From Actinomycetota bacterium (GTDB lineage Bacteria > Actinomycetota > JAHEXW01 > JAGVPG01): a stretch of 42,355 nt of DNA. Under the pieces are notes generated by a model, which was not told the origin of the DNA, did no database searches, and was given only the letters and a program-made list of their open reading frames with translations. Where the stretch lies: contig JAGVPG010000018.1 of assembly GCA_020052375.1 (NCBI GenBank), forward strand, positions 1-42,355, written 5' to 3'. A program made the position numbers and the translations under genes. This document shows, piece by piece, positions 1 to 42,355 of the stretch. Positions within the stretch are counted from its first letter, which is position 1, and the number at the start of each line of letters is the position of its first letter.

Positions 1-1
1 G

Positions 2-823
2 ACCGGGCTCAACGAGGCGTTTGTAATCGGTGAGGAAACCAGAGATAGACTGATATCCGAAGATCCAAAAAGCGCTGAGATTATAAAGCCATTCCTTGCC
101 GGTAAAGATGTCAAACGTTATAGGGTATCCCTTGTAAACCAGCACTTAATATTGATTCCAAAGGGATGGACACGGACTAAATCTGGAAACACAAAGGATG
201 CCTGGGGGTGGTTTAGTAAAGAGTATCCCGCTGTTGCTAGTCATCTTTTACCTTTTAAGATGGCTGCCGAGAAACGTTACGATCAAGGCGATTACTGGTG
301 GGAATTACGTGCTTGCGATTACTATGATGAGTTTGAAAAACCTAAAATTATGTATTTGGTCTTTCAGGTTAAACCAGTCTTCTCTTTTGATGATACAGGT
401 AAGCTTGGCAACAATGCTATATGGATAATTCCGAACGCAGACAAAATTCTTTTGGCAGTGCTTAACTCTAAACTGGGTTGGTTCTTAATAACTCAGTATT
501 GCACACAGATCCAAAACGGCTACCAATTGATCTTTAAATACTTGGGCAGAATCCCAATTGTCAAGACAGATAGTCTAAGTAGTAAGAGCATCGAAGCAGA
601 GCACCTGATAGGTGCTGTTGATAACATACTTATGCTCAACAAGAAGCTTATCGAAACTAGAACGCCACATGAAAAAACAGCTATCCAGAACCAGATCGAC
701 GTCACCGATTACCAGATCGACCAACTCGTGTATGAGTTGTATAGGTTGACTGCTGAAGAAATCAAAATTGTGGAAGGGGGCCAAACTAGTGACAGGCGTA
801 AACGAAGTAATATACAAGGCTAA
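2..823 (+). CDS. Type IIG restriction-modification enzyme, C-terminal part (5' truncated)
   Basis: The reading frame is open from base 2, so the gene begins outside the window; about 273 residues remain. They match the target-recognition part of Eco57I-type combined endonuclease/methyltransferases (TaqI-like specificity domain). Visible family marks are VIGEETRDRL, PFLAGKDVKRY, PKGWTRTKSG, the block YPAVASHLLPF followed by YWWELRACDYYDEF, and a C-terminal helical segment with KTAIQNQIDVTDYQIDQLVY. The methyltransferase NPPY motif would lie upstream and cannot be checked. Such enzymes methylate host DNA and cleave unmodified DNA. A TTG at 152 is an internal codon, not the start. The gene is AT-rich compared with the backbone and is followed by other defence-like genes. 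Confidence 0.8.
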   Translation, partial: TGLNEAFVIGEETRDRLISEDPKSAEIIKPFLAGKDVKRYRVSLVNQHLILIPKGWTRTKSGNTKDAWGWFSKEYPAVASHLLPFKMAAEKRYDQGDYWWELRACDYYDEFEKPKIMYLVFQVKPVFSFDDTGKLGNNAIWIIPNADKILLAVLNSKLGWFLITQYCTQIQNGYQLIFKYLGRIPIVKTDSLSSKSIEAEHLIGAVDNILMLNKKLIETRTPHEKTAIQNQIDVTDYQIDQLVYELYRLTAEEIKIVEGGQTSDRRKRSNIQG

Positions 824-877
824 AAGTAGGTTTGTTGGATCGATTATATATCTATTTTTTGGTGGAGAGATAAACAG

Positions 878-1705
878 ATGAAGCTTTCTGCTCGGTCAAT
901 CCAAGCATTAGGCCAGATAGTCACTGGTGATAAGCAAATTAGCCCCTATCGTAGTGGCCCTCAGCTTGTCAATCTATTCAATGATTACGGGGCAGATGAT
1001 GTATATGGAGATGGCTTTCCATCTAGATGGAAGTATACTGAAGATCGCCTACGTCAACTGAACAATACACCTGCTTTATCTGCAATCGTGCGCGAAGTTC
1101 TCGATCCCCGCGAGTTCTTTGATACAGACTTCGACCAAAATGGTGCCTGCAACTATCTAAACGATATGTTTAAGTATGACGGTTACGAAGTTGTCCTAGT
1201 TGAGGGAATTCCAAAAATTAGAGATAGGGCCGGTTCTGATGTAGAATTCATTCATCCATTTAAGGGTTCTGAAGAAGAAGGTCATATTTTTATTGATGAA
1301 CAGACTGTCAAAGCTAATGAAAAAATACTTGCTGGCGACTATGATGGTGCAATAACTAACGCACGCTCTTTGATTGAGGGTTTTCTGATTGAAATAGACA
1401 CTGAAATAACTGGTGATGCCAACCCTTACGATGGTGATTTGCCTAAACTTTATAAGCGTGTTCAAAAGCAGCTCAATCTTGATCCAGGGAGCCGCCCTGA
1501 TCTTGAGGGAGCGATCAAACAGGTTCTATCTGGGCTGACTAGTATAGTCCATGGGATTGCTGGCATTAGTAATAAGATGGGTGATCGGCATGCCCGGAAA
1601 TATAAGCCCGATAAGAGACATGCGGTATTGGTCGTGAATGCAGCCAAAACTATGTCCAACTTTCTCTTTGAGACACATCGTGCACGAAGGTCCAAACCAA
1701 GCTAA
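878..1705 (+). CDS. Abortive-infection C-terminal domain (Abi_C) protein
   Basis: A 275-residue protein starting at ATG 878 behind GGAGAG. The C-terminal half (about residues 140-270) resembles the Abi_C domain found in abortive phage-infection proteins: a helix with ANEKILAGDYDGAITNARSLIE, then LTSIVHGIAGISNKMGDRHAR, where SNKxGDxH is the recognisable core. The N-terminal half (residues 1-120) is a helical region of unclear identity, similar in style to the N-terminus of other Abi_C proteins. Position 55 bases behind a restriction enzyme supports a phage-defence role, but the effector mechanism cannot be read from the sequence. Family call fairly sure; function inferred. Confidence 0.7.
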   Translation: MKLSARSIQALGQIVTGDKQISPYRSGPQLVNLFNDYGADDVYGDGFPSRWKYTEDRLRQLNNTPALSAIVREVLDPREFFDTDFDQNGACNYLNDMFKYDGYEVVLVEGIPKIRDRAGSDVEFIHPFKGSEEEGHIFIDEQTVKANEKILAGDYDGAITNARSLIEGFLIEIDTEITGDANPYDGDLPKLYKRVQKQLNLDPGSRPDLEGAIKQVLSGLTSIVHGIAGISNKMGDRHARKYKPDKRHAVLVVNAAKTMSNFLFETHRARRSKPS

Positions 1706-1732
1706 GAATTGCATTTATAATTGGAGCAGGAA

Positions 1733-2362
1733 ATGACTAATGCGAATTTCGTTTTGGAAATCAAACTAAATGGTCTGAAGAATTTTCTAGAGCATATAGA
1801 CAAAGAAGCTAACGCCGAGATTCAGGATTTGTGCGAGAAAGAAGATGCAGGCGATTTTGAAGGGAAGGGAATTGGTGATTTTGGAAACGAACTATTTTTT
1901 ACGTCAATGCGAAAAGAAATCACTGCTCGTGCAGTTTATTATGAACTCAATGCTCTTATGGAGAGTACCCTCCACGCCTGTGCACATCGGCTGTGGTTGG
2001 ATTCAAGCAAACATAAAGGACCAAAAACGATATTAGACTCAAGTATCTTATATAATGGTTCGATCCGGTCGTTGAAAATGGTTCAGGATCTTAAGCTCGT
2101 AGACATTTTGGAATTAATCGAAAAAGAATATGGAATCAACATAGATAACCTAGAAGAGGGAGACATATTTAAGAATGTTCGAGAAGTAGTGAACTCTTTT
2201 AAGCATAGAGACGGGCTGATTGATTTTAGAAAGAATCAGCTGGAAGATACTATTCATCTTAAATACCATAAAGTAGATGGAAAACAGGCTTATGAAGCCA
2301 TTGATAAGACACATATTTTCATCAAAGCTTTGTGGACGGCGACTGCTAAAGAACCGATCTGA
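1733..2362 (+). CDS. Uncharacterised protein in defence island
   Basis: A 209-residue soluble, largely helical, acidic protein I do not recognise. ATG 1733 is preferred over the in-frame TTG at 1721, because GGAG at 1723-1726 gives normal spacing only to the ATG. There is no signal peptide or membrane helix. Near residue 160 it has NVREVVNSFKHRDG; an Arg followed by a Lys-His-Arg cluster in a helix is loosely reminiscent of HEPN proteins, but this is weak. It lies 27 bases after the Abi_C gene on the same strand, so the two may be co-expressed. AT-rich composition matches the island. Confidence 0.6.
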   Translation: MTNANFVLEIKLNGLKNFLEHIDKEANAEIQDLCEKEDAGDFEGKGIGDFGNELFFTSMRKEITARAVYYELNALMESTLHACAHRLWLDSSKHKGPKTILDSSILYNGSIRSLKMVQDLKLVDILELIEKEYGINIDNLEEGDIFKNVREVVNSFKHRDGLIDFRKNQLEDTIHLKYHKVDGKQAYEAIDKTHIFIKALWTATAKEPI

Positions 2363-2383
2363 GTGTCGGCGTGTATAATAAAA

Positions 2384-2412
2384 GGGGTCAGGGCTTGTAT
2401 TTTGACATTTCG
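2384..2412 (+). repeat. Dispersed repeat, family B copy 1
   Basis: This stretch, beginning GGGGTCAGGGCTTG and continuing TATTTTGACATTTCG, recurs nearly unchanged at 4310-4336. It resembles in style the sequences seen at the edges of REP-associated (Y1-type) transposases, but no transposase gene is present here. The rest of the 228-base gap (2363-2590) holds only AT-rich DNA and the promoter-like element of the next gene. Confidence 0.6.
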
Positions 2413-2578
2413 AAAGTCATTAGATTTTTCTTTCTAATCACAGGCATCAGTAATGTTCTGGAAAGTAATACTCCCTTAAGTGCATCTGATTAGTTTTTCA
2501 CCCATTGAGAAACGGTGAACTTAATTCATTTTCTTCATTAGTACGCCGTGGTCCCTTACGTATTATGTATGTAATGCG

Positions 2579-2584
2579 TACAAT
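2579..2584 (+). promoter_or_regulatory. Possible -10 box for a leaderless transcript of the HEPN gene
   Basis: TACAAT ends exactly 6 bases before the ATG at 2591, and no Shine-Dalgarno sequence is visible. That geometry fits transcription starting at the start codon. The -35 region (TTACGT at 2556-2561) is weak. Confidence 0.4.
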
Positions 2585-2590
2585 ATACTT

Positions 2591-3970
2591 ATGACGAGCG
2601 CACATTGGAAGCCATATAACACTGACCTTTACCAGGCAACTCAGCAATTTGTTCAAGCGGTTATTGGGTTACTAAGCACTACACGACTGACACTAGAACT
2701 CAGTTTTGAGTACCGCCAGAGATGCGATTTCAAAAAGCTTGGGTCGGAGCAATATATCGTTACTTGGTATGAACCGAGGTTCTTGCTCCTGAATGACATC
2801 CGAGATGCGATATCTAAGCTGGACGAAACTAAGCAATGTGCTGAAATAATAAGGTCTGATTCTGAAATTGATCTTGAACCTTTCTATGACGAAACTAATA
2901 AGATCGAGTGGTATTTGTTGCCCTTCTTTGTCAGAGACTTAATTGACAACGATCTTGAGTTCGACCGAATTCATGAGAACTTTGATATCGCATTTGAGAA
3001 ACTTGAAACGTTCCTTTATTGCAGGGCATACAAATATCGTTTAGTAGCTGTACTAGATGGGTTTACCACATCAATTCCTTGCGCCAGACTAAGCCCTTCA
3101 GTGACCATACAAAGAATTGACGATAAAGATTGTCTTACGATGGCCGAGACAGCCGTCCGAAAAGATGAATCCTCTCCCGGATATCTACAAGGACACCCCG
3201 TTGCAGTGATTATAGATTGCGAGAAACCTAAAGTACCTTCCGGCAGCAACCAATGGCTTGACGACGAAAAAACAACAGCGCAAAACGTAGTCAGCGCCCT
3301 TCGTCTACTCCAAGTAAGTCGTGTACATATAAGAGCGTTCTTTCGTCTGCTAATAACTTGGCAACCTTATTCCGAGAACGGGTTCTCGCTTGAGGATCGT
3401 GTTTTTGGCTTTATGCCCGATTTCCACCTCGAGAAAGACGACTTTCCACAATTACTTACCTTGTGGAAGGAGATTGAAGTAGGATCTCAAGCAGTAACAC
3501 GCCTGAGAATCGCCCTTGATAGATATGAATCTACATTTGAAACAAAGGACACCGCGGAGCAACTAATTGATGCGGTTATTGCATTAGAGAGTTTATATAT
3601 TCAAGGAGGCAGTGAGCTTTCACATAAGTTAGCTTTAAGAGCTGCAACAATCCTGGGTAGGGATGGCAAAGACAGAGAGCAAATATATGGATTCATAAGA
3701 TTTGCTTATAAGATGAGGAGCGACTTTGTTCATGGAAGCATATCAGGAGACGACTTTCAGAAAAAGTTGGTTGTTAAGGATTCCAACGGTTCTAAGTTTA
3801 TAAATCAACTTCGAGAGTATCTCCGGCAGACATTACGAAAGTTTCTCGTTTTATTCACTCAGCGTCCGGAGCTTGCAAGTATATCTTTAGGCAATAAGGA
3901 AAAGTTGGATTGTTTTCTAACGTCTTGTGTTCTCTGTAATGCTAAGTTTGAGGAAAAGCAAACAGAATAA
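2591..3970 (+). CDS. ApeA-like HEPN domain protein
   Basis: A 459-residue soluble protein. The C-terminal third (about residues 315-440) carries the ApeA-like HEPN signature: DAVIALESLYIQGGSELSHK, then LALRAATILG and YKMRSDFVHGSISG. RSDFVH is the R-x4-H dyad expected of HEPN ribonucleases. The N-terminal 300 residues, with LLPFFVRDLI and a mixed alpha/beta pattern, are not assigned; in ApeA-type defence proteins this part senses infection. HEPN proteins of this type cleave RNA to stop phage growth. No Shine-Dalgarno precedes the ATG. Family assignment is good for the C-terminus; a role in defence is inferred from context. Confidence 0.72.
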   Translation: MTSAHWKPYNTDLYQATQQFVQAVIGLLSTTRLTLELSFEYRQRCDFKKLGSEQYIVTWYEPRFLLLNDIRDAISKLDETKQCAEIIRSDSEIDLEPFYDETNKIEWYLLPFFVRDLIDNDLEFDRIHENFDIAFEKLETFLYCRAYKYRLVAVLDGFTTSIPCARLSPSVTIQRIDDKDCLTMAETAVRKDESSPGYLQGHPVAVIIDCEKPKVPSGSNQWLDDEKTTAQNVVSALRLLQVSRVHIRAFFRLLITWQPYSENGFSLEDRVFGFMPDFHLEKDDFPQLLTLWKEIEVGSQAVTRLRIALDRYESTFETKDTAEQLIDAVIALESLYIQGGSELSHKLALRAATILGRDGKDREQIYGFIRFAYKMRSDFVHGSISGDDFQKKLVVKDSNGSKFINQLREYLRQTLRKFLVLFTQRPELASISLGNKEKLDCFLTSCVLCNAKFEEKQTE

Positions 3971-4208
3971 AGGTCGGCGGCTACAAGACCTGATGCATTC
4001 TAAGAGCGGAGGTTGTTTGGATCATCTCCATAAGGGAGCTGACCTTAGGTTTTGTGAGCATTTACCAGGTCTATGAGGAAGACCTTCTGCTAAAGCGTAA
4101 AAAAGAGTCTTACGAACGACCTGAGGAAATGAGAATAAAATCAAGGACAGCGACCAGGAGTATGATCCAAACAACCTCTGCTCCCTGGAAAAGGCATAAA
4201 TAGGGTTG

Positions 4209-4234
4209 TGTCTTGAATTGTCAGTTCTGTAACA
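4209..4234 (+). repeat. Dispersed repeat, family A copy 1
   Basis: TGTCTTGAATTG followed by TCAGTTCTGTAACA. Near-identical copies lie at 4658-4690 and 5405-5430. Confidence 0.6.
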
Positions 4235-4245
4235 TTTGGATTTTA

Positions 4246-4263
4246 GCCGACCTGAAGGTCGGC
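4246..4263 (+). repeat. REP-like palindrome 1
   Basis: GCCGACCTGAAGGTCGGC has 8-bp perfect arms around a GA centre and is followed by TGCTACA. The same unit, including the GCTACA tail, recurs at 4374 and 5585, and inverted at 32053. It is typical of REP/BIME-style elements. Confidence 0.75.
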
Positions 4264-4309
4264 TGCTACAAAGATCTTTCTGTTCACCGTTCACTGTTCA
4301 CTATCTCTA

Positions 4310-4336
4310 GGTCAGGTCTTGTATTTTGACATTTCG
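4310..4336 (+). repeat. Dispersed repeat, family B copy 2
   Basis: GGTCAGGTCTTG followed by TATTTTGACATTTCG, nearly identical to 2386-2412. Confidence 0.6.
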
Positions 4337-4373
4337 TGATTTCGTTTTTCTGGGTTCTTCGGGCTTGGAGATA

Positions 4374-4391
4374 GCCGACCTGAAGGTCGGC
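4374..4391 (+). repeat. REP-like palindrome 2
   Basis: Exact second copy of GCCGACCTGAAGGTCGGC with the same TGCTACA tail, 128 bases after the first and in the same orientation. Confidence 0.75.
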
Positions 4392-4616
4392 TGCTACAAA
4401 AACTTATTGCTTATTGCTCGTTATTAGTCACCTACGAGTGACAAGAAGACTGCATGAGATTGCCGCGTCGACCTTCTTCGCTGCGCTACGAAGGGCTCCT
4501 CGCAAAGACGAAGTCGGGTCGGCAGCTACGAAGTTTCTTTAATTCATATAATCGTTATTAGTGGTCTGAAGGTAGAAAAATCCAGCTTGTCAAAGGCAAG
4601 CCAACCACGTAACTAC

Positions 4617-4646
4617 ACAGTTTCATGGTTTAAACCATGAAACTGT
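4617..4646. repeat. Perfect 30-bp palindrome
   Basis: ACAGTTTCATGG, a TTTAAA centre, then CCATGAAACTGT: all 30 bases pair with no mismatch and no loop. A repeat of family A begins 11 bases downstream. It could be a regulator binding site for the toxin-antitoxin operon 180 bases away, a cruciform, or the end of a mobile element. It has no T-run, so it is a poor terminator. Confidence 0.8.
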
Positions 4647-4657
4647 TCTAGTTGACC

Positions 4658-4690
4658 GGGGTCAGGTCTTGAATTGTTAGTTCTGTAACA
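4658..4690 (+). repeat. Dispersed repeat, family A copy 2
   Basis: GGGGTCAGGTCTTGAATTG followed by TTAGTTCTGTAACA. The first 13 bases are shared with family B, so both families may derive from the end of one element. Confidence 0.6.
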
Positions 4691-4826
4691 AATAGCAGGT
4701 ATAGCCACTAGAGCTCCAAATAAAGTTTCGAGGAAATATCCAAGTTGACACGTACATACAATGTATATACAATAGTAATTGAAGGTAGATGAAGTTTTAG
4801 ATTGAGAACTGAGTTGGAGAGACTGT

Positions 4827-5087
4827 TTGGATATTGCAAAGATCGAGTGGGACAGCAAAACAAAAGAGAAAGTTATTAAGAAACACGGGTTGACGATACA
4901 TGAGGTCGAAGAGGTATTCCAAGGTGATAAAAGAATCAAAGCGCATGCCGGTGTCTATGTGGCTTTAGGTGCATCTATAAGCGGGAAATACCTAGTAGTT
5001 GTGTTTAAGAAGCAGTCAAATGATTCCATAAAAATAATAACGGCGAGGCAAATGACGAAAAGCGAGAAAAAACAATACAGGAGTTGA
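4827..5087 (+). CDS. brnT: BrnT-family ribonuclease toxin
   Basis: An 86-residue protein of normal BrnT length. The family pattern is clear: IEWDSKTKEKVIKKHGLT at the N-terminus, then VFQGDKR, GKYLVVVFKK, and IKIITARQMTKSEKKQYR at the C-terminus, where the Arg-x-Met-T-x-x-E element is conserved. BrnT toxins are RelE-fold ribonucleases that cut RNA and block translation until bound by the antitoxin. The start is a TTG at 4827 with GGAGAG at 4815-4820; no ATG is available nearby. The toxin is first in the pair, as is usual for brnTA. It overlaps or abuts the antitoxin gene. Confidence 0.85.
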   Translation: MDIAKIEWDSKTKEKVIKKHGLTIHEVEEVFQGDKRIKAHAGVYVALGASISGKYLVVVFKKQSNDSIKIITARQMTKSEKKQYRS

Positions 5088-5092
5088 GTATA

Positions 5093-5392
5093 ATGCCAAA
5101 AATGAAGAACAAGATAGACGCAAAAAAACTTCCTGATTTCAAGAAGATGACAGATGAGCAGATCGCTGAATTCTGGGACACTCATGACGCTTCTGAATTT
5201 TGGGCGGACATGGAAGATGCCAAGGAGTCTTTTAGAGATGTACGACCCAAGAAGTCCATATCTCTTAGAATCGATGAAGATGCTCTATCTGATCTAAAGA
5301 AATTAGCGAACTCAAAAGGGCTTGGGTATCAGACATTGATGAGGATGTGGATTATAGAACGCCTCCACAAAGAGCGCAGAAAGACCGCTTAG
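5093..5392 (+). CDS. CopG/BrnA-like antitoxin
   Basis: A 99-residue antitoxin partner of BrnT. The N-terminal part has the family stretch KKMTDEQIAEFWDTHDASEF. The C-terminal part is a ribbon-helix-helix DNA-binding domain: SISLRIDEDALSDLKKLA, then KGLGYQTLMRMWIIERL. It should neutralise the toxin and repress the shared promoter. ATG 5093 is chosen because AGGAG at 5079-5083 has ideal spacing; a TTG at 5084 overlaps the toxin stop but lacks one. The gene is translationally coupled to the toxin. Confidence 0.85.
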   Translation: MPKMKNKIDAKKLPDFKKMTDEQIAEFWDTHDASEFWADMEDAKESFRDVRPKKSISLRIDEDALSDLKKLANSKGLGYQTLMRMWIIERLHKERRKTA

Positions 5393-5404
5393 CAACTAGG
5401 ATCG

Positions 5405-5430
5405 TGCCTTGAAATGCCAGTTCTGTAACA
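5405..5430 (+). repeat. Dispersed repeat, family A copy 3
   Basis: TGCCTTGAAATG followed by CCAGTTCTGTAACA, immediately behind the toxin-antitoxin pair. The remaining bases to 5639 hold small direct repeats of CTCGCAACGACA (near 5538 and 5571) and no gene. Confidence 0.55.
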
Positions 5431-5584
5431 CGGAAAACGACGTCCTTGTGAGGTCGCCCTTAGGTGACCGAATCAATCCAGGAAAAAGACACGGGAGTAC
5501 TCACTTTTTCGTAGTTTGCTTCGGTCGCTTCGCTCCCTCGCAACGACACCAGAGAGGGGTTCCTCGCAACGACACAGGAGGTGA

Positions 5585-5602
5585 GCCGACCTGAAGGTCG
5601 GC
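5585..5602 (+). repeat. REP-like palindrome 3
   Basis: Third exact copy of GCCGACCTGAAGGTCGGC, followed by GGCTACA. It marks the border between the AT-rich island and the minus-strand sulfur operon. Confidence 0.75.
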
Positions 5603-5639
5603 GGCTACATTATTATTACGTGCGTTGCAGCACACACTT

Positions 5640-6215
5640 TTAGTGTTTGGTGAACTCGAGGGTGTAGTGTTTGGGGTATAGGTCGGCTTGCCGCCGTAGC
5701 GCAAACCCGTAGTCTTTAAGGATCGATGTCACTTCTTCGGGAGTCTTTCGCGATCTGAACGGGGGGCCGAAGACGACTCTTCGTTTCTTTATCCAATCGA
5801 CTACGATGAACCGTCCGTCGTCTTTCAGTATCCTTTTGATCTCTTCGAATATCTTTGTGTTGCCGACCAGCTCGTGAAATACGTCAGCTGCGAGGACTAT
5901 GTCCGCTGCAGCATCATCTATCGGGATACCGTTTTCGTCGCTTAGTATCCGGTTTATATTATCGAGTCCGGCTTTTTGCTGTTTGTCTTTTAGCGTCTGG
6001 AGCATCTCGGAGCTTACGTCGACGGCATACACCTTAATAGAGGGTGACATCGCGGCGAAAGGGATAGCAAAGAAACCGGTGCCGGCTCCTATATCCGCGA
6101 TGGTCTCATCGCCTTTTATCGACAGCCAATCTATAAGCAGCTCTGGATCCTGCCATTTCTTTCTGCCGGGGTCATCCAGGACGTGTTTATGTTTCGGGTC
6201 GAAGACGTGGCTCAT
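5640..6215 (-). CDS. Class I SAM-dependent methyltransferase
   Basis: A 191-residue cytosolic methyltransferase of the UbiE/Methyltransf_11 type. The SAM-binding motif I is ADIGAGTGFFAIPFA (about residues 40-54), motif II region VYAVDVSSEMLQ, and the later acidic strand is DIVLAADVFHEL followed by LKDDGRFIVVDW. The substrate cannot be told; the family covers small molecules and arsenite. It is the last gene of the operon and overlaps the upstream hydrolase gene by 4 bases (ATGA), so it is translationally coupled. Confidence 0.85.
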   Translation of the reverse strand: MSHVFDPKHKHVLDDPGRKKWQDPELLIDWLSIKGDETIADIGAGTGFFAIPFAAMSPSIKVYAVDVSSEMLQTLKDKQQKAGLDNINRILSDENGIPIDDAAADIVLAADVFHELVGNTKIFEEIKRILKDDGRFIVVDWIKKRRVVFGPPFRSRKTPEEVTSILKDYGFALRRQADLYPKHYTLEFTKH

Positions 6216-6958
6216 ACCTCGATCTCCATGCCGTCATTGGCGACTACGATCTCACTTTTGAATTCCTTCGCGCATTGAGCAACGAGATCGACGTCGTCGG
6301 TCGGGGGATAAAGGTGCGTTAGTACGAGCTTTTTCGCGTTGGCTTCTGTAGCCATCCGGCCCGCGTATGAGGGTGTTAAATGGCCGTCGACTTTCATGCC
6401 GTCAGGATACGAACACTCGCAGACTAATAGGTCGGTGTCTTCGGCTAGGTCGACCAGATCGGGAGAATGATCAGTGTCACCCGATATGACCACCGACTTT
6501 CCATCTTTTGACGTAAACCGGTATGCGGCGCTTTCCGGGCTGTGGGGAATGCGGCATGTTCTTATTGTCATACCCGATATCTGCATGTCGGGCATCTCGA
6601 CGATATTCACATCGAAAAGGTCCGACTCGATCGTCCGGCTGTATATATCCTGTATTTTCTTATAGTACGACAGGAACCCTTTGCCGCCCATGACCGTGAG
6701 GTCTGTTGCCCGGGGAGGGATCCCGTATTTCGAAGTGAACAGAAAGACGGGGAAGTCGGCGAAGTGGTCCAGGTGACAATGGGTATAGCACAGAATGTCA
6801 ATATCGTTGTAAGTCAGGCCGGCTTTGAGCAACCTGTACAAAGTCCCCGAACCGCTGTCTATGAGGATGTTCGTGCTGTTTTCTTGTAATAGAAAACCTT
6901 GAGTGCCGCGCTTTAAGCTTGGTACAAGGGAGCCGGAACCCAAGATCGTCAGCATCAT
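6212..6958 (-). CDS. Metallo-beta-lactamase-fold hydrolase (RNase Z-like)
   Basis: A 248-residue MBL-fold protein. Metal ligands are visible: THCHLDH (residues about 59-65, the HxHxDH motif), a His in CRIPHSPESAAYRF, the Asp in VISGDTDHSPD, and LVLTHLYPP near the C-terminus. The start MMLTILGSGS and the layout are those of the RNase Z/ElaC-like branch, but with KVDGHLTPSYAGRMA rather than clear tRNA-processing marks, so a small-molecule or sulfur-related hydrolase is equally possible. It overlaps both neighbours by 4 bases in a tightly coupled operon. Confidence 0.85.
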   Translation of the reverse strand: MMLTILGSGSLVPSLKRGTQGFLLQENSTNILIDSGSGTLYRLLKAGLTYNDIDILCYTHCHLDHFADFPVFLFTSKYGIPPRATDLTVMGGKGFLSYYKKIQDIYSRTIESDLFDVNIVEMPDMQISGMTIRTCRIPHSPESAAYRFTSKDGKSVVISGDTDHSPDLVDLAEDTDLLVCECSYPDGMKVDGHLTPSYAGRMATEANAKKLVLTHLYPPTDDVDLVAQCAKEFKSEIVVANDGMEIEV

Positions 6959-8214
6959 GTCTTCAAAGCCCTTACGACCAGGTCTATCATCGAAGTTATT
7001 TCGATATCCATTTTGTAATGCTCGTTCAGTGTATCCAGTTGCAAGCGGCAGTTCTCACACGGGCTGACCACCATCTTGGCGCCTGTATCCCTGATCTGAT
7101 CGACTTTGAGTTTGCCGGTAGTCTTTCTGAACTCTTCAAGAGCCGGCTCGGCGACCAGGCCGCCTCCGCCTCCGCAACACCAGTTCTTGGCGCGGTTCGG
7201 AGTCATCTCTCTGAAGTCCGAACAGATCTCTTTGACAACCGCGCGGGGCTCTTCGAAAAGACCGTAGTTCCTGCCGACCTGGCACGGGTCATGGTATGTG
7301 ACGGGTATGTCGATCTTACCTGGGTCCACGCTTATCCTGCCGTCTGTAATATATTCCGATACTTTATCGAGAATGCTTGAGACCTTGAACGGCAGTTTCT
7401 CTTTAGCCCACATCTCATAGAAGAACTTAAAGACTCGATGGGCGTGGCCGCATTCAGAGACTACGACCTCTTTGACCTTAAGCTTCTTTGCCTCGTCGAT
7501 GATCCGTCCGGCGATCTCTTTGGCTTTGGCAGCATCACCCAGGAAGTAACCGTAATTCGCTGCCTCGAACATGGACAATGTCCAGTCCTCTTTTGCCATA
7601 TGGAATATGATTGCTGCAGGCAAGATACTGTGTGTTCCGGCCAGGGCGGCGTAGAGGACATTGGCGCCTTCCTTGTCATACGGGAAATGAGCTTCTTTAT
7701 CTCCGACCTTATCCTGCATTTCTTTTTCGGCGGTCTTAAGGACATCTCTCATAATGTCTTTATACAAGTCGATGTTCTTGCCTTTATCGATAGCCGCGTC
7801 GGCAAGCTGCGTCAGCATCTCCGAACCCTTTCCGGCGGCCAGCAGCATGGCCTTGCCGACAGATTGGATCCATGTGGTATCGATCGAATACGGACAGTAG
7901 TACATGCACCGGCGGCACCCCGTACACGCGTACATGACATCATAAAGCTCCTCGAGCAAGTTTTCGTCAGGATCTCTACCCTCATATAAAGAGGGTACGA
8001 ACTGACCGGTCTTGGTGAAGTATTTCTTGTATATGCGTCGTATGAGCTCGGCCCGGTAAGCCGGCAGGTAACGGACATCTTGCGTAGTCACATACTGGTG
8101 GCAAGCATCTCTGCAGATGGCGCACCTGGCGCATATATCGAGGTATAGTTTCAGCTGGCGGTTCATCTTCGCGTCGATCACACCGGCCAGAGTCTCAAGT
8201 TTTTTTCCGGGCAC
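6955..8214 (-). CDS. DsrK/HdrD-like iron-sulfur oxidoreductase
   Basis: A 419-residue protein with two ferredoxin-type cluster motifs near the N-terminus, CARCAICRDACHQY and CTGCRRCMYYCPY, followed by CCG-domain elements: ECGHAHRVF, YHDPCQVGRNYG, WCCGGGGGLVAEP and SPCENCRLQLD. This is the architecture of HdrD, GlpC and DsrK, which use CCG-bound clusters to reduce or form disulfides and persulfides. It is predicted to sit on the cytoplasmic face, docked on the cytochrome b encoded just upstream (3-base gap). Together they resemble DsrMK. With TusA and DsrE2 in the operon, a sulfur-carrier substrate is likely but inferred. Confidence 0.85.
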   Translation of the reverse strand: MPGKKLETLAGVIDAKMNRQLKLYLDICARCAICRDACHQYVTTQDVRYLPAYRAELIRRIYKKYFTKTGQFVPSLYEGRDPDENLLEELYDVMYACTGCRRCMYYCPYSIDTTWIQSVGKAMLLAAGKGSEMLTQLADAAIDKGKNIDLYKDIMRDVLKTAEKEMQDKVGDKEAHFPYDKEGANVLYAALAGTHSILPAAIIFHMAKEDWTLSMFEAANYGYFLGDAAKAKEIAGRIIDEAKKLKVKEVVVSECGHAHRVFKFFYEMWAKEKLPFKVSSILDKVSEYITDGRISVDPGKIDIPVTYHDPCQVGRNYGLFEEPRAVVKEICSDFREMTPNRAKNWCCGGGGGLVAEPALEEFRKTTGKLKVDQIRDTGAKMVVSPCENCRLQLDTLNEHYKMDIEITSMIDLVVRALKT

Positions 8215-8216
8215 CG

Positions 8217-8936
8217 CTAGTCACTCCTTACAAGGTTAGCTAAGAACGCGCCGACGGTATGTGTAAGCTTGCTGAACGGGAAATACATCAGAAGGATATT
8301 GGCCAGAAACACATGGGCGACGAGCGACCATCTTATGGAAGAATGAGCCAGCGCGGCGTCGAAAGACGGCCTGAATAAAAGAACGCTTTGTACGTACGCG
8401 CGATAGTCCGCCACATGTACATCTCCGAAAAACCTTAGGTGGTTTCCCATCGTGATGACAAGCAAGATCAGGATCAGCAGAAGGTAATCCTCCGGGACAC
8501 TGATATCTTTATATGGTGACGCGAATCTTCTGAAGAGGTAATATATGACGACCACTGTGATGACGATACCGAATGTCCCTCCGGTGACGAATGCCAGTGT
8601 ATCCATTCCTTTGGATCCGAGCGCGGATACGATAGGTGTAAACTCCTTTATCAAGCGCAGGTGCCCGAAGAAGATCAAAAGGCCGGCTACGTGGAAAGCG
8701 ATAGCCATAAACCACATAGTCGGGTCGACGTCCAGCGCCTGTGGAAACAGGATGGTATCCTTGAGCATCTTAAGCCACCTGCCGGAGCGTGTTTTCGGTT
8801 TAGGAAACATACCGAGTCTGATGCTAGCCTTCGGCGTTGAAAACCAGTGGCATATCCTATAGGTCATGCCGATGAAGAACACGGCCAGGGCCGCGTAGAC
8901 CATCAACCCGGCGATGGTGAACGAAAAAAGATCCAT
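8217..8936 (-). CDS. DsrM/NarI-like membrane cytochrome b subunit
   Basis: A 239-residue membrane protein with about five or six helices, of the nitrate reductase gamma/HdrE/DsrM type. Likely heme-b ligands lie in FHVAGLLIFFGHLRLI and in the last helices, WSLVAHVFLANIL and PFSKLTHTVG; this His pattern and the terminal P-x-SKLxH are family marks. It would take electrons from, or give them to, menaquinone, and pass them to the neighbouring iron-sulfur protein. The loop GNHLRFFGDVHVADYRAYV is typical of the DsrM/HdrE branch. Two bases separate it from tusA. Confidence 0.82.
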   Translation of the reverse strand: MDLFSFTIAGLMVYAALAVFFIGMTYRICHWFSTPKASIRLGMFPKPKTRSGRWLKMLKDTILFPQALDVDPTMWFMAIAFHVAGLLIFFGHLRLIKEFTPIVSALGSKGMDTLAFVTGGTFGIVITVVVIYYLFRRFASPYKDISVPEDYLLLILILLVITMGNHLRFFGDVHVADYRAYVQSVLLFRPSFDAALAHSSIRWSLVAHVFLANILLMYFPFSKLTHTVGAFLANLVRSD

Positions 8937-8938
8937 GC

Positions 8939-9181
8939 CTACTTAAGCCTCTTTATGTAGAAGATGAAGTCTGTACCTTCCTGTTCCTGTTTTACGATCT
9001 CATGCCCGGTGCTTCGCGCCCATGAAGGGATATCGGCCAGGCTGCCGGGATCTGTGGCGACCGCTTTCAGGATGCCGCCGACGGGCACGTTAGTGATGTT
9101 CTGGCTCACACGGACCATCGGAAGGGGACAGAGAAGACCCTTAAGATCCAACTCCATGTCGACTTTCATTTCGTCCGCCAT
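8939..9181 (-). CDS. tusA: TusA-family sulfur carrier protein
   Basis: An 80-residue protein with the TusA motif DLKGLLCPLPMVRVSQ, in which the Cys of CPxP (about residue 18) carries a persulfide. The rest fits the family: VGGILKAVATDPGSLADIPSW and a terminal FIFYIKR strand. TusA proteins hand sulfur between cysteine desulfurases, DsrE-type proteins and Hdr-like enzymes. It stands between dsrE2 and the membrane cytochrome gene, with a GGAGG ahead of the ATG. The operon points to sulfur oxidation, reduction or trafficking rather than tRNA thiolation. Confidence 0.92.
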   Translation of the reverse strand: MADEMKVDMELDLKGLLCPLPMVRVSQNITNVPVGGILKAVATDPGSLADIPSWARSTGHEIVKQEQEGTDFIFYIKRLK

Positions 9182-9217
9182 TTGTAGACCTCCTTTTCTT
9201 AATCAAATGCCTGATAT

Positions 9218-9700
9218 TTAGATAAACAATGTGAAATCGGAATTCGACGCTTGTTCTACAAAGAACCCGGCGCCTACGCATCCCTCGACTTCGTCGATCA
9301 TCTTTTCTCTGGGTATCTCCATGACGTCCATGCTCATCTGACAACCGTACATGTGGACGCCCAGGTCTATAGCGAGCTGGCGGAGATTCGGCAGGGACTC
9401 CACATTCCTGGCATTCATCATCTTCTTGAACATCCATCTTCCGACACCGCCGAAACTCATCTTACTCGGTGTGGCCCGGTTGATATCGCCGCCGTACATC
9501 ATCCCCAGCATCCTTCCGAACAAGCTCTGTCCTGTAGGCACCTTCTTCTTGAGAGCGCGAAGCCCCCAGAAAGTGAAGAACATGACGACATCGTTTCCTT
9601 GAGCTGCCGCCGTAGTCGCGATTATGAAAGCGGCAAAGAGCTTGTCCATATCACCGCTGAAAACGACCATGGAGACCTTCTTCTTAAGATCGCCACTCAT
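9218..9700 (-). CDS. DsrE2-family sulfur-transfer protein
   Basis: A 160-residue DsrE/DsrF/DrsH-like protein. Family marks are VVFSGDMDKLFAAFIIAT, then NDVVMFFTFWGLRALKK and HMYGCQMSMDVM with its conserved Cys (about residue 119); a second Cys lies in DEVEGCVGAGFF. DsrE2 proteins bind sulfur on cysteine and commonly pair with TusA. The hydrophobic TTAAAQG segment suggests possible membrane association. A strong AAGGAGG precedes the ATG. It is the first structural gene after the regulator. Confidence 0.9.
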   Translation of the reverse strand: MSGDLKKKVSMVVFSGDMDKLFAAFIIATTAAAQGNDVVMFFTFWGLRALKKKVPTGQSLFGRMLGMMYGGDINRATPSKMSFGGVGRWMFKKMMNARNVESLPNLRQLAIDLGVHMYGCQMSMDVMEIPREKMIDEVEGCVGAGFFVEQASNSDFTLFI

Positions 9701-9716
9701 GTCTATACGCCTCCTT

Positions 9717-10058
9717 TCACGCTAAATGAGTTTTACCGACTGCTTTATTGACCGTTCTGGACTGACCGGCCAGAGATTCATTAAGCACCTCACTGATCAA
9801 GTCGAATGCCTTGATTATCTTAGGGTTGGTGATGGAATAATTGACACGGCTGCCATGGCGTCTGGCGACGACTATGCCTTTGTTTCTTAAGATAGACAGG
9901 TGCTGGGAAACGTTGGCTTGCGGAATGCCGGTCTGATTGACCAGATCACCCACAGTGACTTCACCGTTGCGCAGGGCGTCCAGGATCAATTGTCTTTTCG
10001 GATTGGCGAGAGTCTTACAGAGGTCTGAATGCAGGCAGTAGAACTCATGGTTTTTCAT
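9717..10058 (-). CDS. ArsR-family transcriptional regulator
   Basis: A 113-residue winged-helix repressor. LCKTLANPKRQLILDALR, then VGDLVNQTGIPQANVSQHLSILRNKGIVVARRHGSRVNYSI is a complete ArsR domain with recognition helix and wing. It lacks the ELCVC metal-binding motif of helix 3; its only cysteines are Cys8 and Cys14 at the N-terminus, near His10. A thiol or sulfane-sulfur signal is therefore more plausible than a classical metal site, though this is inference. It is first in the operon and probably autoregulates through the palindrome in its leader. Confidence 0.88.
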   Translation of the reverse strand: MKNHEFYCLHSDLCKTLANPKRQLILDALRNGEVTVGDLVNQTGIPQANVSQHLSILRNKGIVVARRHGSRVNYSITNPKIIKAFDLISEVLNESLAGQSRTVNKAVGKTHLA

Positions 10059-10085
10059 AAAACATACTCCTATTGGTATATTGTC

Positions 10086-10097
10086 ATATTCGAATAT
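10086..10097. promoter_or_regulatory. Putative ArsR operator
   Basis: ATATTCGAATAT is a perfect 12-bp palindrome just downstream of the predicted start of transcription and ahead of the arsR start codon. ATTC/GAAT half-sites are common in ArsR-type sulfur-sensor operators. Binding here would block the operon promoter. Confidence 0.55.
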
Positions 10098-10116
10098 AAA
10101 TATAACACCTAATAGT

Positions 10117-10145
10117 ATTGTATGTGATATGTTGCACTATGTCAA
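10117..10145 (-). promoter_or_regulatory. Near-consensus sigma-70-type promoter of the sulfur operon
   Basis: On the minus strand TTGACA (10140-10145) is followed after exactly 17 bases by TACAAT (10117-10122). Transcription should begin near 10110 and run through arsR, dsrE2, tusA and the rest. It is the best promoter in the window, as expected where a repressor must keep a strong promoter silent. Confidence 0.75.
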
Positions 10146-10172
10146 GAGGTTATCTAAAGTCGCTATCCGTTC

Positions 10173-10367
10173 TTAGTCTTCCTCTATCCTGATCGCTTCG
10201 ACCGGGCAGATCTCGATCGCTTCATTCACCTTGTCCCGAAGGCTTTCGGGTATATTGTCAAGGATGACATAAGCAAGCCCGTCGTCCCGGAGCTCGAATA
10301 CCTCTGGACATACCTCGACGCAGCTTCCGTCACCGATGCAAAGGTCGCGATCTACAGAAACACGCAT
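10173..10367 (-). CDS. Small ferredoxin with one cluster, Asp in ligand position 2
   Basis: A 64-residue ferredoxin. The cluster motif reads CIGDGSCVEVCP with a distal CPVEAI, so Asp13 stands where the second Cys of CxxCxxC would be. This is the pattern known from Pyrococcus-type ferredoxins, which bind [4Fe-4S] with Asp ligation or convert to [3Fe-4S]. It carries electrons in the cytosol; the partner is unknown. GGAGG lies ahead of the ATG. It follows the superoxide dismutase gene by 32 bases and may share its transcript. Confidence 0.88.
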   Translation of the reverse strand: MRVSVDRDLCIGDGSCVEVCPEVFELRDDGLAYVILDNIPESLRDKVNEAIEICPVEAIRIEED

Positions 10368-10399
10368 ATGGTTGTTGCCTCCTCTAATAAACGGAAATT

Positions 10400-11008
10400 T
10401 TAGACTCTCGTACGCAATCTTATAAGGTTGTTTCGCGCGATAGCCTCGTTGGCTATCGTGAAATCAAGGTTTTGCAGAAAGACCTCGATATACTTCTTAC
10501 GGGCTGTGGCATAGTCGATGAAGTAAGCATGTTCGTACACGTCAAGTACGATCAGGGGCACGCAATTCCATATACAGCCCAGATTGTGCGTGTCGCATAG
10601 ATAGTTGTAGACATGACCATCAGTCAGGTCGAAAGCTGTTATAACCCACCCACGCGCCGCGATGCCGGCTGCCGTGATATCTTCTTTCCATGCATCCAAC
10701 GAGCCGAAATCCTCATTGATCATGGCCTGTATCGCCCCGTCGGGAATGCCGTCACCGCCCATATTATCGAAGTAGGCTTCATGGAGCCGGATACCGTTTG
10801 CCGTGAATGTCTCCTCGCGTTTCAATTCGCCGTAGAGACTGTAACTGGCGTTGGCCTCGGACTTATCCGCCGCCGCCAGCTTGGCGCGGATCTCGTTCAA
10901 TTTCTTCACATAGCCCGCGTAAAGGACGTCGTGGTGTTCTTTCAGTTGCGTCGAGGAGAGTCCGTTCAGAGCTTCGTATTTGAGTGGCTTGACCTGTAGT
11001 TCTTGCAT
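10400..11008 (-). CDS. sod: Iron/manganese superoxide dismutase
   Basis: A 202-residue Fe/Mn superoxide dismutase, converting superoxide to hydrogen peroxide and oxygen in the cytosol. Metal ligands appear in LKEHHDVLYAGYV, RLHEAYFDNMGG and LDVYEHAYFIDY (the DxWEHAY motif with Tyr for Trp, and Asp and His ligands). ATG 11008 is chosen because GGAGG has correct spacing to it; a GTG at 11017 directly abuts that site. Iron or manganese preference cannot be told reliably. The enzyme suggests exposure to oxygen in an otherwise anaerobe-like gene set. Confidence 0.92.
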   Translation of the reverse strand: MQELQVKPLKYEALNGLSSTQLKEHHDVLYAGYVKKLNEIRAKLAAADKSEANASYSLYGELKREETFTANGIRLHEAYFDNMGGDGIPDGAIQAMINEDFGSLDAWKEDITAAGIAARGWVITAFDLTDGHVYNYLCDTHNLGCIWNCVPLIVLDVYEHAYFIDYATARKKYIEVFLQNLDFTIANEAIARNNLIRLRTRV

Positions 11009-11050
11009 CGAGTCCACCTCCAGGGTAAGGACGACAAGGATGATAAGGAT

Positions 11051-11079
11051 ACATTATATAAAAGATAAGCATAATGCAA
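11051..11079 (-). promoter_or_regulatory. Probable promoter of sod
   Basis: On the minus strand TTGCAT (11074-11079) is followed after 17 bases by TAATGT (11051-11056), with an overlapping TATAAT at 11053-11058 (15-base spacing). The sod start codon is 43 bases further. Confidence 0.45.
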
Positions 11080-11095
11080 ATATCGATAGCGCGTA

Positions 11096-13036
11096 TTATC
11101 GCAATAGACGGAGACCGTTTAAGATGACGAGGACCGCGCCTGCTTCATTCAAAAGAAGCCCCGGGACGAGGTCTATCTTCCCGACCAAGGCTGCCGGGAC
11201 CAGTATAGCGACTATGATCAGCGAGACCGTGATATTAAAGCGGATGGTATCGACGGTGCGCCGGCAGAGCTTGAAGATGAACGGCACCCTTGATAAGTCG
11301 TCGGTCATCAAGGCGACATCACCCGTCTCAATAGCGACATCCGTCCCCGCGCCCATCGCGATACCGAGGCCGGCCGCGGCCATAGCCGGCGCGTCGTTGA
11401 TGCCATCTCCGACCATCGCCACCAGGCTGTTTTCAGATGACATCTTCTCGACCTCGCTCACTTTGTCTTCCGGTAGGAGCATCGCCTTGAAGTCGTCGAT
11501 GCCGGCGGCTTCCGCCATCACACGGGCTGTCTGCGGGTGGTCTCCTGTCAGCATCACGACTTTAAGCCCCATCTTCTTGAGGGAGGTTATCATCTCGCGG
11601 GCTTCAGGCCTTAACTGGTCGGAAATGGCGATGATCCCTGCCAACCGGTTCCCGGCTGCCAGGAAGACCAGTGTCTTGCCGTCGTTCTCCAAACGTGTTA
11701 TCTCCGGCCGCATGTCATCGAATGTAAAGTCATGCGCCTTGAACAGTCTCTCGTTTCCGATATGGTATACGGTGCCGTCCAAGGTCGCTCTCGCGCCCAT
11801 ACCCGGAACGACATAGAACTCGCTGGGTCGCATGAAAGGGACGCCTTCTTCTTTTGCTTTTTTAACGATCGATTCCGCAAGAGGATGTTCCGAGCGGGTC
11901 TCGATGCTGGCCGCCAGACTCAACACCGATTCGCTGGAATGTCCGCTAAGCGGCAGGATGTCGGTTACTTGAGGACGGCCCGTCGTCAGCGTGCGCGTCT
12001 TGTCGAAGACCAGCGTATGTACCTTCCTCCCGATCTCAAGGTATGAACCGCCTTTGAAAAGGACGCCGTGTCTGGCCGCGTGTGAAATGGCGGCGACGAC
12101 AGCGACGGGCACGCTTAAGGCGATGCCGCAAGAGCAGGAGACGACGAGGACGACGAGAGCGCGGTAAAACCATGACTTCGCGTCACCGGCGCCGAAGACG
12201 ACCGGCAGGATGCCTACCGCCAGAGCTATCAGAAACATCACCGGTGTGTACGAACGGCCGAAACGCTCGCCGAAACGTTGATAGCTGGATTTCTTCGACT
12301 GATGTTCTTCGATCGAATGGATGATGCGTGCCAGTGTCGTATCAGCGGCCGGACTCGTCACGCGCACCTCCATTGTTCCGCGCTGGTTGATCGTCCCGGC
12401 ATAGACTGTATCGCTTTCTTTTTTATAGACGGGAATCGGTTCTCCCGTTATGGCCGCCTGGTCTACGTTGGATGAGCCGGAGATCACATATCCGTCAAGG
12501 GGTATCTTCTCACCAGGTCTTATCAGGATGACATCGTCGATCTCAACATCTTCCACGTCGACCAGGGATTCTTTATCGCTCCTGATGACCATGGCATGCT
12601 TGGGTATTAACTCGACAAGGGCGCCGATCGAGTTACGGGCTTTATCTACGGCGTATGTCTCCAGGATGCTGCCGAGTGAAAAGACAAAGACCAACACCCC
12701 GGCTTCTTCCCAGAGATTGAGGATCACCGCACCAATAGTCGCCGTCACCAAGAGCGTATTTATATTCAGAGTAAACTTGCGTAATGCCTCGAATCCAAGC
12801 TTCGCGGGATAGAAACCGCCCGTGATTATAGCGATACCGAAGACGGCGTGAGTCACTTGTGACGGTATTCTTAGAAGGCCGAGCAAGGCACCGAGAATTG
12901 TGAAAAAGCCGGAGGTCGCGAGTAGGATGACGCGGGACTGCCTGTACATAGGCGCTTGTTTCTTGACCTTTTCGACATCGCCCTCGCATTCGGCGCATTC
13001 GATAATATCATGGCTGTGGTCTTCGTGTTTAACCAA
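11096..13036 (-). CDS. P1B-type heavy-metal ATPase with altered phosphorylation and membrane motifs
   Basis: A 646-residue metal-transporting P-type ATPase. Standard parts are AITGEPIPV (actuator), SEHPLAES (the HP locus) and MVGDGINDAPAMA (hinge). There is no heavy-metal-associated domain, only a short His/Cys tail (HEDHSHD, CAEC). Two deviations stand out: the phosphorylation motif is FDKTRTLT, with Arg348 replacing an otherwise near-invariant Gly, and the membrane metal site is Cys-Ser-Cys (301-303) instead of CPC. The last helix has NEAGAVLVILNGLRLL rather than HEGxT or DxG. Metal specificity is therefore open, and activity may be changed. Start is TTG; a stop lies just upstream. Confidence 0.88.
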   Translation of the reverse strand: MVKHEDHSHDIIECAECEGDVEKVKKQAPMYRQSRVILLATSGFFTILGALLGLLRIPSQVTHAVFGIAIITGGFYPAKLGFEALRKFTLNINTLLVTATIGAVILNLWEEAGVLVFVFSLGSILETYAVDKARNSIGALVELIPKHAMVIRSDKESLVDVEDVEIDDVILIRPGEKIPLDGYVISGSSNVDQAAITGEPIPVYKKESDTVYAGTINQRGTMEVRVTSPAADTTLARIIHSIEEHQSKKSSYQRFGERFGRSYTPVMFLIALAVGILPVVFGAGDAKSWFYRALVVLVVSCSCGIALSVPVAVVAAISHAARHGVLFKGGSYLEIGRKVHTLVFDKTRTLTTGRPQVTDILPLSGHSSESVLSLAASIETRSEHPLAESIVKKAKEEGVPFMRPSEFYVVPGMGARATLDGTVYHIGNERLFKAHDFTFDDMRPEITRLENDGKTLVFLAAGNRLAGIIAISDQLRPEAREMITSLKKMGLKVVMLTGDHPQTARVMAEAAGIDDFKAMLLPEDKVSEVEKMSSENSLVAMVGDGINDAPAMAAAGLGIAMGAGTDVAIETGDVALMTDDLSRVPFIFKLCRRTVDTIRFNITVSLIIVAILVPAALVGKIDLVPGLLLNEAGAVLVILNGLRLLR

Positions 13037-13052
13037 AAGCTACACCCGCCCT

Positions 13053-13080
13053 TTGACTAAAGCGTACCATATTGTATGAT
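13053..13080 (+). promoter_or_regulatory. Probable promoter of the small membrane protein gene
   Basis: TTGACT (13053-13058), a 16-base spacer and TATGAT (13075-13080). The ATG follows 55 bases later, with AGGAGG in between. Confidence 0.6.
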
Positions 13081-13135
13081 GAGCGCAAACAGGGAACAGG
13101 GAATATAAGACGGTTGCTGGAGAAGGAGGAATGAG

Positions 13136-13357
13136 ATGTTGGTCATACCGAGTATTTTTGGTAAGCCGCTCTATCTATGGTTGGGGCTATTAGTTGGCTC
13201 GCTGGTCGCGTTCCAGATAGCTGTTGGCGCGCGGTGGATCCCGGTCGATTTCAAAGTGCACCGGATAAACGGGTTTGTGATAGGGGTAGTCGGACTGATA
13301 CACGGAGCCGTAGCGATCGCCGCGTATGTCTTCGGAGTCAAAGTCCAGGGGTTCTAA
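13136..13357 (+). CDS. Small two-helix membrane protein
   Basis: A 73-residue protein with two predicted transmembrane helices, YLWLGLLVGSLVAFQIAVG and INGFVIGVVGLIHGAVAIAA, joined by a short charged loop (WIPVDFKVHR). His residues at the loop (VHR) and in helix 2 (IHG) could bind a metal or heme, but this is speculative. A strong AAGGAGG precedes the ATG. It is divergent from the metal ATPase gene and 6 bases ahead of the next gene. I do not recognise the family. Confidence 0.65.
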   Translation: MLVIPSIFGKPLYLWLGLLVGSLVAFQIAVGARWIPVDFKVHRINGFVIGVVGLIHGAVAIAAYVFGVKVQGF

Positions 13358-13363
13358 TATCTA

Positions 13364-14179
13364 ATGTTAAACATGAGCTTTAGCAATGAGGATGATCTGG
13401 ATAATAGAGGTCTGACTTCGGGGCTACAAAAAGGCGTGATCTTATACAAGGACGGGACGCCTCTTTGTGAGGAAGGCATGGGGTTCGGTGTCCCTGTAAT
13501 AGTAAACAGATACGGGACGTATCTGTCGTTTACGGCGGACATCGAGGAACAAGAACGGAACGGATCACGATACTATATCAAGACATTCTATATGGACGCT
13601 CTGCAAAGGGCGAAGACCGGCGGAAAAGAGATAGAGTCAGATCTACGGTACAGATGGATCGAAGCGCGAGGATGGGTCTATAAGCGATTTCCGCTTGTAC
13701 AACGGTTTCTGCCGGTCGCTTTAACAGCAAGGAGAAAAGCAGGTGTCGAGTTTTTCTTTAAAAAGGTCGACCCGCCGGCAATCGTAAGAGTCCTTTATAG
13801 GATAGGACAAGATAATATCGACATCGAGATCGATCATCAGGGATCGATCCGTGCCGGCGGTTCCGCGAGGCTCTATATTCTAAACGAACAAGGAGCCGGC
13901 GTCTTCGATAACTATTCGGATTCTTCGGGCACCGACCTTAGGAAGTCGGCAATAGGCGGATGGATCAACGTCGATGCGGATAAGGCATGGATGATGTGTA
14001 AGGACAAGATGATAGGATTCGCTGTCAACAACCACCCGCGTATCCCGCTTTACCGGGGATGGGAGAAAGCTTCGGATACTCTGTCATGGTCAGGATTCAT
14101 ATACGATCTGACAAAAAGTGGACGGGAGAGCTTTGCTTACCGGATAGAGGTCATAGGAAAGAAAACCGGCGAGGCCTGA
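13364..14179 (+). CDS. Uncharacterised protein coupled to a radical SAM gene
   Basis: A 271-residue soluble protein with no recognised family. It is rich in beta-type stretches (GVPVIVNRYGTYLSFTADI, VRVLYRIGQDNIDIEID, ARLYILNEQGAGVFDNYSD) and many Arg/Tyr, with no signal peptide. It may begin at ATG 13364 or ATG 13373; neither has a strong ribosome site. Its stop lies 2 bases before the start of the B12-radical SAM enzyme, so the two are almost certainly co-translated. It could be a partner, substrate-binding protein or tailoring enzyme for the same product. Confidence 0.65.
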   Translation: MLNMSFSNEDDLDNRGLTSGLQKGVILYKDGTPLCEEGMGFGVPVIVNRYGTYLSFTADIEEQERNGSRYYIKTFYMDALQRAKTGGKEIESDLRYRWIEARGWVYKRFPLVQRFLPVALTARRKAGVEFFFKKVDPPAIVRVLYRIGQDNIDIEIDHQGSIRAGGSARLYILNEQGAGVFDNYSDSSGTDLRKSAIGGWINVDADKAWMMCKDKMIGFAVNNHPRIPLYRGWEKASDTLSWSGFIYDLTKSGRESFAYRIEVIGKKTGEA

Positions 14180-14181
14180 AG

Positions 14182-15525
14182 ATGGCGGACGCGGTCCTGA
14201 TATACCCCTATTTCTACAAACATGCGAAAGACACCTCGATATTCAAGTTCCCACCGCTTGGCCTGGGCTACATCGCTTCGGCATTAAGGAATAAAGGTTT
14301 CTCGGTCGACCTGATCGACGGGACGTTTACCGATCCGGATAGCGTAGTTGAGCGGACACTGGCTGCCGATCCTGTCGTCGTCGGATACTACGTGATGATC
14401 ACTATGGAGCACGCGGCTTTAGAACTTGCCAGACGCCTGAATGGAGGCTCAAGACTTCAGGTTGCGGGAGGCCCGTATCCCTCGGCGACCCCGGAACGTT
14501 TCCTTCATGTCTTTGATATCACTTGTATCGGTGAAGGTGAAAACACGATGCCTGAGCTTATGACCGCGGTCATCGAAGGCAATGATCCGAAAGGTATAAG
14601 GGGACTCGCGTATGGAGATAATGGAACGGTCACAAGGACGGCGCCACGAGATAGGATAACCGATATCGACGCGTTATCGACGCCGGCTAGAGACCTTTTT
14701 GACGATACTGCTTATAAAGACTACTGGCATGGCCACTACGGACATACGGTGACAAGCATGATAACATCGCGCGGCTGCCCGTATCATTGCGGTTTCTGCA
14801 GCAAGCCGGTCTTTGGCGACTCGTGTATCGGACGCAACGCTACCGGTATAGTCGATGAGATGGAAGGGATCGCGGCGTCGGGTTATGACAGGATCTGGAT
14901 CGCGGATGATTGTTTTACGCTGGACAAAAAAAGGGTGATCGAGGTCTGCGACCTGATACGCGATCGAGGTCTGAACATCACCTGGGAATGCCTAAGCAGA
15001 GTCGACGGAATCGACCTTACTACTCTGAAGAGTATGCATAATGCCGGATGCGATAGGGTCTTTTTCGGTCTGGAGTCGGGCACCGATACGATGTTGAAGA
15101 AGATGAAGAAGGGGACGGATGTGGCGGCCGGAAGCCGGGCTGTCGGCCTTTCTTTAGAAAGCGGGCTAAAAACGGGCGGGTTTTTTATACTCGGATATCC
15201 GGGAGAGACGAACGATACGCTTATTAAGACGGTCAACTATTCGTCTCACCTGGGACTCGATTATCTATCGTATACGGTGCCGTACCCCATTCCGGGCACC
15301 GACCTATATGAAAAAGTCGCGCCCGTTCTCAATGATGAAGAGTGGACTTCTCCGAAACGGCATAAGCTCCTTTACCGGTCGCACTTCTCGATCCTAAAAC
15401 TGAAAGCTGCAATGGCTAAAGGCCTGATTCAGAACTGGCTGAAGAGACATCTAATGAAGCCAGGAGCTATCATGGAGACGGCCTTCCGTTATGTGAGCGA
15501 CCGGATCATCCGCCTGATACCCTGA
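14182..15525 (+). CDS. B12-binding radical SAM protein
   Basis: A 447-residue enzyme. The N-terminal cobalamin-binding-like domain runs to about residue 140 (KFPPLGLGYIASALRNKG, then VDLIDGTF, VAGGPYPSATPERF and IGEGENTMPEL). The radical SAM core follows with CPYHCGFC (CxxxCxxC, about residue 197) binding the [4Fe-4S] cluster. FFGLESGTDTMLKKMKKG and FILGYPGETNDT are also typical. The family includes BchE-like cyclases and C-methylases; the substrate is unknown. ATG 14182 is preferred over the frame opening at 14059, which overlaps the upstream gene. The 3' end overlaps the convergent glycosyltransferase gene by 37 bases. Confidence 0.88.
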   Translation: MADAVLIYPYFYKHAKDTSIFKFPPLGLGYIASALRNKGFSVDLIDGTFTDPDSVVERTLAADPVVVGYYVMITMEHAALELARRLNGGSRLQVAGGPYPSATPERFLHVFDITCIGEGENTMPELMTAVIEGNDPKGIRGLAYGDNGTVTRTAPRDRITDIDALSTPARDLFDDTAYKDYWHGHYGHTVTSMITSRGCPYHCGFCSKPVFGDSCIGRNATGIVDEMEGIAASGYDRIWIADDCFTLDKKRVIEVCDLIRDRGLNITWECLSRVDGIDLTTLKSMHNAGCDRVFFGLESGTDTMLKKMKKGTDVAAGSRAVGLSLESGLKTGGFFILGYPGETNDTLIKTVNYSSHLGLDYLSYTVPYPIPGTDLYEKVAPVLNDEEWTSPKRHKLLYRSHFSILKLKAAMAKGLIQNWLKRHLMKPGAIMETAFRYVSDRIIRLIP

Positions 15526-16784
15526 AATCCGAGTATCCCGAAGAAAGGCACGTATTGGGCGTAACGTACCCACTCCGGATAATGCAACGGCAACGTGGCA
15601 TAGAAAAGATAAGATAACATAACGGCGCCTGAAAGGTACAAGAAGGCCGGCGAGGGCCTATATGCGAGGAACGGTATCAAGAAGACCAGATACCAGGGTG
15701 CCATGAAGGGTAGCAAGACGACGTAGAGGGCGGACATTAAGAAACAGCCGTCCATGACGAAACGGTCGTCTTTTTCGTCGCGCATATAGAGGGCTACTGC
15801 AGCGGATGCGATCACAGCCAGCACGATGTATTTGTACACGGCGTCGAAAGCCGGACTCTGGCCGCCGACGAACAGTTCGAGGAAGTATTTCAGGCCGGCA
15901 TTGAACCTCGGGCCGCTCGTTGACGCAAACAGGGGAAGCAGGGTCTTACCGGCTTTTATATATGGCAGGTAAGCGAGTCCCAGCGCGACCGCGATACCGG
16001 CGGGTATCTTGAAGTCACGTTTCTTGATCAGGGCCGGAAGAAGGATGGCCGGGAAGATCTTGGTGCCGATCGCAAGTCCGCTAAAAGCGCCTGATGAAAA
16101 ACCCCTGTCCTTAAGCCGCAGCAAGATCGCGGCCAGCAGAAAGAACACGACCAATCCGTCTATGTGCCCGCTATGGCTGATCTCGAATATGACGAGCGGG
16201 TTCCACGCGTAAAAGACGATCCGGTTCGGATCCATCTTCAAGTGCTTCAAGATAAAAACAAGAAGGACGATCGACGCTATATCAACGAGTGAAAGCAGAA
16301 GCTTGAGCGCGTAGACCGGTCTTACATCCGGCAAGGCCGAGATGAAAAAGAAGGCTTGGCTGACCGGAGGGTAGATGGAGCTCCCTTTCTTTTCGAATAT
16401 CCCGGCATATACCTCCTTGTCGCGCAGGCCGGATAAGGCCTTATCGTCAGGGGAGTGCATGTATGGATTGAAACCCGCCGTCTGGATCTTACCGTCCCAA
16501 GCGTAACGGTATATATCATCAGAGAGCGTCGGCACGCTCAACGTCATCAGAAGCCGTATTATGATAGAGACCGCGATGATTATAGTGAGCGTCTGTTTTT
16601 GGGGCAGTTGTTTATAGAATATAATGGAAGCCGCAGCCAGATAGAGCCCGAACAGGGCGATAAACACGTATTCGAACGCGATCGTATTTGCCCTCAAGTC
16701 TTTCAGTAAGAGCGCTTCTACGTATAAAGCCGAGATCAATACCCCGGCAAAGACGAGTGTGAAAAGCCATGTTTTCCGTTGCAT
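15489..16784 (-). CDS. Polytopic glycosyltransferase (MptB/GT87-like)
   Basis: A 431-residue membrane protein with about ten to twelve helices. The first large loop holds LSDDIYRYAWDGKIQTAGFN, the Asp-containing signature of polyprenol-phosphate-sugar-dependent mannosyltransferases of the GT-C fold; NPLVIFEISHSGHIDGLVVF is a second conserved block. These enzymes add sugars from lipid-linked donors on the outer face of the membrane to lipids or glycans. Acceptor and sugar cannot be determined. The gene is alone on the minus strand, convergent with the radical SAM gene, and divergent from the dehydrogenase operon. Confidence 0.8.
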   Translation of the reverse strand: MQRKTWLFTLVFAGVLISALYVEALLLKDLRANTIAFEYVFIALFGLYLAAASIIFYKQLPQKQTLTIIIAVSIIIRLLMTLSVPTLSDDIYRYAWDGKIQTAGFNPYMHSPDDKALSGLRDKEVYAGIFEKKGSSIYPPVSQAFFFISALPDVRPVYALKLLLSLVDIASIVLLVFILKHLKMDPNRIVFYAWNPLVIFEISHSGHIDGLVVFFLLAAILLRLKDRGFSSGAFSGLAIGTKIFPAILLPALIKKRDFKIPAGIAVALGLAYLPYIKAGKTLLPLFASTSGPRFNAGLKYFLELFVGGQSPAFDAVYKYIVLAVIASAAVALYMRDEKDDRFVMDGCFLMSALYVVLLPFMAPWYLVFLIPFLAYRPSPAFLYLSGAVMLSYLFYATLPLHYPEWVRYAQYVPFFGILGFQGIRRMIRSLT

Positions 16785-16838
16785 CTCTATAGAAGTCTAT
16801 AATCCTGTGTATTGCTTTAGCAACCTGAATGACTTATG

Positions 16839-16844
16839 TATAAT
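16839..16844 (+). promoter_or_regulatory. Probable -10 box of the dehydrogenase operon
   Basis: TATAAT, 46 bases ahead of the E1alpha start. The -35 region (TTTAGC at 16816-16821, spacer 17) is weak, which suggests help from an activator. Confidence 0.5.
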
Positions 16845-16890
16845 AAATCTACACTTATCGGTTTGTACCGGGGATCGGGGGGCATGGCGG

Positions 16891-17874
16891 ATGGTCGTCG
16901 AACTTGGACTCACTGAACAAGAACACCTTAAGCTCTACCGTCAGATGCTCCTCATCAGGACCTTCGAAGAAACAACCGCTGAACAATACGCGAAAGGAAA
17001 TATCACCGGTTTCACCCATCTCTATTCGGGCGAAGAAGCCGTCGCCGTAGGGGCCATGTCTGTTATTTCCGACAAAGACTATGTCGTCAGTTCCTACCGC
17101 GAACACGGACACGCCCTCGCCAAAGGCGCAACGCCCCGGGCCGTCATGGCCGAACTCTTCGGGAAATCGACGGGCATCAGCCACGGACGGGGCGGTTCCA
17201 TGCATCTGTTCGATCCCGATCTGCGTTTCATGGGCGGATACGCTATCGTCGCCGGCGGACTACCTATATCCGCAGGCATAGCTCAAGCGGTCAAGTACAG
17301 GAACGGTGATGAGATCGTTGCCGTATTCTTTGGAGACGGGGCGGTAAACCAGGGTGTTTTCCACGAGACGGTGAACATCGCCAAGCTCTGGTCGCTTCCC
17401 CTGGTGCTCATCTGCGAGAACAACTTCTATGGCATCGGTACGAATGTAAGCCGTGCTTCCGCTGTAGAAGACCTATATAAACGTGTCTGCGGTTTCAATA
17501 TCCGCGCGGTCCAGGTCGACGGGATGGATGTCATGGCTGTGAGGAAGGGCGTGGAAGAAGCAGCGCGCATATCCAGAGGCGGAGGAGGTCCGACATTCGT
17601 CGAAGCCAAGACGTATCGCTTCAGGGGACATTCCATGTCGGATCCGGACGAATACCGCAGCAAGATGGAGTTGAAGATATGGCGGGATCGTGATCCGTTG
17701 ACGAAGTTCTCGTCGCATCTGGTCAACGAAGGAACGGCGGATCAAAAAACACTTGATGAGATAAAAAGGGAAGTGGAAGCGGAGGTCGCGGACGCCGTGG
17801 ACTTCGCGGAGAAAAGCCCCGAACCTCCTTTGACTCAACTTATGGACGGCCTGTATCCGAACGGGAGTGCTTAA
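16891..17874 (+). CDS. pdhA: Pyruvate dehydrogenase E1 component, alpha subunit
   Basis: A 327-residue thiamine-diphosphate enzyme subunit that decarboxylates pyruvate (or a related 2-oxoacid or acetoin) in the cytosol. The cofactor-binding motif is FGDGAVNQGVFHETVNIAKL ending in ENNFYGIG, the expected GDG...NN pattern. SSYREHGHALAKG, SHGRGGSMH and YRFRGHSMSDPDEYR are also canonical for E1alpha. ATG 16891 is chosen because it follows a GGGGGG tract at a good distance and matches the usual N-terminus; the frame is open further upstream without a better start. It begins a seven-gene operon. Pyruvate versus acetoin cannot be separated by eye. Confidence 0.9.
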   Translation: MVVELGLTEQEHLKLYRQMLLIRTFEETTAEQYAKGNITGFTHLYSGEEAVAVGAMSVISDKDYVVSSYREHGHALAKGATPRAVMAELFGKSTGISHGRGGSMHLFDPDLRFMGGYAIVAGGLPISAGIAQAVKYRNGDEIVAVFFGDGAVNQGVFHETVNIAKLWSLPLVLICENNFYGIGTNVSRASAVEDLYKRVCGFNIRAVQVDGMDVMAVRKGVEEAARISRGGGGPTFVEAKTYRFRGHSMSDPDEYRSKMELKIWRDRDPLTKFSSHLVNEGTADQKTLDEIKREVEAEVADAVDFAEKSPEPPLTQLMDGLYPNGSA

Positions 17875-17877
17875 AAA

Positions 17878-18858
17878 ATGGCAGAGATCAGATATAGGGA
17901 AGCTTTAAACCAAGCTTTGCGCGAAGAGATGGCGCGAGACGACCGTGTCTTCGTGATGGGTGAGGATGTCGCATTCTTCGGCGGATCGTTCAAGGTCACC
18001 GAGGGCCTTCTGGCGGAGTTCACCGAAAGGCGGGTCATCGATACACCGATCTCGGAAGCGGCTATCGTCGGCTGCGGCATCGGCGCGGCCTTAGCGGGTT
18101 TGAGGCCTGTTGTAGAGCTGATGACCGTGAACTTCGCTTTGCTCGCAATGGACCAGATCGTGAACCACGCCGCCAAGATCAGATATATGTTTGGCGGAAA
18201 GGCAAAGGTGCCGCTGGTCATAAGATGTCCGGGTGGGGGAGGGCATCAGCTGGGAGCGCAGCATTCACAAAGCCTGGAAGCTTATTTTCTGCATTGTCCG
18301 GGCCTTAGAGTCGCCGTTCCGGCGACTCCCGCCGACGCGAAGGGTCTTCTAAAGAGCGCCATCAGGGATGAAGGCCCTGTCATGTTCATCGAACACGAAG
18401 GGCTTTACGGCTTGAAGGGCGAGGTGCCGGATGGTTCCGACTATCTGGTGCCATTCGGGCAAGCGGCGGTGACAAGGACAGGTAAAGATGTTTCACTTAT
18501 CGGTTATTCCAGAGGGGCCATGCTTGCGGCTCAAGCCGCCGAAGAGCTGGCGCAGAAGGGTGTCGACGCGGAAGTGATAGATCTAAGGACTTTAAATCCA
18601 CTGGACATGGATACGATCATCGGATCGGTCAAGAAGACATCGCGAGCCGTAGTCGTTTACGAAGCGTGGAAAACGGGCGGCGCGGGCGCAGAGATATCGG
18701 CGCGTATCGCGGAATCGGCCTTCGATCATCTTGATGCGCCGGTCGCCAGGGTGGCGGGCGGCGATGTCCCCGCTCCGTATAACAAGCATCTGGAGGCGGC
18801 TTCACTACCGCAGGTGGAAGATATAATCAGTGCAGTCGACCAGATAGTCGGCGTTTGA
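17878..18858 (+). CDS. pdhB: Pyruvate dehydrogenase E1 component, beta subunit
   Basis: A 326-residue partner of E1alpha, of normal length. Recognised parts are VMGEDVAFFGGSFKVTEGL, then TPISEAAIVGCGIGAALAGL, CPGGGGHQLGAQHSQSLEAY and the C-terminal domain VIDLRTLNPLDMDTI. Glu in the SEAAIVG region activates the thiamine ring. Three bases separate it from pdhA. It forms the alpha2beta2 E1 enzyme feeding the lipoyl E2 encoded next. Confidence 0.93.
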   Translation: MAEIRYREALNQALREEMARDDRVFVMGEDVAFFGGSFKVTEGLLAEFTERRVIDTPISEAAIVGCGIGAALAGLRPVVELMTVNFALLAMDQIVNHAAKIRYMFGGKAKVPLVIRCPGGGGHQLGAQHSQSLEAYFLHCPGLRVAVPATPADAKGLLKSAIRDEGPVMFIEHEGLYGLKGEVPDGSDYLVPFGQAAVTRTGKDVSLIGYSRGAMLAAQAAEELAQKGVDAEVIDLRTLNPLDMDTIIGSVKKTSRAVVVYEAWKTGGAGAEISARIAESAFDHLDAPVARVAGGDVPAPYNKHLEAASLPQVEDIISAVDQIVGV

Positions 18859-18871
18859 ATAGGAGATAGAT

Positions 18872-20044
18872 ATGACCGACATCATCATGCCGAAATTGAG
18901 TGACACGATGGAAGAAGGCAAGGTCTTGAAATGGCTCAAAGCCGTGGGCGATGAAGTAAAAAAAGGCGAGAAGATAGTCGAGATCGAAACAGACAAAGCG
19001 GATATGGAGGTCGAGGCGTTCGATTCCGGGATACTCGGTAAGATAGTCGTAAAAGAAGGGGAAACCGCCCCGGTGGGAAGCGCAATTGCAATGCTGGGGG
19101 AAGTCGAGGAGGTCAAAGAGGTCGAGGAGGTCAAAGAGGTCGAGGAAGTCAAGGAGATCAAGGAGGTCAAGGAGGTCAAGGAGGTCAAGGAGGCGGGGAG
19201 ACCAGGACAGGTGAAGGCGTCGCCACTGGCAAAGAATGTGGCTGCGCGACTTGGTGTGGATATAGCCGGGATAGCGGGTACGGGTCCGGGCGGACGCATA
19301 ACGAAAGAGGATGTCGAGGCGGTGGTAAAAGCAGGACCGGCTGTCGGCAAACCTGTTAAAGGCGGCGACATCGAGGAGATGTCCGCCATGCGGAAAGCCA
19401 TCGCTAAGACGGTGACTAAAAGCAAAACAGAGATACCCCATTTTTATCTGACTGTAGCGGTGGAGATGGACAAAGCGGCAGCATTCAAGGAGGAAGAGAG
19501 GAAGCGAGGAAGAGAGGACGTAAAGATCACCTATACGCACATTATTACGAGGGCGGTCGTCGAAACGATAAAGACCCATCCGATCGTCAACTCGTTTTAT
19601 ATAGATGGCAGGATCGTTAGGAATAAGAACATAAACATAGGTATTCTGGTGGCTATCGAAGGCGGGATTCTTATTCCCGTTATCAAGGAATGCGAAAGAC
19701 TGTCTTTAAAACAGGTGGCAAAGATATCGAATGATGTGGTGCAGCGCGCGAGGTCCGGACGACTTTCCGCCGGTGAGCTGACGGGAGGGACTTTCACGAT
19801 ATCCAACGTCGGGATGCTCGATGTCGAACACTTCCAGGCCATCATCGACCCTCCCCAGAGCGCTATCCTGGCGGTCGGTTCTATAAAAAAGAGACCTGTC
19901 GTCGATGAGTCCGGTGGTATCAAAGCGGCTTTGGTGATGAATATGACGTTATCGATAGACCATAGAGTGCTGGACGGAGAACCCGCGGCGCGTTTCCTGA
20001 ATGAGATCAGGGACAGGCTTATGGAGCCGGAAGGACTTGCTTAG
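18872..20044 (+). CDS. pdhC: Dihydrolipoamide acyltransferase E2 with an EVK-repeat linker
   Basis: A 390-residue E2. One lipoyl domain (residues 1-76) has ETDKADMEV, with Lys42 the lipoylation site. The peripheral-subunit-binding domain is at about 110-150 (ASPLAKNVAARLG, then GTGPGGRITKEDV). The acyltransferase domain follows, ending with SIDHRVLDGEPAARFL, whose His and Asp are catalytic. It transfers the acetyl group to CoA. The linker between lipoyl and binding domains is unusual: ten tripeptides of the type EV(K/E), not the usual Ala/Pro-rich flexible linker. The E3 gene starts directly after the stop. Confidence 0.93.
   Translation: MTDIIMPKLSDTMEEGKVLKWLKAVGDEVKKGEKIVEIETDKADMEVEAFDSGILGKIVVKEGETAPVGSAIAMLGEVEEVKEVEEVKEVEEVKEIKEVKEVKEVKEAGRPGQVKASPLAKNVAARLGVDIAGIAGTGPGGRITKEDVEAVVKAGPAVGKPVKGGDIEEMSAMRKAIAKTVTKSKTEIPHFYLTVAVEMDKAAAFKEEERKRGREDVKITYTHIITRAVVETIKTHPIVNSFYIDGRIVRNKNINIGILVAIEGGILIPVIKECERLSLKQVAKISNDVVQRARSGRLSAGELTGGTFTISNVGMLDVEHFQAIIDPPQSAILAVGSIKKRPVVDESGGIKAALVMNMTLSIDHRVLDGEPAARFLNEIRDRLMEPEGLA
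19100..19198 (+). repeat. In-frame 9-bp tandem repeat in the E2 linker
   Basis: Eleven consecutive 9-base units of the type GAGGTCAAG or GAGGTCGAG, encoding EVE/EVK alternation, then EIK, EVK three times and a final EAG. The last EVK units are identical at DNA level, which suggests recent slippage. The repeat keeps the frame. Confidence 0.9.
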
Positions 20045-21436
20045 ATGTTCGATCTGACTGTCATCGGCGGAGGCCCCGGAGGTTATACTGCCGCATTTAA
20101 GGCCAGCCGGCTCGGGATGAAGGTGGCACTGGTCGAAGCGTTCAAGATCGGCGGTGTCTGCTTGCAAGCAGGATGCATCCCGTATAAGGCGCTTCTGGAG
20201 AGCGCGAGGGTTTCCGGGCTGGTCAGAAACGCCGGAGAATTCGGCGTCGACGCATCTATGAATGGCATCGATTTTTCAAGGATGATGTCCAGGAAGAACA
20301 AGGTCGTCGAACGCCTCGAAAAGGGGCTGGCTTTTCTGGTTGAAAATAACAAGGTGGCATACTTCGACGGATTGGCATCACTTGCCGGTCTGGGAAAAGT
20401 AAGGGTAAAGAATCTTAAGAACCGCGAAGAACAGACGATAGAGACCAAGGACATCATCATCGCCACAGGTTCAAAACCTAAGTTCATCCAGGCATTTGCG
20501 GCGGACGGAAAGAAGATCTTATACAGCGATCATATCGTAGCCCTAGCCGAAGCGCCGGCGTCTATAGCGATACTGGGAGGCGGGCCGATCGGGGTTGAGA
20601 CCGCGACTTTGATGAGAGCACTCGGTTCGTCGGTCGTCATCCTGGAAGCGGCGCCCCGGATAATGATAAACGAGGATGAGGAGATCTCGTTCGAGCTTAA
20701 GAAACAGTTGGAAAAAAAGGGCATCACAATAGAGGTAGAAGCCAAAGTCGCAGAGGCCGATAAGAAAGATACCGGGGTGACCGTTGATTATACTGATAGC
20801 GGAGGCGATAGGAGATCGGTTGATGCGGACTGTCTGCTGGTCGCCATCGGACGCGAGGGTCTGACAAATGGACTTGGACTTGAAACCGCGGGTGTCGGGA
20901 CCGAGCACGGATATATAAAGGTCAACGTGTCGATGCGGACTACCGCTTCCGATATTTACGCGATCGGCGACGTCGCGGGACCGCCGCTTCTGGCACACAA
21001 GGCTTCAGCCGAAGCGATCGTCGCTGTAGAAACGATCGCCGGCCGTGATACGGCGCCGGTCGATATGCTGAAAATACCGCATTGTACGTATTGCGAACCC
21101 CAGGTGGCGTCAATCGGGTTGACAGAGGCCCAAGCGGCCGGGGAGCAGAGGAAGATAAAGACCGGACGCTTCAGTTTCAAGATCAACGGCAAAGCATTGT
21201 GCGAAAGCGATGAAATAGGATTCATCAAGATCATAGCAGATAAGGATACCGATGAGATACTCGGAGTCCATATGATCGGTGGTGAAGTGACCGAGCTTAT
21301 TCAAGAATGTGCCGAAGCCATGTACGCCGAAAGTACCCTTGAAGAACTTAAAATGGCTGTTCACGCACATCCTACGCGATCTGAAGCGCTCAAAGAGGCG
21401 GCGCTGGATGCCGACGGCGAAAGCGTGATGAAGTAG
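20045..21436 (+). CDS. lpdA: Dihydrolipoamide dehydrogenase E3
   Basis: A 463-residue FAD enzyme that reoxidises the lipoyl group with NAD+. The FAD site is VIGGGPGGYTAAFKASRLG, the redox disulfide is GGVCLQAGCIPYKALL (two Cys, with Tyr where Ser is common), the NAD site is AILGGGPIGVETATLM, and AVHAHPTRSEALKEA gives the catalytic His-Glu pair. ATG follows the E2 stop with no gap. Full length, no anomalies beyond the V-C-L-Q-A-G-C variant. Confidence 0.94.
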   Translation: MFDLTVIGGGPGGYTAAFKASRLGMKVALVEAFKIGGVCLQAGCIPYKALLESARVSGLVRNAGEFGVDASMNGIDFSRMMSRKNKVVERLEKGLAFLVENNKVAYFDGLASLAGLGKVRVKNLKNREEQTIETKDIIIATGSKPKFIQAFAADGKKILYSDHIVALAEAPASIAILGGGPIGVETATLMRALGSSVVILEAAPRIMINEDEEISFELKKQLEKKGITIEVEAKVAEADKKDTGVTVDYTDSGGDRRSVDADCLLVAIGREGLTNGLGLETAGVGTEHGYIKVNVSMRTTASDIYAIGDVAGPPLLAHKASAEAIVAVETIAGRDTAPVDMLKIPHCTYCEPQVASIGLTEAQAAGEQRKIKTGRFSFKINGKALCESDEIGFIKIIADKDTDEILGVHMIGGEVTELIQECAEAMYAESTLEELKMAVHAHPTRSEALKEAALDADGESVMK

Positions 21437-21483
21437 GGGAATAGGGAAGTAGTGAGGTAGAGAAGTAGGGAAGTAGGGAACGG
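21437..21483 (+). repeat. Purine-rich short repeats between lpdA and lipB
   Basis: Four imperfect copies of GAAGTAGGG fill the 47-base gap. They also supply purine-rich sequence ahead of the lipB start. No clear hairpin. Confidence 0.5.
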
Positions 21484-22104
21484 ATGGGGTGCGGGGTAAT
21501 CAAAACAATAGATCTTAAAGAAAGAGCTTACTGGGAGTCTTATAAACTTCAGCAACAGCTGGTCGACGAGAAAATAAAGGGAGATGCAACGGACTATTTG
21601 TTGCTGGTCGAACATCCGCACACGTATACGACGGGACGCGGGGGGGACGCAAAGAACCTACCTCATGGCCGGATTCCTGTCTTCAGGATGAACAGGGGCG
21701 GAGATGTGACCTATCATGGCCCCGGGCAACTCGTTTGTTATCCGATAATCGACTTAAAGACACGCGGCCGGGATATAAGCGTGTTCTTAAGGAAGCTGGA
21801 AGCAGGCATCATAAAGACGTTAACATCGTTCGGGCTGGATACCCGGACTGTCCTGTCCCGCACCGGTGTATGGTCGGGAAACGGAAAGATCGCTTCGGTC
21901 GGCATCGGTATAAGAAGGTGGGTGACTTTTCACGGCCTCGCGATAAATGTCGACCCCGACCTTTCATACTTTGCCAAGATCAAACCGTGCGGATTGTCCG
22001 GAGTGAATATGACTTCAATGGCCGGAGAACTTAGCGGAGATATATGCATTGAAGATGTGAAAAGGAGGTTTGTATGCGCGATGGCGGACGTCCTGAATGG
22101 CTGA
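21484..22104 (+). CDS. lipB: Octanoyl-ACP:protein octanoyltransferase
   Basis: A 206-residue LipB. It moves octanoate from acyl carrier protein to the lipoyl-domain lysine of E2. Diagnostic motifs: RGGDVTYHGPGQLVCYPI, the catalytic Lys in GNGKIASVGIGIRRWVTFHG, and the catalytic Cys in KIKPCGLSG. Substrate-side YTTGRGG is also normal. It follows the gene encoding its target complex and overlaps lipA by 31 bases, so both lipoylation steps are co-expressed with E2. Confidence 0.94.
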   Translation: MGCGVIKTIDLKERAYWESYKLQQQLVDEKIKGDATDYLLLVEHPHTYTTGRGGDAKNLPHGRIPVFRMNRGGDVTYHGPGQLVCYPIIDLKTRGRDISVFLRKLEAGIIKTLTSFGLDTRTVLSRTGVWSGNGKIASVGIGIRRWVTFHGLAINVDPDLSYFAKIKPCGLSGVNMTSMAGELSGDICIEDVKRRFVCAMADVLNG

Positions 22105-22934
22105 AGGTCGGCGCCCCGATCGGTGACCTCTACGACCGGACGGAGAGTATTGTCGGAAAACACCGGTTGAACACCGTGTGCATGGAAGCCGTATGCCCGA
22201 ACAGACGCGAGTGTTACGACGCCATGACGGCGACGTTTATGATCCTCGGACATATTTGCACGCGCGCTTGCGGTTTCTGCGCCGTCGTTCACGGACAGCC
22301 GGACACCCCGGATGCCGGCGAACCGGAACGCATCGCTGCAGCGGTCAGCGAGCTGGACCTCGAATATGTGGTCATCACATCTGTGACCAGGGATGACCTG
22401 TCTGATGGCGGGGCCGGTCACTTTGCCAGTACAGTGGACGCTCTAAAAGGGATCGACGGACAGCCCGCAATCGAGACATTGATCCCGGACTTCAAAGGGG
22501 ACAGATGGTCCCTCAGCCAAGTCGTGGATTCGCATCCAGATGTTATATCGCACAACGTCGAGACTACCCCATCTTTATATGAGAGAGTAAGGCCCGGTGC
22601 TTCTTATATCCGTTCACTGCGTTTACTTGAGGCAGCCAAAGATATGAATGGTGACATCAAGACCAAGTCGGGCATAATGCTGGGTTTAGGTGAGACTATC
22701 AGCGAGATCGAAAGTGTATTCAGGGCACTGATCGGGTCCGGCTGTGACTACTTGACGATCGGCCAGTACCTAAGGCCGTCTCCGGCGAATATCCCTGTGA
22801 GAGAATATATGCATCCGGAACGTTTTGAGAGTCTAAAGAACCTGGCGGAGGATATGGGTTTCATACACGTAGAAGCGGGGCCACTGGTCCGTTCCAGTTA
22901 TCATGCCGCGCTGCCTGTGAGGCAAAGACGATGA
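22074..22934 (+). CDS. lipA: Lipoyl synthase
   Basis: A 286-residue radical SAM enzyme that inserts two sulfurs into the octanoyl group. The auxiliary cluster motif is CMEAVCPNRREC (CxxxxCxxxxxC), the radical SAM motif is CTRACGFC, and RSSYHA near the C-terminus supplies the serine ligand of the auxiliary cluster. All features required for activity are present. It starts inside the end of lipB behind AAAAGGAGG and overlaps the Rieske gene by 4 bases. Confidence 0.95.
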   Translation: MRDGGRPEWLKVGAPIGDLYDRTESIVGKHRLNTVCMEAVCPNRRECYDAMTATFMILGHICTRACGFCAVVHGQPDTPDAGEPERIAAAVSELDLEYVVITSVTRDDLSDGGAGHFASTVDALKGIDGQPAIETLIPDFKGDRWSLSQVVDSHPDVISHNVETTPSLYERVRPGASYIRSLRLLEAAKDMNGDIKTKSGIMLGLGETISEIESVFRALIGSGCDYLTIGQYLRPSPANIPVREYMHPERFESLKNLAEDMGFIHVEAGPLVRSSYHAALPVRQRR

Positions 22935-23209
22935 GGATCGATGAGATAGGTAAGGACGAAGGGAAAGCCGGCAAGATCGGCAATATCGATGTGGCAGTCT
23001 ATAACGGTGAAGACGGGACGATCGTGCTTGATGCCACATGTACGCATATGGGGTGTATCGTATCCTTCAACAGCGCAGACAAGACATGGGATTGCCCCTG
23101 CCATGGTTCGAGATTCAAAGCGGATGGAACGGTCTTTGCGGGACCGGCCGTCGCTCCTCTGAATAGGATCGCCTTCAGGATCGAGAGTAGTGAGATAATC
23201 TTTGATTGA
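22931..23209 (+). CDS. Small Rieske [2Fe-2S] protein
   Basis: A 92-residue Rieske-type ferredoxin with both halves of the cluster site: CTHMGC (about residue 37) and CPCHGSRF (about 55). There is no membrane anchor or signal peptide, so it is cytosolic. Its ATG overlaps the lipA stop (ATGA), making it the last gene of the dehydrogenase-lipoate operon. An electron-donor or assembly role for LipA is a tempting inference, but a general ferredoxin for an oxygenase or reductase is equally possible. Confidence 0.9.
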   Translation: MRIDEIGKDEGKAGKIGNIDVAVYNGEDGTIVLDATCTHMGCIVSFNSADKTWDCPCHGSRFKADGTVFAGPAVAPLNRIAFRIESSEIIFD

Positions 23210-23216
23210 TCCGTGC

Positions 23217-24518
23217 CTATGGCTTATCTACCAGGTCGAGAGATCTCATGAAAAGTAGGGACAGGCCGGTCAGAAGGGTCAGTGAACCACCGCCGAAGAC
23301 TGCGATCGGAGCTCCGATCTTTTCTGCTATGGCGCCGGCTATCAGGGAACCGAACGGCATCATTCCCATAAAACACCAAACAAACATGCTCATGATGCGG
23401 CCTCTTATAGCGCCTGGAGTCAGATGTTGGAGAGATGTGTTGAGCGACGACGTTGTTACAAGAAAACCGGCGCCGGTTATGACGAGGATGCACATCGAGA
23501 GCAAAAACGATCTGGATAATGAGAATAACATCAACGACGCTCCGCAAACGATCGCCCCGCTTTTTATCAAGAGGTCTCGCCTGACTACATTGGCCAGGTA
23601 GGCGACAGCCAATGCGCCGACTACCGCGCCACCACCGTTCGCGGCCATAAGAAAACCGAATCCTTTAGCGCCGCCCTTAAGTATGTCTCTGGCGAAGACG
23701 GGCATTAGCGCGATATAGGACAGTCCGAAGAAAGTCACAAGAGCGGTCGTCGATAGCAGGACTCTGATCGCGGGTCGCTCCCAGGCGAACATGAATCCGG
23801 TCTTTAGCTGCTTGAACAGACTGTCTCCGGCGTCGCCGTGATCTGGGATGTTCGGTCTCATCAAGAACAGGGCGATGATAACCGCGATGAAGCTGACACC
23901 GTTGATATAGAAGTTGGAGGACGCGCCCCACGTCGCCAGCACGAGTCCGGCGATAGCCGGTCCGACCATCCTGGACGACTGGAACTGCGCCGAGTTCAGC
24001 GCGATCGCGTTCAATAGGTTTTTCCTTGGCACAATATCGCTGATCAGCGCCTGCCATGCCGGAAAAGCAACGGCGGTGCTGATGCCGGTGCCGATACTGA
24101 TGATCATGATCACCGGGATAGTCGCCTGATGTGTCTGAATAAGGAATCCTAGAAGGAATGCCAGGACCATAGCGACGGTTTGCGTCAAGATGACCAGGTT
24201 CTTGCGGTTGAAACGGTCCGCTGCCACACCGGCCAGGAATACCAGGAAGAAGACAGGTATCTGGGAAGTGAAGTTGACGAGGCCGACATAGAAAGCCGAG
24301 TTCGTCATCTCGAGGACTATCCAGCCGAGCGCGATCATCTGCATCCACGTACCTACGTTCGACAGCAAGGCGCCCGTCCAGAAATAACGGTAGTCGCGAT
24401 AAGTAAATGAATGGAACAAACGGCGGGGCGAGAATCCTCTCTGGATGAGCGATGATTCTGGACTCGTTATTTCGGCTTCGGCGGTACCGAGTTGAGGTTT
24501 TTCTTCGTTCGGTGTCAT
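23217..24518 (-). CDS. MFS exporter (EntS/MFS_3-like)
   Basis: A 433-residue major-facilitator transporter with twelve predicted helices. The N-terminal FHSFTYRDYRYFWTGALLSN followed by VGTWMQMIALGWIVLEMT is the hallmark of the MFS_3 branch (EntS-like siderophore or drug exporters), and GVAADRFNRKNL is the loop 2-3 motif. Substrate unknown. No Shine-Dalgarno is visible ahead of the ATG, but TATAAT lies 6 bases upstream, which suggests a leaderless mRNA. Convergent with the Rieske gene (7-base gap). Confidence 0.88.
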   Translation of the reverse strand: MTPNEEKPQLGTAEAEITSPESSLIQRGFSPRRLFHSFTYRDYRYFWTGALLSNVGTWMQMIALGWIVLEMTNSAFYVGLVNFTSQIPVFFLVFLAGVAADRFNRKNLVILTQTVAMVLAFLLGFLIQTHQATIPVIMIISIGTGISTAVAFPAWQALISDIVPRKNLLNAIALNSAQFQSSRMVGPAIAGLVLATWGASSNFYINGVSFIAVIIALFLMRPNIPDHGDAGDSLFKQLKTGFMFAWERPAIRVLLSTTALVTFFGLSYIALMPVFARDILKGGAKGFGFLMAANGGGAVVGALAVAYLANVVRRDLLIKSGAIVCGASLMLFSLSRSFLLSMCILVITGAGFLVTTSSLNTSLQHLTPGAIRGRIMSMFVWCFMGMMPFGSLIAGAIAEKIGAPIAVFGGGSLTLLTGLSLLFMRSLDLVDKP

Positions 24519-24524
24519 TTTTTC

Positions 24525-24530
24525 ATTATA
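24525..24530 (-). promoter_or_regulatory. -10 box of the MFS gene, leaderless geometry
   Basis: On the minus strand TATAAT is followed by exactly six bases (GAAAAA) and then the ATG. No -35 hexamer is clear. Confidence 0.5.
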
Positions 24531-24549
24531 CAGGAGTATCGAAATTTTA

Positions 24550-24558
24550 TGCTATAAT
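24550..24558 (+). promoter_or_regulatory. Extended -10 promoter of the HD-GYP gene
   Basis: TGCTATAAT is a full extended -10 element (TGnTATAAT), 45 bases ahead of the ATG at 24604. An extended -10 can work without a good -35, and none is seen. Confidence 0.55.
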
Positions 24559-24603
24559 TGCGAAGTCAGCTAGCTTCACCTCTATAGATAAAGGCGGTCT
24601 TAT

Positions 24604-26784
24604 ATGGCAGGGAAGGCAACGGGCGTCAAGAAACAAGATAAAAGCGCGAATGTCGAATACCTGAAGAAGATCGCCGAACTCGCCGAAGATGCTATCTATA
24701 TTCTGGATAGACAAGGACGATATATCTTCGTAAACCGGTACGGAACCGAACTCATCGGGAAAAAAGTAAAAGACATAATAGGCAAGGGTCTCAAAGACAT
24801 CTTCCCGAAAAAAACGGTAGCCGATCAGATGGACTTGATAGCCAGAGTGTTTAAAACAGGTAAGTCTGAGCGATACCGGATCGATCTTCCTACGCAGTTC
24901 GGTACAAGGTGGTATAGCACAAGACTGATCCCTGTGGCATTAAAAGGTGACAACCCGGATGCTGTCATCGGCATATCCAGGGACATAACGAAGATAAAGA
25001 AAGCCGAAGACCTTCTTCTGGAATCGGAAGCCAGGTATCGGACGATCTTCGAGATATCTCTCACGGCACAGATCGTATTCGGTGAAGACACAAGAATAAT
25101 CTTGGTAAACAAAGAGTTTACTAAATTAGTCGGTTATAAAAAATCAGAGGTAATCGGTAAGAGCTGGACGAACTTTATACATAAAGAAGACGTCGAGTGG
25201 ATGAAGAAATATCACGAACTACGCGGGGAAGTTCCAACAGAAGCACCCACGAGCTATACATTCCGTTTCGTCACGAAGAATGGTGACACAAGATACGCAT
25301 TAATCAAGATAAACATAATCCCAGGTACGAAAACACGCCAAGCTTCGGCAATGGACATCACTGATTCCAAGAGAATAGCGGAGCGATTGAAAGAAGGCGA
25401 GGAACGGCTAAACCAGATCATTGAGCAAATGCCTTATCCGGTGGAAGTACTTGATGCGGAAGGAACGGCGCTGCTGGTAAATAAGGCTTTTTGTAAGTTA
25501 TACGGTGTCAAGAAGTCCCATGTAATCGGTTTCTATAATATATTCAAAGACCCGATAGTCGAATCGATGGGGATGCTTCCCTATATAAAACGTGTCTTTA
25601 AAGGCGAAACGGTAGTCGTCAAAGACCTTGTGACGGACCTGGAAGCGGTTGAGAAGGGTTACAAGGGCAAGAAACGGGGCAAGATCATCCATGAGACGAC
25701 GATGTTCTCCGTGAAAGACAAAGAAGGACGCGTAACGCACGTGGTCAATATCTGGAAAGACGTCACGGAACAACGCGAAGCTCAAAGATTGCTGCAAGAA
25801 TCGGAGGAAAGATACAGGACACTCGTCGATCTGTCGCCTGACGCCATCGTTGTCCACCAGGACGCGAAGCTGGTCTTTATAAACAAGGTGGGGCTCAAGA
25901 TGGTTGGCGCCAAGAAGCCGGAACAAGTCCTGGGTATGCCGATCCTTGATCTTATGCACCCCGATTATCGCGAGAAGGTGATCGAACGCGCCAAAAAGAT
26001 GGTCATCGATAAAAAACCGGTGCCTACGGCTGAAGAGAAAATAAAGCGTCTCGACGGCACATATATCGACGCGGAGTTTATCGGGAGCCCGGTCATATAT
26101 AACGGAAGGCCGGCCGCGCAGCTTGTAGTCCACGACATAACGAGGCGCAAAAGAGACGAGAAAAAGCTAGCTGAAAGCTTTGTAAAAGTCAAGAAGATGA
26201 TGGAAGGCGTCATCCAGACGATGTCGCGGATCGTCGAGATGAGAGATCCCTATACCGCGGGCCATCAGCAAAGGGTCACCAAACTGGCGTGCGCGATAGC
26301 TGTGGAACTCGGCATCGGCGACGAAGATATGGAACGCATACGCGTGGCTGGTTTGCTGCATGATGTCGGTAAGATCCTGATCCCGACCGAACTTCTAAGC
26401 AAGCCGGGCATTTTGAATGATTTCGAGTTCTCGATCATAAAGAACCATGCCCAAGCAGGCAGTGAGATCCTGGGCGATACAGAATTCGACGCGACGATCA
26501 TCGAGATCATCGTCCAGCATCATGAGAGGGTCAACGGGACGGGGTATCCGAGGGGTCTAAAAGATGGCGATATCTTGCTGCATGCAAGGATAATCGCGGT
26601 AGCCGATGTCGTGGAAGCCATGTCCTCGCACCGGCCCTACAGGCCGGCTCTGGGTATGGACGACGCTCTTCGAGAGATAACGGCTCAAAGGGGCACCTTG
26701 TATGACGAACAAGTAGTCGATGCCTGCATCAAGTTGTTTAAAGACAAGCATTTCAGTCTCGTCGATCTGGAAGAGATCAAATAA
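24604..26784 (+). CDS. Four-PAS sensor with HD-GYP phosphodiesterase domain
   Basis: A 726-residue cytosolic sensor-effector. Four PAS domains run roughly 8-130, 135-265, 270-400 and 405-525, each closed by a DIT- or DVT-type motif (ISRDITK, AMDITDSK, WKDVTEQ, VHDITRR). The HD-GYP domain (about 535-726) has GLLHDVGKILIP, the metal ligands HHERVNGTGYPRG and ADVVEAMSSHRPYRP. HD-GYP enzymes hydrolyse cyclic di-GMP. The consensus HHExxDGxGYP has Asn for Asp here, a modest change. The stimulus (redox, ligand) is unknown; no membrane helix is present. Confidence 0.9.
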   Translation: MAGKATGVKKQDKSANVEYLKKIAELAEDAIYILDRQGRYIFVNRYGTELIGKKVKDIIGKGLKDIFPKKTVADQMDLIARVFKTGKSERYRIDLPTQFGTRWYSTRLIPVALKGDNPDAVIGISRDITKIKKAEDLLLESEARYRTIFEISLTAQIVFGEDTRIILVNKEFTKLVGYKKSEVIGKSWTNFIHKEDVEWMKKYHELRGEVPTEAPTSYTFRFVTKNGDTRYALIKINIIPGTKTRQASAMDITDSKRIAERLKEGEERLNQIIEQMPYPVEVLDAEGTALLVNKAFCKLYGVKKSHVIGFYNIFKDPIVESMGMLPYIKRVFKGETVVVKDLVTDLEAVEKGYKGKKRGKIIHETTMFSVKDKEGRVTHVVNIWKDVTEQREAQRLLQESEERYRTLVDLSPDAIVVHQDAKLVFINKVGLKMVGAKKPEQVLGMPILDLMHPDYREKVIERAKKMVIDKKPVPTAEEKIKRLDGTYIDAEFIGSPVIYNGRPAAQLVVHDITRRKRDEKKLAESFVKVKKMMEGVIQTMSRIVEMRDPYTAGHQQRVTKLACAIAVELGIGDEDMERIRVAGLLHDVGKILIPTELLSKPGILNDFEFSIIKNHAQAGSEILGDTEFDATIIEIIVQHHERVNGTGYPRGLKDGDILLHARIIAVADVVEAMSSHRPYRPALGMDDALREITAQRGTLYDEQVVDACIKLFKDKHFSLVDLEEIK

Positions 26785-26800
26785 CCTTTTGGAGTATTTC

Positions 26801-27754
26801 ATGAAACAACTTCTTATCTTCGAAACCGGTAGTAAGCCTGTCGCAAGCAGCATCGAAGATGTCAAGAACTGTCTGGAAACCAAGAAAACTTTCTGGTTGG
26901 ATATCTCAGCTCCCGAAAAAGCCGATTTTGCTTTTTTAAAAGAAGTCTTAAAGATACCGGGACCGCAGATGGAGGAGATACGGACCGGACAAAGCCTGCC
27001 CAAGTTGAAAAGGGCGGCAGGGCTTACGTTTCTATCCTGGTATTCGATCGATCCGGGCGTGACATCGCCACCGGAACGGTTCGAGTGTGTCATATGCGAC
27101 CGGTTTCTGCTGACTGTTCACCATCAAAAGATGGAGCTGATGGACAAGGTATTATCACTCATGGCGGGCGATCCGGATCTAGCCGCGGAAGGGCCCGAAA
27201 GAGTACTCTACGAGCTTATGGATGCCGCGGTCGATGATTACTTCTTGATCGTCGACGGCTTCAGTGATGAGGTTGACGAACTGGAAGACGTGATGTTCAA
27301 CGAGCCGACGAGCAAAGACGTCAAAAGGCTGTTTACCCTGAAAAGAAAGATGCTTGAATTACGGAAGATCGCCGCACCGGAGAGAGAAGTAGTAAACTCG
27401 GTCTTACGGCGCGAACAGTCTTTTGTCAGCGCAGAGAATATCGGTTACTACGAGGATCTCTACGATCATCTGGTCAGGATCATTGACCTGATCGACACGC
27501 TGCATGACGTGGCAAGCGGCGCTATGCAGATATACCAGGCGACGATCTCGAACAACTTGAACTCGATAATGAAGACCTTGACGATCATAGCTACGATCGC
27601 GATGCCTCTTAGCGTGATCGCCGGCATCTACGGTATGAACTTCAAGTACATGCCGGAGTTGTACTGGCATTACGGATACTTCTATATATTGGGTTTGATG
27701 ATCTTAATCACGGGTGGGATGTTGTACTGGTTCTGGCGTAGAAAGTGGCTTTGA
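26801..27754 (+). CDS. corA: CorA-family magnesium/divalent cation channel
   Basis: A 317-residue CorA-like transporter. A long cytoplasmic alpha/beta and coiled region precedes two C-terminal helices; the first ends with the signature YGMN (PLSVIAGIYGMNFKYMPEL), which lines the pore mouth. The last residues WRRKWL are basic, as usual. ATG 26801 is preferred over an in-frame start at 26720 inside the preceding gene because GGAG at 26791 fits. The gene follows the HD-GYP gene by 16 bases. Confidence 0.9.
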   Translation: MKQLLIFETGSKPVASSIEDVKNCLETKKTFWLDISAPEKADFAFLKEVLKIPGPQMEEIRTGQSLPKLKRAAGLTFLSWYSIDPGVTSPPERFECVICDRFLLTVHHQKMELMDKVLSLMAGDPDLAAEGPERVLYELMDAAVDDYFLIVDGFSDEVDELEDVMFNEPTSKDVKRLFTLKRKMLELRKIAAPEREVVNSVLRREQSFVSAENIGYYEDLYDHLVRIIDLIDTLHDVASGAMQIYQATISNNLNSIMKTLTIIATIAMPLSVIAGIYGMNFKYMPELYWHYGYFYILGLMILITGGMLYWFWRRKWL

Positions 27755-28590
27755 TGCCCGCTTATATACAGGTGTTGAAGCCGAGCGAGACCGCGCTGCT
27801 TACTTTCTACGGGACCGCGACGGCTGTTGTAGCAGGGGGGGGAAGGGCCGACCCGAAAGTACTGTTGCTGGTCTTTATCGCTTTATTGATAGGCAGCGCC
27901 GGGGTGAACGGGATAACGAACTATCTTGACCGGGATTTCGACGCCCGGATGGAAAGGACCAGGAACAGGCCGTTACCTGCCGGCAGGATCTCGCCGCCGG
28001 AGAAAGCTTTGCCCTGGATCATATCTTTGATCGTAGCCGGCCTGGCGTTAAGCTGGTTCCTGGATCCTCTATGTCCGGTCTTCGGCCTGGTAGGATTGGT
28101 AGCTGCGATAACTGCGCGGAAGACGGCGATAACACACTGGATGGGGATCATTTCCAGTGTAATACCTGGATTGATCGCCTGGCAAGCGGTGAGGCATGGC
28201 CTGGACTTATCGATTGCGTTCATATGCTTGATAATCGCGTTCTGGGTCCCGATGCATGTGTGGAGCCTCATGCTCGCGTATCGCGATGATTACTGGCAAG
28301 CCGGTTATACGTATTTTCCTTTGACTGTATCCGAAAGGACGGCGGAATCAGTACTGCTTTTATTCGCTGTCTTACTGTCAAGCGCGACGCTGGCGCTGTA
28401 CAGCATCGGCAAGTTCACATTTATCTATCTGGCCGGGGCGATCGTCCTAAGTACCGTAGTCATAGCGGCAAATATAAACCTGCTGATCAGGGGAACGGGA
28501 AAAAACGCCTGGCGGGTATATAAACTAAGCGCCTATCCGTTCCTGGGCATGATATTCTTATTGATGATGGTGGATAGATTGATAGTCTAG
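27754..28590 (+). CDS. ctaB: UbiA-family prenyltransferase, heme o synthase-like
   Basis: A 278-residue polytopic membrane enzyme. NYLDRDFDARMERTRNRPLP is the first Asp-rich prenyl-diphosphate motif in the form typical of protoheme IX farnesyltransferase. HVWSLMLAYRDDYWQAGYTY is the second, with the DD-x-x-x-A-G pattern also seen in CtaB. Heme o is needed for bo/aa3-type oxidases. The start overlaps the corA stop (TGATG); a GTG at 27745 is an alternative. Placement next to hemE, hemH and hemY supports a heme role. Another aromatic prenyl acceptor cannot be fully excluded. Confidence 0.8.
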   Translation: MPAYIQVLKPSETALLTFYGTATAVVAGGGRADPKVLLLVFIALLIGSAGVNGITNYLDRDFDARMERTRNRPLPAGRISPPEKALPWIISLIVAGLALSWFLDPLCPVFGLVGLVAAITARKTAITHWMGIISSVIPGLIAWQAVRHGLDLSIAFICLIIAFWVPMHVWSLMLAYRDDYWQAGYTYFPLTVSERTAESVLLLFAVLLSSATLALYSIGKFTFIYLAGAIVLSTVVIAANINLLIRGTGKNAWRVYKLSAYPFLGMIFLLMMVDRLIV

Positions 28591-28607
28591 CAGTACCCCC
28601 ACCTAAA

Positions 28608-28630
28608 TCCTCCCCCTTAAAGGGGGAGGA
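28608..28630. repeat. Hairpin between ctaB and hemE
   Basis: TCCTCCCCCTT and AAGGGGGAGGA form an 11-bp perfect stem around a single A. It lacks a T-run on the plus strand, so it is more an RNA-stabilising or REP-like element than a classical terminator. Confidence 0.6.
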
Positions 28631-28664
28631 ATAAAAGGAGGGGGTGCATAAGAAGGAGACGTGA

Positions 28665-29699
28665 GTGAGTAGAGAAGACAGGTTTTTGAAGGCATGCAGG
28701 AGAGAAGAGGTAGACATGACGCCGGTGTGGCTGATGCGGCAGGCCGGTCGTTACATGCAGGAATATAGAGATTTAAGGGAGAAATATTCGTTTCTGGAGA
28801 TGTGCAAGATACCTGAGGTCGCGCTGGAAGTCACGATGCAACCGGTGAACCGGATAGGAATAGACGCGGCGATCCTTTTCTCGGATATCTTGATACCGGT
28901 CGAAGCTATGGGCATAGACCTCGAATTCACGGAAGGCCGGGGGCCGGTGATCAACAATCCTGTGAGGGACGAACGGACATATAAGACCTTGAGGCCGATC
29001 GAACCCGCCGATGTCGGTTTTGTCACGGACGCGATCAAGCTCCTTAGGCATGAGCTGAAAGGGAAAGTCCCGCTAATCGGTTTCTCAGGCGCGCCGTTTA
29101 CGCTGGCCAGTTATATGGTGGAAGGAGGCCATTCAAGGAATTTCCTTACCATCAAGGGGATGATGTACCAGGCGCCCGGGCTCTATGATTCGCTGATGAA
29201 TCTGATCGCCGATGTAGTCGTCACTTATCTCAAGGCGCAGATCGACGCAGGGGCTCAGGTGGTTCAGATATTCGATTCGTGGGTCGGTTGCCTTGGTCCG
29301 GACGACTACGAAGCGTTCGCCATGCCTTATACGAAGAAGATCACCGACGCCTTGAAAGGATCCGGTGTGCCGGTGATCCATTTTGCCAATGGCGCTTCCA
29401 CGTATCTCGATAAGGTGGCGGCTGCCGGCGGTGATGTGATCGGCGTCGACTGGCGTGTCGACCTCGACAGGGCGTGGGATGCGATCGGTCCTGACAAGGC
29501 CATACAAGGAAACCTCGATCCGGTAGCGCTGATGGCCGGACAGGATGAGATCGATAAAAGAGTAAGGTCGATCGTGAAAAAAGCCGGAGGCCGCAACGGT
29601 CATATATTTAACCTGGGACATGGTGTACTGCCGCCTACACCTGTAGAAAACGTAAAATATCTGGTCGATCTGGTGCATGAGGTCAGTTTAAGACGATGA
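28665..29699 (+). CDS. hemE: Uroporphyrinogen decarboxylase
   Basis: A 344-residue HemE, which decarboxylates uroporphyrinogen III to coproporphyrinogen III in the cytosol. The signature PVWLMRQAGRYMQEYR is present, with Arg residues that hold the substrate, plus DAAILFSDILIP (catalytic Asp) and GFSGAPFTLASYM. NGHIFNLGHGVLPPTP near the C-terminus is also canonical. Start is GTG 28665 with AAGGAG at 28653-28658. It overlaps hemH by 4 bases. Confidence 0.95.
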   Translation: MSREDRFLKACRREEVDMTPVWLMRQAGRYMQEYRDLREKYSFLEMCKIPEVALEVTMQPVNRIGIDAAILFSDILIPVEAMGIDLEFTEGRGPVINNPVRDERTYKTLRPIEPADVGFVTDAIKLLRHELKGKVPLIGFSGAPFTLASYMVEGGHSRNFLTIKGMMYQAPGLYDSLMNLIADVVVTYLKAQIDAGAQVVQIFDSWVGCLGPDDYEAFAMPYTKKITDALKGSGVPVIHFANGASTYLDKVAAAGGDVIGVDWRVDLDRAWDAIGPDKAIQGNLDPVALMAGQDEIDKRVRSIVKKAGGRNGHIFNLGHGVLPPTPVENVKYLVDLVHEVSLRR

Positions 29700-30607
29700 A
29701 GACAGCGGTGCTCCTGATGGGTTTCGGCGGTCCCGGACGACCGGAGGATGTGGAGCCGTTTATGAGGCGGATGATGGGAGACAGGCCTCTGCCACCCGGG
29801 CGCATGGATGAGATCAAGAAACGATACGATCTGATCGGCGGGAAGTCACCCTTGCTCGACATCACAAAAAAGCAGGCGAGGGCGCTTGAAGAAGCGCTCA
29901 ACACCGGCAACGACGGATATAGAGTGTATGTCGGGATGTTGAACTGGCACCCGTTTATCGCTGAAGTTCTGGGAACTATCCTCGAAGAAAACCCGGATCG
30001 TCTGGTCGCTCTTAGCTTGAATCCGTACTTCACGATGGCAAGCACCGGCCGGTATTTCGCGGAGTTAGAACGTTCACTGCAAGGTCTGGGATCACCTGTT
30101 GAACCGATAGAGATCAGAAGCTACTGTGATGAGCCGCTGTTTATAGACGCTCTGTCCGAAACGGTCTACGAGGGATTATGCGGCGTGGACGAGGCGTTGA
30201 GGGAAGACACAGACGTTGTATTCACGGCTCACAACATACCTGCCGAAATGGTCGATACGGGTGACCCGTACGCGGATCAAGTAAGGGAAACCGTGCACAA
30301 AGTCGCCCGACAATCAGGTCTTGATAGATGGCATCTGGCCTGGCAGAGTAGTGGTAAGACCGGGAAGTGGCTTGAGCCGGACGTTGATGGTATTATAGAA
30401 AAGTTGTCTATAGAGGGTCGGCGAAGCATTCTCGTCGTACCTGCGGGTTTTGTATCGGATCACATAGAGACGCTTTACGACCTTGATATTAAAGTGAAGG
30501 AAAAAACGGAGTCTATGGGAATGAAATACCAGCGCGCTCCAAGTCTTAATGTCAGGTCGAGCTTTATAAATGCACTTGCCCAAACTGTTCACAAGCATAT
30601 TGCCTAG
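29696..30607 (+). CDS. hemH: Ferrochelatase (probably coproporphyrin III type)
   Basis: A 303-residue ferrochelatase inserting Fe2+ into the porphyrin. Typical parts: VLLMGFGGPGRPEDVEPF, RYDLIGGKSPL, and VVPAGFVSDHIETLYDLDI, whose Glu is catalytic. The catalytic-His motif reads FTAHNIPAEM rather than FSAHxxP with Ser; the His is kept. Short length and lack of a C-terminal extension fit the Gram-positive soluble form (CpfC). It is coupled to hemE by ATGA and followed by hemY, an order suggesting the coproporphyrin-dependent route, though HemQ is not in view. Confidence 0.92.
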   Translation: MKTAVLLMGFGGPGRPEDVEPFMRRMMGDRPLPPGRMDEIKKRYDLIGGKSPLLDITKKQARALEEALNTGNDGYRVYVGMLNWHPFIAEVLGTILEENPDRLVALSLNPYFTMASTGRYFAELERSLQGLGSPVEPIEIRSYCDEPLFIDALSETVYEGLCGVDEALREDTDVVFTAHNIPAEMVDTGDPYADQVRETVHKVARQSGLDRWHLAWQSSGKTGKWLEPDVDGIIEKLSIEGRRSILVVPAGFVSDHIETLYDLDIKVKEKTESMGMKYQRAPSLNVRSSFINALAQTVHKHIA

Positions 30608-30616
30608 GAGGAACGT

Positions 30617-32044
30617 TTGAAGCGCATCGTGATCATCGGTGGCGGAGTATCCGGACTCGGGGCCGCGTATACACTAAAAGAACTACAAGCAGAGAATGGG
30701 GACATGGAGTTCGTACTGCTTGAAAAGCAAGACCGGCTGGGCGGGCAGGTGATAACCGAGAAGATAAACGGATTCACGGTAGAAGGCGGTCCGGACTGCG
30801 TCATCCGTGACAAGACGGCGACATACGATTTTGCAAAGAAGATCGGGATCTACGAAGACCTTATAAATACGCAGACCGAAAACCAGGGGACCTTTATATT
30901 GAATGACGGGAAGCTCGAACCGCTGCCGGAAGGCGTTATGATGATGGTCCCGACCAAGTTTTCACCTTTCGTGCAATCGGCCCTTCTGACATGGCGGGGC
31001 AAACTGAGAGCCGGCATGGATCTGTTTATTCCAAGATCGAAAGGCCTCGATGACGAGAGTCTCGGCAGTTTCGTGACCCGCCGGTTTGGACGGGAAGTCT
31101 TAGACAAGATAGCCGAACCGCTGGTCGGCGGGATACACGCGAGTGATCCGGAAACAATGAGCCTCAAAGCGACATTCCCCCGGTTCCTCCAGTATGAAAA
31201 GGATAAGAGAAGCCTGATCATAGCGATGTTATCGGCAAAACGTAAGATGGCTAAGGCAGCCCCGTCGTTTTCAAAAGGGCCTGAAAGGACCCTGTTCGTT
31301 TCTTTCAAGAACGGGATGCAGGAGTTGATAGACGGGTTGGAAAACGGCATCGGACAGGAGCATCTACAAATGACCAGTGCTGTCGAGCGGGTAGAACCGA
31401 AGACCGGTGGAAAAGCTGGTTACGACGTCGTCTTAAGGAACGGTGAAAGAATAGAGGCAGACGCCGTGATCATGACGACGCTCTCATACGCATGCGCCGA
31501 CCTGATAGAGAACTTTGATAAAGAACTCTCGGATTCTTTGCTGGAGATACCGTGCGTATCGTCTGCGACCATCAATCTGGCGTATAAAAGGGAAGACGTG
31601 CCTCACGATCTCAGAGGATACGGGTTTCTTGTGCCGCAGGTCGAGAACAGACAGATCATGGCATCGACATGGACATCCTCCAAATGGCCGGGCCGCGCTC
31701 CTGAGGGTTATGTGCTACTACGGACTTTCGCGGGAGGCGCTTTCAACCAGGACCTGGCTTTTCAGGACAACGAACGCATCGTCAGAGTGATGAGACACGA
31801 ACTGCAAGATATATTGGGCATAACAGCCGAACCGTATTTTTCCAGAGTGTTCCACTGGAAGGCGTCGATGCCACAGTACTCGATGGGGCACACCGATAGA
31901 GTGGAGAAGATCGAGGAACTTACCGCCGGGCATGGAGGCCTTTTTATTACAGGAGCATCGTACCGTGGAGTCGGGGTCCCGGATTGCTTGAACAACGGTA
32001 AAGAAGCAGCGATCAAAGCGCTTGAATTTGTAAAAAGGAAGTGA
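30617..32044 (+). CDS. hemY: Protoporphyrinogen/coproporphyrinogen III oxidase
   Basis: A 475-residue FAD enzyme of the HemY/CgoX family that aromatises the porphyrinogen ring with oxygen. The dinucleotide-binding motif is IVIIGGGVSGLGAAYTLKEL; LGGQVITEKINGFTVEGGPD and the C-terminal FITGASYRGVGVPDCLNNGK are diagnostic. No membrane segment is seen. TTG 30617 is the start, with AGGAGG at 30606-30611 overlapping the hemH stop. In Gram-positives this enzyme oxidises coproporphyrinogen III. A palindrome follows the stop. Confidence 0.93.
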   Translation: MKRIVIIGGGVSGLGAAYTLKELQAENGDMEFVLLEKQDRLGGQVITEKINGFTVEGGPDCVIRDKTATYDFAKKIGIYEDLINTQTENQGTFILNDGKLEPLPEGVMMMVPTKFSPFVQSALLTWRGKLRAGMDLFIPRSKGLDDESLGSFVTRRFGREVLDKIAEPLVGGIHASDPETMSLKATFPRFLQYEKDKRSLIIAMLSAKRKMAKAAPSFSKGPERTLFVSFKNGMQELIDGLENGIGQEHLQMTSAVERVEPKTGGKAGYDVVLRNGERIEADAVIMTTLSYACADLIENFDKELSDSLLEIPCVSSATINLAYKREDVPHDLRGYGFLVPQVENRQIMASTWTSSKWPGRAPEGYVLLRTFAGGAFNQDLAFQDNERIVRVMRHELQDILGITAEPYFSRVFHWKASMPQYSMGHTDRVEKIEELTAGHGGLFITGASYRGVGVPDCLNNGKEAAIKALEFVKRK

Positions 32045-32052
32045 GTGCAGCC

Positions 32053-32070
32053 GCCGACCTTCAGGTCGGC
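32053..32070. terminator. Inverted REP-like palindrome acting as possible terminator of the hem operon
   Basis: GCCGACCTTCAGGTCGGC is the reverse complement of the palindromes at 4246, 4374 and 5585, with the GC-rich tail inverted on its left. It lies 8 bases after the hemY stop and is followed by TTTT, so on the plus strand it has the shape of a short intrinsic terminator. A mobile repeat may have been recruited for this job. Confidence 0.6.
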
Positions 32071-32089
32071 TTTTACTATTGGAGTCGTT

Positions 32090-32977
32090 ATGGCGGTTAT
32101 TAAAATAGAGAAGCTGACAAAATACTATGGGGCTTCGCGAGGCATCGAAGATCTATCTCTTGAGGTCAAGCAGGGTGAGATCTTCGGCTACCTGGGTCCC
32201 AACGGAGCCGGCAAGACAACCACTATACGATGCCTGTTGGGATTGATCTTTCCGACCGGCGGCAAAGCGACTGTGATGGGCCACGACATCGTCCATGAAT
32301 CTTTTAAGGTCAGGCAAAACATCGGATATATTCCAGGCGACTTGAACCTTTATCCCAAGATGACCGGCGAGGAACTCCTAGAGTATTTTTCCCGGTTCAG
32401 ACCGGACAAGCCAGCCGTTTTAAAAGATGACCTCGTCACACGCTTTGATCTTGATCTTACAAGAAAGACGAAAGAACTATCCCGGGGAAACAAACAGAAG
32501 CTGATCATCATCCTTGCGCTTATGCACGACCCTGACTTATTGATCCTCGATGAACCCACTCTCGGACTGGATCCTTTGATGCAAAAGGAGTTCTATAAGG
32601 TCCTTAGGGAGTTTCAGGCCAGAGGAAAGACCGTTTTTCTGTCATCGCATATACTGCCGGATGTCGAGAAGACATGCGAGCGGGTGGGTATTGTGAAAGA
32701 AGGCAAGCTTGTCGCCATCGAAGATGTGAAAGCCGTGGAGACCAAGAAGATACGACACATCGAAGTGACGTTCCTGGACACGGTCAAGAAAGAAGAGTTC
32801 GATATCGACGGGGTGAGTGTGATCCAGGCAAACGACCATGAGTTTAAGCTTAAAGTCAAAGGGAAAATAGATCCTGTCATAAAAGTGATGGCAAAGCACC
32901 AGGTGGCCGACACGATAATCGAGCATGCCAGCCTTGAAGAGATATTCCTGGAATTCTACGGGGAGGTTACAAGATGA
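32090..32977 (+). CDS. ABC transporter ATP-binding protein
   Basis: A 295-residue exporter-type ATPase. Walker A is YLGPNGAGKTTTIRC, the signature is ELSRGNKQKL (LSRGN in place of LSGGQ, seen in related drug/antibiotic exporters), and Walker B is LLILDEPTLGLDPL; SSHILPDVEKTC is the H-loop. The C-terminal 75 residues form a regulatory domain. ATG 32090 is chosen because of GGAG at 32081-32084. It overlaps the permease gene by 4 bases. Substrate unknown. Confidence 0.92.
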   Translation: MAVIKIEKLTKYYGASRGIEDLSLEVKQGEIFGYLGPNGAGKTTTIRCLLGLIFPTGGKATVMGHDIVHESFKVRQNIGYIPGDLNLYPKMTGEELLEYFSRFRPDKPAVLKDDLVTRFDLDLTRKTKELSRGNKQKLIIILALMHDPDLLILDEPTLGLDPLMQKEFYKVLREFQARGKTVFLSSHILPDVEKTCERVGIVKEGKLVAIEDVKAVETKKIRHIEVTFLDTVKKEEFDIDGVSVIQANDHEFKLKVKGKIDPVIKVMAKHQVADTIIEHASLEEIFLEFYGEVTR

Positions 32978-33780
32978 ACCTCAACCTTATATATAGAGAC
33001 ATCAAAGACCGGCGCGTTAGCATGTTTATGATGTCGATGTCGGTTTTATTATACGCGCTCGTGATCATAGCGATCTATCCTGTTTTTGCAGGGAACGCGG
33101 CTTTTGCCCAGATCTTTAAGCAATATCCGAAAGCGTTGTTAAGCCTTTTAGCAGGAGGTGGCAACGCAGACTTTTTCTCACCGGCAGGTTTCTTGTCGAT
33201 CGAGTTTCTTAGTCTATGGTGGCCTATCATAGTCGGCGCATACGTGATGACGTTAGCGACAGCCATAGTCGCCAAAGAGATAAACGACGGAACGATGGAC
33301 GTCCTATTAAGTCAGCCGCTGGAGAGATGGAAGTTGATGACCTCAAGGCTTACGGCGGATATAACCTTGATATTTGCGCTGGACGCGGTGACAATGGTCG
33401 GGATATGGTTATTCGCGAGGGCATATGCTGTTGAAATCAGCACAAAAGGGCTGTTCGCGACCGGTATTCTGGCATTGAGCATGTTTATTTTCCTTGAATG
33501 CTTAAGTCTGTTTTTCGGGATGATCATGGACCGGAGCAAAGCGCTGATCACATCCATTACGGTCTTTATAGGATCGCACTTTTTAAACGCACTATCCGAC
33601 CTGAACAAGACAGTCGCGAAGTTAAGATGGATGTCGTTCTTTAAGTACTACAAACCGGCTGCAGCTCTGACAACGGGCGAGGTTCCGTGGAAAGACGTAG
33701 CGCTGTTTCTCGCACTGGCAGCCGCATTCGCAATCGCCGCTTATATCGCCTTCAGACGCAAGGACATCCCCGCAACATAA
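32974..33780 (+). CDS. ABC transporter permease (ABC-2 type)
   Basis: A 268-residue membrane protein with six predicted helices. After the cytosolic start NLIYRDIKDRRVS the first helix runs MSVLLYALVIIAIYPVFA; KEINDGTMDVLLSQPLERWK is the conserved cytosolic loop of ABC-2 permeases (EINDGTMDxLLSxP). It pairs with the ATPase upstream to form an exporter, possibly for a lipid, peptide or drug. ATGA overlap shows coupling. Confidence 0.88.
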   Translation: MNLNLIYRDIKDRRVSMFMMSMSVLLYALVIIAIYPVFAGNAAFAQIFKQYPKALLSLLAGGGNADFFSPAGFLSIEFLSLWWPIIVGAYVMTLATAIVAKEINDGTMDVLLSQPLERWKLMTSRLTADITLIFALDAVTMVGIWLFARAYAVEISTKGLFATGILALSMFIFLECLSLFFGMIMDRSKALITSITVFIGSHFLNALSDLNKTVAKLRWMSFFKYYKPAAALTTGEVPWKDVALFLALAAAFAIAAYIAFRRKDIPAT

Positions 33781-33790
33781 CGCGTAAAGT

Positions 33791-33886
33791 GGAAAGCGGA
33801 AAGCGGAAAATGGAAAGATACAAAAGGCCTCGAATAGTCCCTTGATTTTTATGTTTTTCCTTTCCTCTTTACTCTTTCCGCTTTCC
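33791..33886. repeat. 13-bp inverted repeat spanning the ABC permease-DedA junction
   Basis: GGAAAGCGGAAAG (33791-33803) pairs perfectly with CTTTCCGCTTTCC (33874-33886), with about 70 bases between. The right arm lies in the last codons of the DedA gene and is followed by seven T on the plus strand. It could end transcription of the ABC operon despite the large loop. Confidence 0.45.
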
Positions 33887-34549
33887 TTTTTTTATTTCAT
33901 CCATCTCCCCATTACCATTGCTCTTATAGTGGTTTATGATCAGAAGGACGGCGATGACGATCAGAGTGACGACTCCCGCGGTGATGGCTCCGGCGATGAT
34001 GGGCGAACGCAGGTAACCGAGCAGTTCATTGTAGAAAGCCTTGAAAATCGTAGCCAGGGCTACACTCAAACCGATCGCGAACGAACAGTAAAGGGCTCCG
34101 CCGATCGCCGTATAGATCGTGAACTTTCTTATGTCCATCTTGAGCGCGCCCGCAGGTACCGAGATCCATGTCCTTGCAGGGCCGAACAGCTGGGCGAACA
34201 GGATGCCGACATCTCCGTATTTCATCAGGAACGCCTGGGCCTTGGTCTGCTGGCGTTTGACTTGAGGCCCTCCGCGGTTCAAGATCTTCTTGCTTAGATC
34301 CGCACCGTAATAACCCAGGTAATAGCTGACGACCGAACCGAGTGTCAAACCGGCCGTGGCGAATATCACCGCTTCCAAAAAAGTCGTCTTACCTGTGAGG
34401 ATAAGGGGGCCGGCTGTAAGTTCAAGGACGACGGAAGCTGTAGGGATACCGAGACTCTCCGCGAACATACCGATAGCTAGCCCCAGGACACCATATCTCA
34501 GGACGAGATTGCCGAAAAAAGTGCTGATTTTGCTCAGTATCGATTTCAT
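33869..34549 (-). CDS. DedA-family membrane protein
   Basis: A 226-residue DedA/SNARE-associated membrane protein. Family features include AESLGIPTASVVLELTAGPL, then GLTLGSVVSYYLGYYGA and AQLFGPARTWISVPAGALKM (the R-T-x-x-x-x-x-AG motif). DedA proteins are lipid scramblases or transporters, for example of undecaprenyl phosphate. A lysine-rich tail ends the protein. Convergent with the ABC permease gene and divergent from the DUF1540 gene. Confidence 0.88.
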   Translation of the reverse strand: MKSILSKISTFFGNLVLRYGVLGLAIGMFAESLGIPTASVVLELTAGPLILTGKTTFLEAVIFATAGLTLGSVVSYYLGYYGADLSKKILNRGGPQVKRQQTKAQAFLMKYGDVGILFAQLFGPARTWISVPAGALKMDIRKFTIYTAIGGALYCSFAIGLSVALATIFKAFYNELLGYLRSPIIAGAITAGVVTLIVIAVLLIINHYKSNGNGEMDEIKKGKRKE

Positions 34550-34563
34550 CTGCGACCGTCCTC

Positions 34564-34569
34564 ATTATA
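34564..34569 (-). promoter_or_regulatory. Probable -10 box of the DedA gene
   Basis: On the minus strand TATAAT lies 14 bases upstream of the ATG with GAGGA between. No good -35 hexamer is visible. Confidence 0.4.
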
Positions 34570-34612
34570 TCAATAAAGATTGAGAATAATTTATCATAAT
34601 TCTGAATACATC

Positions 34613-34641
34613 TTGACGTATTCACATTAAAGAGTTATTTT
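34613..34641 (+). promoter_or_regulatory. Probable promoter of the DUF1540 gene
   Basis: TTGACG (34613-34618), a 17-base spacer, then TATTTT (34636-34641), in AT-rich DNA. The GTG start is 33 bases further. Confidence 0.5.
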
Positions 34642-34674
34642 ATTATTAAGATTTTTAGTCCCAAGGAGGCTTTT

Positions 34675-34968
34675 GTGAAGGCCCCGATTCGGTCTTGTGA
34701 GGCAAAAGAATGTCTCTATTGTAAAGAGGGACACTGCCACGCGCCTCATATCAAAGTAGCCGCAAGCCACGCCCAATGCGAGATGTTCACCCGTTCCGTC
34801 ATGCGATACATCAACAGGAGAGACAATTCATATGTGGAACATTGCCGGATGCGGTCATGCAAATGGAACAGGCATGGCAGTTGTTCGGCCCATCACGTGG
34901 ACATCAAGTATCATGTGGATCACGCTGACTGCGGAACGTACATGATCAGGGTAGCAGCCGCATCTTAG
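34675..34968 (+). CDS. Tandem DUF1540 Cys-rich protein
   Basis: A 97-residue protein made of two DUF1540-like repeats. Repeat 1 (about residues 8-39) has CEAKECLYCKEGHC and HAQCEMF; repeat 2 (about 57-90) has CRMRSCKWNRHGSC and HADCGTY. Each repeat supplies four or five Cys plus His residues, suggesting two bound metal ions, probably zinc. DUF1540 is common in clostridia and actinobacteria, often in spore-associated or uncharacterised proteins; no function is known. Start is GTG with AGGAGG upstream. Confidence 0.8.
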   Translation: MKAPIRSCEAKECLYCKEGHCHAPHIKVAASHAQCEMFTRSVMRYINRRDNSYVEHCRMRSCKWNRHGSCSAHHVDIKYHVDHADCGTYMIRVAAAS

Positions 34969-34980
34969 AACAAGAGAAAG

Positions 34981-36990
34981 CTACGACATCTTAGAAGGCG
35001 CGCTATCCTCGATCAGGGACGTCACAACGGAAGGATCCGCCAGAGTCGAAGTATCCCCGAGGTCCTCAGTATCTCCCGCGGCTATCTTACGTAGTATGCG
35101 GCGCATTATCTTACCACTTCTCGTCTTAGGCAAGCCGTCGGCGAACTGGATCACATCCGGTTTTGCGATAGGGCCGATCTCTTGCCGCACGTGTCCTCCG
35201 AGGATCTTCTTTAGATCTTCGCTCTTATCGACACCTTGCTTGAGCGTGACAAAAGCATAGATCCCCTGACCTTTGATCTCGTGAGGATATCCGACGACCG
35301 CGGCTTCCGCTACGTCGTTGTGCGAGACGAGCGCGCTCTCGACCTCAGCCGTCCCGATACGGTGACCGGAGACGTTTAAAACGTCATCGATGCGTCCGAT
35401 AAACCAGTAGTCACCGTCTTCGTCGATATGGGCGCCGTCGCCGCTCATATAGAATCCGGGAAACCTCTCGAAATAGACTTCCCGGAACCGTTTCTTGTCG
35501 GGATCGTTGTAAAGACCGCGAAGCATACCCGGCCACGGTCTCTTGATACACGCATACCCGCCTTCGTTTACAGCCGCTTCTGAACCATCCTCCCTCAATA
35601 CTACAGGGACCACACCGAAATAAGGCTTGTTTGCCGAACCAGGCTTGACGGCCATGGCTCCCGGCAGCGCGGCGATCATATGCCCGCCGGTCTCCGTCTG
35701 CCACCAGGTATCGGTGATCGGGCAGTTCTCATGGCCGATGTTCTTGTAGTACCACATCCATGCTTCCGGGTTGATCGGCTCGCCGACCGTTCCAAGCAGC
35801 CGCAAGCTGGACAGGTCGCGTCCCGCGGGCCAGTCTTCTCCATCGCGCATGACCGCTCTTATGACGGTAGGCGCCGTATAGAAGGTGTTGATCCGGTACT
35901 TCTCTATCAGTTCCCAGAAACGGTCGGGCTTGGGATAGTTGGGTACGCCTTCGAACATAAAACTGGTCGCTCCGGCTGCAAGCGGGCCGTAAACTACATA
36001 GCTGTGTCCGGTGATCCAGCCGATATCAGCCGAACACCAAAAAAGATCGGTATCATGGTAATCGAAAACATCCTCGAACGTAAGCATGCTAAACAGTAAG
36101 TAGCCGGCTGTCGTGTGGACGACGCCCTTGGGTTTTCCGGTACTGCCGCTGGTATAAAGGATAAACAGCGGATCTTCGGCATCCATCACTTCGCATTCGC
36201 ATTCCAGGGTGACGTCCGGTTTTTTCAATTCATCGTGCCACCATACGTCCCGCTCCGGGTCCATGTTGACCGCCGAGTTGGTCCGTTTGAAGACGACGCA
36301 TGTCTTAACGGATGGGCATTCAGCGAGAGCCTGGTCGGCGTTGTGTTTAAGCGGGATGATCCTCCCGCTTCTATAAGAACCGTCGGTGGTTATAAGCATC
36401 TTAGCCTCCGCGTCCTGGATGCGGTCCCGCAATGCCTGGGCGCTGAATCCGCCGAATACGACGCTGTGGATGGCGCCGATCCTGGCGCAACCGAGCATCG
36501 CGATGGCGAGCTCGGGTATCATCGGCATATACAGAGTTACTCTGTCGCCTTTGTTTACTCCGTGGCGCCGAAGCACATTGGAGAACTTACATACCTCATG
36601 ATAAAGTTCCTGGTAGGTAAGGGTCTTGGTATCTCCCGGTTCGCCTTCCCAGATGATGGCCGCCTTATTGCGCAGTTCACTACCGAGGTGGCGGTCTATG
36701 CAGTTGAACGAGGCGTTGAGTTTGCCGCCTCTAAAGTAGCTTATCTCCAGCTTATCGAAGTCATATTCCTCGACAGCATCCCACTTTTTTGCCCATACGA
36801 GTTTTTCCGCTTGCTCCGCCCAGAATCCATTAGGATCATGGATCGATCTTTCATACATCTCTTGATACTGTTCGGGTGTCTTGATACGCGCGTTGGCGCT
36901 GAACTTCGGTGGCGGAGAGAACACTCTCTTTTCGGCTAGAAGTGAATCAATGGTATCCGCGTTTCGTTCGGTCTTGCCGGAACCGGTCAT
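34981..36990 (-). CDS. acs: Acetyl-CoA synthetase (AMP-forming)
   Basis: A 669-residue enzyme that activates acetate to acetyl-CoA using ATP. The AMP-binding P-loop is [18 protein letters not shown], the ATP-binding block is [10 protein letters not shown], the hinge-region motif is [20 protein letters not shown], and [15 protein letters not shown] near the C-terminus holds the catalytic Lys that is usually regulated by acetylation. [18 protein letters not shown] is typical of acetyl rather than longer acyl substrates. AGGAGG stands ahead of the ATG. Full length and alone on its strand. Confidence 0.96.
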
Positions 36991-37104
36991 TTATATACCT
37001 CCTGGATCATAAAAGGCCACATGCTGTCATAATCAATAAAGACCATGATACACTAAAATGTAGGAGTCGGATTTTCAAACTCAAAATAATATAAAGAAAA
37101 GAGT

Positions 37105-37563
37105 ATGTGGATGCAAGCACATAGTTTAAAGCGGATAACGGTCATCACGGTATCGGTGTTGTTAATGCTGGCCGTTCTCACTCTTGGTCCGGGGTGTATA
37201 TCCAATGCTGGAAAAACGGGGAATACGCTGCAATGGGGAGATAGCATCGACCAGGGGATCAGCAAAGCAAAAGCCGACCAGAAGAAAGTGCTCATCGACT
37301 TCTGGGGCAGTGGGTGAGGCGCTTGCATAGAGATGGATGAAAAGGTCTTTCCGGACGTTCAAGTGAAAGATCTGATCGACCGTCACTACGTTCCCGTGAG
37401 GATCGATGAGAATGCGGACACAGCGCCTTTCCAGAAATATAATGTCATCTCACTTCCGACAATGATCATACTGGACAGCGACGGTACGGAAGTCAGCCGC
37501 AGCGGTTATCTGGACGTCGAGGGCATGAAGGCATGGCTTCAGAGCGAAGCGGAAAAGAAATGA
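37105..37563 (+). CDS. Selenocysteine-containing thioredoxin-fold lipoprotein (in-frame TGA at 37315)
   Basis: Read through TGA 37315-37317 as selenocysteine, the gene gives 152 residues. The N-terminus is a signal sequence with a near-lipobox (LTLGPGC, Cys31). The thioredoxin domain follows: KKVLIDFWGSG, then Sec71-Gly-Ala-Cys74, then IEMDEKVFPDVQVKDLIDR, with the cis-Pro motif VISLPTMIILDSDGTE. In ordinary relatives the active site is CxxC, so the TGA falls exactly on the first Cys. Sequence after the TGA continues the domain without frameshift, and a SECIS-like hairpin follows. The stop overlaps the next gene (ATGA). A simple nonsense mutation is the alternative. Confidence 0.82.
37315..37365 (+). 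promoter_or_regulatory. UGA selenocysteine codon with bacterial SECIS-like hairpin
   Basis: TGA is 37315-37317. An apical loop GGUC (37344-37347) begins 26 bases after it, closed by AAA/UUU (37341-37343 with 37348-37350), then a G-C pair (37339 with 37351) beside a bulged A. The outer stem pairs CGCUUG (37320-37325) with CAAGUG (37360-37365). A GGUC loop above a short stem with a bulge is the layout of the E. coli fdhF element read by SelB. Pairing was done by eye. Confidence 0.65.
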
Positions 37564-38279
37564 AAGCGAGAGCGCGCCTCCGCGTAATGTGGCACGCTTT
37601 GCTTTTCAGCATCGGCTTTTCCATCCTCTTTATAATAATGGGAGCGACGACGGGTCTGGTCGGCAGGTTCTTCATAGACTACCGTTTTATCCTTCAAAGA
37701 GTCGCGGGCGCGTTCATAGTAATGATCGGCATCTATATGACGGGCATCCTGGAAAAGGCAGGCCTACCCGGTGTCCGGGGTTTCGATGTGACGAGATTCA
37801 AACTCGCCGGACCCTTGGGGTCGATCCTTGTCGGTTTTATCTTCTCATTCAGCTGCATAGGCTGCATCGGACCGGTATTCGGAGCGATCCTGGCTCTGGC
37901 GTTGACGCAGTCTTCACTCACGGGATTTCTGATGTCGGTCGCTTTCTCACTCGGGCTTGCTCTACCTCTGCTTGTGATCGCCTTGTTCATAAGCGCGCTT
38001 CTACCGGTCTTGGTCAAGGTGAACAAGTATCTGGATGTGATCCAAAAAACCGCCGGGATCTTTCTGATCTTCTTCGGGCTCGCGGTGCTGACGGGTTGGA
38101 TAAGCAGTATGACGGCATGGCTCGCGCCTCTGGCTGTCCAACAGACCGGTTTGGGCACGGTTTCGATACCTTTGGCGTTCATAGGCGGCGTTGTCTCTCT
38201 TTTCTCACCCTGCTTCTTCCCCCTGATCCCGGCATATCTATCGTTTTTAAGCGGCGTCTCCGTAGTGAACAGTGACTAG
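37560..38279 (+). CDS. CcdA/DsbD-type thiol-electron transporter, apparently circularly permuted
   Basis: A 239-residue protein with six predicted helices. The first five match helices 2-6 of CcdA, including SCIGCIGPVFGAILALA (Cys102, normally in helix 4). The last helix, IPLAFIGGVVSLFSPCFFPL continuing IPAYLSFLSG (Cys218), matches helix 1 of CcdA, which normally opens the protein. All six helices and both redox Cys are thus present, in the order 2-3-4-5-6-1. CcdA carries electrons from cytosolic thioredoxin to outward-facing thioredoxin-like proteins; here the partner is the upstream selenoprotein. ATG 37560 overlaps that gene's stop. Rearranged tandem copies are an alternative. Confidence 0.82.
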   Translation: MKARARLRVMWHALLFSIGFSILFIIMGATTGLVGRFFIDYRFILQRVAGAFIVMIGIYMTGILEKAGLPGVRGFDVTRFKLAGPLGSILVGFIFSFSCIGCIGPVFGAILALALTQSSLTGFLMSVAFSLGLALPLLVIALFISALLPVLVKVNKYLDVIQKTAGIFLIFFGLAVLTGWISSMTAWLAPLAVQQTGLGTVSIPLAFIGGVVSLFSPCFFPLIPAYLSFLSGVSVVNSD

Positions 38280-38290
38280 TCGCTATTCAC
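38265..38290. repeat. Imperfect hairpin across the ccdA-like stop codon
   Basis: GTGAACAGTGAC and GTCGCTATTCAC pair at 10 of 12 positions around TA, with the TAG stop near the centre. Similar TTCAC-rich DNA is seen near 4281-4302. It may weakly terminate transcription or mark a rearrangement point. Confidence 0.45.
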
Positions 38291-38332
38291 TAATCACTAC
38301 TTAATCTTCACCTGAATTTAATAAACCAATGA

Positions 38333-38338
38333 TATACT
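38333..38338 (+). promoter_or_regulatory. -10 box of the response regulator gene, leaderless geometry
   Basis: TATACT is followed by exactly six bases and the ATG at 38345. No Shine-Dalgarno is present. The -35 region is weak. Confidence 0.45.
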
Positions 38339-38344
38339 TTGCCC

Positions 38345-39031
38345 ATGGACCTAGTGCTGGCTGTAGATGATGAACAGAACATTGCCGATCTTATATCGAT
38401 GTGGCTGAAAGACGAGGGCTTCAGGGTCGAGACGGCCGGCACCGGCCGGGAAGCCATCGACAAGTTCCACGAGTTGAAGCCGTCTCTGATCATCCTCGAC
38501 ATAATGTTGCCGGATATCGACGGTTGGGAAGTCTGCCGTACGATACGCAAGGAGTCGAACGTCCCCATAATCATGCTGACCGCGAAGGATATGGAGACCG
38601 ATACGGTCGTCGGCCTGGAGCTGGGAGCAGACGATTATGTCACAAAACCTTTCAACCCTCGCGAGCTTGTCGCCAGAGTAAAGGCTGTACTAAGGCGCTC
38701 GGGTACGGAGACGACGACGCAGGACGGCGGCATCATAGATTTCGAGGATATCGTTATAGATATCGGAACGAGAGAGGTCAAAGTCGATGGCAAAGATGTC
38801 ATGCTTACGGCCAAGGAGTTCGACCTGCTAAAGCAGCTTGCGGCGAACCCGCGCATAGTATTCTCGCGCGAGCAGCTCCTGGAGAGGATCTGGGGATACG
38901 ACTTCTTCGGGGGTCCGCGTACGGTCGATGTCCACATAAGACATCTCAGAGAGAAGCTCGGAGAAGACCCGTCCGAACCCCGTTTTATCGAGACTATAAG
39001 AAGCGCCGGTTACCGGTTTAAAGGCCGTTGA
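38345..39031 (+). CDS. OmpR/PhoB-family response regulator
   Basis: A 228-residue regulator. The receiver domain (1-118) has the acidic pair in AVDDEQNIADLI, the phosphorylated Asp52 in LIILDIMLPDIDGW, and the Lys of DDYVTKPFNPREL. The winged-helix output domain (about 130-226) has LTAKEFDLLKQLAANP and GPRTVDVHIRHLREKLG. ATG 38345 is preferred; a TTG at 38339 is in frame but lies inside promoter-like sequence. One base separates it from the histidine kinase gene. Its likely binding site is the set of direct repeats at 40428. Confidence 0.93.
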   Translation: MDLVLAVDDEQNIADLISMWLKDEGFRVETAGTGREAIDKFHELKPSLIILDIMLPDIDGWEVCRTIRKESNVPIIMLTAKDMETDTVVGLELGADDYVTKPFNPRELVARVKAVLRRSGTETTTQDGGIIDFEDIVIDIGTREVKVDGKDVMLTAKEFDLLKQLAANPRIVFSREQLLERIWGYDFFGGPRTVDVHIRHLREKLGEDPSEPRFIETIRSAGYRFKGR

Positions 39032-39032
39032 G

Positions 39033-40427
39033 ATGTTCAAAACATTAAGGTCACGGCTGACAGTCTCGATAGCCGCCGCTGTTTTTATAAGTCTCGCGTT
39101 GACCAGCCTGGTCTTCTACTCATTCCTGTCTTTCTACGCCAGGCGGGACGCTGAGAGGAAACTAAGAAGGCAGGCCGATGAGATAGCTAACCAAGCACAA
39201 GAAGTGAACAAGCCCGAACTGTATCGACTGATATCGACGGCCGAACAATTGACCGGCGTACGGGTTTTCCTGGTCGACCAGAACGAGCGTTTGATTGGTC
39301 CTCCGCCGGCGCCGCAGATGAGGATGGGTATCCGACGGTTCAAGAGGCAGACCGTACCATTGGACAAGCCCCGGATCACCGAACAATACCTGCCGGCCGT
39401 AGGCAGCGATGTCTTGCTCGTTTCATCTCCGGTCGAGGGAAACCCGATGATAAAGGCAGTCGTACTGGCGGCTCCATTAGAGGATCTCAGCCGGGCCAAA
39501 CTCTCGTTCTTTTATTTATTGATTCTTTCAGCCGCTTTGTCTTTCATCATTGCGGCGGTGATAGCGCTTCTCTTATCAGGCTCGATTCTTAAGCCGATCC
39601 ACAAGGTGACTCAGGCGGCGGACAAGGCGGCGGGTGGCGACTTGAAACAGGTGGTTGTGACGGAATCGCAGGACGAGATCGGGCGGCTGGCCAGGAGTTT
39701 CAACTATATGATAGAAAGGGTACGCCGCAGCTATGAAGCCCAGAGGGATTTCACATCTAATGTGTCGCACGAGTTCAGAACGCCGCTTACGTCTATAGAA
39801 GGATACTCGGAAGCGCTGCTGTCAGGTGTGGCAAAGAGCAAAGAAGACACTGAGAAGTCGCTCAAGGTGATCAACGAGGAGAGCAAGCGGCTCAAGCGGT
39901 TGACCGAAAGCCTTCTCACGCTATCGCGGATCGACGCGGACGCTTTGAATCTCGAGCTGACAGACATAGACCTGCCGGTTTTCTTAGAGAGGATAAAGGA
40001 AAAACTGAGACTTCAACTTGAAGACGCGGATGTCGATCTTAAGATCGATAGTGATCCAGGTATTCACAGCATCAAGACCGACCCGGATCGCCTGGAGCAG
40101 GTCATTATCAATCTGGTCGATAACGCTGTAAGACACTCGGCCGCTGGTTCATCAGTCAATGTCCGGACGGGCAAGGATTCTCCCGCTAATATGCCCAACC
40201 GGGCAATGATCATGGTATCGGATAAAGGTCCCGGGATACCGGAGCAAGACACACCTAGGATATTCGACCGTTTCTATCGAGTCGGCAAGGAAGCAAAAGG
40301 CAAAGGAACGGGAGCCGGACTGGGCCTTGCCATAGCCAGAGAGATGGTCGAGGCGCTCGGCGGATCGATCGACGTTGCCTCCGCGCCAGGCAAAGGAACC
40401 ACCTTCACCGTTTATATCCCTTCGTGA
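39033..40427 (+). CDS. Membrane sensor histidine kinase
   Basis: A 464-residue kinase with two transmembrane helices (about residues 12-34 and 157-180) flanking a roughly 120-residue outside sensor domain. HAMP follows (SGSILKPIHKVTQAAD), then the dimerisation domain with the phosphorylated His246 in SNVSHEFRTPLTSIEGYSEA, and the ATPase domain with LVDNAVRH (N box), DKGPGIP (G1), DRFYRV (F box) and GAGLGLAI (G2). It should phosphorylate the regulator encoded upstream. The stimulus is unknown. Confidence 0.93.
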   Translation: MFKTLRSRLTVSIAAAVFISLALTSLVFYSFLSFYARRDAERKLRRQADEIANQAQEVNKPELYRLISTAEQLTGVRVFLVDQNERLIGPPPAPQMRMGIRRFKRQTVPLDKPRITEQYLPAVGSDVLLVSSPVEGNPMIKAVVLAAPLEDLSRAKLSFFYLLILSAALSFIIAAVIALLLSGSILKPIHKVTQAADKAAGGDLKQVVVTESQDEIGRLARSFNYMIERVRRSYEAQRDFTSNVSHEFRTPLTSIEGYSEALLSGVAKSKEDTEKSLKVINEESKRLKRLTESLLTLSRIDADALNLELTDIDLPVFLERIKEKLRLQLEDADVDLKIDSDPGIHSIKTDPDRLEQVIINLVDNAVRHSAAGSSVNVRTGKDSPANMPNRAMIMVSDKGPGIPEQDTPRIFDRFYRVGKEAKGKGTGAGLGLAIAREMVEALGGSIDVASAPGKGTTFTVYIPS

Positions 40428-40467
40428 TTTAACACACACTTAACCCTAACTTAAACTCATCCTAACC
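40428..40467 (+). promoter_or_regulatory. Four 11-bp-spaced direct repeats, PhoB-type operator
   Basis: Heptamers TTTAACA, CTTAACC, CTTAAAC and CCTAACC begin at 40428, 40439, 40450 and 40461, exactly 11 bases apart. Direct repeats of 7 bases with 11-bp period are the form of PhoB/OmpR-family operators. They start right after the kinase stop and lie 56 bases ahead of the secreted protein gene. Confidence 0.7.
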
Positions 40468-40522
40468 TTCGTGGCTCACAATGTCTCAAGAGTTCTTTTT
40501 TAACGAAAGGAGGTGGGATGGA

Positions 40523-40960
40523 ATGAAGAAGATCTTGCTTACGATTGTTGCCACGACCGTGATTTTTTGTTTACTGACAATGCCGCTCATGGCAGTCACA
40601 GTCGAAGGGACCGGATATCTACTGGCCAGAGGAAACGGCAGGGCAGCCCTGCAGGGAAGCCTAAGAGCGAATATTCATGGCGACGGGACTCTGTCAGTAA
40701 AAGATAACGCCGGTGACGCGGAGATCGATGTTGATGGAAAGGGAAGAAAGAAAGTCCTCGAGGACGGAACTATCGTATATACCGGCTTGAACGGACACAT
40801 CAAGGTCTCGGGCACGGATGTAACCGTAAAAATGGACGGCAGGAACATAAAGATCGAGGCGCACGGTACCGGGAAGGCGGTCCTTCAAGGGAGAGGGGAG
40901 TATAGAACGAAAAAGAGTTCCGGGCGGTGGACTTTGAGTGGCGCAGACGTGGAATTTTAA
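40523..40960 (+). CDS. Small secreted protein with beta-repeat character
   Basis: A 145-residue exported protein. The signal peptide MKKILLTIVATTVIFCLLT ends near PLMA/VT (about residue 24). The mature part is rich in Gly, Asp and short beta-type stretches (GRAALQGSLRANIHGDGTLSV, GHIKVSGTDVTVKMDGRNIKI, GTGKAVLQGRGEYRTKKSSG), suggesting a small beta-helix or beta-sandwich. There are no Cys after the signal. ATG 40523 is chosen for AAAGGAGGT at 40506-40514. It probably answers to the two-component system upstream. Family not recognised. Confidence 0.75.
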   Translation: MKKILLTIVATTVIFCLLTMPLMAVTVEGTGYLLARGNGRAALQGSLRANIHGDGTLSVKDNAGDAEIDVDGKGRKKVLEDGTIVYTGLNGHIKVSGTDVTVKMDGRNIKIEAHGTGKAVLQGRGEYRTKKSSGRWTLSGADVEF

Positions 40961-41018
40961 CAGTGTCATGACCGTCAATATGAGTGCTGACTAAGGGGTC
41001 AAGAGTAACGGAGAAAAG

Positions 41019-41048
41019 AAAGGGGCTGCGCTTGCGCGCAGCCCCTTT
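41019..41048 (+). terminator. Intrinsic terminator-like hairpin after the secreted protein gene
   Basis: AAAGGGGCTGCGC and GCGCAGCCCCTTT form a perfect 13-bp stem with a TTGC loop; CACTTTTAT follows. The strongest hairpin in the window. Confidence 0.7.
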
Positions 41049-41060
41049 CACTTTTATAAT
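41032..41060 (+). promoter_or_regulatory. Probable promoter of the Old Yellow Enzyme gene
   Basis: TTGCGC (41032-41037), a 17-base spacer and TATAAT (41055-41060). The -35 lies in the loop of the terminator hairpin, so terminator and promoter are interleaved. The ATG is 37 bases further. Confidence 0.5.
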
Positions 41061-41097
41061 AACTAGGATAACCTTCACAAAGTCACAAGGAATCCTG

Positions 41098-42204
41098 ATG
41101 CAAAAACTGTTCGACCGTACAAAGTTAAATACGATAGAGATGCCTAATCGTTTTGTGAGATCGGCGACGTGGGAGGGTATGGCGGACACCCACGGACGAG
41201 CGACGCCGGAACTTGCAAAGCTTTATTTGAATCTGGTCCGTGGCGGAGTGGGTCTGATCATAACAGGGCACGCGTATATAAGTCCTGAAGGCATGGCCAG
41301 CCCTCACCAGCTAGGAATATACAGTGACGATCTGATCGATGACCTGAAAGCGATGACGGACGCGATCCACGACGAGGGCGGCAACCTAGTCGTCCAGATA
41401 TCGCATTCCGGTTGTCACGGCGCGTACCGTTTGAACGGACTTTGTCCTTTAGGTCCATCCGTTATGAAAAACCACCGGGGTCCTGATTGTAAGGAGCTGT
41501 CGATCGATGGGATCCAGAAGATAGTCGAGGGATTTACGCAGGCGGCAGTCAGAGCGGAAAAGGCCGGTTTCGATGGCGTACAACTGCACGCCGCTCACGG
41601 TTATCTCCTAAGCCAGTTCCTATCACCTTTTTACAACAAGAGGGAGGACGCCTTCGGAGGTGACCTTGAGAACAGAGTAAGGATAATCTTAGAGATCATC
41701 CGGAGCATCAAATCGGTTACCGGCGGTGAAACGGCATTACTGGTAAAGATGAACTCCGAGGATTTTCTGGATAATGGCCTGACTATTGAAGAGATGCTTG
41801 GAGCCGCTGCGATGCTGGAAAAAGCCGGAGTCGACGCGATCGAGCTTAGCGGCGGAACGATACATTCTCCTATTCGGTATAACGCTATCCGGAAAGGAGT
41901 CATAAAGACAAAAGACCAGGAGGTTTACTACAGGAACGCTGCTATGCGTTACAAAGAAAGGATACATATACCTTTAATGCTCGTCGGCGGTATCCGCTCA
42001 TACGAAGTCGCCGAGGAACTCATAAATAATGGGATAACGGACTATATATCCATGAGCAGGCCGCTGATCTGCGAGCCGGACCTTATCAACAAGTGGCGTT
42101 CCGGAGACAGGAAAAGGTCTGATTGCCTGAATGACAACATGTGCTTCACCCCCGCCATCCGCGGCCGCGGCCTGCGATGCGCCGTCAAAGAGCGTAAAAA
42201 GTGA
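41098..42204 (+). CDS. NADH:flavin oxidoreductase, Old Yellow Enzyme family
   Basis: A 368-residue FMN-binding TIM-barrel enzyme that reduces activated C=C bonds. Family marks: PNRFVRSATWEGMAD at the start, VVQISHSGCHG, FDGVQLHAAHGYLLSQFLSP (substrate-binding His pair region), YNKREDAFGG and MLVGGIRSYEVAEELI. The C-terminal CLNDNMCFTPAIRGRGLRC resembles the four-Cys iron-sulfur motif of longer family members, with Asp where the second Cys is expected. ATG 41098 follows AAGGAA. The frame opens earlier, at 40984, but that part runs through the hairpin and promoter. The last 151 bases of the window hold no supported gene. Confidence 0.9.
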   Translation: MQKLFDRTKLNTIEMPNRFVRSATWEGMADTHGRATPELAKLYLNLVRGGVGLIITGHAYISPEGMASPHQLGIYSDDLIDDLKAMTDAIHDEGGNLVVQISHSGCHGAYRLNGLCPLGPSVMKNHRGPDCKELSIDGIQKIVEGFTQAAVRAEKAGFDGVQLHAAHGYLLSQFLSPFYNKREDAFGGDLENRVRIILEIIRSIKSVTGGETALLVKMNSEDFLDNGLTIEEMLGAAAMLEKAGVDAIELSGGTIHSPIRYNAIRKGVIKTKDQEVYYRNAAMRYKERIHIPLMLVGGIRSYEVAEELINNGITDYISMSRPLICEPDLINKWRSGDRKRSDCLNDNMCFTPAIRGRGLRCAVKERKK

Positions 42205-42355
42205 GTGCTCACGGGAAGATATTGTTTTAAGAAGCTCCTTGAATAACTGTCCTTGTCTTATGCTGCACACTTTTCTAAGGTCGCTGCGGAACTCGCGCGG
42301 GAGAAAAATAGAAAGAGTCTGGTGACTGCGCTCAAACAGTCCTCGCGTCCTTGAA

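Follow-up and report, generated by a model that had tools for sequence, protein, structure and literature searches.

Thiol:disulfide interchange selenoproteins with a UxxC active site in a PF13098 domain have been predicted in Geobacter and Syntrophus (PMC1794560; table in PMC13188914), and the selC*-tRNACys/SelB* arrangement has been reviewed (PMC7609411). Here we describe a gene for a putative selenoprotein in which the same domain and motif are both present, and which is followed by a gene of the DsbD_TM/CcdA family. The window, that is, the whole stretch of 42,355 nt analysed, is contig C8 in the genome of an uncultured bacterium (1.64 Mb, 35 contigs, completeness 95.4%), and relatives were sought in 397 genomes from the phylum. 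The features of the locus are as follows:

37105..37563, + strand: putative selenoprotein gene, coding for a predicted exported DsbD-gamma-like thioredoxin of 152 aa if the TGA is read as Sec
Residues 1-31 of its product: predicted signal peptide with a possible lipobox
37315..37317, + strand: in-frame TGA, codon for the putative Sec71 of a U-G-A-C active site
37335..37352, + strand: weak candidate SECIS hairpin, its loop holding GGUC (37344-37347); no better than chance
37560..38279, + strand: ccdA-like partner gene, with an ATGA overlap with the selenoprotein stop; TM2-TM6 first and TM1 last

The thioredoxin frame and its internal TGA

The frame runs from the ATG at 37105 to the TGA at 37561-37563, and its sole internal stop is the TGA at 37315-37317. 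The two same-phase frames recognised by the initial annotation are thus parted by this codon only, with no further stop between 37105 and 37560. Codon usage 3′ of the TGA is in-frame, on a par with that of the neighbouring gene and far superior to that of either alternative forward frame. TGA was also said to serve as an ordinary stop elsewhere in the window, and it does terminate 10 of the 20 genes checked; a general code change was ruled out because TGA ends half of these genes.

The joined frame matches PF13098 (Thioredoxin_2, E 7e-11), PF13899 (Thioredoxin_7, 3e-9) and PF00085 (Thioredoxin, 1e-6), as well as DsbH, while the stretch 3′ of the TGA, taken alone, still gives a Thioredoxin_2 match at 9e-6, just under the cut-off. 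Profile matches and alignment both place the TGA exactly at the first Cys of the thioredoxin CxxC, as the initial annotation had it. Many thioredoxin-like relatives carry Cys here in a frame free of internal stops; the in-frame UGA corresponds to a Cys of homologues, as in bacterial selenoproteins. The alignment with Cys-containing homologues that had been proposed as a check was made with the selenoprotein and fifteen thioredoxin-like relatives; the TGA, present in four of the 16 rows, was read there as Cys. Only three columns were invariant: that of the TGA (C71), otherwise always Cys, the resolving Cys (C74) and the cis-Pro (P118). The AlphaFold2 model shows one thioredoxin domain (mean pLDDT >90 over residues 41 to about 150) behind a low-confidence leader, and the nearest solved structures by fold, which are near the top by sequence too, are those of DsbD-gamma (2fwe, 1uc7). 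A contig search identified no close named relatives of the selenoprotein, and plasmid records gave distant matches only.

The best match beyond the window (33% identity over 123 residues) is in a genome from another family, G306 (locus L207). This relative reads MRKHVSMISLIAVLLALVVAGC..., has a lipobox and a U-P-S-C site, and is followed immediately by a CcdA gene whose segments are ordered as usual. Two genomes from the taxonomic order of the window genome, G001 and G002, contain a more distant thioredoxin with U-P-T-C, also with CcdA next. Three other genomes therefore share the UGA at this point of the active site. Between the G001 and G002 genes there are 45 synonymous and 6 nonsynonymous codon differences, 18 and 4 of them, respectively, after the TGA. 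Additional UxxC thioredoxin-like genes occur in genomes G029, G056 and G321, all three with a tRNA-Sec with UCA anticodon; they form a separate family in which a longer frame continues onward, with U-S-G-C in G056 (L051), U-I-G-C in G029 (L052) and U-S-G-C in G321 (L223).

The 152-aa frame starts with a hydrophobic leader, in agreement with the export proposed initially. The lipid anchor proposed along with it fares less well, because LGPG-C does not match the strict lipobox pattern; lipid anchoring is nevertheless plausible, mainly because the leader of the closest relative, from G306, carries a proper lipobox (VVAGC).

The initial annotation also described a hairpin with a GGUC loop 26 nt after the TGA and proposed a SECIS prediction on 37315-37365. 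The GGUC is present at that distance, but the hairpin does not stand out from the background. The published bSECIS model specifies G in the first two loop positions, a spacing of 16-37 nt, a stem of at least 4 pairs and an energy of -7.5 kcal/mol or lower. The strict geometry occurs at the gene with a spacing of 21 nt, and the local hairpin, at -1.1 kcal/mol, is above the energy limit. Hairpins loosely like a bSECIS follow 59% of all codons in 25 ORFs of the window (at least as strong in 37%), making the candidate uninformative. The 48-nt region folds worse than its shuffles (z +1.2), whereas for SelD z is -2.4, and the elements of the FdhA genes reach about -18 to -23 kcal/mol over 60 nt. The signal at the window gene is thus weaker than the strong hairpins after the SelD and FdhA genes, and the SECIS element is weak or of another form. 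Since 59% of codons pass the same test, the SECIS prediction was dropped as support for a selenoprotein, and it was given no weight in the verdict because the hairpin is no better than chance. An Rfam search across the gene returned one match, to a nematode snoRNA, below the gathering score and taken as chance.

Selenocysteine machinery and a second tRNA/selB pair

Contig C3 of the window genome contains selD (388.9 bits), yedF (125.8), selA (616.7) and selB (418.6), all above their curated cut-offs, and a tRNA-Sec with UCA anticodon situated about 14 bases past selB. The search for selA, selB, selC and selD suggested initially was thus positive, and the absence of selB and tRNA-Sec, named as the observation that would count against a selenoprotein, was looked for in this genome, where both are present. 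Gene selD (L018:4441) has its own single in-frame TGA, in the context AG-U-AAK, with a strong downstream hairpin, and each of three formate dehydrogenase genes (FdhA homologues; L120, L121, L122) has one TGA in the context U-H-x-P, again with strong downstream hairpins. Because these TGA codons lie at known Sec sites, UGA appears to encode Sec in no fewer than four additional genes of the genome.

No tRNA-Sec with UCA anticodon was seen in G001, G002 or G306. In G001 and G306 the canonical selB is broken at a contig end (in G306, the remaining fragment shares 60% identity with the SelB from contig C3), which would explain the missing tRNA-Sec if the gene order were that of the window genome. 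In G002, which is 91% complete, neither selB nor this tRNA was seen.

The window genome also carries a second pair, on contig C16 (L017:7670-9696), comprising a tRNA-Sec-shaped tRNA with a GCA anticodon and U73, and next to it a second selB whose product is 36% identical to the first; searches with this second SelB gave generic SelB matches with 35-39% identity. This is the selC*-tRNACys/SelB* layout, here in a genome that also has the full canonical Sec machinery. By eye, genes further along contig C16 resemble cysE, a NifS-type desulfurase gene, fdhD and cysK. The same GCA tRNA, with selB alongside, is found in G306 (contig C116, 24505-26521; L238), and GCA tRNAs of selC*-type shape are found in G044 and G016 (L098, L099); judging from these sequences, selC*-type tRNAs are recurrent in the phylum.

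The CcdA-like partner

The product of the overlapping downstream gene matches the Pfam families DsbD_TM and DsbD_2 and keeps both redox Cys: C102 of TM4 is invariant, and an SPC motif in TM1 can be read from the sequence. The TM4 Cys sits in FSCIGC rather than the usual FGWTPC, the W-x-P before it being missing. Residues 1-189 align to about 45-235 of the relatives, and the last 40 residues, which include FIGGVVSLFSPCFFPLIPAYLSFLSG, align to TM1 of 29 of 31 relatives, with E values down to 1e-9. This segment is N-terminal in all 29, so the order TM1 to TM6, ordinary in these 29 comparable relatives, is not kept in the partner. The CcdA from the G306 operon has the ordinary order, and no other single full-length match with a permuted order was seen among the matches listed for the 397 genomes.

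By sequence, the partner is a circularly permuted CcdA. Structure prediction returned helices, with low confidence at the relocated segment, and a search of the available literature for permuted CcdA found nothing, which is weak evidence of novelty. We lean towards a functional, naturally permuted carrier in which TM1 and the redox Cys it holds were relocated from the N-terminal to the C-terminal end, the ancestral order being preserved in the G306 operon, although the rearranged protein might be impaired. If functional, it would mean that the electron carrier tolerates a cut between TM1 and TM2; the locus would then encode a split DsbD that has Sec and a modified membrane component, and nature would have supplied a topology experiment on DsbD-type carriers.

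Interpretation and comparison with known systems

The machinery in the genome and the TGA at the same site in independent genomes support the selenoprotein reading of the initial annotation, and residue 71 is very probably selenocysteine, with UGA read as such by the genome's own SelB and tRNA-Sec. An ordinary CxxC protein whose Cys71 codon (TGC/TGT) became TGA by mutation or miscall would need one base change only and would fit the weak SECIS signal. We regard a pseudogene or error of this kind as very unlikely, given the recurrence of TGA at this catalytic position in three other genomes (one of them has a matching operon), the purifying selection after the TGA in G001 and G002, the coding signal that continues in frame past the TGA, and the Sec machinery in the genome. 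Still more improbable is that UGA is read as Cys, for instance through the second selC*-type tRNA and the second SelB. The genome does have a tRNA of tRNA-Sec architecture with U73 and a selB alongside, and Desulfobacterales are known to have a selC*-tRNACys whose anticodon is UCA (PMC7609411), but the GCA anticodon of the second tRNA would read UGC/UGU, not UGA, and the search turned up just one tRNA of this architecture with a UCA anticodon, the canonical tRNA-Sec next to selA and selB.

The gene is highly likely to code for a secreted or membrane-tethered Sec thioredoxin, with Sec at the attacking position of U-G-A-C, that probably forms a split DsbD with its CcdA-like partner; this reading follows from the family of the ATGA-overlapping next gene and from DsbD-gamma being the nearest structures. 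Electrons from a cytoplasmic thioredoxin would probably reach the Sec/Cys pair of the gamma-like domain by way of the two CcdA cysteines, and the domain could then reduce disulfides outside the cytoplasm. A Sec thioredoxin that acts independently of CcdA, for example by reducing peroxides or metalloids outside the cytoplasm, would accommodate the permuted partner without the usual W-x-P before its TM4 Cys; this is nevertheless unlikely in view of the ATGA overlap, the adjoining CcdA genes in G001, G002 and G306, and the DsbD-gamma structures.

With a split DsbD of this type, the list of Sec redox proteins would gain a selenothioredoxin that is predicted to be exported and coupled to CcdA and that is conserved in at least two families of the phylum. 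Standard gene calling splits such selenoproteins into two short frames. Sec at the end of a transmembrane electron relay would also be a natural site at which to ask why bacteria bear the cost of selenium outside the cytoplasm.

UxxC selenoproteins of the Thioredoxin_2 family are already catalogued, and the window protein is an addition to them. It shares the Pfam domain and the UxxC motif with the PF13098 family, in a comparison of domain and motif rather than of a close member sequence; the coupling to a CcdA gene is a trait of the window protein for which the parts of PMC1794560 and PMC13188914 consulted hold no mention in that family. The best NCBIfam match for the selenoprotein, its CcdA partner and the G306 pair is TsoB (NF045694, rhodanese/DsbD fusion-like), with scores in the window of 52.7 and 31.7 bits against a cut-off of 805. 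TsoB is a single fusion of 572 positions that includes a rhodanese part and has two Sec, whereas the window has two genes and one Sec. The fold and the UxxC site are common to the Trx selenoprotein (PF00085), from which the window protein differs in its predicted export, its likeness to DsbD-gamma and its weaker PF00085 match (1e-6). With DsbD-gamma itself, to which it is alike in fold and among the closest by sequence, it has in common a CcdA/DsbD_TM partner; unlike in DsbD, the domain is a separate protein, Sec would replace the first Cys, and no alpha domain is seen beside it. Among these components, the one that could prove new is the permuted partner.

Follow-up and report, generated by a model that had tools for sequence, protein, structure and literature searches.

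The window (contig C8, 42,355 bases) belongs to a draft genome of 1.64 Mb in 35 contigs that is 95% complete. On its forward strand, a gene for a thioredoxin-like protein with a lipoprotein signal is directly followed by a gene of the CcdA family, the stop codon of the former overlapping the start codon of the latter (ATGA). The features of this locus are collected in Table 1.

Table 1. Coordinates (within the window) and properties of the features at the locus.
Feature	Position	Strand	Remarks
Lipoprotein-signal thioredoxin-like gene	37105..37563	+	TGA probably read through as selenocysteine; within the phylum, most similar to DsbD C-terminal domains
In-frame TGA, probable selenocysteine codon	37315..37317	+	First redox position, U-G-A-C motif
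Weak stem-loop	37329..37350	+	11 nt past the TGA; 6-bp stem, 10-nt loop starting with GG; position compatible with a bacterial SECIS
Circularly permuted ccdA	37560..38279	+	239 aa; ATG overlaps stop of upstream gene; stop TAG
CcdA helices 2-6 in their usual internal order	37563..38135	+	Residues 2-192; HMM positions 43-233
Helix-4 motif C99-I-G-C102	37854..37865	+	Stands where W-[TSVIA]-P-C is usual; conserved redox Cys: C102; additional Cys: C99
Linker	38094..38165	+	Residues 179-202; native C-terminal tail joined to native N-terminal tail; no K, R, D or E
Helix that is normally helix 1 (AFIGGVVSLFSPCFFPLIPAYLSFLSG)	38166..38264	+	Residues 203-235; redox Cys is C218
Palindromic TAGTGAN heptad repeat	38262..38300	+	Strong hairpin; supplies the last codons and the stop of ccdA

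The last residues of the protein (VNSD), which follow GVSV, are encoded by the heptad repeat. The strict repeat pattern matched 13 times in the window genome, and a reversed control pattern not at all. TAGTGAN repeats were also seen at C13:58-76, C14:58-76, C16:62040-62070, C28:18883 and C3:31480; some of the repeats lie directly at gene ends (at the ccdA stop, at the ends of contigs C13 and C14 and next to a tRNA) and provide stop codons.

CcdA is a protein of six helices, with the redox cysteines in helices 1 and 4, that hands electrons from cytoplasmic thioredoxin to thioredoxin-like proteins on the outside, for cytochrome c maturation and thiol repair. The sequence-only reading had held that the window gene opens with helices 2-6 of CcdA and closes with the SPC helix that is normally the first, and that nothing like helix 1, but a thioredoxin gene, precedes it. 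Both statements were borne out. When sequences in the PDB were searched with the window protein (phmmer), a single relative was returned, CcdA (5vkv; E 6e-22), and it was matched in two pieces: residues 5-187 of the query corresponded to residues 35-209 of the 5vkv chain and residues 201-233 to residues 3-35, the pieces meeting at chain residue 35 and together covering 5vkv 3-209 in full. An HMM of 50 CcdA proteins with normal helix order, taken from the phylum of the window genome, was likewise matched by the unrotated protein in two swapped pieces (HMM positions 43-233, then 2-38). Rotation in silico at any cut near residue 195 yielded one match, spanning HMM positions 2-232 with 195 bits, which indicates that only few loop residues are missing and that the new ends are located in the loop between helices 1 and 2. 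All parts of CcdA are present in the window protein and become contiguous after a single rotation, as in a natural circular permutation, and this reading of the locus, already proposed from the sequence, holds. Because the helices follow each other as h2-h3-h4-h5-h6-h1, and not in the canonical order 1-6, the protein was filed as a variant of CcdA / DsbD_TM rather than as an ordinary member. The Pfam models DsbD_TM (PF02683; 29.5 bits, cut-off 27.1) and DsbD_2 (PF13386; 32.5 bits, cut-off 24.9) matched residues 7-176, the DsbD_TM match spanning only positions 42 to 214 of the profile. No second ccdA and no stray helix 1 was found in the 95%-complete window genome, in which the permuted gene was the only CcdA match. 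Thus, the window gene very probably encodes a naturally circularly permuted CcdA, which most likely works like ordinary CcdA; this assessment draws on what can be read at the sequence level, namely, the permutation, its recurrence, the conservation of both cysteines and the gene neighbourhoods.

The window protein has the six helices of the CcdA family and its redox cysteines in helix 1 (C218 in SPCFFP) and helix 4 (C102). Across the 32 permuted proteins that were eventually compiled (see below), C102 was invariant, as were S216, P217, C218, P221 and P224 in the relocated helix 1. This helix was also the best conserved segment of the family (3.37 bits versus 2.4-3.15 bits for the other helices), and the linker between helices 6 and 1 was the least conserved stretch (1.98 bits). 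The top conservation of the relocated helix, together with its invariant residues, argues that it is under selection, since a non-functional spare helix would not show such a pattern. The CIGC motif with its extra intramembrane cysteine, C99, was unique to the window protein among the 166 CcdA sequences compared; the near-invariant tryptophan and proline of the helix-4 motif WTPC are missing from it. In one alignment (A1), MAFFT placed helix 1 fragments on helix 4, a sign that the two halves of CcdA are similar in sequence; this alignment mixed isolated fragments of helix 1 with fragments of helices 2-6 and was not used, because helix 1 had been merged with helix 4.

Whether the same helix order occurs in related genomes had been suggested as a check, and it was found in 31 other proteins (L091, L111, L118, L121, L154, L160, L181-L200, L202-L204, L206 and L207). 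When 85,000 species genomes were scanned with an alignment of seven rows, 80 CcdA loci were obtained, 74 of which were scored as normal, one as unclear and five as permuted; a sixth permuted locus, L121 from a Woesearchaeota archaeon, was added on closer look. The five comprise loci of an unclassified bacterium (L091), of a metagenome-assembled genome labelled Deinococcales (L160), of two Chloroflexi (L118 and L154) and of a member of the Caldilineaceae (L111), the record of which is titled complete chromosome (OY282381.1). Searching 400 Chloroflexota genomes with the A4 profile (window protein plus five permuted relatives) gave single-frame matches extending to the C-terminal helix 1 in at least 27 of them. 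Frame reading confirmed the permuted order for 25 newly fetched loci from as many Chloroflexota genomes and for G398 (L118). The carriers beside the window genome are, hence, these 26 Chloroflexota, two further Chloroflexota, the unclassified bacterium, the Deinococcales-labelled genome and the Woesearchaeota archaeon. An ATG lies 0-20 codons ahead of the helix-2 core match in 30 of the 31 relatives (none was present within that stretch in L206), and the frames stop soon past helix 1. The genomes with L091, L111 and L160 contain, like the window genome, no match other than the permuted gene; those with L118 and L154 also carry normally ordered CcdA. On the Woesearchaeota contig, a TlpA-like gene comes after the permuted ccdA (2477-3211), and a CcdA-like gene of normal order (589-1449) is located ∼1 kb upstream of the permuted one. 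Helix 1 came first in every CcdA gene read out from the phylum of the window genome. A scan of genome contigs and viral contigs with the single protein returned no close relative; identity of the window protein to its permuted relatives was 28-36%, and to a normal CcdA it reached 40%. The presence of the same order in 31 other proteins excludes chance, and permuted CcdA is, by its sequences, a subfamily resulting from a real natural circular permutation rather than a one-off or an assembly artefact.

In a tree built on the helices shared by both orders, six to seven changes between the two orders were needed. The window protein, which has a long branch (1.62), L160 and L091 branched apart from the Chloroflexota members, with weak support. 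AU tests rejected neither a single clade of all permuted members (p 0.10) nor one of the permuted members from Chloroflexota (p 0.34). One old origin followed by transfer and several origins are both possible; a repeated, independent emergence of the same permutation in bacteria and archaea, each time opened between helices 1 and 2, is a tentative proposal, to which we give somewhat less than an even chance. The most straightforward route would be a tandem duplication of ccdA with subsequent loss of the outer parts. Such a route would be supported by the linker, in which the native C-terminal tail (TGWISSMTAWLAP) is followed by the native N-terminal tail (GTVSIPLAF).

Moving helix 1 to the end of the chain had been argued to keep every helix in its original orientation. 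In the closed six-helix bundle, the old N- and C-termini would share the outer face; a short outer linker would join helix 6 to helix 1, and the inner loop between helices 1 and 2 would be opened. Every helix should then hold its place and orientation, with both new termini in the cytoplasm. The distribution of positive charges fits this topology: the predicted inside segments (before helix 2, between helices 3 and 4 and between helices 5 and 6) contain 4, 4 and 2 K+R, and the segment between helices 4 and 5 and the linker between helices 6 and 1 contain none, although the predicted outside segment between helices 2 and 3 contains 2. An AF2 model computed with 35 normal helix-2-6 homologues reached a pLDDT of 79 and a pTM of 0.69, and a second one, computed with the 31 permuted homologues only, a pLDDT of 82 and a pTM of 0.73, with 83-85 for the moved helix and a helix break at SPCFFPL. 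In VIA, 5vkv was the top match for both models, weakly so for the first (TM 0.53, Z 6.5) and with a low Z of 5.4 for the second, each time covering only helices 2-6 plus tail; a permutation is beyond the reach of sequential aligners. Among the 50 Foldseek matches listed for the second model 5vkv was absent, which means little for a permuted chain.

Pfam and NCBIfam assign the upstream gene to thioredoxin-like and DsbD C-terminal domains; within the phylum, most of its nearest relatives were portions of long, DsbD-sized frames. Reading its in-frame TGA as selenocysteine, a correction to the sequence-only reading, results in WGSG-U-GAC, in which U occupies the first redox position. The window genome contains selB and a tRNA-Sec with the anticodon UCA, which makes selenocysteine credible; with an in-frame TGA at a redox position and the Sec machinery in the same genome, the upstream thioredoxin is a probable selenoprotein. 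The stability of the SECIS-like stem past the TGA was not above that of shuffled sequences. A nematode snoRNA suggested by Rfam over the TGA region, below threshold, was dismissed as a chance match. selB is present twice in the genome, both times with a tRNA-Sec-like gene next to it (C16:7670-9672, L083 and L068; C3:75209-77204, L067 and L082). The anticodon is UCA in one of these tRNA-like genes and GCA (Cys codons) in the other, and both systems coexist. A few bacteria are known to recode Cys codons to Sec (PMC10778597).

The cysteines of the relocated helix 1 (C218) and of helix 4 (C102) would accept electrons from cytoplasmic thioredoxin and pass them on to an outward-facing thioredoxin-like partner; in the window, this would be the translationally coupled lipoprotein selenothioredoxin, and in the relatives, proteins of the TlpA/ResA/CcmG type or of the DsbA type. 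The gene neighbourhoods point in this direction. By Pfam, L111 is accompanied by ccmB, a ccmC-type gene and an AhpC/TSA-type thioredoxin, L192 by a ccmC-type gene, L181 by an AhpC/TSA-type thioredoxin and L184 by a DsbA-like thioredoxin. By frame reading, ccmB/ccmC-like genes adjoin L190 and L191, ccmC-like genes adjoin L194 and L197, and genes for thioredoxin-fold proteins with FQCPFC adjoin L154, L182, L183 and L187. Neighbours of the ccmB/ccmC and thioredoxin type are the usual setting of CcdA. It is, therefore, probable that the permuted subfamily supplies thioredoxin-like partners outside the cytoplasm with reducing power; the acceptor in the window is likely the upstream lipoprotein selenothioredoxin, the electron path and the partner being deduced from this context.

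That the unusual order is due to a misassembly, i.e., to a normal ccdA having been scrambled into a chimeric contig during assembly of the bin, might be suspected because the window comes from a draft genome in 35 contigs and because the 3′ end of the gene lies in a heptad repeat recurring in the genome. However, the internal junctions are spanned by no repeat, the frame is open throughout, and neither a second ccdA nor a stray helix 1 was found elsewhere in the window genome. Homologues with a normal N-terminal helix 1, combined with a misassembled locus, had been named as grounds for refutation; normal homologues do abound, yet the permuted order recurs in 31 proteins from other assemblies, including OY282381.1, and the refutation fails. 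The heptad repeat was, for this reason, rejected as a cause of misassembly, and the probability of such an artefact is negligible. The gene could also be the leftover of a broken tandem duplication, composed of helices 2-6 of one copy and helix 1 of the next, and without function here. Such decay would account for C-terminal residues past GVSV that derive from the heptad repeat and for the exchange of WTPC for CIGC in helix 4, which is restricted to the window protein. But the frame is open, both redox cysteines and the SPC-P-P motif are intact, the gene is tightly coupled to the thioredoxin gene via ATGA, no other ccdA was found in the genome, and the same architecture is strongly conserved elsewhere, which makes a functionless remnant very improbable.

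Another possibility is that the permuted protein is a relative of CcdA with a changed role, such as supplying electrons to the selenothioredoxin alone or to methionine sulfoxide or arsenical chemistry, instead of serving cytochrome c or thiol reduction in general. The extra cysteine in helix 4, the long branch of the window protein and the selenocysteine in its partner would be compatible with such a role. No ccm gene was found near the window gene within the part of the window that was read, and a model for the ArsG permease was weakly similar to some permuted relatives, at scores far below the cut-off. Since other permuted members adjoin ccmB/ccmC and thioredoxin genes, as expected for CcdA, a separate function is considered unlikely, and a permuted CcdA working like the ordinary one remains the preferred interpretation.

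Natural circular permutations are well known among soluble proteins. The window protein resembles normal CcdA (5vkv) in its six helices, both redox cysteines, an identity of 27-29% in structural alignments and the adjacent thioredoxin partner; it differs in that helix 1 comes after helix 6, the new termini lie where helices 1 and 2 are normally connected, and CIGC replaces WTPC. The transmembrane domains of DsbD and ScsB belong to the same family, and the thioredoxin of the window is nearest to DsbD C-terminal domains in the phylum, but DsbD combines N- and C-terminal domains in a single chain and keeps the normal order of helices, whereas the thioredoxin in the window is encoded by a separate upstream gene. 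SWEET and PnuC transporters have been proposed as topological isomers among membrane proteins; theirs is another fold with another function and without a clear circular permutation at the sequence level. VKOR and DsbB, two families of disulfide-forming quinone reductases and thus membrane thiol oxidoreductases, differ by a circular permutation of their four-helix bundle (PMC4555120). There, the two orders belong to separate, very distant families, whereas in CcdA both are found in one family recognisable by sequence. In 2020, it was stated that no natural circular permutation had been observed for polytopic membrane proteins (PMC7162841). The sequence-only reading knew of no natural permutation described for the CcdA family, and the open-access literature yielded no description of CcdA or DsbD in permuted form (subscription papers and preprints lie outside that scope).

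The published permutations found for polytopic membrane proteins thus amount to one distant family pair, VKOR/DsbB, and permuted CcdA occurs within a well-studied family. For annotation pipelines, the finding is a warning: the DsbD_TM model matched all five permuted proteins scanned but missed the relocated catalytic helix, so that permuted genes look truncated. If the permutation did arise several times independently, the order of helices in the CcdA bundle would be interchangeable in nature, and insertion would not need to start with helix 1. An old question becomes directly testable with permuted CcdA: whether helix order and the order of membrane insertion matter for folding.
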